Below, piece by piece: positions 1 to 36,740 of a DNA stretch of 36,740 bases (the first letter of the stretch is position 1; every line of letters begins with the position of its first letter). Location: the NCBI GenBank assembly GCA_020847415.1, contig JADLBZ010000291.1:1-36740 (forward strand), read 5' to 3'. The notes below the pieces were generated by a model, which ran no database searches, was not told the origin of the DNA, and saw only the letters and a program-made list of their open reading frames with translations. A program made the position numbers and the translations under genes. The DNA is from Planctomycetota bacterium (lineage in GTDB: Bacteria; Planctomycetota; UBA8742; UBA2392).

Positions 1-2
1 CC

Positions 3-911
3 ATGGCGCTTGACCTGCGGGTTAAGGTCGGGCCCCTCGAGCTCGCTTCGCCGTTACTGACCGCCAGCGGCTGCAGCGGCTACGGCGCCGAGCTGGACCG
101 CTACCAGGACCTGTCCGTCTTCGGCGCCCTAGTGGGCAAGAGCATCAGCCGTGAGCCCCGCCTGGGCAATGCCTACCCGCGCACCGCCGAAACCGCGGCG
201 GGCATGCTGAACGCCATCGGCCTGCAGAACGAGGGCTTTGAGAGCTTCGTGCGCACCACCCTGCCCAAGATGCGCGCCTTTGGCACCAAGGTGGTCGTCA
301 ACGTGGTAGGCCACGACTTTGACGAGTACGTGTGGCTGGTGGAGCGCTTTGACGCCGAGCAGGGTGTGGATGCCCTGGAGCTGAACCTGAGCTGCCCCAA
401 CGTGCAGGGCGGCATGCGCTTTGCCACCGACCCCGCCGAGTGCGAGAAGCTGGTGGCGGCCTGCCGGGCCAAAACCCGCCTGCCCATGATTGCCAAGCTC
501 TCGCCTAACGTGACCAGCATTGCCGAGATTGCCAAAGCCGCCGAAGCCGGCGGCGCCGACGCAGTAAGCGCCATCAACACCCTGGTGGGCATGGCGGTGG
601 ACTGGAAGCGCCGCAAGCCCCTGCTGGCCAACTACACGGGCGGGCTTTCCGGACCGGCGATCAAGCCTGTGGCCCTGCGCTGTGTGTGGCAGGTGGCCAA
701 GGCCGTGAAGATCCCCGTGGTGGCCATTGGCGGCATTACCAGCGCCGACGACGTTCTCGAGTTTCTGGTCGCGGGCGCAAGCGCCGTGCAGATCGGCACC
801 TGGCTGTTCGTTCAGCCGGACGCCGGGCGGCAGATCCACGCCGACCTTAAACAGCGCCTGCTGGACGCGGGCATCGCGCGGCTTGCGGACCTGGTGGGAA
901 CACTGGGGTAG
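3..911 (+). CDS. pyrD: Dihydroorotate dehydrogenase, class 1 (PyrD-like)
   Basis: This enzyme oxidises dihydroorotate to orotate in pyrimidine synthesis, as a cytosolic FMN protein with a TIM-barrel fold. The 302 residues match the class 1 length. The N-terminal PLLTASG segment (17-23), the GMLNAIGLQNEG region (67-78) and NLSCPN (128-133) are family signatures. Cys131 sits where class 1 enzymes have their catalytic base (class 2 uses Ser), and the C-terminal half carries the GGI and GTW phosphate-binding turns of FMN barrels. The pattern resembles class 1B, which normally works with a PyrK iron-sulfur subunit; no pyrK is visible, but the gene lies at the window edge and a partner may be just outside. 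The ATG at base 3 fits the family N-terminus, although upstream sequence is missing. A sigma70-like promoter for the next gene starts 9 bases after the stop, so guaB is probably a separate unit. Confidence 0.9.
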   Translation: MALDLRVKVGPLELASPLLTASGCSGYGAELDRYQDLSVFGALVGKSISREPRLGNAYPRTAETAAGMLNAIGLQNEGFESFVRTTLPKMRAFGTKVVVNVVGHDFDEYVWLVERFDAEQGVDALELNLSCPNVQGGMRFATDPAECEKLVAACRAKTRLPMIAKLSPNVTSIAEIAKAAEAGGADAVSAINTLVGMAVDWKRRKPLLANYTGGLSGPAIKPVALRCVWQVAKAVKIPVVAIGGITSADDVLEFLVAGASAVQIGTWLFVQPDAGRQIHADLKQRLLDAGIARLADLVGTLG

Positions 912-919
912 GCGTTTTC

Positions 920-947
920 TTGACGTAGGGCGCGACCGTTCTATATC
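920..947 (+). promoter_or_regulatory. Sigma70-like promoter for guaB
   Basis: TTGACG at 920-925 (five of six consensus bases) is followed after 16 bases by TATATC at 942-947. Transcription would start near 954 and give a leader of about 95 bases before the guaB ATG at 1049. This is a pattern match by eye in a short intergenic space. Confidence 0.5.
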
Positions 948-980
948 TGCGCCATGGAAGCACCCCTGCACATCCCCGCG

Positions 981-1007
981 CAGCCCCGCCCTGAACCGGC
1001 GGGGCTG
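981..1007 (+). promoter_or_regulatory. Perfect hairpin in the guaB leader
   Basis: A 10-bp perfect stem (981-990 with 998-1007, arm CAGCCCCGCC) encloses a 7-base loop, between the predicted promoter and the guaB ribosome site. The bases after it are not a real T-tract, so it is either a weak terminator or attenuator, or a structured leader. A GTG start codon at 1007 would sit inside the stem and is unlikely to be used. Confidence 0.45.
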
Positions 1008-1048
1008 TGTGCGTTTACGGATGCAACAGTGGAAAGGACAGACCGTCC

Positions 1049-2566
1049 ATGACCGAGCCCAACGGCTTCACCGCCGCGCAGCTGTTCGCCGCATCGCAGT
1101 CCGCCATCACCTACAACGACATCATCCTGATGCCCGGCACCATTGACTTCGGCCCCGCCGAAGTGGACCTGACCACCAGGCTGACCCGCGACATCACTTT
1201 GCGCCGGCCCCTGGTGTCCAGCCCCATGGACACCGTCACCGAGCATCGCATGGCCATTGCGCTCGCCCTGGCGGGCGGCATCGGCATCATCCACTACAAC
1301 TGCACCGTTGAAGAACAGGTGGCGCAGGTCAAGAAGGTGCGCCGCTTTGAAAACGGCTTCATCCTGGACCCCCTGGTGCTCAGCCCGGACCACACCATTG
1401 CCGACGTGGACCGCATCAAGGCCACCCACGGGTTCAGCGGCATCCCCATCACCGAAGACGGCACCCTCAAGGGCAAACTGGCCGGCATCGTCACCAACCG
1501 CGACATTGACTTCGAGACCGACCGCACCCGCAAGCTGCGCGAGGTCATGACCACCGAGCTGGTCACCGCGCGCAAGGGCATTACCCTGAATGAGGCCAAC
1601 GAAATCCTGCGCCACAGCAAGAAGGGCAAGCTCCCCCTGGTGGACGAGAAGGGCCGGCTGGTGGCCCTGACCAGCCGCCGCGACCTGCGCAAGAACCGCG
1701 ACTTCCCCGACGCCACCAAGGACGCCGGCAAGCAACTCATGGTGGGTGCCGCCATCAGCACCAAGAACGAGGACCGCGACCGGCTGGACGCGCTGGTGGA
1801 GGCCGGGGTCAGCGTGGTCGTCATTGATGCCGCCCAGGGCGACAGCGTCTACCAGCACGAGATGATCCGCTACATCAAGAAGAAGCACCCGGCCCTGCAG
1901 GTGATCGGCGGCAACGTGGTCACGCCGCGCCAGGCCGAGAACCTGATCAAGGCCGGGGCCGACGGCCTGCGCATCGGCATGGGCCCGGGCAGCATCTGCA
2001 CCACGCAGGAAGTCATGGCGGTGGGGCGCGGCCAGGGGACCGCCGTCTATTACACCGCCCAGGCAGCCCGCAAGCATGGCGTGCCGGTGATTGCCGACGG
2101 CGGCATCAGCGTCATCGGCCACATCGTGAAGGCGCTGGCGCTGGGTGCCGGGGCCGTGATGTGCGGCAGCCTGTTTGCCGGCACCGACGAAAGCCCCGGC
2201 GAGTACGTCTATCGCGACGGCGTGCGCCTCAAGGTGTACCGCGGCATGGCCAGCCTGGAGGCCATGAAGGCGGGCGGCGGCAAGCGCTACTTCACGGAGA
2301 GCAAGGACATCAAGGTGGCCCAGGGCGTCTCGGGCTATGTGCAGGACCGCGGCACCATGTTTGACCTGGTGGCCTACCTCACCCAGGGGTTGCGTCTGGC
2401 CCTGCAGGACCTGGGCGTGCGCAGCGTGGCTGCCCTGCACAAGTCCCTGGAGAGCGGCGACCTGCGCATGGAGCTGCGCAGCGCCTCGGCCCAGCGCGAG
2501 GGCGGCGTGCACGACCTGTACGCCTACACGCAGCCGGATTCGCTGTCCAACTCGCGCAACGGGTAA
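1049..2566 (+). CDS. guaB: Inosine-5'-monophosphate dehydrogenase, eukaryotic-like type
   Basis: IMPDH converts IMP to XMP with NAD+, the committed step of GTP synthesis. The 505 residues contain the split TIM barrel with two CBS domains inserted (about 104-221). The catalytic loop is [11 protein letters not shown] with the thioimidate Cys at 317, and the flap region carries KRYFTES. The chosen ATG has AAAGGA 10 bases upstream; an in-frame GTG at 1007 lies in the leader hairpin. The unusual point is subtype. The segments [44 protein letters not shown] and [10 protein letters not shown] follow the animal/fungal IMPDH pattern closely, where common bacterial enzymes have the VPEGIEGRV type of flap. 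This comparison is from memory of the human sequence, not an alignment. The function call is very secure; the origin is inference. Confidence 0.96.
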
Positions 2567-2578
2567 ACGGCTATCCGG

Positions 2579-2902
2579 CTACTTGGGGGGCAGGGTGGCA
2601 TTGAACTTGAGGGCCAACGCCACCCAGGCCTTCAGCGCCGCGCCGGTGGCGCCCCGGCCGGTCACATACACCATGCCCTTCATGGGCTTGCCGTTGAAGT
2701 CCATGGGGGCCGTGCAGGGTCGCTTCAGTGCGCCCTCATGGGCCTCGGGGCCGACCCGCACCATCAGCTTCTCGCCGATGATGCCGCAGGCCATGTGGCC
2801 CCGCACCATCAGGGCAAGGCCGCCGAACATGTGCTTTTCCGTTGCCGCGACATCCTTCAGGGCGCGTCGCAAGCGCAGCGCCAGCTTCTCGTCGTAGGCC
2901 AT
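2579..2902 (-). CDS. TfoX N-terminal domain protein
   Basis: This is a small (107 residue) cytosolic protein with the TfoX N-terminal fold. The diagnostic features are an N-terminal amphipathic helix (LALRLRRALKDV), then the KHMFGGLALMVRGHMACG segment, then a strand-rich middle with GEKLMVRVG, and a final KAWVALALKFN helix. TfoX is known as a competence regulator in gammaproteobacteria, but stand-alone TfoX-N proteins are widespread and their function is not established, so no role in competence is claimed. The ATG at 2902 gives the usual family length; longer in-frame starts would add a low-complexity tail with no family character. No clear Shine-Dalgarno sequence precedes it. It is convergent with guaB, with only 12 bases between the two stop codons. 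Confidence 0.8.
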   Translation of the reverse strand: MAYDEKLALRLRRALKDVAATEKHMFGGLALMVRGHMACGIIGEKLMVRVGPEAHEGALKRPCTAPMDFNGKPMKGMVYVTGRGATGAALKAWVALALKFNATLPPK

Positions 2903-3018
2903 GGGCACAGTCTGCCACGGCTGTCGCGATGATGGAGGCCCGGACACCCGTTTACGGTCACGCGCCGGCAGCACGGGCCGAGCGGCTTCACGCCGCGAGC
3001 CGCCCAGTTGCTTTCCGT

Positions 3019-3062
3019 TGAAGAAGGCCCCTGTGGCGACTTCTTCAGCCGCCTGCTAGAAA
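3019..3062 (+). promoter_or_regulatory. Putative lpdA promoter with an inverted repeat
   Basis: An extended -10 element (TGCTAGAAA, 3054-3062) lies 28 bases before the lpdA ATG. An 8-bp perfect inverted repeat, TGAAGAAG (3019-3026) and CTTCTTCA (3040-3047), straddles the -35 position, which is itself poor (TGGCGA, 3034-3039). The repeat could be an operator or just a leader hairpin. Confidence 0.3.
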
Positions 3063-3089
3063 ACCGGCGCTCTGTTCAAGGAACCTGTC

Positions 3090-4529
3090 ATGGCCACCCA
3101 CACCTTTGATGTCTGTGTCATCGGCAGCGGCCCCGGCGGCTATGTGGCTGCCATCCGCGCGGCCCAGCTCGGCCTCAAGACCTGCTGCGTCGAGGACAAG
3201 CACTTCGGCGGCATTTGCCTGAACTGGGGCTGTATCCCCACCAAGGCCCTGCTGAAAAGCGCCGAGGTGTTCCACACCATCCAGCACAAGGCCAAGACCT
3301 TCGGCATCGCCGTCGAGAAGGCCAACGCCGACATGGCGGCCGTGGTCAAACGCAGCCGTGACATCTCGGGCCAGCTCAACAAGGGCATCCAGTTCCTGTT
3401 CAAGAAGCACGGCGTCTCGCAGTTCTCGGGGCGCGGCCGTATTGCCGGCAAGGGCGTGGTCGAGGTGACCGAGCCCAACAACCCCGAGAACAAGCCGGAT
3501 CGCCCCAACAGCCACGGCAAAGTGGTGGAGACCATCAACGCCAAGCACATCATCGTGGCCACCGGGGCGCGCCCCCGGCGCTTCCCCAACATGCCCGTAG
3601 ACGGCAAGCGCATCATCGGCCACCACGAGGCCCTGGTGCTGGCGGAGCGCCCCAAGAAGGTGGTAGTGATCGGCGCCGGCGCCATCGGCGTCGAATTCAG
3701 CTACTACTTCCATGCGTTCGGCGCCGAGGTGACGCTGATCGAGCTCATGGACCGCATCGTGCCCGTGGAGGACGACGACAGCAGCCGCGAGCTGGAGAAG
3801 GCCTACAAGAAGCTGGGCATCAGCGTGCAGACGGAGTCCAAGGTCGAGAACGTCTCGGCCACCGCGTCCGGCGTGAAGGTCGTCTACGAGCGCAAGGGCA
3901 AGAAGACCGAGCTGGAGGTTGACTACTGCCTCGTGGCGGTGGGCATCCAGGGCAACGTGGAGGACCTGGGCCTGGAGGCCGCGGGCGTCAAGGTTGAGCG
4001 CGGTTTCATCCCCGTGGACGGCTACGGCCGCACCAACGTCGCCGGCATCTACGCCATCGGCGACGTGGCGGGCCAGCCGGCCCTGGCCCACAAGGCCAGC
4101 CACGAGGGTCTAGCATGCGTCGAGAAGATCGCCGGGCATGACGTGAAGCCCTTCAGCAAGGACATCATTCCCGGCTGCACCTACAGCCAGCCGCAAGTGG
4201 CCAGCGTGGGCAAGACCGAGCGCGCCCTGAAGGAAGCGGGCATCGAGTACAAGGTGGGCAAGTTCCCGTTCAAGTCGCTGGGCAAGGCCATGGCCATGGG
4301 CGACAACGACGGCTTCGTGAAGCTGCTGTTTGACAAGAAGTACGGGCAGCTCCTGGGTGCGCACATTGTGCATGGCGAAGCCACCGAGCTGATCAGCGAG
4401 CTGGTGCTGGGCATGGACGTGGAGGCGGTCAGCAAGACGCTGATCCATGCCGTGCACCCGCACCCCACGCTCTCGGAGGCGGTGATGGAGGCCGCCGCCC
4501 TGGCCGAGGGCGAGTGCGTGCACATGTAG
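3090..4529 (+). CDS. lpdA: Dihydrolipoamide dehydrogenase (E3)
   Basis: This flavoprotein reoxidises dihydrolipoamide on 2-oxoacid dehydrogenase complexes or the glycine cleavage system and passes electrons to NAD+. The 479 residues are full length. It has an FAD-binding GSGPGG (12-17), the redox disulfide motif GGICLNWGCIPTK (Cys43 and Cys48), an NAD-binding VVIGAGAIGVEF segment, the second FAD motif ending in YAIGDVAG, and a C-terminal dimer domain with HPHPTLSE, supplying catalytic His458 and Glu463. The start is supported by AAGGA seven bases upstream. No E1 or E2 subunit genes are adjacent, so it probably serves complexes encoded elsewhere. Other class I disulfide reductases (mercuric or glutathione reductase) are excluded by the HPT-x-x-E signature and overall similarity. 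Confidence 0.96.
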   Translation: MATHTFDVCVIGSGPGGYVAAIRAAQLGLKTCCVEDKHFGGICLNWGCIPTKALLKSAEVFHTIQHKAKTFGIAVEKANADMAAVVKRSRDISGQLNKGIQFLFKKHGVSQFSGRGRIAGKGVVEVTEPNNPENKPDRPNSHGKVVETINAKHIIVATGARPRRFPNMPVDGKRIIGHHEALVLAERPKKVVVIGAGAIGVEFSYYFHAFGAEVTLIELMDRIVPVEDDDSSRELEKAYKKLGISVQTESKVENVSATASGVKVVYERKGKKTELEVDYCLVAVGIQGNVEDLGLEAAGVKVERGFIPVDGYGRTNVAGIYAIGDVAGQPALAHKASHEGLACVEKIAGHDVKPFSKDIIPGCTYSQPQVASVGKTERALKEAGIEYKVGKFPFKSLGKAMAMGDNDGFVKLLFDKKYGQLLGAHIVHGEATELISELVLGMDVEAVSKTLIHAVHPHPTLSEAVMEAAALAEGECVHM

Positions 4530-4562
4530 CTTGCGCTCCCCATGGAACTGCAGGAGCGCCGG

Positions 4563-4591
4563 TTGACAGTAAACGTCGCTGTGCCCAGACT
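4563..4591 (+). promoter_or_regulatory. Possible promoter of the three-gene island
   Basis: A perfect TTGACA (4563-4568) is followed after 17 bases by a weak CAGACT (4586-4591). It lies in the 95-base gap after lpdA and would drive the island separately. The weak -10 keeps confidence low. Confidence 0.3.
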
Positions 4592-4624
4592 GAAAGCGGC
4601 GGAGAGCGGAAGGTGTGCGACAGC

Positions 4625-5458
4625 ATGGCAAGAGCCAAGCCTAGGAAGACCAACCGCGACTTGCCCGACTACAAGAACCCGCCGGTGGTTGAAGTGGTCT
4701 GCGGTGTCTCGTTTGATCGCCTTCGGAAATTCTTGGTCCACCACGTTGGTCTTCTTTGGTCGCAGCTTGCTCAAGACTTCACTGAAATTGGCGAGCAACC
4801 AAATCTGCCCCGCATCTTCGAGGGGTTCGATAATGAACCGCGCGTCAACGTCGAGTTGATGCAAATTCAGGATTGGCCCCGCGCACAGTTCGCTCAGCCA
4901 AACGGCGGCGACATCATCCAGGTTCAGCGCGACCGGTTCCTGTACAACTGGCGCAAGCGAGCTAGCGAGGCCTACCCTCGCTACGAAGCCGTCTTCGGCC
5001 GCTTCTGGGCAAAGCTCAATCAGTTCAGCGCACTCATGGACCAGGCACAGATTGGGCCTGTGGCTCCTGTTCAGTTTGAACTGACCTACCTGAATCAAAT
5101 CCTTGAGGGTGAGGGGTGGACGGACTGGGGGCAAATCGGGCGCATGTTCGTGGATGCGCCGTCAGTCAAGGATGGAGCGAAGCTGCTGTATAGCACCCAC
5201 GGTATCAACTGGCTTTCTACCTACGATTTGCCGGAAAAAAGCGGGCGTCTCTATGCCCACCTGCGGTCTGCCACTCGCACCTTGGACAAGAAACCTCTAC
5301 TTTCATTGGAGATGACCGTAAGAGGAATGCCGAAAGACACTTCGGACGCCACCGTGAAGGAGTGGTTCGATATCGCCCATAAGTGGATTGTTCAGGGGTT
5401 TTACGAACTAACTTCGGATAAGATGCAAACGGGCGTGTGGAAGAGGGTGAACCCATGA
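4625..5458 (+). CDS. TIGR04255 family protein
   Basis: This is a 277-residue soluble protein whose beginning, with NPPVVEVVCGVSF near residues 19-31, matches the hallmark start of the sporadically distributed TIGR04255 family. The middle has FELTYLNQI (a conserved QFELTYLN-type segment), and the end resembles that family's long beta-rich tail (KPLLSLEMTVRG, then WFDIAHKWIVQGFYELTS). No function is established for the family, and I see no catalytic motif, signal peptide or membrane segment. The ATG at 4625 follows a GGAAGG about 11 bases upstream; an earlier in-frame start at 4514 lies inside lpdA. It is the first gene of a three-gene set, its stop overlapping the next start as ATGA. G+C is visibly lower than in lpdA (4741-4800: 31 of 60; 4021-4080: 45 of 60), which suggests acquisition by transfer. 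Confidence 0.7.
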   Translation: MARAKPRKTNRDLPDYKNPPVVEVVCGVSFDRLRKFLVHHVGLLWSQLAQDFTEIGEQPNLPRIFEGFDNEPRVNVELMQIQDWPRAQFAQPNGGDIIQVQRDRFLYNWRKRASEAYPRYEAVFGRFWAKLNQFSALMDQAQIGPVAPVQFELTYLNQILEGEGWTDWGQIGRMFVDAPSVKDGAKLLYSTHGINWLSTYDLPEKSGRLYAHLRSATRTLDKKPLLSLEMTVRGMPKDTSDATVKEWFDIAHKWIVQGFYELTSDKMQTGVWKRVNP

Positions 5459-6078
5459 ACCCTGCCACCAACGTAATTGAAAGACCGAGAAATCGGCTTG
5501 CCGGTTCGGCGGGGTACTATTTTGGCACCGCCGACGATTTCGACGATGTCAGTGCGACGCAAGTGGTCAAGCACGCCAATGGCGGACTAAGCCTGTCGCG
5601 CGCATCCTCGACAGTTGCAACTCCTTCCGGTCAGTACGTGTTCGTGCGTGCGATAACCACCGACTTGATGAAGAAGTTTCAGGAGGGCGCGCAAATCATC
5701 CTGCGCGTGTTTGCCAACGAAGGCCGCCTGTCAACCCAAGCCGCAGACGCGCTTGAACAGGCGGTGAGGCATGGCGACGACTGGAAGGCTGTCCCCAACG
5801 CAAAGGCTCAAGCAAATGCTCGGCGCTTGCTTTCGGCAACGGAAGCGAAGGGCTTGGCGGCCGTGCGAATCGCCCGCGCCCAGGACCACGGCATCGGCAT
5901 CACGTTCGCTCAGCGCGACCGTCGCGCATACGTCGAGTGTTTGAACGATGGGACCATGTGGGCAAGCCTGCTAGGCGCTGCGCCGCTACCAACCGTCTTC
6001 GAGTTAGAGGAGAATGGCGTTGACTTCGCTACTTTCACCAGGCGAATCCGAGCGCACCTATTCCCCCGAACTCTCTGA
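5455..6078 (+). CDS. Hypothetical protein, second gene of the TIGR04255 island
   Basis: I do not recognise this 207-residue soluble protein. It starts at an ATG overlapping the previous stop by four bases (ATGA), with AGAGGG about 8 bases upstream; an in-frame start at 5437 is less well placed. The N-terminal part has a degenerate acidic patch (FGTADDFDDVSA). The middle is probably helical and alanine-rich (about residues 85-140). The end has a beta-type stretch with GIGITFAQRDRRAYVEC. There is no signal peptide, membrane helix or recognised catalytic motif. The end overlaps the next gene by 65 bases. The arrangement makes it a likely partner of the TIGR04255 protein. Confidence 0.7.
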   Translation: MNPATNVIERPRNRLAGSAGYYFGTADDFDDVSATQVVKHANGGLSLSRASSTVATPSGQYVFVRAITTDLMKKFQEGAQIILRVFANEGRLSTQAADALEQAVRHGDDWKAVPNAKAQANARRLLSATEAKGLAAVRIARAQDHGIGITFAQRDRRAYVECLNDGTMWASLLGAAPLPTVFELEENGVDFATFTRRIRAHLFPRTL

Positions 6079-6631
6079 CGCTGATTTCATCCTCAGTGCC
6101 ATTGAACGTCTGAAGCATCGAAACCGGACCATCAACCCGAACTTCGACGCCGAAGAGTGGCTGTTTGCGGCCTTCAAGCGGTTTGGCGAACAAGGTGGAG
6201 GTCGCATTGGCGTGTACATGGATGACCTTACGTACCAAGGGACGAGTTACCCGTATCCTGGATCAGATGGCATGTCCCTGAATCGCGCCAAATTCAGCTT
6301 GGCTTCAGATGTTCTCGTTTCAACGGCAAGTGACGTTCTGCGATGTGTGGCAGGCATACAGGCCCAGGATCTGCCGAAGGACTTCAGGCCGCTCTCGGAT
6401 CCCACCGGCAGTGTGTGGTCGCTGAAGCCAAAGCACAAACCCACGGCGATGACCAAACGCAAGAAGGACGGCGTTGAGCTTCCGGAGAACTTTGCCCATA
6501 GCATCCTGATGCACCATGTTGACGATAGGGAGAAGCCGGGAAGCAAAGTAAAGAACAAAGAGGTGTTGCGGACCTTCAAGACCGCCTTGGCGCACGCATT
6601 CATCCCCATCGTTCAGAAAGCGGCTACATAG
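6014..6631 (+). CDS. Hypothetical protein, third gene of the TIGR04255 island
   Basis: This is an unrecognised 205-residue soluble protein. The ATG is preceded by AGAGGAG, though with only 3 bases after the GAGG core. It begins 65 bases before the end of the previous gene in another frame, which implies coupled translation. The first half contains LSDADFILSAIERLKHRN, a helical stretch that could be a binding surface; the second half has a lysine-rich segment (KPKHKPTAMTKRKKDG) that could contact nucleic acid, although this is speculation. No enzyme motif, signal peptide or membrane segment is visible. A nested inverted repeat follows 16 bases after the stop and may end the transcript. Confidence 0.65.
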   Translation: MALTSLLSPGESERTYSPELSDADFILSAIERLKHRNRTINPNFDAEEWLFAAFKRFGEQGGGRIGVYMDDLTYQGTSYPYPGSDGMSLNRAKFSLASDVLVSTASDVLRCVAGIQAQDLPKDFRPLSDPTGSVWSLKPKHKPTAMTKRKKDGVELPENFAHSILMHHVDDREKPGSKVKNKEVLRTFKTALAHAFIPIVQKAAT

Positions 6632-6647
6632 AACACAGACAGGCGCT

Positions 6648-6688
6648 AACGCGGAGAGGTCGACAAACGATTCGACCCTTTGGGCGTT
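6648..6688 (+). terminator. Nested inverted repeat after the TIGR04255 island
   Basis: An inner stem GGTCGA (6658-6663) pairs with TCGACC (6672-6677) around an 8-base loop. An outer stem AACGC (6648-6652) pairs with GCGTT (6684-6688). A short TTT follows the inner stem. It is most simply a weak terminator for the island; it does not match integron attC core sites. Confidence 0.35.
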
Positions 6689-6837
6689 CGTCAGTAGTCT
6701 CGCCAGTCACATGCCCGCCGCTTTTGCTGGTGTGCTCCAACCTCGGCGGCGGTTTGTAGGCTTCGCCCCGGCAGGCCGGGCGCTATCATCCTGCCCGGAG
6801 GCCCGCTATCGCCCGCGCACTGCACAACCGCGCCCTG

Positions 6838-7464
6838 TTGCAGCACTCGGCCCTGGACCGCATCGAGCAGGCGGTCGCCGCCGCCGAGCGCAACACTTCG
6901 TGCGAGTACATCGTCATCCTGGCGCCGGCCTCCAGCCGTTACGAAGGCCGGGCGCTGAAGGCCGCCGCTGCTGTGGGCGGCCTCGTTTTCGTGGCACAGG
7001 ACCTGTTGCACTGGCTGTGGCTGGGTGCTCTGGCCGACGGGCTGTTCTTGCTGATTGAGGCGCTGGTGGTGGCGGCGCTGGCGTTGCTGGCGCTGCGGCG
7101 CGTGCCGGCATTGCGGCGCATGCTGCTGCCCCGCTGGCTGATGCGCGACGCCGTGGACATGACCTCCGCTGCCTTGTTCACCAAGGAGAACGTCAGCCTC
7201 ACCCGCGAGCGCAACGGCTGCCTGTTGTTTGTAAGCGTGCTGGAGGGCGAGGCGCGCGTGATGCCCGATATCGGCATGGAGCGCGCCCTGGACGGCGCCC
7301 GGCTGGGCGAGATCCGCGCCGGGCTGGCCAACGCCGCCGGAGACCCCGTGGAGGCCCTCTGCGCCGCCCTGCAGCGCTTGGGCGAGTGTTGTCGCGAGAA
7401 GTTTCCCCGTGCCGCAGATGACGTGAACGAGCTGCCTGACCGTCCCCAGATCTGGTTGCCCTGA
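6838..7464 (+). CDS. TPM-domain membrane protein
   Basis: This membrane protein is of the TPM (PF04536) family, related to the TPM part of YgcG-like proteins; TPM domains have been linked to photosystem repair in plants, and bacterial roles are unsettled. The first part has SALDRIEQAVAAAERNTSCEY, a typical TPM beginning. The domain is split by a hydrophobic stretch (about residues 42-88, two membrane helices) before the second half with FTKENVSLTRERNG and a closing GLANAAGDPVEALCAALQRLGE. The start is uncertain. No ATG or GTG follows the in-frame stop at 6757-6759. The listed TTG has no ribosome site, whereas a good GGAGG (6797-6801) stands 6 bases before an ATC at 6808, with CTG codons at 6820 and 6835. 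The next gene starts 4 bases later, so the two are co-expressed. Confidence 0.8.
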   Translation: MQHSALDRIEQAVAAAERNTSCEYIVILAPASSRYEGRALKAAAAVGGLVFVAQDLLHWLWLGALADGLFLLIEALVVAALALLALRRVPALRRMLLPRWLMRDAVDMTSAALFTKENVSLTRERNGCLLFVSVLEGEARVMPDIGMERALDGARLGEIRAGLANAAGDPVEALCAALQRLGECCREKFPRAADDVNELPDRPQIWLP

Positions 7465-7467
7465 CCC

Positions 7468-8985
7468 ATGCGACGCGCCCTGACCTGGTTCGTGCTGCTG
7501 GCGCCGATCCTGGCCGGGATCGCGCTGGAGGAATTGCAGGCCCGCGCGGGCGGGGGCGGCGGCTATCGCGGCGGCGGCGGCGGCGGGGGCGGGGGCGGAG
7601 GTGGCGGCGGCGGCGATGGCGCCGGGGTCCTGATTGAGCTGCTGCTGCGCCTGATTGTCTGGCTGTGGGTGGACGGCGGCCCGGTCGGCAAGGTGATCGC
7701 GGTGCTGCTGGTGGGCGGCATTATCACCGCGCTGGTGGCCCGCAGCCGCAAGCGTCAGGCCCAGCAGGTCCAGTTGCAGCAGGAAGGCCGCCTCTTGCAC
7801 GCCCAGCGTCAGCAGCGACAGCAGGCACGGGCCTCGGCGGTGATCACGCAGTTCGACCCGAACTTCTCGCGCGTGCTGTTCCTGGACTTCGCGCACCTCA
7901 TCTATGTGAAATTCCACGAGTCGCGGGGCGGCCTGGGCCGCCGCGGCAGCGAGTACGCCGTGGCACCCTACCTGTCGCCCGAGATCCGCCGCTGGCTGGA
8001 CCAGAAGGACGTCACCATCAAGGAAGTGGTGGTCGGCTCGCTGCAACTGGAGCACTACTGGGCCGACGCCACGCACACGTACATCCGCGTGCACTACAAG
8101 TCGAACGTGGTCGAGCAGGCGGCCCAGGGCGGCCCGCGCCGCATGTTCCTGCGCGAGCGCTTCACGTTTGCCCGTCCTAAGGGCGTGCTGACGCGCGACC
8201 CGGTGGCGGTGCTGCGGCTGGGCTGCCCCAACTGCGGCTCGCCGCAGGAGCCCGGCGTGGACGGCCGCTGCCCGGCCTGCGGCACGGTGACTGCGCGCGG
8301 CGAGCAGGACTGGCAAGTGCGCCGCGTGGAGACGCTGGGCCGCGAACAGGTGGGCGAGGCCCTGGGCGTCAGCGGCCCCGAGGAAGGCACGGACCTGCCC
8401 ACCGTGTACTCGCCCGATCTTGCGGCAGCCAAGCGCGCTCTCGCCATGCGCGACCCGGGCTTCTCGTGGGCCGGATTCCAGCGCCGCGTGCAACACGCGT
8501 TTCTTGAGATCCAGGCCGGCTGGAGCAACGTGGATGAAGCGCGCCTGCGGCCCTTTGAGACGGACACCATCTTTGACGCCCACCGTTACTGGCTGACCCG
8601 CTACCGCGAAGAGGGCATCCGCAACGTGCTGGAAGACGTGCGCATCGAGCGCATGGACATCGCCCGCATCGAGCACGACGCGTACTTTGATGCCGTCACG
8701 GTGCGAGTGTTTGCCTCCATGCGCGATTATCACGTGGACCGCGAGGGCAAGGTGCTCAGCGGCAAGCCCAAGGCCACTCGCCGCTTCAGCGAATACTGGA
8801 CCATGATCCGCCGGGCCGGGCGCGCCAGCCGCCCCGCCGAGCCCAGCCAGTGCCCCAGCTGCGGCGCCCCCCTGGACCGCATTAACCGCGCAGGCGTGTG
8901 CGGCTATTGCGGCAGCAAGGTGGTCAGCGGCGACTTTGACTGGGTGCTGGCAATCATCGAGCAGGACGAGGAGTACGCTGGTTAG
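7468..8985 (+). CDS. Membrane-anchored protein with two Tim44-like domains and two zinc ribbons
   Basis: This 505-residue protein has an N-terminal signal/anchor helix (about 5-20), a glycine-rich spacer (28-49, almost pure Gly), a further hydrophobic region (54-92), a charged Gln/Arg linker, then two Tim44-like domains (about 124-290 and 328-497). The N-terminal domain has VITQFDPNFSRVLFLDFAH and the second FSWAGFQRRVQHAFLEIQAGW. Each ends with a zinc ribbon: C253, C256, C268, C271 and C462, C465, C478, C481. In mitochondria the Tim44 C-terminal domain binds membrane and translocase components; bacterial Tim44-like proteins are poorly understood, so a role in membrane-protein biogenesis is inference. 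It starts 4 bases after the TPM gene and is likely its partner. Confidence 0.85.
   Translation: MRRALTWFVLLAPILAGIALEELQARAGGGGGYRGGGGGGGGGGGGGGGDGAGVLIELLLRLIVWLWVDGGPVGKVIAVLLVGGIITALVARSRKRQAQQVQLQQEGRLLHAQRQQRQQARASAVITQFDPNFSRVLFLDFAHLIYVKFHESRGGLGRRGSEYAVAPYLSPEIRRWLDQKDVTIKEVVVGSLQLEHYWADATHTYIRVHYKSNVVEQAAQGGPRRMFLRERFTFARPKGVLTRDPVAVLRLGCPNCGSPQEPGVDGRCPACGTVTARGEQDWQVRRVETLGREQVGEALGVSGPEEGTDLPTVYSPDLAAAKRALAMRDPGFSWAGFQRRVQHAFLEIQAGWSNVDEARLRPFETDTIFDAHRYWLTRYREEGIRNVLEDVRIERMDIARIEHDAYFDAVTVRVFASMRDYHVDREGKVLSGKPKATRRFSEYWTMIRRAGRASRPAEPSQCPSCGAPLDRINRAGVCGYCGSKVVSGDFDWVLAIIEQDEEYAG
7549..7614 (+). repeat. Poly-glycine codon tract
   Basis: Twenty of 22 codons encode Gly (only a Tyr-Arg pair intervenes) in runs of GGC/GGG. 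It encodes a flexible spacer between the membrane anchor and the rest of the Tim44-like protein. The repetitive DNA could be prone to length change. Confidence 0.75.
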
Positions 8986-9008
8986 GCGCGTTTTCCGGCC
9001 AACTTTTT

Positions 9009-9038
9009 TTGACGAGTTGCCGTTCCATGGGGTAGATT
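9009..9038 (+). promoter_or_regulatory. Sigma70-like promoter for the PQQ-type propeller gene
   Basis: TTGACG (9009-9014) is followed after 18 bases by TAGATT (9033-9038), or after 17 by GTAGAT. Transcription would start near 9045, about 40 bases before the ATG at 9086. It resembles the guaB promoter, which has the same TTGACG box. Confidence 0.45.
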
Positions 9039-9085
9039 GACAGTCGCGTAGACCCCGGTCCTGCCCCTTCGGGATACTCCCAGCA

Positions 9086-10765
9086 ATGAAAAAGGTGCGT
9101 GGTGCGGCCCTTTCAGCCGCAGTTGGTGCCGTCGTGGTTGCCGGGCTCGGCATAGCGTCTGTGCGCGGCCCCATCGAGGCGCAGGAAGCGCCTGCTCAGG
9201 CAGCCAGAAAACCCATCCAGATTGACCTTTCGCAGAGCGCGCAGAAAGTGCGCCTGAATCAGGAAGTGAGTGCCGCCAAGGGCGCGACGGCGGCGCGCTT
9301 TCCCACGGTGCACGGCGCCGGGGACGGTTGGGCGCTGCGCGTGGCGGGCAACAATCCGCGCAGCCCGGCAGCCCAGGACGGCGTAGTCGTAGTGGGTACA
9401 GGCAGCGGCAACACGGTGTTTGGCGTGGAAGTGGAGACCGGCCTGGTGCGCTGGTCGGCGGTGTCGAAGGATTCCGGCATTTCCAGCGTGATCGTGGCCG
9501 GCGACTCAGCCTACTTCACCACCTGGAGCTGCACCCTGGAGCGCGTGCGCGTCTCGGACGGGCACCACGAGTTCAGCAAGTGGCTGGCCAGCACGGTGGA
9601 GTGCGCGCCCGACGCCAACGAGAGCCGGGTGGTGTGCTCGTACCAGGGCAATGTCTCGGACCATGACCTGAATACCGGCGCCCAGGGCTGGAAGAGCGAA
9701 GCCAAAGAGGGCGTGGTCACGGCGCCGGTAATCTGCGGCGACGCGGTGTACACGGTAAGCCCGGCCGGCAGCCTGACTTCGTTTGCGCTGGAAGGCGGCA
9801 AGAAGCGCTGGTCGCGCAACCTTGGTGCCGTGGCGGCCCCGGTGGCCACGCCGCAGGGCCTGCTGGTGGCGGCCTATCACGACGGGTCGGCGGAAACCGC
9901 CCCGGCCGAATCCCAGAAACCAGCCAAGAACCCGGACCGCGAAACCGTGGTGACCACTGGCCAGATCGGCCGCACCTTGCTGGCCCGCGGTGACCGCCGC
10001 GTGGCCCTGCTGACGGGCGGCGAGGCCGCACCCAAGGGCTCCGAGGCATACGCGCTCAACGGCCCGGCCGGGTCCACGGGGCTGGATTTCCAGGGCATGC
10101 GCCCGGGCTTTGACGGCGGCGTGGTTTACCTGGCCGGCCGGGGTGCATTGAGCGCTTCGCTGCTGGCCACCGGCAACGAACTCTGGTCGGTGCAGCTCTC
10201 GGACAGCAAAGTTGAGCTGACCACCCCGGTGGTTTCAGGCGGCATGCTGTTCACCGCGGGCAGCGACGGCACCGTGCTGGCGCTGGAGGCAACCTCGGGC
10301 GCGCTGGTGTGGGCCTACCAGTTTGAGGGCGTAGCCTTCGCGGCCAAGCCCTGCGTGGAGAAGGGCCGCCTGCTGTTGACCACCAACCGCGGCATGCTGC
10401 TGTGCCTTCCCACGGGCGCCCAGGATACGGGCGAGGCCCCACCGCTGGGCGGCGGCAGCGGCGCAGCCCCAGCCAAGAACGAGCCCGGCATGCCCGGCGT
10501 CTTCCGCGGCGTGCGCGATGCCTTTGAGAAGAACCGGACACCAGTGCCTGCACCTTCGCGCCTGCCTGAGAACGTGACCCCTGCCCGCGGGCCGGAGACA
10601 CCCGCGGTGGAAGGCCCGGACACCGATGCCGGCGCTGAGGGCCCCGCCTCTGAGAGCAAGGACGAACCGTCCAAGGGTGAGTGGGAACGCCGGGAGGAAC
10701 GGCGAGAAGCCAAGGCCAGGTCCGAAGGCAAGGACTACGAGCGAAAACCGTTCAAGAGGAACTGA
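9086..10765 (+). CDS. Exported PQQ-like beta-propeller repeat protein
   Basis: This is a 559-residue exported protein. A signal peptide (about 1-33) is followed by several propeller blades of the PQQ-like type, recognised by repeating units such as GVEVETGLVRWSA, DLNTGAQGWKSEA, LATGNELWSVQ and LEATSGALVWAYQ, covering about residues 75-450. The C-terminal 110 residues are a low-complexity Pro/Glu/Arg/Lys tail, highly charged at the end (EERREAKARSEGKDYERK). Related proteins act as scaffolds, for example BamB, or bind PQQ in dehydrogenases; here no dehydrogenase active site is visible, so a scaffold or binding role is more likely. The charged tail is unusual and may bind membrane, cell wall or nucleic acid. 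The gene has its own promoter-like element and is followed by a strong terminator-like hairpin. Confidence 0.85.
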   Translation: MKKVRGAALSAAVGAVVVAGLGIASVRGPIEAQEAPAQAARKPIQIDLSQSAQKVRLNQEVSAAKGATAARFPTVHGAGDGWALRVAGNNPRSPAAQDGVVVVGTGSGNTVFGVEVETGLVRWSAVSKDSGISSVIVAGDSAYFTTWSCTLERVRVSDGHHEFSKWLASTVECAPDANESRVVCSYQGNVSDHDLNTGAQGWKSEAKEGVVTAPVICGDAVYTVSPAGSLTSFALEGGKKRWSRNLGAVAAPVATPQGLLVAAYHDGSAETAPAESQKPAKNPDRETVVTTGQIGRTLLARGDRRVALLTGGEAAPKGSEAYALNGPAGSTGLDFQGMRPGFDGGVVYLAGRGALSASLLATGNELWSVQLSDSKVELTTPVVSGGMLFTAGSDGTVLALEATSGALVWAYQFEGVAFAAKPCVEKGRLLLTTNRGMLLCLPTGAQDTGEAPPLGGGSGAAPAKNEPGMPGVFRGVRDAFEKNRTPVPAPSRLPENVTPARGPETPAVEGPDTDAGAEGPASESKDEPSKGEWERREERREAKARSEGKDYERKPFKRN

Positions 10766-10778
10766 TGGCTGCAACAGC

Positions 10779-10812
10779 GCGCGACCCGGCAATGCCGGGT
10801 CGCGTTGCTTTT
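10779..10812 (+). terminator. Rho-independent terminator after the propeller gene
   Basis: A perfect stem (GCGACCCGGCA at 10781-10791 with its complement at 10793-10803, extended by flanking pairs) is followed by TTGCTTTT. The loop closes on very few bases, so the top pairs will open. It ends 34 bases before the next ATG. Confidence 0.7.
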
Positions 10813-10845
10813 GCGCGGGCAGGGGCCCTGTGCTACAAACAGGGC

Positions 10846-13068
10846 ATGGCCAAAGCACCCACACCGGGACAGCCCAACGAGGGCGAGGTCTTCCGCGAGG
10901 TCGCCACGCGCAAGCTCGAGGCCGAGCGCATCCGCGTGATGCAACTCGGGCAGGAGAACGAGCAACTGCGGGCCATGGCCGCTGACCTGCAGAAGAAGAT
11001 AAGCCTGGCCAACTCGCGCGCGGCCGAGCTGGAGCGGCAGCTCAAGCAGAGCGCCGGCGACGCCCGCCGCGACCAGGCCGAGGAGTTGCAGGCCCAGCGT
11101 GAGCTGCATGAGCGCCACCTGGCCGAGGTAAAGGCCGCGCACTTGAAAGAACTCGACCGCCTCTCGGGCCGCATCGAGCGCACGACCGCAAAGTCCGAGG
11201 ACGCACTGGGCTCGGCCCAGGCTCGGCTCTCTGCCCTGCAGGATGCCCTGGACGCCGAGAAGCAGGCCCGCACCGAGGCCGAGGCGCGCCTGCGCGCCCT
11301 GGATACAGCCGCGCGGCGTGTAGGTCCGCGCGCCGGCCAGGTCACGGGCTTTGAAACCGATTCGCCCGAAGACCTGCTGAGGGTGCTTTCTGAGCTGGAC
11401 GCCGAGCGTCCCCTGAAGCTGCTGCGCGGGGCGGTGCGCGAACTTCGCTCGGCCGCCTCCAATGTGGAGCGCGCCTTCGTGAAGGCCGTCAAGGGCGACG
11501 AAGGCAAGGCCGAGCTGCACGACAGCGCCCAGAAACTGCAGGACGCCCGCGCCGTGCCGGACACCCAGGAGCTGCCGCCGGCACCTGCCATGCTGATGGA
11601 AGAAGCCTTCACCTTTGTGGCCGACGAAGTGCAGGAGCGCATCAAGGGCCGCCACTACATCGCCCTGGTGGGCGCCATGGCCACCGAGCTGGCCCGCGTG
11701 CTGCGCGGCGACCGCGAGGACCTGTCGCGGCTGCAGCGCCTGGCCGATATCGCCGAGGGCACCGAGCTGGCCACGGCCGGCCGCCTGCTGCTGAAGGGCG
11801 CCACCAGCCACCAGCAGGAAATTGCCGCCGCCCGCCTGGCCGCCGAAGAACTGAAGCAGATGCGCGAAGACGCCCGCGAGCAGAAGGGCAAGGTCAAGAA
11901 GCTGTACGCGGTGGCGGAAACCGGCATGGCCGGCGAATGGGCCACCGCAGCCGTGCAGTCCATGGCCGCGCTGAAGCCGCTGCCTGCCCCGGACGCAGAG
12001 GCCATGCGCCGCCCCGTTTACCACCATGTGGTCGAGTGCGGCCGCCTGGTGCAGGAGCGCATTGACTCGGCCATGAACCTGGGGGCGTCTGCCGAGGCCG
12101 CCGTGCGAGAGGCCGACGAGGCCTTTGCCCAGCTTGAAGCCCTTTCCGACGGCATGGGCGAGCTGCTGCTGGCTGCCCGCCGCGAGTTGATGAGCAAGGT
12201 GGCCGGCGAACAGGACGCCCGCCTGAAGCTGCAGGCCGCCCGCAACACCCTGGCTGAAGCCGGCAAGCGCGGCCAGCGCGCCGCCGCGCTGTTTGACCGC
12301 CAGCTTAAGCACCTGGACGCCGTGATGGGCCAATGGAAGGCCACCTACAAGCTCTATGGCAGCCTCTCGCGCGACGTCGCCCGCGTCGAGAGCAGCATCG
12401 AGGGCCAGATGCTGGACCTGAACCAGCCCCTGGAAACCGACGAGGGCCGGCGGCTGTACCAGATTATTCATGACTTGTCCGAGCACCTGCCCGAGCTGCG
12501 CGCCCTGGACGTGATGCGCCAGCGGCTCTTCCTGCACCTGGAGAACCCCAAGCAACGGCCCTTTGAACTGAAGCAGGTGCGCGAGGCGGCGGGCCGCGTG
12601 CTGCGCGCCCTGGGCGAGCCCGACCCCCATGACACCAACGCCAACTACCAGCACGGCCTGGCGCGCCTCTACGACGCCTGGGCCTGCCTGGAGGAAGTGC
12701 GGGGCGGCAGCCACAGCCAGCTTGCCGTGGCGGGTGAACAACTGGAGCCCGTGCTGGCCGATGTCATGACCTGGGCCAGCAGCAGCGAGGTGCAGCGCCT
12801 GCCCACCGCCGAGCAGGCCGAGCTGCTGCATACGGCGGCCTATGTGCGGCGCCTGAAGCGCGCCGTGCTGGGCATCCACGACCGCGGACGCACCGGCGCC
12901 AACGCGGCGGGCCTGACGGACCAGTTCGAGCACAGCCTGGACACCATGGAGCTCCCGCCGGACTGGACGGACGTGCTGGAACGCATTGCCACCGGGCATG
13001 CCGGCGAAGACCAGGACCAGGCCCCGCCCACCGAGCGCGAGCCCGCCCCGCCCCGGCCCCGGAAATAG
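10846..13068 (+). CDS. Large helical coiled-coil protein of unknown function
   Basis: This is a 740-residue protein with no signal peptide or membrane helix. Residues about 15-150 are a long coiled coil rich in Glu, Arg, Leu and Ala (ENEQLRAMAADLQKKISLAN and ELERQLKQSAGDARRDQAEE). The rest is mostly helical with few strands, possibly a helical bundle array. I do not recognise a domain. The ATG at 10846 gives a start (MAKAPTPGQPNEGE) downstream of the upstream gene's terminator; an in-frame start at 10681 would lie inside the previous gene and cross the terminator hairpin. Its C-terminus is low-complexity (TEREPAPPRPRK). It could be a cytoskeletal, scaffolding or DNA-organising protein, but the sequence does not decide this. 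Confidence 0.85.
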   Translation: MAKAPTPGQPNEGEVFREVATRKLEAERIRVMQLGQENEQLRAMAADLQKKISLANSRAAELERQLKQSAGDARRDQAEELQAQRELHERHLAEVKAAHLKELDRLSGRIERTTAKSEDALGSAQARLSALQDALDAEKQARTEAEARLRALDTAARRVGPRAGQVTGFETDSPEDLLRVLSELDAERPLKLLRGAVRELRSAASNVERAFVKAVKGDEGKAELHDSAQKLQDARAVPDTQELPPAPAMLMEEAFTFVADEVQERIKGRHYIALVGAMATELARVLRGDREDLSRLQRLADIAEGTELATAGRLLLKGATSHQQEIAAARLAAEELKQMREDAREQKGKVKKLYAVAETGMAGEWATAAVQSMAALKPLPAPDAEAMRRPVYHHVVECGRLVQERIDSAMNLGASAEAAVREADEAFAQLEALSDGMGELLLAARRELMSKVAGEQDARLKLQAARNTLAEAGKRGQRAAALFDRQLKHLDAVMGQWKATYKLYGSLSRDVARVESSIEGQMLDLNQPLETDEGRRLYQIIHDLSEHLPELRALDVMRQRLFLHLENPKQRPFELKQVREAAGRVLRALGEPDPHDTNANYQHGLARLYDAWACLEEVRGGSHSQLAVAGEQLEPVLADVMTWASSSEVQRLPTAEQAELLHTAAYVRRLKRAVLGIHDRGRTGANAAGLTDQFEHSLDTMELPPDWTDVLERIATGHAGEDQDQAPPTEREPAPPRPRK

Positions 13069-13096
13069 TGGACAAAGCTAGTCCGTTATTTAGTCT
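13069..13096 (+). promoter_or_regulatory. Weak promoter candidate for the mrp operon
   Basis: TGGACA (13069-13074, five of six) is followed after 16 bases by TAGTCT (13091-13096, three of six). It is the only plausible pair I found in the 106-base gap before mrp. Low confidence. Confidence 0.22.
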
Positions 13097-13174
13097 GCGG
13101 TGACAGCCGCCGAGGCATCGCCATGTGTGGCGCGACGAGGCAAAGTCCCGGCCTTTGCACGAGACGGAGACGCC

Positions 13175-14239
13175 ATGAGCTTCACGCAAGAACAGGTCAG
13201 GGCGGCGCTGAAGGGCGTCAAGGATCCCGATCTGGGCCAGGACTTGGTGGACCTGGGCATGATCAAGGACATCCGCGTGGAGGGCCGCAACGTGGCCCTG
13301 ACCGTGGAGTTGACCACCCCGGCCTGCCCCCTGAAAGACAAGATCCAGTCCGACGTAAGGGCCGCGCTGCAGGCCAACCTGAAGCCGGACAGCGTGACCG
13401 TAAACATGAGCGCGAACACCTCGCGCCTGCAGCAGACCGCGACCGAGTTGATCCCCGGTGTGCGCAACGTGGTGCTGGTGGGCTCGGGCAAGGGCGGCGT
13501 GGGCAAGAGCACCGTGGCTGCCAACCTGGCCGTGTCACTGGCCAAGTCAGGGGCCGCCGTGGGCCTGCTGGACGCCGACATCTACGGCCCCAGCGTGCCC
13601 ACCATGTTTGATGTGCACGTCTCGCCCGAGGCCACGGACGACGAGCGCATTGTTCCGCACCGCAAACACGGCCTGCGCCTGATGTCCATGGGCTTCTTGC
13701 TGCAAGAGGGCCAGCCGGTCATCTGGCGCGGCCCCATGCTGGACTCGGTAATGCGCCAGTTCCTGGGCCAGGTCGAGTGGGGCGAGCTGGATTACCTGGT
13801 GGTGGACCTTCCCCCCGGCACCGGCGACGTGCAGCTTTCCCTGAGCCGCATGGTGCCCAACGCCGTCGCCGTAGTGGTAACCACCCCGCAGGACGTGGCC
13901 CTGGCCGATGTCCAGCGCGCCATCGGGATGTTCAACAGCGTGCACCTGCACGTGCTGGGCGTCGTCGAGAACATGAGCGGCTTCGTGTGCAGCCACTGCG
14001 GCACCCGTACCGAGATTTTCGGCAGCGGCGCCGCGAAGAAGGCCGCCGAGAAGTACGGCATTGCCCGGCTGGGAGAGATTCCGCTGACGGAAGAAGTCGT
14101 CACCAGCGGTGACGGCGGCGAACCCATTGTGCTGGCCAAGCCACAGAACGCTTCCGCGGTGGCGCTGGCGGCGTTCTCGGCACGCGTGGCCCAGCAGATT
14201 GCCATTCATGCCAGTGCGGCCCAGACAGCCGCGGTGTAG
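13175..14239 (+). CDS. mrp: Mrp/NBP35-type Fe-S cluster carrier ATPase
   Basis: This cytosolic P-loop ATPase binds and delivers Fe-S clusters (Mrp/ApbC family). The 354 residues hold an N-terminal DUF59/MIP18 domain (about 1-85, with the conserved TTPACPL, Cys51), a deviant Walker A GKGGVGKST (105-113), a Walker B-type VVDLPPGTGD, and the CxxC motif CSHC (Cys272, Cys275) that bridges an Fe-S cluster between subunits. The start at 13175 is chosen because GGAG precedes it by 5 bases and the DUF59 domain begins there; an in-frame start at 13100 would add an unlike tail. It is followed after 30 bases by a bacilliredoxin gene with a strong ribosome site, and then by a small gene with overlapping stop and start, so the three form one operon. 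Confidence 0.95.
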   Translation: MSFTQEQVRAALKGVKDPDLGQDLVDLGMIKDIRVEGRNVALTVELTTPACPLKDKIQSDVRAALQANLKPDSVTVNMSANTSRLQQTATELIPGVRNVVLVGSGKGGVGKSTVAANLAVSLAKSGAAVGLLDADIYGPSVPTMFDVHVSPEATDDERIVPHRKHGLRLMSMGFLLQEGQPVIWRGPMLDSVMRQFLGQVEWGELDYLVVDLPPGTGDVQLSLSRMVPNAVAVVVTTPQDVALADVQRAIGMFNSVHLHVLGVVENMSGFVCSHCGTRTEIFGSGAAKKAAEKYGIARLGEIPLTEEVVTSGDGGEPIVLAKPQNASAVALAAFSARVAQQIAIHASAAQTAAV

Positions 14240-14269
14240 TCCTTATGTTGGAACCAAGAAGGAGCCCTC

Positions 14270-14707
14270 ATGCCTTATCCTGAAGAGATGATTGCCTGGA
14301 TGCGCGCCGAGTTGACTGACGCCGGCGTTTCTGAACTCAAGACCGCCGACGCCGTGGAGAAGTTCCTTGCCGGCGCGCCCGGCGTTTCCATGGTGGTGCT
14401 GAACAGCGTCTGCGGGTGCGCCGCCGGGGCGGCCCGGCCCGGCGTGCTGAAGGCGCTGCAGAACAGCATCAAGCCCGACCGCGTGGGCACCGCCTTCGCG
14501 GGCAACGACGTGGACGCCGTGAACAACGTCCGCGCGCGCATGCCGCAGGTGCCGCCCAGCAGCCCCAGCGTGTACCTGTTCAAGGACGGCCAGCCGGTTG
14601 CCTACGTGCCCCGCCACGTCTTTGAGGGCGGCAACCCCGACACCGTGGCCCAGCGCCTGGTTTCTGAGTTCGAGAAGCACTGCGCCAGGGCGGGAGCCGC
14701 CAAGTGA
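14270..14707 (+). CDS. BrxA/BrxB (YphP/YqiW) family bacilliredoxin
   Basis: This is a 145-residue thioredoxin-fold protein of the BrxA/BrxB family, which removes bacillithiol from mixed disulfides on proteins. The redox motif is CGC (Cys48 to Cys50) in the typical setting MVVLNSVCGCAAG, followed by an ARPGVLKAL-type helix; the usual PPSSPS-like cis-Pro loop is present at VPPSSPSVYLFKDG. AAGGAG stands 5 bases before the ATG, one of the best ribosome sites in the window. The family occurs in bacillithiol users but also in lineages where the thiol is unknown, so the actual partner thiol is open. Placement between mrp and a small unknown gene suggests a link between Fe-S trafficking and thiol redox. 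Confidence 0.93.
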   Translation: MPYPEEMIAWMRAELTDAGVSELKTADAVEKFLAGAPGVSMVVLNSVCGCAAGAARPGVLKALQNSIKPDRVGTAFAGNDVDAVNNVRARMPQVPPSSPSVYLFKDGQPVAYVPRHVFEGGNPDTVAQRLVSEFEKHCARAGAAK

Positions 14708-15033
14708 GCGCCGGACACGGCCACGGCTCATGCCCCACAGCCAGGCCCGGCGCAACGGGCCACGAGGCCCGCATCGGCGAGCTCCATGGCAAGACCGTGG
14801 TGGTCGGCACGGCTGAGCGCACCTACGTGGGCCGCTGCTCGCGCTTCGAGGACGGCCGGCTCATCCTGGTGGACCTGGACGAACTGCCCGGCCTGCCCAC
14901 GGACCCTGCCAGCGTCGAGTACCTGGAGCGCGCCCTGGAGTACGGGCATTGGCCCCGCGTGAAGAAGCTGTTCATCCCGCAGGAGCAGATCACGCTGATG
15001 GAGTTGCTGGTGCGCACGCCCTGGCGCCGGTAG
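14704..15033 (+). CDS. Small hypothetical protein downstream of bacilliredoxin
   Basis: This is a 109-residue protein starting at GTG, which overlaps the bacilliredoxin stop as GTGA, so it is translationally coupled. The first 20 residues are rich in His, Gly, Cys and Pro (MSAGHGHGSCP), a possible metal-binding tail. The rest looks like a small beta-barrel: KTVVVGTAERTYVGRCSRF, DGRLILVDLDEL, then an acidic linker and KKLFIPQEQITLMELL. That layout recalls Sm-like or SH3-like small barrels, but I cannot assign a family. The operon position suggests it works with Mrp and the bacilliredoxin. Confidence 0.75.
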   Translation: MSAGHGHGSCPTARPGATGHEARIGELHGKTVVVGTAERTYVGRCSRFEDGRLILVDLDELPGLPTDPASVEYLERALEYGHWPRVKKLFIPQEQITLMELLVRTPWRR

Positions 15034-15051
15034 CCGCCACCAGAAAGCACA

Positions 15052-15078
15052 CAAGGCGCCCCGCGGGGCGCCTTGTTG
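15052..15078. terminator. Bidirectional terminator between convergent genes
   Basis: An 11-bp perfect stem (CAAGGCGCCCC at 15052-15062, complement at 15065-15075) with a 2-base GC apex is followed by TTGTTG on the plus strand. It separates the mrp operon from the convergent phosphoesterase gene. Its base (CAAGGC / GCCTTG then TTG) matches the hairpin at 35492-35517. Confidence 0.75.
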
Positions 15079-15091
15079 TTGGTGTGCGCGG

Positions 15092-15856
15092 CTATTTGCC
15101 TTGGAGCAGGCGATCCGCCAGCATGGCGGGCAGGCGATCAATCGCGCGAATCTTGTTGGCCGTGGACTCGTGGTCGTAGGGCACGCGCCGGAAGATCAGC
15201 TTGTTGCCGTCCAGAACCACATAGCAGGCCCGGGTGTCGTGGTCGCGCGGCTGGCCCACGCTGCCGATGTTGATCAGCAGCTTGCGGAAGCGGCGCAGGT
15301 CAATCTCGCCGTTGTTCAGGTTCTTGGGGTGACCGTACTTGCCGGTCTCGCTGTAGATGCCGGGGATGTGGCTGTGGCCGCAGAAGCAGAAGCGGTCAAA
15401 CTTGGCAAACATGCCCCGGATCTTGGCCTCGTCCATGCTGTCTTTGGGAAACACGTACTCGTGGGTGGGCTTGCGCGGGCTGCCGTGCACGAACAGCAGG
15501 TCGCCCTGGCGGTGGCTGCGCACCTTGTTCATGGCATCCAGGAAGTTCCAGTAGGCGTGGCGCTTCTCCTTGGGCACATCCGGGTTGTTGAGTTGCTCGC
15601 GGGTCCACTCCACGCTGCGCATGGCGCGCTCGTTGAAGTCCTCGGCCACCAGCATCACGGCTTCTTCGTGGTTGCCCAGCAGGTTCAGCGAGAACCGCTC
15701 CATGGCCAAGTCAAGCACTTCGCGGGGGTTGGGGCCGTAGTCCAGCAGGTCGCCCAGGCAATAGACCTTGTCACAGCCGTAGGCCTCAATGTCCTTCAGC
15801 ACGGCCTCCAACGCCTCAATGTTGGCATGGATGTCGGAGACAAGGGCAATGCGCAC
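15092..15856 (-). CDS. Calcineurin-like metallophosphoesterase
   Basis: This is a 254-residue cytosolic phosphoesterase with a dimetal site. The motifs are in order: SDIHANIEAL (Asp-x-His), GDLLDYGPNPREV, GNHEEAV, VHGSP and GHSHIP, all metal or phosphate ligands of the YfcE/MJ0936-type branch. The YGPNP extension is characteristic of a group often called bacterial serine/threonine phosphatase-like or diadenosine-tetraphosphatase-like, and the substrate is not predictable. The GTG at 15856 is preferred because it follows GGGAG and lies just below a promoter-like pair (TTGCCA, 18 bases, GATTAT). An upstream in-frame ATG at 15928 sits in the neighbouring terminator hairpin and upstream of that promoter. 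Confidence 0.9.
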   Translation of the reverse strand: MRIALVSDIHANIEALEAVLKDIEAYGCDKVYCLGDLLDYGPNPREVLDLAMERFSLNLLGNHEEAVMLVAEDFNERAMRSVEWTREQLNNPDVPKEKRHAYWNFLDAMNKVRSHRQGDLLFVHGSPRKPTHEYVFPKDSMDEAKIRGMFAKFDRFCFCGHSHIPGIYSETGKYGHPKNLNNGEIDLRRFRKLLINIGSVGQPRDHDTRACYVVLDGNKLIFRRVPYDHESTANKIRAIDRLPAMLADRLLQGK

Positions 15857-15892
15857 GCTGCGGCTCTCCCTGCGAGTGCACCGGGGCAGCGC

Positions 15893-15921
15893 ATAATCCG
15901 CGAAAAGCGTTTCCTTGGCAA
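15893..15921 (-). promoter_or_regulatory. Promoter for the metallophosphoesterase gene
   Basis: On the minus strand TTGCCA (15921-15916, five of six) is followed after 17 bases (15915-15899) by GATTAT (15898-15893, four of six). Transcription would begin near 15886 with a 30-base leader. It is the evidence that decides the GTG start at 15856. Confidence 0.4.
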
Positions 15922-15925
15922 GTGG

Positions 15926-15954
15926 CATGGCCCGGCAACGATTGCCGGGCCATG
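15926..15954 (-). terminator. Terminator hairpin after the pseudopilin operon
   Basis: A 13-bp perfect stem (15926-15938 with 15942-15954) encloses a 3-base loop (CGA). It lies 22 bases beyond the end of the last pseudopilin gene on the minus strand, immediately before the next promoter. No T-tract follows, so termination may be imperfect. Confidence 0.6.
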
Positions 15955-15976
15955 GGTGGCTTACCGCCGCGAGTGA

Positions 15977-17035
15977 CTACTTCATCATCAGCTCAATATC
16001 GCGGGTGTCCAGCCGTGACATGGGGCCGGAAACCGGCAGGTGCACGGCGCGGGCAAACGAGCGATAGGTGCCGCTGCCGTTGGTCTGGTCGTAGCGCTCC
16101 AGGGAGCGGTCAATCATGGTCAGATCCAGCATGACCACCGCCGGGTAATTCCAGCGGGCCGAGGTGAAGTCGCGGTCCGGGGCCGTGTTGGTCTTCCAGA
16201 TGCCGCCGAACTCGGCGCGCTCCTCGGGGTTGGGCACGGGCAGCGACAGCAAGGCCGCCTGGGGGTTCACCGGGCCCTTGGCCGCGGGGCCGGCGCCGGG
16301 CTGGCGGGCCGTCCACACCCAGCTTGAGTTCTTCACCGACTTGTGCACTTCGGGCATGGTGTCATAGCTGAACGAGCCGTTGCGGGCGCCAAGCTGGAAG
16401 GCCGCCTGGTCGTCCACGAACACCTTCACCGAGTAGACAAAGGCCGCCAGTTCGTCCTCGTGCGGGGCCAGCTCGGAAACACCGGCCTTGTTGGCGCCCT
16501 TGAGGATACGCACCTGCTCGGCCAGGCTGCGTACCGGCAGCAGGCGGCGCACCAGGTAGCCGCCCTCGGAGAACTGGCCTTCCACGGGCGGGCGCTTGCG
16601 CAGGTAGTAGGCCACGATGGCGTCGCCGGTCACGTAGCGCTGCTCCTTGGCGTCGTACCAGGTCGAGCGCGCGGCAAACAGCAGGAACTCGCGGATCTTG
16701 CGGGTCTCTTCGGGGTCTTCCTTCACCCAGTCCTGCATGTCCACGTAGATCTCGGAGCCGCGTGCGGCCTCCGGGCTCTCCATGTCATCGGGGCGCAGGC
16801 TGCGCAGGGCCAGCACATCCTCGGCACCCTCGCCGGGGCGCATGCGCATCAGGTCCTGCTCCATGGTGTCCATGGCCACGCGGGCCTGCTGGTACACGTC
16901 CACGCGGCGCGAGGCGCGCACGTACATCTCCTGCGCGGTTACAAACATCGTGCGCAGCATCAGCATCACGATCAGCATCAGGCCGATCGCGATCATCAGC
17001 TCGAGCAGCGTGAAACCTCTACGGATGGTTCTCAT
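15977..17035 (-). CDS. Pseudopilin, PilW/GspJ-like
   Basis: This is a 352-residue class III signal-peptide protein. The start MRTIRRG is followed by FTLLELMIAIGLMLIVML, the prepilin peptidase site with Glu5 and a hydrophobic stem. The remaining 320 residues are a large globular head, longer than other pseudopilins, consistent with a minor subunit of the PilW/GspJ kind. No clear binding motif is visible in the head. The ATG lies directly before the positive leader. It is the last gene of a five-gene pseudopilin operon and is followed by a terminator hairpin. Which machine it belongs to is unknown because no secretion ATPase, platform or secretin gene is adjacent. Confidence 0.85.
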   Translation of the reverse strand: MRTIRRGFTLLELMIAIGLMLIVMLMLRTMFVTAQEMYVRASRRVDVYQQARVAMDTMEQDLMRMRPGEGAEDVLALRSLRPDDMESPEAARGSEIYVDMQDWVKEDPEETRKIREFLLFAARSTWYDAKEQRYVTGDAIVAYYLRKRPPVEGQFSEGGYLVRRLLPVRSLAEQVRILKGANKAGVSELAPHEDELAAFVYSVKVFVDDQAAFQLGARNGSFSYDTMPEVHKSVKNSSWVWTARQPGAGPAAKGPVNPQAALLSLPVPNPEERAEFGGIWKTNTAPDRDFTSARWNYPAVVMLDLTMIDRSLERYDQTNGSGTYRSFARAVHLPVSGPMSRLDTRDIELMMK

Positions 17036-17120
17036 GGCTTGCTCCCGGGCCAGTGCTGCGCGCCCATTGCAACTGGTGTGTCCGTTTCGTCCCGCAGCCG
17101 CGTCCAGCCGCGACAGGCGC

Positions 17121-17888
17121 TTAGCGTGCCACGGCGATGTAGAAATCAGTCTCGTAGTACGGGGTATTCTGCACTTCTTCGCCGGCTTCCTCGGCGTACT
17201 CGAAGCCCTTGTAGACCTTCACGTGCACCACAAACAGGTCCTCAAGAGGCAGCTTGAAGCCGGGGTTGGCGGGGTCTTCCACACCCGAGCGCGCCAGGCT
17301 GCGGCGGATGCTGAAATCAAAGCTGTAAAACATGCGGTCGTCAGGGTCCAGGCCGTACAGGGCGCTGGCCCGGCGCAGGCTGTCGGGCAGCAGGCGGAAA
17401 GCCTCGGGCCGGCCGTTTTCCCACGAGCGCGGGTTGCCCGCCGAATCCATGCTGTCGTTGGGAAGGCTGGTCAGCATGGGCCGCAGCGCCTCCTCACCCG
17501 TGGTGCCGGCCTGAAACATGGCCGCCGGCAACCGGAAGAACACGGCGTTCTCCACGGGCGTGCCGCCCAGATCAGTGGGGATCTCCTTGGCATAGCTCCC
17601 CTGCTCGTAATCCTTCATGAACTTGTTGGGCAGGAAGGTCAGCGAGCTGCCGGGGTAGTCAAACTTGTAGACCGTCTTGTCGCCCACCTGGATGGGGCGC
17701 GAAAGGCTCTGGGTCAGCAGCGAGCGCACGTTGCGGGTGATTTCCGCGGCGCGCGTCGAATCCATGGCCTGCCGGGACAGGCGCTGGTTCGTAATGAACA
17801 GCGCCACGATGGCAGACCCGCCCAGGGCGAAGATCGCCATGGCCACCAGGATTTCTGTGAGCGTGAAGCCCTTGCGTGCTTTGCGCAT
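17121..17888 (-). CDS. Pseudopilin, PilV/GspI-like
   Basis: This is a 255-residue pseudopilin with leader MRKARKG and FTLTEILVAMAIFALGGSA, where Glu5 is conserved. The position after a GspH-like gene and before a GspJ-like gene matches the H-I-J order of minor pseudopilins. The head (about 30-255) contains a strand-rich region ending in ETDFYIAV. Minor pseudopilins form the tip complex that starts fibre assembly. The start is the ATG immediately before the basic leader. Confidence 0.85.
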   Translation of the reverse strand: MRKARKGFTLTEILVAMAIFALGGSAIVALFITNQRLSRQAMDSTRAAEITRNVRSLLTQSLSRPIQVGDKTVYKFDYPGSSLTFLPNKFMKDYEQGSYAKEIPTDLGGTPVENAVFFRLPAAMFQAGTTGEEALRPMLTSLPNDSMDSAGNPRSWENGRPEAFRLLPDSLRRASALYGLDPDDRMFYSFDFSIRRSLARSGVEDPANPGFKLPLEDLFVVHVKVYKGFEYAEEAGEEVQNTPYYETDFYIAVAR

Positions 17889-17936
17889 GATCCCCTCTTC
17901 TGCTGCGTGCCCATGGAATCCGGGGCATTCGTACCG

Positions 17937-18605
17937 CTACTGCATGTCCGTTTCTTCGGCATCAACGGGCGAAGTGCGCCGCACGGCGCCGGTGGCCGGG
18001 TTGAAATCCACAAACATGAAGCGCGTGTCGTCGGTGACCACCATGTCGGCTTCAATGCCCTTGGTCTTGCCCGTGTCCAGCACGTAGCCGGGCTTGTCCT
18101 CGGGCACCATCAGGCGGCCATCAGGGCGGATACCGATCTTGTACCTGCCCTCAAACTTCTCGTTGGCCTGCTCGGGCAGGTCCAGGATCGGGCCCTTGGG
18201 GGCTGCGTTCAGCCACTTGGCAGCAAAGTGCACGTCGCCGCCCACCTGCGCCTCAAAGTTGAGCTGCTTCACGAAGGTGATGACCGCCTCGCCTTCCTGC
18301 GGGTCAGGGTTGATGCGGAACAGCGCCAGGCCGGGGCCTGCCTCAACCTGGTAGATGCCGCCCGTGTCAATGGCTGTCTTCTCTTCATAGGCAACCAGCA
18401 CATGAATCTGGCGCGTGTTCATGGCCTCGGTGCGGGCATAGGCCACAAAGCCCGCCAGGTTGTTGCCCGCCATGGCCAGGCCGCGCCCCGACATGAAACG
18501 CAGGATCACCGGCACCATGACCGTCATCAACAGGCTGATCAGCGCGATGACCACCAGCAACTCGACCAGGGTAAAGCCCCCGGGAGCACGCCTGCGCAGA
18601 ACCAT
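17937..18605 (-). CDS. Pseudopilin, GspH/FimT-like
   Basis: This is a 222-residue pseudopilin. Leader MVLRRRAPGG precedes FTLVELLVVIALISLLMTV with Glu5 present. The segment with ARTEAMNTRQIHVLVAYEE resembles the GspH/FimT region that follows the stem helix (ARSEAI-R-like). The ATG at 18605 is chosen over an in-frame GTG/ATG at 18629 because GGAG precedes it at a normal distance and the leader is of usual length. It is the third gene in the operon order. Confidence 0.85.
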   Translation of the reverse strand: MVLRRRAPGGFTLVELLVVIALISLLMTVMVPVILRFMSGRGLAMAGNNLAGFVAYARTEAMNTRQIHVLVAYEEKTAIDTGGIYQVEAGPGLALFRINPDPQEGEAVITFVKQLNFEAQVGGDVHFAAKWLNAAPKGPILDLPEQANEKFEGRYKIGIRPDGRLMVPEDKPGYVLDTGKTKGIEADMVVTDDTRFMFVDFNPATGAVRRTSPVDAEETDMQ

Positions 18606-18679
18606 GTTCTTCTCCACGTAAAACCGCACGACTCGTGACCTGCCAATTGCGTCCCGCCACGCCCGCTCTGCGGCGTACC

Positions 18680-19270
18680 CTACTTGCCCGCCTTAAGCTC
18701 TTCCCGCGTCTTCACTGATCCCGACGAGCCCATGTACACGAGGTCGTCGTCTGTCTCCCATTCGCGGTCCGGGCCCGCCGACTGGATCACCGCCGACTTG
18801 GTGGCCTTGTCCCACCGGTACCACAGCGGCGTTTCCCAGTTGTCCACGAAGTGCTGCAGCCCGTTGGCGTCACCCCGCAGGTTGTCCTGCACCTGCTCGG
18901 GCGCGATCTCGGGCGCATGCTGGCGGCCCTTGTACAGCGGGGCCTCCTGCCAGACCGCCGCCGAAGGCGCAGCGTAGAACACCATCATCTGGCTGCTGGC
19001 CAGTTTGGGGTCCGAGTCAATCTGGCCGGACAGCGTACCCACATCCTTGCGGAACTTGGCCATGTCCAGCCCGCTCTTCTGCTGGGAGACCGCCGCGCCC
19101 GTTGTGCTGAGCAAGCTGCGCGTGGCCTGTTCCTCGGATTTGCTGAGCCAGGGAATAATGGCCAGCGCCAGCACCGCCACCAGGGTGGCAATGATGGCAA
19201 TCACGATCATCAGCTCGATCAGCGTGAAGCCCGCCGCCCCCGCCCTGCGCATGTTGCTGTGCATCCTCAT
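18680..19270 (-). CDS. Major-type pseudopilin, GspG-like (second copy)
   Basis: This is a 196-residue pseudopilin. The leader MRMHSNMRRAGAAG is long; then FTLIELMIVIAIIATLVAV. The C-terminal part has WETPLWYRW (the DPWGN-like position of GspG) and AGPDREWETDDDLVYMGS, an Asp-rich loop like the calcium site of GspG. The WETPL in place of DPWGN is a variant. It follows another GspG-like gene by 15 bases, so there are two in tandem; one may be the major subunit and one accessory. Confidence 0.87.
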   Translation of the reverse strand: MRMHSNMRRAGAAGFTLIELMIVIAIIATLVAVLALAIIPWLSKSEEQATRSLLSTTGAAVSQQKSGLDMAKFRKDVGTLSGQIDSDPKLASSQMMVFYAAPSAAVWQEAPLYKGRQHAPEIAPEQVQDNLRGDANGLQHFVDNWETPLWYRWDKATKSAVIQSAGPDREWETDDDLVYMGSSGSVKTREELKAGK

Positions 19271-19285
19271 GGTCTCGTCTCCGGC

Positions 19286-19822
19286 CTACTCGGCGCCCAG
19301 GTAGATGTCGTCTTCGGTGTCAATCTGCCCGTCCGGGCCCTTGGAGATGATGTCGTAGGCTTCGTTGTGCTTCTTGCCGCGATAGGGCTTGTCGCCTCCT
19401 GCCTTGCTGAGCTTGGCGGTGTAGTTGCGGTAGATGTAGGGCTGGTTCCAGGGGTCCAGGAAGCCCGGCTTGCTCTTCACTTCGCCCTCGCCGAAGGTGT
19501 CCTTGGGGACATACGAACCCTTGCCCGCCTTCTCGGGGCCGGTGACCAGCGCCTCGTACAGCTCCGGGTTGCCATCCACGTAGTCGCCCTCGCTGTTGCG
19601 GCCACTGCGTGGGTATTCGTTGTCACCCTTGCCGTTATCGTCCTGCCACTTGCCCATGGCCGCGGGAATCACGTTCTTGACGAAGTACTCGGCCTTGCCG
19701 ATCTCGCCCTTGCCCTGGGCGCTGAGCAGCACAGCTACCAGCACCACGGCTAGAACGCCGATGATGGCCACAACGATGATCAACTCAATCAGGGTGAAGC
19801 CCGACCGTGCGCGACGAGTCAT
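19286..19822 (-). CDS. Major-type pseudopilin, GspG-like (first copy)
   Basis: This is a 178-residue pseudopilin with short leader MTRRARSG and FTLIELIIVVAIIGVLAVV. The tail has FLDPWNQPYIYRN, matching the GspG DPW-N-PY motif, and SKGPDGQIDTEDDIYLG, the acidic calcium-binding loop. The ATG at 19822 is supported by GGAGG 4 bases upstream; a longer in-frame start at 19918 has no leader character. It is the first gene of the operon, the usual place for the major pseudopilin, and the best candidate for the main fibre subunit. Confidence 0.9.
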   Translation of the reverse strand: MTRRARSGFTLIELIIVVAIIGVLAVVLVAVLLSAQGKGEIGKAEYFVKNVIPAAMGKWQDDNGKGDNEYPRSGRNSEGDYVDGNPELYEALVTGPEKAGKGSYVPKDTFGEGEVKSKPGFLDPWNQPYIYRNYTAKLSKAGGDKPYRGKKHNEAYDIISKGPDGQIDTEDDIYLGAE

Positions 19823-19956
19823 TGCGCCTCCGTGGCAGCGTGGGGTTGAGTGTGCAAACGATACGCCAAACTGCACCGGACCCCACGCCGGCATGCACAG
19901 CTTGACGCAAGTGCCCAATCCACCTTGGGTTTCATCAATCTAACCGGAACAGCTCT

Positions 19957-19984
19957 ATGCTAGCCCTGCGGTGACCGGATGCAA
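19957..19984 (-). promoter_or_regulatory. Weak promoter candidate for the pseudopilin operon
   Basis: On the minus strand TTGCAT (19984-19979) is followed after 16 bases by TAGCAT (19962-19957). It lies in the 197-base gap between ccmA and the first pseudopilin gene, giving a leader of about 128 bases. No other element is seen in that gap. Confidence 0.25.
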
Positions 19985-20019
19985 GCACGGTAGCGGCTGG
20001 TATCGGCCCGGTAACGAGA

Positions 20020-20652
20020 TCAGGCAATGTGACCGTCTGCGAGTTCCAGCACACGGTCCGCCACCCGGCGGGCGGAATCGTGGTCATGGGTGCTGAATAC
20101 GACCACGGCGCCGCGGCCGGCCTCCTCGCGGGCCATGGCCCAAAGGCGCTCCTGGGCCGCGGTGTCCAGGGCGGTGCTGGGTTCGTCCAGCAGCAGCAGG
20201 GCCGGTTCATGCACCAGGGCGCGGCACAGGGCAGCCGCCTGCTCCTGGCCGCGGGAAAGCTCCGCCACCGGGAAGTCGGCAAAGCGGGCAGCGCCGAATC
20301 GCTCAACCAGGGCGTCGGCGCGCCGGGCGGGCTCTGCCACCCCGTACAGGTTGCCGAACATGCGCAGGTTCTCACGCACAGTCAGGGTGCCGTCCAGCAT
20401 GCTCTCGTGGCCCAGGTAGCCCACCAGGGCGCGGGCCTTGCCGGTCTGGCGCCCGGCGTCCAGCTCGCCCAGCAGGTAACGGCCGCCAGCGGCGCGCAAC
20501 ATGGTGGCCAAGATGCGGATCAGGGTCGTCTTGCCGGCGCCGTTGCGCCCGATCAGCGCCGTCACCGTGCCCGAATCCAGCTTCAGGTCCACCCCGCGCA
20601 GCACATGGGTCGCGCCATAGGACTTGCGAATGCCCTCGCACTGCACCTGCAT
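20020..20652 (-). CDS. ccmA: ABC transporter ATPase, CcmA-like (haem export)
   Basis: This is a 210-residue ABC ATPase. It has Walker A GRNGAGKT (35-42), a signature LSRGQ (132-136, the usual LSGGQ with Gly to Arg), Walker B LLLLDEP (152-158) and the switch His189. The length and position at the end of a ccm operon support CcmA, which hydrolyses ATP to release holo-CcmE from the CcmCD complex. The membrane partners CcmB and CcmC are not in the window. The ATG overlaps the upstream stop by one base (TGATG); a GTG three bases earlier is also possible. A generic exporter ATPase is the alternative, made less likely by its neighbours. Confidence 0.82.
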   Translation of the reverse strand: MQVQCEGIRKSYGATHVLRGVDLKLDSGTVTALIGRNGAGKTTLIRILATMLRAAGGRYLLGELDAGRQTGKARALVGYLGHESMLDGTLTVRENLRMFGNLYGVAEPARRADALVERFGAARFADFPVAELSRGQEQAAALCRALVHEPALLLLDEPSTALDTAAQERLWAMAREEAGRGAVVVFSTHDHDSARRVADRVLELADGHIA

Positions 20653-22232
20653 CACGGTTTCTCCGGGTGCAGGTCGTGCTCGATCAGGCGGTTCAGCAGG
20701 CGCAGGCGCTGCTCGGCGTAGCTGGCGGCGGGCAGGCGACCTGCCGCGAACTCGGCCTTCAGCTCGCGCAGGGCTTGCACCACCTCAGCGCGCGAGGCCG
20801 GCAGCCGCGCCAGCCGCTCCAGCTGGCCCTCGCGGGGCTTGCGCAGGCTGGCTGCCAGCGCGCCCAGGAAGGCCAGCCCGAACAGCAGGGCCAGGGCGCG
20901 GAACAGCACTTGCGTGTTCAGCCTGGCTCCGGGCAGTGTCTCGTCTTCGTCGGCGGGTGCCGCGGTCTCGGGCCCCGCGGCCAGTTGTTCCTGGGCGGCG
21001 CGCGTAAACCCGAACACCAGGTCGTACCCCTGGCTGGGGGCAGCCACCGGGTCCACGGCCCGGGCCGCGGGCCAGGCAAGCCGGTCGCCCCGCACCACGG
21101 GCGAGTCAAACAGCCGCCGGTTCTCGTCCGCGACCAGGCCGGAAAGGTCCAGCCGACCGTCGGCCTCGGCGCTGACCTGCCGCACCGCAAAGGGCAGCTT
21201 GCGCTGCAGGCGCAGGTGTTTGCCGGGCTCGGCCAGGTCCACGCCGCAGGCATGCCGCAGGCGCAGCACCAGCCGCCCGGGCTTGCCGTTGCGGGCAGGG
21301 GGAACCACGCGCCGGAACGTGATCGCGGCTGTGCGCGCGTCGGGCGTTTCCTCGGGGCTGAACAGCGTTTCGCCCTCGCCGGTGAAGTCCAGGGCTGCGT
21401 CCAGGTTCAGGGCGTGCCAGCCGTCGGCCGAGTACTGGGCACCCTTGCTGTAGGTGGGCGTCATGCCGTGCATGGCGTCGCCCAGCCCGAAATTCCAGGC
21501 CCACAGGGCGTTCGTGTCTTCGGGCGCCGGCTGGGCGGTGGCGGCGGGCAGGCCCTGGGCAAAGATGAAAATGCGACCGTAAACCTGCGGCAACTGGCGG
21601 GCCAGCACGCCGGGCGGGGCCATGAAGGTCAGCGTCACGGCGTCGCCCAGGTAAACCGCAAGGTCCGGGTTCGGGTTCTCAATGGTCAATGTCTCGGTTA
21701 CCAGCACCGGGGCGAACTTGAGGTCCGAGCGCAGCTGCGCTTCCAGTTCCAGCTTGTGCTCGGCCACCAGGGTGGCGACGTCGCCGCCACACGAGTGAAA
21801 GCCGATCTGGACCTCGGCTTCCGGCTGGGCGGCGGTCAGCCAGCATTCGCGCAGCAGGGGCCGCCACAGGCCGTCCACACGGGCGGCAACGGCCAGCCGG
21901 CGCTCCAGGGGCAGGCCGGCCAGAACAAAACGACCATCGGAATCGGTGGGCGCAAACACGCCGCCCCCAATGCCGGGCGCGCCGCCCAGGCCGCCGAAGG
22001 GTGTTTCGGGCTTGCGACCGGCCGAGAGGGCCTCCATGGCTTCCTGCCAGCAGCCGGCCACCAGTTCGTTAAAGGGCGGGCATTGCTCGGGCAGCGCAAT
22101 GGCGCCCACCAGCGTGCCGGTGTCGTAGGAGCGCTGCTCCGCCACGCCGTCGGCCAGACGACCGCGCACCGTGCCCTGTGCGCACAGGGCGCCGGGCAGG
22201 GCAGCCAGCAGGCACAGCAGCAGGGCGCGCAT
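20652..22232 (-). CDS. Exported membrane-anchored protein in the ccm operon, CcmI-like tail
   Basis: This is a 526-residue protein I cannot assign to a named family. It has a signal peptide (about 1-19), a periplasmic region of about 430 residues that includes a carboxypeptidase-regulatory-like stretch (GRFVLAGLPLERRLAV), a single membrane helix (VLFRALALLFGLAFLGALAA), and a cytoplasmic tail with ALRELKAEFAAGRLP. That tail matches the CcmI-type motif also seen in the preceding gene. The ATG at 22232 overlaps the previous stop by one base; an in-frame start at 22481 would extend across the upstream gene with low-complexity sequence. Location between the CcmI-like gene and ccmA suggests a role in apocytochrome handling or complex assembly, which is inference. 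Confidence 0.75.
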   Translation of the reverse strand: MRALLLCLLAALPGALCAQGTVRGRLADGVAEQRSYDTGTLVGAIALPEQCPPFNELVAGCWQEAMEALSAGRKPETPFGGLGGAPGIGGGVFAPTDSDGRFVLAGLPLERRLAVAARVDGLWRPLLRECWLTAAQPEAEVQIGFHSCGGDVATLVAEHKLELEAQLRSDLKFAPVLVTETLTIENPNPDLAVYLGDAVTLTFMAPPGVLARQLPQVYGRIFIFAQGLPAATAQPAPEDTNALWAWNFGLGDAMHGMTPTYSKGAQYSADGWHALNLDAALDFTGEGETLFSPEETPDARTAAITFRRVVPPARNGKPGRLVLRLRHACGVDLAEPGKHLRLQRKLPFAVRQVSAEADGRLDLSGLVADENRRLFDSPVVRGDRLAWPAARAVDPVAAPSQGYDLVFGFTRAAQEQLAAGPETAAPADEDETLPGARLNTQVLFRALALLFGLAFLGALAASLRKPREGQLERLARLPASRAEVVQALRELKAEFAAGRLPAASYAEQRLRLLNRLIEHDLHPEKP

Positions 22233-22621
22233 CAGGGCTTCTCCTCGCCCAGTTCGCGCTCCAGGCGGGCGCGCACCTCGTTGCGGCGCTGCTGGGACTT
22301 CTCCAGCAGGGTGGTCAGCTCGCGCGCCTGCTGCAGCAAGGCAGGCCGCTGCCGGGCGTGCTCGGTAACCGGGATGCGCCCGGCCTCGTGGTCCTCGTCC
22401 AGGTCCTTCAAGGCACGCATGGCCTCTTCGCGGCGGCGCAAAGCCAGGGCGTACTCGCTTTCGATGTCGCCCACGAACCACAGGCGCCGCTTGCGCGCCA
22501 GGGGCGAAAGCGTGACGGCCCCCATGGCGGCACCCAGGGGGGCCAGGCGCCAGTCCAGGGCTGCCCCCAAGGCCGCCAGGGCCAGGGTGCCCGCCAGCAC
22601 GACTCCCAGCCCGCGGGTCAT
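22232..22621 (-). CDS. Small CcmI-like membrane protein
   Basis: This is a 129-residue protein with two closely spaced N-terminal hydrophobic segments (about 5-23 and 28-41), then a basic stretch (ARKRRLW) and a helical soluble part. Residues with ALKDLDEDHEAGRIP match the short region (DLEFDY-GKLSEEDY type) found in CcmI-like proteins, which hold apocytochrome for ligation. It lacks the large TPR region of proteobacterial CcmI. The start overlaps the ccmH stop by four bases (ATGA), and the stop overlaps the next start by one. Confidence 0.7.
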   Translation of the reverse strand: MTRGLGVVLAGTLALAALGAALDWRLAPLGAAMGAVTLSPLARKRRLWFVGDIESEYALALRRREEAMRALKDLDEDHEAGRIPVTEHARQRPALLQQARELTTLLEKSQQRRNEVRARLERELGEEKP

Positions 22622-23078
22622 TCCATCTCCTTCAGCTCGCGCTCCAGGCGCCGGTCCAGTTCGTCGCCCGTGGCAACCGGCGCCGGCACGGCAGGGACAG
22701 CATCGCGGCTGCGCAGCCGCCAGAATGCCACGCCAAAGGCTGCCAGCAGCAGCGCCACCGCGACGCCCACCACGGCATACAGGCCGGTCTCGCGCGGGGC
22801 CTGCAGCACACCCTCACCGAAGCGCTTCACCATGGCGTCGCGGATGCCGTCGGCATCCAGCCTGGGGTCAGCGGCCAGTTTGCGCAGAAAGGCGCGCTCG
22901 GCGTCCTTGGCCTCGCACACGTTGTGGCTGCACGAAAGCAGGTTCTCGCGGCAGTCACAGGTGCAGAAGAGCTGGCGGCCCACTTCGTCATAAAGGCGCT
23001 GGGCTTCTGCGGGCGAGCGCCACTGCGCCGCCAGCGGGGCGCACAGGGCCAGCAGCGCCAGGATCAGGGACGCCCGGT

Positions 23079-23082
<4 letters not shown>
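22618..23082 (-). CDS. ccmH: Cytochrome c maturation protein CcmH-like
   Basis: This is a 154-residue membrane-anchored thiol protein that would reduce the apocytochrome CxxCH disulfide. It has a signal peptide (about 1-20), then FCTCDCRENLLSCSHNVC with Cys40, 42, 44, 51 and 56, in place of the classical LRCxxC pair. The C-terminal part has one membrane helix (about 102-122) and a Lys/Glu tail. The CxCxC pattern suggests a different disulfide partner. The start overlaps the ccmF stop as ATGA. No CcmG thioredoxin is adjacent. Confidence 0.88.
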
Positions 23083-26359
<3,277 letters not shown>

Positions 26360-26365
26360 CGGGCC

Positions 26366-26791
26366 TCAGGGCTGCGGGGCAACGTTGGCGGGCGTGAGTT
26401 CCTTGCCCTCGTAGCGCGAGGGGCACTGCGTCTGCAGCAGGGTGGCCACAAAGGCCCCGCGCGCGGCGTCGTAGCGACCCTCCATGGTGACATGGGCGGC
26501 CTTTTTCAGGCCCTGGGGCACGTCGTCGCCCTCGTAGATCACCGTGCAGATTGCGTTGCCGGGCTGCGCCCCCTCAGCAGGAATGTCCACCGCGGTAAAG
26601 CGTGTCGGCTTGAACTCGGACTGGATCTCGACGACCTGGGCTTTGACCTTCACGCGCTCGCCGCCGTACGAGCCGGTGGTGAGCTCCGGGATGGTGCGGT
26701 ACTCAATGCCGCCCTGCGTGAGGGCAAACGCCACGGCGCCGCCCACAGCCAGCACAAACAGCACGATGACGACGATTACTTTGGTGTTCAT
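26366..26791 (-). CDS. ccmE: Haem chaperone CcmE, CxxxY variant
   Basis: CcmE receives haem from CcmC and passes it to CcmF. The 141 residues have an N-terminal membrane anchor (about 4-24) and an OB-fold-like periplasmic domain (YRTIPELTTGSYGGERVKVK to AHVTMEGRYDAARGAFVATLL). Where the standard protein has a haem-binding His in HDENY, this one has CPSRY (Cys123, Tyr127), the CxxxY motif of the variant System I described from archaea and some sulfate reducers. The ATG at 26791 is the first that begins with a membrane anchor; longer in-frame starts read through a promoter. Its stop is 6 bases before the ccmF ATG. Confidence 0.88.
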   Translation of the reverse strand: MNTKVIVVIVLFVLAVGGAVAFALTQGGIEYRTIPELTTGSYGGERVKVKAQVVEIQSEFKPTRFTAVDIPAEGAQPGNAICTVIYEGDDVPQGLKKAAHVTMEGRYDAARGAFVATLLQTQCPSRYEGKELTPANVAPQP

Positions 26792-26821
26792 GGGGCACCG
26801 GAAGCGGACGCCAACACAAAT

Positions 26822-26837
26822 GGGGCGTTGCCGCCCC
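26822..26837 (-). terminator. Hairpin with GCAA tetraloop between the kinase and ccmE genes
   Basis: On the minus strand GGGGCG and CGCCCC form a 6-bp stem closed by a GCAA tetraloop (GNRA type), followed by ATTTG. It could end the kinase transcript, or sit at the 5' end of the ccm transcript, since the predicted start site is at its edge. The T content after it is low. Confidence 0.35.
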
Positions 26838-26843
26838 GCGTCC

Positions 26844-26871
26844 TGTATAGCAGTGCCCCGTGCCCGGACAA
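26844..26871 (-). promoter_or_regulatory. Promoter for the ccm operon
   Basis: On the minus strand TTGTCC (26871-26866) is followed after 16 bases by TATACA (26849-26844), with an extended TGC just before it. Transcription would begin near 26837, about 46 bases before the ccmE ATG. Confidence 0.45.
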
Positions 26872-26901
26872 GCAAAATAGCCCCAGCCTGCCGACTGCAG
26901 C

Positions 26902-29451
26902 TTACTTCACTACCAGCTCCACCGCCTTGCCGGAAGCCCGCACCGCCACCACCACGCCGGGTGCCGAGGCCGGCGCCATGGCCAACACCCGGTCCGTGCC
27001 GGTGGCCAGCGACTTGCCCAGTTCCTGCATGGTGTTCGCATCCAGGCACACGTAGCCCTCGGCCGTGACGACCAGCAGGTGCGCGCCGTTGCTGGTGGCT
27101 GCGACCGCCGGCTGCGCCAGGGGCAGCCCCGCCTCCAGCAGGCCGGTGGGCGCAATGCGGTGCAGCCTGCCGCCGGCCACGCCATACACCCCGGCCCGCA
27201 CAGAGACCATGGCCTGCAACGGTACCGCCAGGTTGTTGACGGCAGACATCTGCTTGAGCTTGCCGCTTTCCATGGCGAAGCGGCGCAGCGTGGTGCCTGC
27301 GGCAACCCAGATTTCTGTGCCGACGACCGCCATGGCGGACACGGCTTTGCCGTCGTCGGCCACGACCACGGGCTCACTGCCGTCGTCGCGGCGCATGCGC
27401 CCGCGCGCATCGCCCACCATCAGCGAAGCGCCCCAGTAGGCCAGCGCGGTAACGCCTTCCACTTTCACCTGCTCGGGCGTCAGCACTTCCAGCGATTTCA
27501 GGTCCAGCACGATGACCTGACCGGCCCGTGTGCCCACAGCCAGGCGTCGCGACTCGGCTCTTGCCGCCAGGGCGGAGATGCTCACTCCCTCGAGTTTCTT
27601 CTCGATCTCGGGCCGTGACATTCCGGGCCGCCACAGCCGGACCACACCATCTTCGCCACCGGTAATGAAGCCGTCGCCCCCGGGGTCGGCAATCACGGCA
27701 GTTACGGGCCTGCCAGAGGGGTCCACGGTCCATTCCCGCGCCTGCACGGTTGCTGCAGCCGGGCTATCCGACGAGCCGCCCCCGTTGCCTGGGGCTGCGT
27801 CGTCGCTGAAGTACACGTAGGCGGCGCCGGCGCCCACCAGCAGCAGCACCACCACCAGCACCAGCGTGCCGCCGCCCGCGCCAGGGCGCTTCTTGACGCG
27901 GGTCTCGTGCACACGCGGCACCGACATCGGCTGCGAGAAATCCGGCCGGGCACCCGCTTGAGAGCTGCCGCTGCGGGGTCCCCCGTCCCAACTCGAGTGC
28001 TGTTCGTCGCCGCGGGCCAGGTTGCCCGCCGAGCCGTCCATGATGTTCTTCTTCTCGAAGGTGGGGAAACTCTTGGCGGCGTAGCTTTCCCACTCGCTTG
28101 GGTCGGTCTCCGGCGAGGCCTGCTGCTGGGCCTTCAGGCGGCTGGAGGCCGAGCCGCTGGGCCGCTGGGTTTCCCGGTGCGGGCTCATCTCAGGGCTGCT
28201 TGTGCCGCGGGGCGGCACTTTCTGAGGGGGGGGGGACTCGGGCGATGCCGGCAGGGCGCGGACCTGGCCCGAACTGCGACGCGCGCGGGCCTTTGCCTCG
28301 CGCACCATGTCCTGGGTCAGTTCTGCCAGGTCAGGCGGGATCTGCGGCGCGGGCCGGGCTGCCGCAGGCTCCGACAACTGGGCCGAAACAGGAACCGGCG
28401 CGGCGCCCACGTTGCCGCGGGCCTTCTCGGCGGCCTTGCGAAGGGCCTCCAGGTGCGGGCTCTGCACGCGTCCCTTGTCCAGGGCGCGTGTGGCCTCGTC
28501 TTCCTTGAACTTGTTGATGGCCTCGGCATCCAGTTTCACGCCCGCGGTGTCAAACAGGGTCGCACCCTCAAAGAGCAGCTTCTGGGTGCGCCGGTTCATG
28601 CGCGCAATCTGGGCCAGCCGGCTGGCAATATCCTCCAGGTCGCCGGGTCGCTTCTGCAGTTCCTTCTGGGTCAGCTCGTGGATCATCCTGGCCAGGGCGC
28701 GTGAGGTGTCGTCCTTCAGCTTGTCCTCGGGCACCACGATCCGGTTCGTCACGTGCTGAAGCGCCACTGCCATGGGGGTTGCGCCCGAGAACGGGGGCTT
28801 GCCCACGAACAGGTGATACAGGGTGCCGCCCAGGCTGTAGATGTCGGCCTTTGGGCCAACCGCCACGCCTTGCGCCTGTTCGGGCGCCATGTAGTCGGGG
28901 GTGCCCATCACGGCACCGGTCATGGTCAGGCCGCTTTCGCTGGCCAGGGCGCGCGCCAGGCCGAAGTCCGCCACCTTCACGCCGCCCTTGGTGGGCAGCA
29001 TCAGGTTGGCGGGCTTGATGTCGCGGTGAATCACATCGTTGCTGTGGGCGTGCGAAAGCGCCCGGGCGGCGCCGGCGCCCACGTCAGCCACCACGGCAGC
29101 GTCCTGGGGGCCGAACTTGCGGATCAGCTCCAGGGCGTCAGTGCCGTCAATAAACTCCATAACCAGGTAGTAGTACCCGGATTCCTCGCCCACGTCGTAG
29201 ACGCGCACGGTGTTGGGGTGGTTCAGGCGGGCCGCCAGCTTGGCCTCGCGCATGAAGCGCTCGACCAGGTTGGCGTTGTTAGCCAGGTGCGGCGGCAGGA
29301 TCTTGACCGCGACTTCAATGTCCAGGCCCGTGTGCATGCCCTTGTACACGGTGCCCATGGCGCCGCGTCCGCAGATGCGGATGAGCTTGCACTTGCCGAT
29401 CGTGTAACCGACAAGGGACTTCTGCTCGGGTGCGGGTTCAGGGCGCGTCAT
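26902..29451 (-). CDS. Transmembrane Ser/Thr protein kinase with beta-propeller
   Basis: This 849-residue protein has a cytosolic Hanks-type kinase domain (about 15-275) with GRGAMG (28-33), the ATP-binding Lys50, HRDIKPANLM (142-151), DFGLA (162-166) and a GTPDYMAPEQ activation segment. A Pro/Ser-rich linker (about 350-520) leads to one membrane helix (529-548), then an extracytoplasmic region of about 300 residues with repeats such as AVIADPGGDGFITGGEDGVVRLW and ALAARAESRRLAVGTRAGQV, a WD40/PQQ-like propeller. Such kinases sense external ligands by their outer domain. The linker contains a run of ten cytosines in the coding strand. The ATG at 29451 has no obvious ribosome site but begins the first well-formed reading. 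Confidence 0.93.
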   Translation of the reverse strand: MTRPEPAPEQKSLVGYTIGKCKLIRICGRGAMGTVYKGMHTGLDIEVAVKILPPHLANNANLVERFMREAKLAARLNHPNTVRVYDVGEESGYYYLVMEFIDGTDALELIRKFGPQDAAVVADVGAGAARALSHAHSNDVIHRDIKPANLMLPTKGGVKVADFGLARALASESGLTMTGAVMGTPDYMAPEQAQGVAVGPKADIYSLGGTLYHLFVGKPPFSGATPMAVALQHVTNRIVVPEDKLKDDTSRALARMIHELTQKELQKRPGDLEDIASRLAQIARMNRRTQKLLFEGATLFDTAGVKLDAEAINKFKEDEATRALDKGRVQSPHLEALRKAAEKARGNVGAAPVPVSAQLSEPAAARPAPQIPPDLAELTQDMVREAKARARRSSGQVRALPASPESPPPQKVPPRGTSSPEMSPHRETQRPSGSASSRLKAQQQASPETDPSEWESYAAKSFPTFEKKNIMDGSAGNLARGDEQHSSWDGGPRSGSSQAGARPDFSQPMSVPRVHETRVKKRPGAGGGTLVLVVVLLLVGAGAAYVYFSDDAAPGNGGGSSDSPAAATVQAREWTVDPSGRPVTAVIADPGGDGFITGGEDGVVRLWRPGMSRPEIEKKLEGVSISALAARAESRRLAVGTRAGQVIVLDLKSLEVLTPEQVKVEGVTALAYWGASLMVGDARGRMRRDDGSEPVVVADDGKAVSAMAVVGTEIWVAAGTTLRRFAMESGKLKQMSAVNNLAVPLQAMVSVRAGVYGVAGGRLHRIAPTGLLEAGLPLAQPAVAATSNGAHLLVVTAEGYVCLDANTMQELGKSLATGTDRVLAMAPASAPGVVVAVRASGKAVELVVK
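28226..28235 (+). repeat. Ten-base G tract (C10 in the kinase coding strand)
   Basis: The tract encodes the Ser-Pro-Pro-Pro segment of the kinase linker. A one-base length change would cut the protein off before its membrane helix and outer domain, leaving the kinase domain. The run is longer than anything else here and could support phase variation; this is inference. Confidence 0.8.
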
Positions 29452-29538
29452 GCGGTCAATGTTGGCGTGTCACCGAACGCATATTGTGCGCAAAAACAAC
29501 CGTTCCGTCGACCCGTCAGACGACGTTGCACGCGGTGA

Positions 29539-32499
29539 CTATTGCCGCAGCGTCCCCAGCAGCAACGGGCCCGACCGGAAGAACTGCGCAAACGTGCTGG
29601 TCCGGATACCCGCGTCGCCCACCGTGCCCGACGCAATATTAGGGTCCTGGGCCGAAAGCAGGTTCTCGGCCCGGGTGCGCCAAGCCGCCGTGCCGCTCTT
29701 GCGCCAGACGCCGACGTACCCGGCACCCAGCATCAGGTTGGGGGCGCCATAGTCCGTCGTCCCGCCCGGCAGCTCCGAGAACTTGCCATACTGCGGCGTG
29801 GGCAGGTTGCCCAGATAGACGCCCGCGTTAGTTCCCAGCAGCCAGTTCATGGCCCGCTCGATGTTGTCGTCAATGCTCGCGTCATCCAGCGCCCAGCGGG
29901 CGTACTCCATGGCCTGCAGCAGATGACCCAGCGGCCAGGCCTTGAAGTCGCCTGCGCTGTCCGAGAACCCGTTGCCGGAGGGGTCACGAGGCGAGACCGT
30001 GTCCTGCCGCACCTTCACCGCGTTCCACACGAAGGCTGCCGTGGTGGCGGCATTGGGGTCGTTCAGGCCGTTGGCCATCACGTAGGCAGAGGCCACCATC
30101 AGGCCGCCGGAAAGCCAGGTAGTGGGGCAGATCATGGTGCTGTCCGTGCCGCCGTTGGCGGCGTCAAAGAAGCGCTTCCAGGTGCCCCGCAGATAGTGGA
30201 AGCACTCCTTCAGCACGTCCAGGCTCAGGCTGTCGCCGGTGAGCAAGTAGTGCTCTGCCAGGCACGCCGCCCGGAACACATCCAGGTGGTTTTCGCCCAG
30301 GTGGTAGTTGCCCAGGTCGTGCTGCTTGTTGTTGGGCGTGTAGCGGGTCTTGCCGAGCTGGCTGGCCTTGCCGCCCGCGACAGCCGGGTTGCCGGCCTCG
30401 GTGTAATCAAAGCGCAGGCCAATGTCGGCGTGCAGCACCACCACATCGCGGAAGTGTCGCGCCGAGGACTCGCCGAAGCGCCAGAGACCCAGGTTGCCGC
30501 TGGCTGCAAACCAGTGAAAACAGGTCTGCGCCACGTCCCACTCGTTGTTGTCCCAGCCGGTGGCGCCCACGGCGGTCTTGCCGTCGCCAAAGTTCCACAT
30601 GCCGTACTGGTGGCCGGTGGCGGTGCCGTTGCCGTCGTTGCGGTCCACCAGCAGGTCGCCCAGGTGCGCCACGGCTTCTGCCATGTAGGTGGCTGCAAAC
30701 GGGGCGCCGGTGCCGGTGAATTCGGTGGTGCTGGTCAGCAGCTCATCCGTGACGCCGATCTGCCCGTAGACCAGGCTGGCGGCGTTGTGTTTCGGGGCGC
30801 AGACGGCCACGGGCGGGTCGTTCAGGATGCTGCCGTACACGTCAGCCGTGGCGACACTGGTGCTGCTGGATCGTTCGAACGAGAACATCATGTCGTGGCT
30901 CTTCATGGCGCCCGCAAACACCTGCAGGGCAGGCGCCGCGTCAGGCCAGATGCCTATGCGCATGAGCCCATCGCCCTGCATGCGAAGCTGCTTGGGGTAG
31001 AGCTGCCAGAAGTCGCGCAGGCTGGCGGTCACGCGCAGGTTGCTGCCCGCCATCTGCATCCAGCCCTTGCAGTGATTTAGGCTCTGGGTCACCTGGCCGG
31101 TGAGCGCCGCGGTGATCAGGCTGTCGCTCTGCGTGGGCCAGCAGTCCGTGAGGGGGTCCGAGCTCCCGTCGCCGGTGCCCACACTGTAGCCGGCAGGCTG
31201 GGGGTTGTCCGCGTCCGTGGCGTCATGGGTACCGGTGTAGGACTGGTACAGGTCCACAAACTGCCCGGCACCCAGGCTGGCCACCGACGGCGGGAAGCTG
31301 TCGCCGCACATCTGGGCCGCCACCGTGGCTGCAGAAGGGGTCAGCGGCAGGTCCAGCAGCACCGAGTCGGCCGCCTGGTACGAGGCAAGCTGGGCCGCCG
31401 CAGCAGCGGGCGTGCCGGCCGGGGTGCCGTGGCCGTCCAGGTTCTTGAAGCTGTAGCTGACTCGCACGTGGGGCTGGCCGTTCCAGGCCGTGATGCGCAC
31501 CACCCAGGCCAGCTTGTTCTGGCCCAGGGTGGTGTTGCGGTGCACGCCCTCGGCCACAATGGTGGCGCGGATGGGGCCGGACTGCTCCACGGCAATGCGC
31601 GTGGGGGCAAGCTGGTTCATGGTGAACTCGTTGACGCCCTCGCTGACCACCACGCCCTTCAGGGCCGCCGTGTTCAGGCACTCGTCGTCCACCTGGGTGT
31701 CGTTGTCGCGGTCAATCAGCACGCTCTCGAACAGCCGGAAGCCCGTCTTGCTGAGCTTGAACACCAGGGGCCCCGTGGACACGGTGATGTCGGCGGCAGC
31801 ATTGGTTACGCTGAGGCTGGTGCCCGTGGCGCTGCCCGTGCCGCCGTTGTTGAGCTGGTAGAGGCCCACGCCGCCCGCGCCCGAAAGGTCGGCAATGAAG
31901 TCGCACAGCACCCAGCGGATGCTGCCGTCTGCCCAGCGCGAAGTGACCTCAAACTGGGCAGGCACGTTGGCACCGCCGGCCTGGCGCTGGATGCGCAACT
32001 GGTTCACGTTGGAGTGCAGGCCCTTGGGCAGCGGGATGCCGGCGGTAACGGGCGCCTGCAGGGCCTGCCACCCGTTCTGCGTCTTGACACTGAACAGCAC
32101 GGGCAGCGCCCCGTAGATGGGGGCGGTCGAAAGCGTGATATTGGCGTTGGCGCTCTTGCTGGGGTCCGCCACGCTGGTGGCAGTCAGCACCACGTTGGGG
32201 TTGGCGGGCATGCCCAAAGGCGCCGAGTACAGCCCCGCAGAGTCCACGCTGCCGTTGCCCGCACCTGCCACCGACCACGAGACGCCTGCCGATTGCTGGG
32301 CGGCGTCGCCACCCGTGAGCGTGGCCGTGAACTGGCGCTGGGTGCCCAGTTGCACCGAGACCACCAGCGGCGAGACCGTGACCAGCAGCGGGCCCGGGGC
32401 AGCACTGCCTCCCGGTGGTGCACCGCCTCCGCCACAGGCAGAAATCGCCAGGATTGCCAGAACTGCCGCCAGGTACAGGAAACGACTTGCTGTGGACAT
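29539..32499 (-). CDS. Large lipoprotein resembling PcRGLX/YetA-like polysaccharide lyase
   Basis: This 986-residue protein has a lipoprotein signal ending AISAC (Cys22), a Gly/Pro linker, an Ig-like domain (about 38-125, VTVSPLVVSVQLGTQRQF), then a region (about 133-370) that resembles the N-terminal RIFT-barrel of PcRGLX/YetA-like exo-rhamnogalacturonan lyases: GIPLPKGLHSNVNQLRI, and the segment reading SRWADGSIRWVLCDF. The C-terminal 400 residues look like an alpha/alpha toroid (GNYHLGENHLDVFRAACLAE, WPLGHLLQAMEYARWAL). This would be an outer-membrane-bound glycan-degrading enzyme. I cannot point to a catalytic residue, so the enzymatic claim is by fold resemblance. The start is the first Met before the hydrophobic leader; GGGG stands about 7 bases upstream. 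Confidence 0.75.
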   Translation of the reverse strand: MSTASRFLYLAAVLAILAISACGGGGAPPGGSAAPGPLLVTVSPLVVSVQLGTQRQFTATLTGGDAAQQSAGVSWSVAGAGNGSVDSAGLYSAPLGMPANPNVVLTATSVADPSKSANANITLSTAPIYGALPVLFSVKTQNGWQALQAPVTAGIPLPKGLHSNVNQLRIQRQAGGANVPAQFEVTSRWADGSIRWVLCDFIADLSGAGGVGLYQLNNGGTGSATGTSLSVTNAAADITVSTGPLVFKLSKTGFRLFESVLIDRDNDTQVDDECLNTAALKGVVVSEGVNEFTMNQLAPTRIAVEQSGPIRATIVAEGVHRNTTLGQNKLAWVVRITAWNGQPHVRVSYSFKNLDGHGTPAGTPAAAAAQLASYQAADSVLLDLPLTPSAATVAAQMCGDSFPPSVASLGAGQFVDLYQSYTGTHDATDADNPQPAGYSVGTGDGSSDPLTDCWPTQSDSLITAALTGQVTQSLNHCKGWMQMAGSNLRVTASLRDFWQLYPKQLRMQGDGLMRIGIWPDAAPALQVFAGAMKSHDMMFSFERSSSTSVATADVYGSILNDPPVAVCAPKHNAASLVYGQIGVTDELLTSTTEFTGTGAPFAATYMAEAVAHLGDLLVDRNDGNGTATGHQYGMWNFGDGKTAVGATGWDNNEWDVAQTCFHWFAASGNLGLWRFGESSARHFRDVVVLHADIGLRFDYTEAGNPAVAGGKASQLGKTRYTPNNKQHDLGNYHLGENHLDVFRAACLAEHYLLTGDSLSLDVLKECFHYLRGTWKRFFDAANGGTDSTMICPTTWLSGGLMVASAYVMANGLNDPNAATTAAFVWNAVKVRQDTVSPRDPSGNGFSDSAGDFKAWPLGHLLQAMEYARWALDDASIDDNIERAMNWLLGTNAGVYLGNLPTPQYGKFSELPGGTTDYGAPNLMLGAGYVGVWRKSGTAAWRTRAENLLSAQDPNIASGTVGDAGIRTSTFAQFFRSGPLLLGTLRQ

Positions 32500-32604
32500 G
32501 ACATACCCCTGCGCACCAAAGCGCGCTAATGGACCAGTCCCAAGCTCAAGGGGTACGCCCCGCCATTGTGCTGCGGGCGGGGGTCGTTCGCAAGCAGTGC
32601 CTGC

Positions 32605-33030
32605 TTACTCAAAATACCGGTCGTATTCGGCCAGCAGTTCGCCTGCCTCGCGGTGCGCCTGTTTGGCCTTCTCCGTGTCCGTCTCGCGGGCCATGCGGTC
32701 CACCACCGGCAGGAACTTGCCCAGAAACACATGCAGCTGGTCGTGGGCCGGGCCGGTCATGGTGCAACCGCTGATCAGGGCATCCAGGCGCGTCTTCAGG
32801 TGGCTGCCCAGCGCGTTGATGTCAGCGGGGGTGGCAGCCGGGCGCTCCGCCATGACCTTGCGGATGCCCTGCAGGGCCTCGCGCGTGTGGTCGTCGGTCT
32901 GCCACTTCTTGCCGGCATTGAGCTCCAGCCGATCTGACGGCGCGGCGTTGTGGGCATGGTTGCCTGCGCTGTCGTGGCAGGCCGGCAGCAGAAAAGCACC
33001 CAGCAGAAGCAGCGGAAGGAAGCGGCGCAT
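32605..33030 (-). CDS. Small lipoprotein, helical
   Basis: This 141-residue protein has a lipoprotein signal (LLLLGAFLLPAC, Cys18) followed by an almost entirely helical mature part, probably a four-helix bundle. KWQTDDHTREALQGIRKVM begins the first helix; later HDQLHVFLGKFLPVVDRM. I do not recognise a named family; His residues (H48, H76, H96, H100, H126 or nearby) could bind metal or haem, which is speculative. GGGGGA precedes the ATG at about 8 bases, a good ribosome site. A 7-bp hairpin (32558-32564 with 32576-32582) follows the gene but lacks a T-tract. Confidence 0.82.
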   Translation of the reverse strand: MRRFLPLLLLGAFLLPACHDSAGNHAHNAAPSDRLELNAGKKWQTDDHTREALQGIRKVMAERPAATPADINALGSHLKTRLDALISGCTMTGPAHDQLHVFLGKFLPVVDRMARETDTEKAKQAHREAGELLAEYDRYFE

Positions 33031-33052
33031 CGAGGATCCCCCTAATCAGACA

Positions 33053-33068
33053 CCGTTATCCAGTTATC
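33053..33068. promoter_or_regulatory. Tandem direct repeat in a divergent intergenic region
   Basis: CCGTTATC and CAGTTATC lie end to end between two divergent genes (33030 minus, 33147 plus). The opposite strand reads GATAACTG and GATAACGG. It may be an operator, or chance. Confidence 0.25.
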
Positions 33069-33146
33069 GAACGCCCGGCAAGGGCCGCGTGTTCCCGCAA
33101 GTTGGCGCCGTTGACGCGACGGGCGGCGGCTGGGAGCATATCCGCC

Positions 33147-33911
33147 ATGGAGCAAGCGCCCACGGACGACTACGCCGCGCGCTGGATAGCAGGCCAGGCG
33201 CTTGGACTGGCCAAGCCCGAGCGTGTCATGGCTGTGCTGATGGGGCTGGCAGCCGCCGGTGTGACGCTGCTGTACTGGATGAGCCTGACCGGCCTGCTGC
33301 TGGGCGCTTTTATTGCCATGGCGGCGTCGTCCATGACGGGCAACAAGACGGGCGAGTGGGTGGCGCAGAACATCCCCGGAATAACGCCCTTTGTGGTGAG
33401 CGCACTGGCAATGCTTCTTGCTCGCCGCTGGACGCGGCGCCACCTGCCGGATGACCCACTGCCCTGTGAGGTGACGACATCCGTGGAGGGCGGGCTTGTT
33501 GCTGTTGCCTATGACTCGCGCAAAGACGAGGCTGCCCGCGCCGCCCGCAGCATGGAGGGCTCGTTGTTCGTCGGCGTGTTCGTGATGTTCGTTACCACAC
33601 CGGCGCGGCTTGGTATGTACGCGCGCCGCCACAGGCGCAAGAGCAAGACGCTCCGCGCCCTGGACTTCAACGCACTGGGTCGGCTGGCGCGCGTGCTGCT
33701 GGAGCGCAACGACAAGGTGCTGCTGGCGGAGCTGCCCGCCCTGCTGCCGGGGCTGGACCACGCCCGCCTGCTCAACGAAGCGGCCCTGCTGCACTGCTTT
33801 CACGTGCTGGTGGCTGAGCCCCAGGCGGTGACATTGCTGCCGGAAGCAAGCAACGCCCTGCTGGACGCCCGCGACGGCATTGAGCCGGAGCCCGCCCGCG
33901 CCGCTGCGTAG
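33147..33911 (+). CDS. Membrane protein of unknown function
   Basis: This is a 254-residue protein with two hydrophobic stretches near residues 28-60 (MAVLMGLAAAGVTLLYWMS and LLLGAFIAMAA), a third (TPFVVSALAMLLA) and a fourth (SLFVGVFVMFVTTPARLGMY), so probably four membrane helices. The last 75 residues are cytosolic, with a basic patch (RRHRRKSKTLRALDF) and a helical tail. I do not recognise a family. The ATG at 33147 has GGGAG about 11 bases before it; a CATATC at 33137-33142 with TTGACG 20 bases earlier may be a promoter that would give an almost leaderless transcript. It is divergent from the small lipoprotein. Confidence 0.82.
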   Translation: MEQAPTDDYAARWIAGQALGLAKPERVMAVLMGLAAAGVTLLYWMSLTGLLLGAFIAMAASSMTGNKTGEWVAQNIPGITPFVVSALAMLLARRWTRRHLPDDPLPCEVTTSVEGGLVAVAYDSRKDEAARAARSMEGSLFVGVFVMFVTTPARLGMYARRHRRKSKTLRALDFNALGRLARVLLERNDKVLLAELPALLPGLDHARLLNEAALLHCFHVLVAEPQAVTLLPEASNALLDARDGIEPEPARAAA

Positions 33912-33929
33912 CGTGCAGCCGCCACGCGA

Positions 33930-34079
33930 TCAGGGCATCCAGGTGCGGGGCACCAGGAACAGCGCCGCCAGGTAGAGCGCCATCAGAACCAGGCTGACCA
34001 GGGCAATGACCGCCGCCACGCTCAGGATCGTGACCTGCCAGCCGGACGGCGGCGCCTCGGATGTCTCGCTGTATTGCAT
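33930..34079 (-). CDS. Possible 49-residue single-pass membrane peptide
   Basis: The reading frame encodes MQYSETSEAPPSGW, then a hydrophobic helix (about residues 16-43) and a short tail ending in RTWMP. The composition (charged, Pro-rich start, clean single membrane span) looks like a real small membrane protein. There is no ribosome site, and a terminator-like hairpin lies upstream between this frame and the acyl-CoA dehydrogenase gene, so it needs its own start signal, which I do not see. Treat as tentative. Confidence 0.45.
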   Translation of the reverse strand: MQYSETSEAPPSGWQVTILSVAAVIALVSLVLMALYLAALFLVPRTWMP

Positions 34080-34098
34080 CGCAGGAGGTTAAACGACA

Positions 34099-34124
34099 GG
34101 CGGGCCCCGCCGTTGGGGCCCGCC
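34099..34124 (-). terminator. Terminator hairpin after the acyl-CoA dehydrogenase gene
   Basis: A perfect 10-bp stem (34099-34108, GGCGGGCCCC, with 34115-34124) and 6-base loop lie 18 bases beyond the stop of the minus-strand acyl-CoA dehydrogenase gene. TGTCGTTTAA follows on the minus strand. Confidence 0.6.
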
Positions 34125-34142
34125 CGCCGGGGATGAAGGCCG

Positions 34143-35345
34143 TTACTTGTCGCGCAGGTCGCCCAGGATCGAGCGGGCGATGACCAGGCGCTGCACCTCG
34201 CTGGTGCCCTCGCCGATCTCGCACAGCTTGGCGTCGCGCATCATGCGCTCAACATCGTACTCGCGTGTGTAACCCACGCCGCCCAGCACCTGGATGGCGT
34301 TGGTGCAGGTCTTCATGGCCACTTCGCTCGCGTACAGCTTGCCCATGCTGGCGGTGAGGGCAAAGTCGCGCCCGGCGTCGCGCTGGCGGGCGGAGTCGTA
34401 CACCAGGTGCCGCGCCGCCGCAATTTCCATGGCCATGTCAGCCAGCATGAAGGACACACCCTGGAACTCGCCGATGGGCTTGCCGAACTGCTTGCGCTGG
34501 CGGGCATACTCAAGGGCCTTGTCGTAGGCGCCCTGGGCAATACCCAGGCCCAGTGCACCGATGCTGATACGCCCGCCGGCCAGCGTCTTCATGAACTTGG
34601 GGAAGCCCACGTCCACCTGTTCAGGCCCGCCGGCCACGGCATCCAGGGGCAGCTTCATGTCTTCAAACACCAGTTGCGCGGTGTCGCTGCTGCGCATGCC
34701 CAGCTTGTCTTCCTTGGGCTCGACGCGGAAACCAGGGGTACCCAGCTCGGCAATGAAGGCCGTGATGCCCTTGCCCTGGGCCGGGTTGGCGTTGGTGCGG
34801 GCCGTGAAGATGCAGGTCTTGCTGTAGTGCGGGTTGGTAATCCAGGCCTTGCGGCCGTTCACCAGCCAGTGGTCGCTCTTTTTCTCGGCGCGGGTCTTGG
34901 TGCCGCCGGCGTCGCTGCCGGCGCCGGGCTCAGTCAGGCCGAAGCAGCCCAGGGTAAGGTTGCCGTTATCGTCCACGCCTTTGCACAACTGGGGCACGTA
35001 CTTCTCGCGCTGGGCCGGGGTGCCGAACAGGTAGATGGGCGTGGTGCCCAGGCTGATGTGCGCGGCATAGCCCAGCGAGGTACTGGCGCAGGCGCGGGCC
35101 AGTTCTTCCACGACCAGGATGTAGCTGAGGGTATCAAAACCGCTGCCGCCGGCTTCTTCCGGGATGCTCAGGCCCAGGAAGCCGAGCTCGGCGAGGCCCT
35201 TGAAGGTGTCCACGGGAAACTCGGCGGTTTCGTCCAGGTGCTGGGCCTTGGGCGCCACGACCTGTTTGACGAAGTCGCGAATCGTGCCCTGCACCTGCTG
35301 CTGCTCTTCGGTCAGGTCGAAGTTGGTCACAATGCCCTCGGTCAT
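34143..35345 (-). CDS. Acyl-CoA dehydrogenase, short/branched-chain type
   Basis: This 400-residue FAD enzyme introduces the alpha-beta double bond into an acyl-CoA. The domains run in order: N-terminal helices (FDLTEEQQQVQGTIRDFVKQ), the beta domain (CFGLTEPGAGSDAGGTKTRA), then the C-terminal helices with RKQFGKPIGEFQGVSFMLAD and GGVGYTREYDVERMMRDAK. The catalytic-base position is EIGEGTSEVQRLV (Glu379), as in short-chain acyl-CoA dehydrogenases rather than isovaleryl-CoA dehydrogenase, which has Ala there. AAGGA stands 7 bases before the ATG. The gene is alone, with a possible TTGCCA-17-CTAAAT promoter about 100 bases upstream and a terminator downstream. The exact acyl substrate is not predictable. 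Confidence 0.94.
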   Translation of the reverse strand: MTEGIVTNFDLTEEQQQVQGTIRDFVKQVVAPKAQHLDETAEFPVDTFKGLAELGFLGLSIPEEAGGSGFDTLSYILVVEELARACASTSLGYAAHISLGTTPIYLFGTPAQREKYVPQLCKGVDDNGNLTLGCFGLTEPGAGSDAGGTKTRAEKKSDHWLVNGRKAWITNPHYSKTCIFTARTNANPAQGKGITAFIAELGTPGFRVEPKEDKLGMRSSDTAQLVFEDMKLPLDAVAGGPEQVDVGFPKFMKTLAGGRISIGALGLGIAQGAYDKALEYARQRKQFGKPIGEFQGVSFMLADMAMEIAAARHLVYDSARQRDAGRDFALTASMGKLYASEVAMKTCTNAIQVLGGVGYTREYDVERMMRDAKLCEIGEGTSEVQRLVIARSILGDLRDK

Positions 35346-35401
35346 GACGGTTCCTTCTCTACGGAAGCAGATACCCGGCTCGCGCGTGAAGCGGCTCGTC
35401 G

Positions 35402-35433
35402 GCCGGCCCGTGCAGCCGCGCGGGCGGGCCGGC
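35402..35433 (-). promoter_or_regulatory. GC-rich hairpin in the acyl-CoA dehydrogenase leader
   Basis: A perfect 9-bp stem (35402-35410 with 35425-35433, arm GCCGGCCCG) and 14-base loop lie between the predicted promoter and the start codon. It may be a leader structure affecting expression. Confidence 0.35.
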
Positions 35434-35442
35434 GCGCGCCGC

Positions 35443-35471
35443 ATTTAGCCGTTCCCTGCCGGGCTTGGCAA
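35443..35471 (-). promoter_or_regulatory. Promoter candidate for the acyl-CoA dehydrogenase gene
   Basis: On the minus strand TTGCCA (35471-35466, five of six) is followed after 17 bases by CTAAAT (35448-35443, three of six). It gives a leader of about 90 bases containing the GC-rich hairpin. Confidence 0.3.
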
Positions 35472-35491
35472 CGCGGCGGCCCTGCCAATCA

Positions 35492-35517
35492 CAAGGCCCG
35501 CCTTGCGGCGGGCCTTG
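35492..35517 (-). terminator. Terminator after the C-terminal-sorting protein gene
   Basis: A perfect 11-bp stem (CAAGGCCCGCC at 35492-35502, complement at 35507-35517) with a 4-base loop follows the minus-strand gene ending at 35538. Its base matches the terminator at 15052-15078. Confidence 0.65.
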
Positions 35518-35537
35518 TTGAACACGAAGCACCAGAC

Positions 35538-36740
35538 TTAGCGCGATTCCTTGCGCCGGCGACGCAGCAGCGCCAGGGCAGGCACCGCGGCTGCCAGCAG
35601 GGCCGGCATCCACGGGGTGCTCTCGGCTGCCACACAGCCGCCGCCACCGCCGCCACCCTTGACCGTGAAGGGCGACTTCACCACGAAGGTGCCGGTGCCC
35701 GGCGAGGTGGGGTTGTCAGCGAGGCCGCCGCTGACCGAAACGGTGGTGGTGCCCAGCGGCGTGGTGGCGCCGATGGCAAACGTGAAGGTGTACTTCTTGG
35801 TCTGGCCGGCGCCGATCAGGTCCGGCAAGGCCGGGCTGACCGGCGTGCTGGCCGCCGTGAAGTTGGCGGTGACGTCGGTGGCGCCCTGCATGAAGGTGAT
35901 GCTGCCCGGCATGTTGTAGGTGCCGCCCAGGGTGCCCACGTTACGCACGTTGACCGCCACGTTGGCCACACCGCCCGGCTTCAGGTTGCCGCTCACCGTG
36001 ATGCTCTGGTAGATCAGGTTCGGGCCGGCTGCTGTGCCGCCCGTCGTGGTGAACGTACCCGTGATGTTGGCGCCGAGAATCTTGGCCCCGCCGGTTTGGG
36101 TGCCGCTGGCACTCACGATGACGTTGCCGTTGGTGGGCAACGCCGGCGTCGTGTTCGGCGTAATCACAAAAACGAAATCCTGGAAGCTGCTGGCGGCAAT
36201 GGCCTGAGGCAGGGTTGGGGTTGGGCCGGAAATCGTGTACTCGCTGGTGACGTCAGCCCCGGTGCTCAGGGTCAGCTTCAGGGCCAGGGTCGCCAGGGTC
36301 GCTGCCGTGGTGGTGCTGTTGTTGGTCACCCGCACCGTCGCCTGCGTGGTCTGGCTGGAAACATTGATGGACGCAGGGTTCAAACCGATGCTGGTGACTT
36401 CCAGGGTGGACAGCGGGTTCTGGTTGTTGACGTTGACGTTGAGCGAGTACTTGGCGCCGCGGCTCGCCCAGCGTTGAACAGCGATATAGAACTCGCCGCT
36501 GGCGGGTGACGGCGTGGTGCCGGTATAGCTGGCGCCCACGGTGCCGGTCAGGGTGACCTTGGAGTTGGCGGTGGTCTCGACCGTACGGTTCTGGGTCAGG
36601 ATGGCGTAGCCGTTCAGGTCAATCAGCAGCAGGTCCAGATCGGTCTTGGCGTCGGCATCGTAGATCAGGGTCACCTCAACGTTGTCGTTCTTGTTGAGGG
36701 TGATCTTGTACTCGTCAATGAAGTCCATGGCCTTGAGGTC
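35538..36740 (-). CDS. Secreted protein with PPC-like and Ig-like domains and a C-terminal sorting signal (5' end outside window)
   Basis: This is the C-terminal 400 residues of a protein that continues beyond the right edge; the frame is open through base 36740. It contains a pre-peptidase C-terminal (PPC)-like domain (DEYKITLNKNDNVEVTLIYD, then DLDLLLIDLNGY), then two repeats of a CARDB/Ig-like type (LEVTSIGLNPASINVSSQ; NLIYQSITVSGNLKPGG). The tail is eight glycines and a Cys, then TPWMPALLAAAVPALALL and RRRRKESR. This Cys-hydrophobic-Arg arrangement resembles MYXO-CTERM or Synerg-CTERM sorting signals for surface anchoring. An N-terminal catalytic or adhesin domain may lie outside the window. 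Confidence 0.85.
   Translation of the reverse strand, partial: DLKAMDFIDEYKITLNKNDNVEVTLIYDADAKTDLDLLLIDLNGYAILTQNRTVETTANSKVTLTGTVGASYTGTTPSPASGEFYIAVQRWASRGAKYSLNVNVNNQNPLSTLEVTSIGLNPASINVSSQTTQATVRVTNNSTTTAATLATLALKLTLSTGADVTSEYTISGPTPTLPQAIAASSFQDFVFVITPNTTPALPTNGNVIVSASGTQTGGAKILGANITGTFTTTGGTAAGPNLIYQSITVSGNLKPGGVANVAVNVRNVGTLGGTYNMPGSITFMQGATDVTANFTAASTPVSPALPDLIGAGQTKKYTFTFAIGATTPLGTTTVSVSGGLADNPTSPGTGTFVVKSPFTVKGGGGGGGCVAAESTPWMPALLAAAVPALALLRRRRKESR

What the first reader, a model, noticed from the sequence alone, without database searches (positions are those of the whole stretch)
4625..6631. Three-gene low-GC island with a TIGR04255 protein and two unknown partners
The three genes are translationally coupled, differ in base composition from neighbours (31/60 versus 45/60 in sampled lines), and sit in the spacer between lpdA and an unrelated operon. 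The lead protein is of a sporadic family without known function. Gene sets of this kind often prove to be defence, toxin or conflict systems. This is the strongest candidate here for an undescribed system, although no catalytic motif is visible.
Basis: partly seen in the sequence, partly recalled or inferred. Interest (0 to 1): 0.62.

Follow-up and report, generated by a model that had tools for sequence, protein, structure and literature searches.

The report
Modular TIGR04255 toxin-type operon
A foreign three-gene block in a planctomycete genome belongs to a widespread, undescribed kind of mobile operon in which a protein of unknown function (TIGR04255) heads a small middle gene and a swappable last gene that is often a known bacterial toxin, so the last gene here is probably a toxin held in check by the other two, most likely for phage defence.

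Summary
Three overlapping genes (4625-6631) form a 56.6% GC block; the other 2-kb blocks average 67.5%. Gene 1 is TIGR04255 (53.6 bits, cut-off 30). The trio recurs intact in another genus (55/41/54% identity) and is sporadic. I compared 82 TIGR04255 loci in 65 of 392 Planctomycetota genomes. The gene is almost always first in a short operon whose middle and last genes are exchangeable. Last genes include PIN toxins (10 loci), PemK/MazF and HicA-like proteins, plus zeta and HEPN toxins on plasmids. The commonest partner pair (35 loci) is two families without Pfam models; through bridging loci, window genes 2 and 3 are divergent members (hhalign E 5e-9 and 7e-10). A representative of the gene-3 family folds confidently (pLDDT 90). 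Its best PDB matches are ADP-ribosyltransferase-fold proteins: KptA/Tpt1 at ranks 1-4, AvrPphF ORF2 at rank 5, none significant alone. Ser and His are invariant in 53 of 53 aligned relatives, the window included. Best reading: a three-part toxin/antitoxin/regulator cassette, probably anti-phage. Toxicity, ART chemistry and defence are inferred, not shown. No paper in the library names TIGR04255.

The parts
4625..5458 (+). g1: TIGR04255 family protein, 277 aa; head gene, proposed regulator/sensor or antitoxin-stabilising partner
   Evidence: NCBIfam TIGR04255 53.6 bits, cut-off 30. AlphaFold pLDDT 71.5, pTM 0.77, no significant PDB fold match.
5455..6078 (+). g2: middle gene, 207 aa; divergent member of the A2 family (W-D-x-Y ... 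DG ... W); proposed antitoxin/adaptor. ATGA overlap with g1
   Evidence: hhalign vs bridge L209/L214 E 4.7e-9; g2 plus bridge vs A2 family E 5e-14; controls >=0.38. A2 family directly behind TIGR04255 in 30 loci.
6014..6631 (+). g3: last gene, 205 aa; divergent member of the A3 family, proposed ADP-ribosyltransferase-fold toxin; invariant residues S88 (DGMSLNR) and H162 (FAHSIL); R56 is a candidate for the strand-1 Arg (alignment uncertain)
   Evidence: hhalign vs bridge L137/L209/L214 E 7.1e-10; with bridge vs A3 family E 5e-8. Fold of an A3 relative matches KptA/Tpt1. S and H in 53/53.
4530..4624 (.). 95-nt spacer between lpdA stop and g1; no sigma-70-type promoter found
4625..6631 (.). low-GC block coinciding with the three genes
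   Evidence: GC 0.566 vs 0.675 +/- 0.022 in other blocks

Best explanation
The block is a horizontally acquired, self-contained three-gene conflict cassette. g3 is the toxin, probably an ADP-ribosyltransferase-fold enzyme that uses NAD+ to modify RNA, DNA or a protein, or otherwise stops growth. g2 is the antitoxin/adaptor that keeps it inactive. g1 (TIGR04255) is the shared regulatory part, which stabilises the g2-g3 complex or senses an intruder and releases the toxin, giving growth arrest when a phage infects. Translational coupling keeps the three in ratio. Shown here: the operon, its foreignness, its recurrence, the homology of g2/g3 to the A2/A3 families, and the presence of known toxins in the same last position of sister operons. 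Inferred: ART fold of g3, toxicity, g2 as antitoxin, g1 as sensor/stabiliser, anti-phage role.
For: Same last slot holds PIN (Pfam, 9 of 38 scanned, best 6e-19), PemK, zeta and HEPN toxins (zeta annotated on a Vibrio plasmid). Middle slot holds HTH proteins, one an Xre-like antitoxin HTH. All 30 A2 hits among 5295 ORFs lie directly behind TIGR04255. Window genes linked to A2/A3 by bridges. A3 model pLDDT 90; top five PDB matches all ART fold. S and H invariant in 53/53. Sporadic: 2 of 16 family genomes, foreign GC. lpdA is followed by lipB or other genes, never the cassette, in the 15 relatives. Cassettes on plasmids and, by my reading, inside tail modules of two phage contigs. Neighbours include AbiEi x2, type IIG RM, Dsr1, PD-Lambda-5_B.
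Against: No single Foldseek match is significant (best E 0.14, TM 0.48), and the usual ART glutamate is absent (His instead). The folded protein is a relative of g3, not g3. The window's own neighbours are housekeeping genes, not a defence island. PADLOC neighbours vs controls differ only modestly. A2-A3 also occurs without a recognised TIGR04255 gene (15 of 40 A2 places, at least one of which has a missed divergent copy). The middle gene could be the toxin. No assay exists.
Confidence: 0.5

Rival explanations
1. Same conflict cassette, but g3 is not an ART: it is another small enzyme or a binding protein, with TIGR04255 acting as the effector.
For: No significant fold match; no sequence relative in the PDB; TIGR04255 is the constant part across operons, which would suit a common effector.
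Against: Known toxins occupy the last slot of sister operons; Ser/His invariance in the last gene; all five best fold matches are ART fold.
Confidence: 0.27
2. A stress-response or plasmid/prophage addiction module without direct anti-phage role.
For: Carried on plasmids and phage contigs; many copies lie among housekeeping genes.
Against: Some copies sit beside restriction-modification and other defence genes; multi-gene regulation is richer than simple addiction needs.
Confidence: 0.18
3. An ordinary metabolic or housekeeping accessory operon with no conflict role.
For: Window context is housekeeping; no PADLOC, PHROG or Pfam match of note for the three proteins.
Against: Sporadic, foreign GC, exchangeable toxin partners, presence on mobile elements.
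Confidence: 0.05

Closest known systems
Toxin-antitoxin-chaperone (TAC) systems, especially CmdTAC (PMC11618068)
   Same: Three small coupled genes; in CmdTAC the toxin is an ADP-ribosyltransferase, held by an antitoxin that a third protein stabilises; phage sensing through the third protein.
   Different: The CmdTAC/TAC third protein is SecB-like; g1 has no Pfam match to SecB and no SecB among the 50 PDB matches shown. Gene order and protein families differ.
Type II toxin-antitoxin modules (VapBC, MazEF/PemIK, HicAB, zeta-epsilon, HEPN-MNT)
   Same: The last genes of sister TIGR04255 operons belong to these toxin families.
   Different: Always an extra head gene, TIGR04255; middle genes mostly not recognised antitoxins; g3 itself is none of these.
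ADP-ribosyltransferase superfamily, KptA/Tpt1 branch and RES/DarT toxins
   Same: Fold of an A3 relative is nearest KptA/Tpt1; conserved Arg in strand 1 and Ser in strand 2.
   Different: His at the position where most ARTs have Glu (my mapping by secondary structure); no sequence match; DarG macro-domain antitoxin absent.
NCBIfam TIGR04255 ('sporadTIGR04255')
   Same: g1 passes its curated cut-off.
   Different: The family has no assigned function and no paper in the searched library names it.

Membership tests
TIGR04255 (NCBIfam subfamily) | score above curated cut-off 30 over the full profile | tested here: met
   53.6 bits, profile 2-248 of 252; window-like subgroup vs central members hhalign E 2.5e-23
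TAC systems | three-gene toxin/antitoxin/third-protein operon | tested here: inconclusive
   three coupled genes present; roles only inferred
TAC systems | SecB-family chaperone gene | tested here: not met
   no Pfam match for any of the three genes except a sub-threshold chance hit; no PDB sequence match to TIGR04255 profiles
ADP-ribosyltransferase superfamily | ART fold | tested here: inconclusive
   A3 relative: top five PDB matches all ART fold, best E 0.14, prob 0.87, TM 0.48
ADP-ribosyltransferase superfamily | R-S-E, H-Y-E or known variant triad | tested here: inconclusive
   S 53/53 and H 53/53, R 45/53 with uncertain alignment in the window subgroup; no conserved Glu at the last position
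ADP-ribosyltransferase superfamily | NAD+-dependent activity | not testable with these tools
   needs enzyme assay
Type II toxin-antitoxin | g3 toxic alone, neutralised by partner | not testable with these tools
   needs expression assay
Type II toxin-antitoxin | known toxin family in g3 | tested here: not met
   no Pfam, NCBIfam or PADLOC match of note
Known anti-phage systems (PADLOC 2.0.0) | match to a defence protein model | tested here: not met
   no match for the three proteins
A2 family (defined here) | profile similarity and position directly behind the head gene | tested here: met
   E 2.8e-4 directly, 5e-14 with bridges
A3 family (defined here) | profile similarity, invariant Ser and His, last position | tested here: met
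   E 7e-10 to bridges, 5e-8 with bridges to the family; S88 and H162 aligned

The most novel reading that the evidence does not exclude
TIGR04255 is the common sensor/regulator of a large undescribed class of modular defence operons that plug in many toxin types, and the A3 proteins, including g3, are a new ADP-ribosyltransferase clade with an Arg-Ser-His active site.
Probability: 0.35. Interest if true: 0.82.

Novelty: new variant of a known kind. Interest (0 to 1): 0.66.

Why it matters
It gives a function hypothesis to TIGR04255, a family with none. It points to a platform that combines one shared protein with interchangeable toxins, as TAC systems do with SecB, but with an unrelated shared protein. 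It also flags two widespread families without Pfam models, one with a likely enzymatic fold and invariant Ser/His. All of this is directly testable in laboratory E. coli.

Tried and rejected
Pfam, NCBIfam, PADLOC and PHROG searches of g2 and g3: nothing of note; the phrog_6269 Lsr2-like match of g2 (E 0.004) was set aside as weak. Close relatives of g3 in GTDB and IMG/VR: only the second planctomycete. Several IMG/VR scans with single or over-diverse TIGR04255 queries failed. First direct comparison of g3 with A3 was insignificant (E 0.04); it became convincing only through L209/L214. A regular expression for R...S...H matched 12% of control ORFs, so it is useless as evidence. Internal duplication in TIGR04255 suspected from the model: not seen in sequence. 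The alternative head family of L160/L205 is not detectably TIGR04255. TIGR04255 was not found in INPHARED phages with one query. Transposon-like terminal repeats around the cassette: none convincing. MAFFT alignment of g3 with A3 relatives alone was wrong, so g3 itself was not folded.

Full report
OBSERVATION. Three + strand genes fill 4625-6631. GC is 56.6% against 67.5 +/- 2.2% for 16 other blocks of that length; third-position GC is 0.65-0.68 against 0.89-0.93 in lpdA and the Tim44-like gene. g1 is TIGR04255 at 53.6 bits (cut-off 30); g2 and g3 match nothing of note.

RECURRENCE. The genome belongs to Planctomycetota: the nearest relative locus carries that name. In 16 genomes of its family, g3 occurs in two. 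The second genome (L003/L014) has the same three genes in the same order and overlap at 55, 41 and 54% identity, elsewhere in its genome, behind genes I read as a DUF1156-type methyltransferase and a DUF499-type ATPase. DUF499 systems are described as BREX-related defence in PMC12839542. g3 has no other close relative in 392 genomes of the phylum. In the 15 other genomes of the family the cassette is never behind lpdA; in most lpdA is followed directly or closely by a gene I read as lipB. The cassette is therefore a recent arrival at lpdA, or sits at a rearrangement point.

THE WIDER FAMILY. TIGR04255 occurs in 65 of 392 phylum genomes. I fetched 82 loci with flanks (plus and the window) and read the genes behind it. 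My classification by profile and by eye: class A, 35 loci (A2 middle plus A3 last); class C, about 14 loci (last protein with QGD...QxCD motifs, middle often HTH); PIN last gene, 10; class B, 5 (last gene DUF7689); HicA-like, 3 (sub-threshold); PemK/MazF, 1; metallo-beta-lactamase, 1; unclassified or solitary, 13. Pfam supports the toxins: PIN in 9 of 38 last genes scanned, PemK 2.2e-13, zeta toxin 3.1e-12, HEPN 4.2e-6, metallo-beta-lactamase 9.7e-13. Zeta and HEPN come from plasmid loci of Vibrio and Thermus. Middle genes include HTH proteins, one with an Xre-like antitoxin HTH. A Mycobacterium plasmid carries a class-A trio directly behind the mobF relaxase gene.

POSITION. All 30 sequence hits to A2 among 5295 ORFs of these loci lie directly behind TIGR04255. 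In a whole-genome search A2 had 40 places, 25 of them at TIGR04255 matches by my count. Several of the other 15 show the A2-A3 pair behind a different head: a ~125-aa protein (L209, L214), a protein with an LNRxxxW stretch (L205; also phage contig L160), or a fusion (L217); one (L208) has a divergent TIGR04255 copy the model missed. So A2-A3 looks like the core pair and the head gene like an exchangeable control part.

LINKING THE WINDOW. Direct profile comparison linked g2 to A2 (E 2.8e-4) but g3 to A3 only weakly (0.04); unrelated controls gave 0.15 or worse. The newly found L209, L214 and L137 are intermediates: g3 against them E 7.1e-10 over 138 columns, g2 against L209/L214 E 4.7e-9; with the bridges included, g3 to A3 5e-8 and g2 to A2 5e-14, controls 0.26 or worse. 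These E-values are for single pairwise comparisons.

FOLD OF THE LAST GENE. The L133 protein, an A3 member, was modelled at pLDDT 90.1 and pTM 0.84 from seven sequences. Its first five PDB matches are 1wfx, 9ldc, 8tg6 and 9ld6 (KptA/Tpt1 2'-phosphotransferases) and 1s21 (AvrPphF ORF2). All are ADP-ribosyltransferase-fold proteins (the fold assignment of these entries is from my own knowledge); E 0.14 to 0.96, probability 0.87 for the first. That five of five share a fold is the argument; no single match is significant, and a viral library gave nothing decisive. In an alignment of 53 A3 proteins including g3, one Ser and one His are invariant; an Arg in the first strand is present in 45, with the window subgroup poorly aligned there. 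By secondary structure the Arg falls in strand 1, the Ser in strand 2 and the His where ARTs usually carry Glu. That mapping is my inference. In g3 the residues are S88 and H162, with R56 a candidate for the Arg.

GENE 1. The g1 model is moderate (pLDDT 71.5, pTM 0.77): two strand-rich halves, each ending in a long helix. No significant PDB match, no sequence relative in the PDB, no internal duplication by sequence. Its role is inferred only from being the constant part.

MOBILITY AND DEFENCE. Cassettes occur on plasmids and IMG/VR contigs. By my reading, L138 and L160 carry theirs inside tail/baseplate modules of real phages. Among 120 flanking proteins PADLOC matched AbiEi, GajB/NERD-type helicases, a type IIG enzyme, Dsr1, PD-Lambda-5_B, HmaB, HmaC and a type II methyltransferase; 120 control proteins gave mostly generic kinase hits. 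The tables show only the top 25 families, so no exact test is possible; the difference is suggestive. The window's own neighbours are housekeeping.

MECHANISM. The best model is a toxin (g3) kept silent by g2, with g1 stabilising the complex or sensing infection, as CmdC does in CmdTAC, where newly made phage capsid protein releases an ADP-ribosyltransferase toxin (PMC11618068). It would work like a TAC system without being one: the SecB-family component is not there. Steps shown: operon, foreignness, homology, company of known toxins. Steps inferred: fold and chemistry of g3, toxicity, roles of g1 and g2, defence.

NOVELTY. No paper in the 5.39-million library names TIGR04255 or DUF7689. Subscription papers and preprints are not covered, so an earlier description under other names cannot be excluded.

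Noticed in passing
L055, L057, L061, L078, L079, L048, L065, L076, L086, L088, L092, L110, L113: About 14 TIGR04255 operons end in a protein of 180-300 aa with QGD...(T/Q)Q(T/S/A/D)CD(I/L) motifs and no Pfam match where tested (L061): another undescribed candidate effector family.
   Followed up: partly
L049, L050, L052, L053, L062: Five operons carry a conserved pair: a 142-148 aa protein (HPAYQQIIGMG..WFWALKSITG) and a DUF7689 protein.
   Followed up: partly
L160:2018-3871 and L205: A2-A3 pair behind a different head protein with an LNRxxxW stretch; in L160 it lies between genes I read as P2-like baseplate genes V and W.
   Followed up: partly
L209, L214: A2-A3 pair behind a ~125-aa head protein; in L214 weakly like DUF3467 (sub-threshold).
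   Followed up: partly
window 4529-6838 vs L140-L154: Relatives have a gene read as lipB near lpdA; in the window lipB is not there, so the site may be a rearrangement breakpoint.
   Followed up: partly
L074 (gene behind the HicA-like cassette): A DUF499-like ATPase also follows a second TIGR04255 cassette, as one precedes the trio in L014 (read by eye).
   Followed up: no
window 10681-13065: 795-aa ORF with no Pfam match at E 1e-5.
   Followed up: no
L131:3096-8007: Thermus plasmid: TIGR04255 with a HEPN last gene, lying between a VapC toxin and cas6.
   Followed up: no
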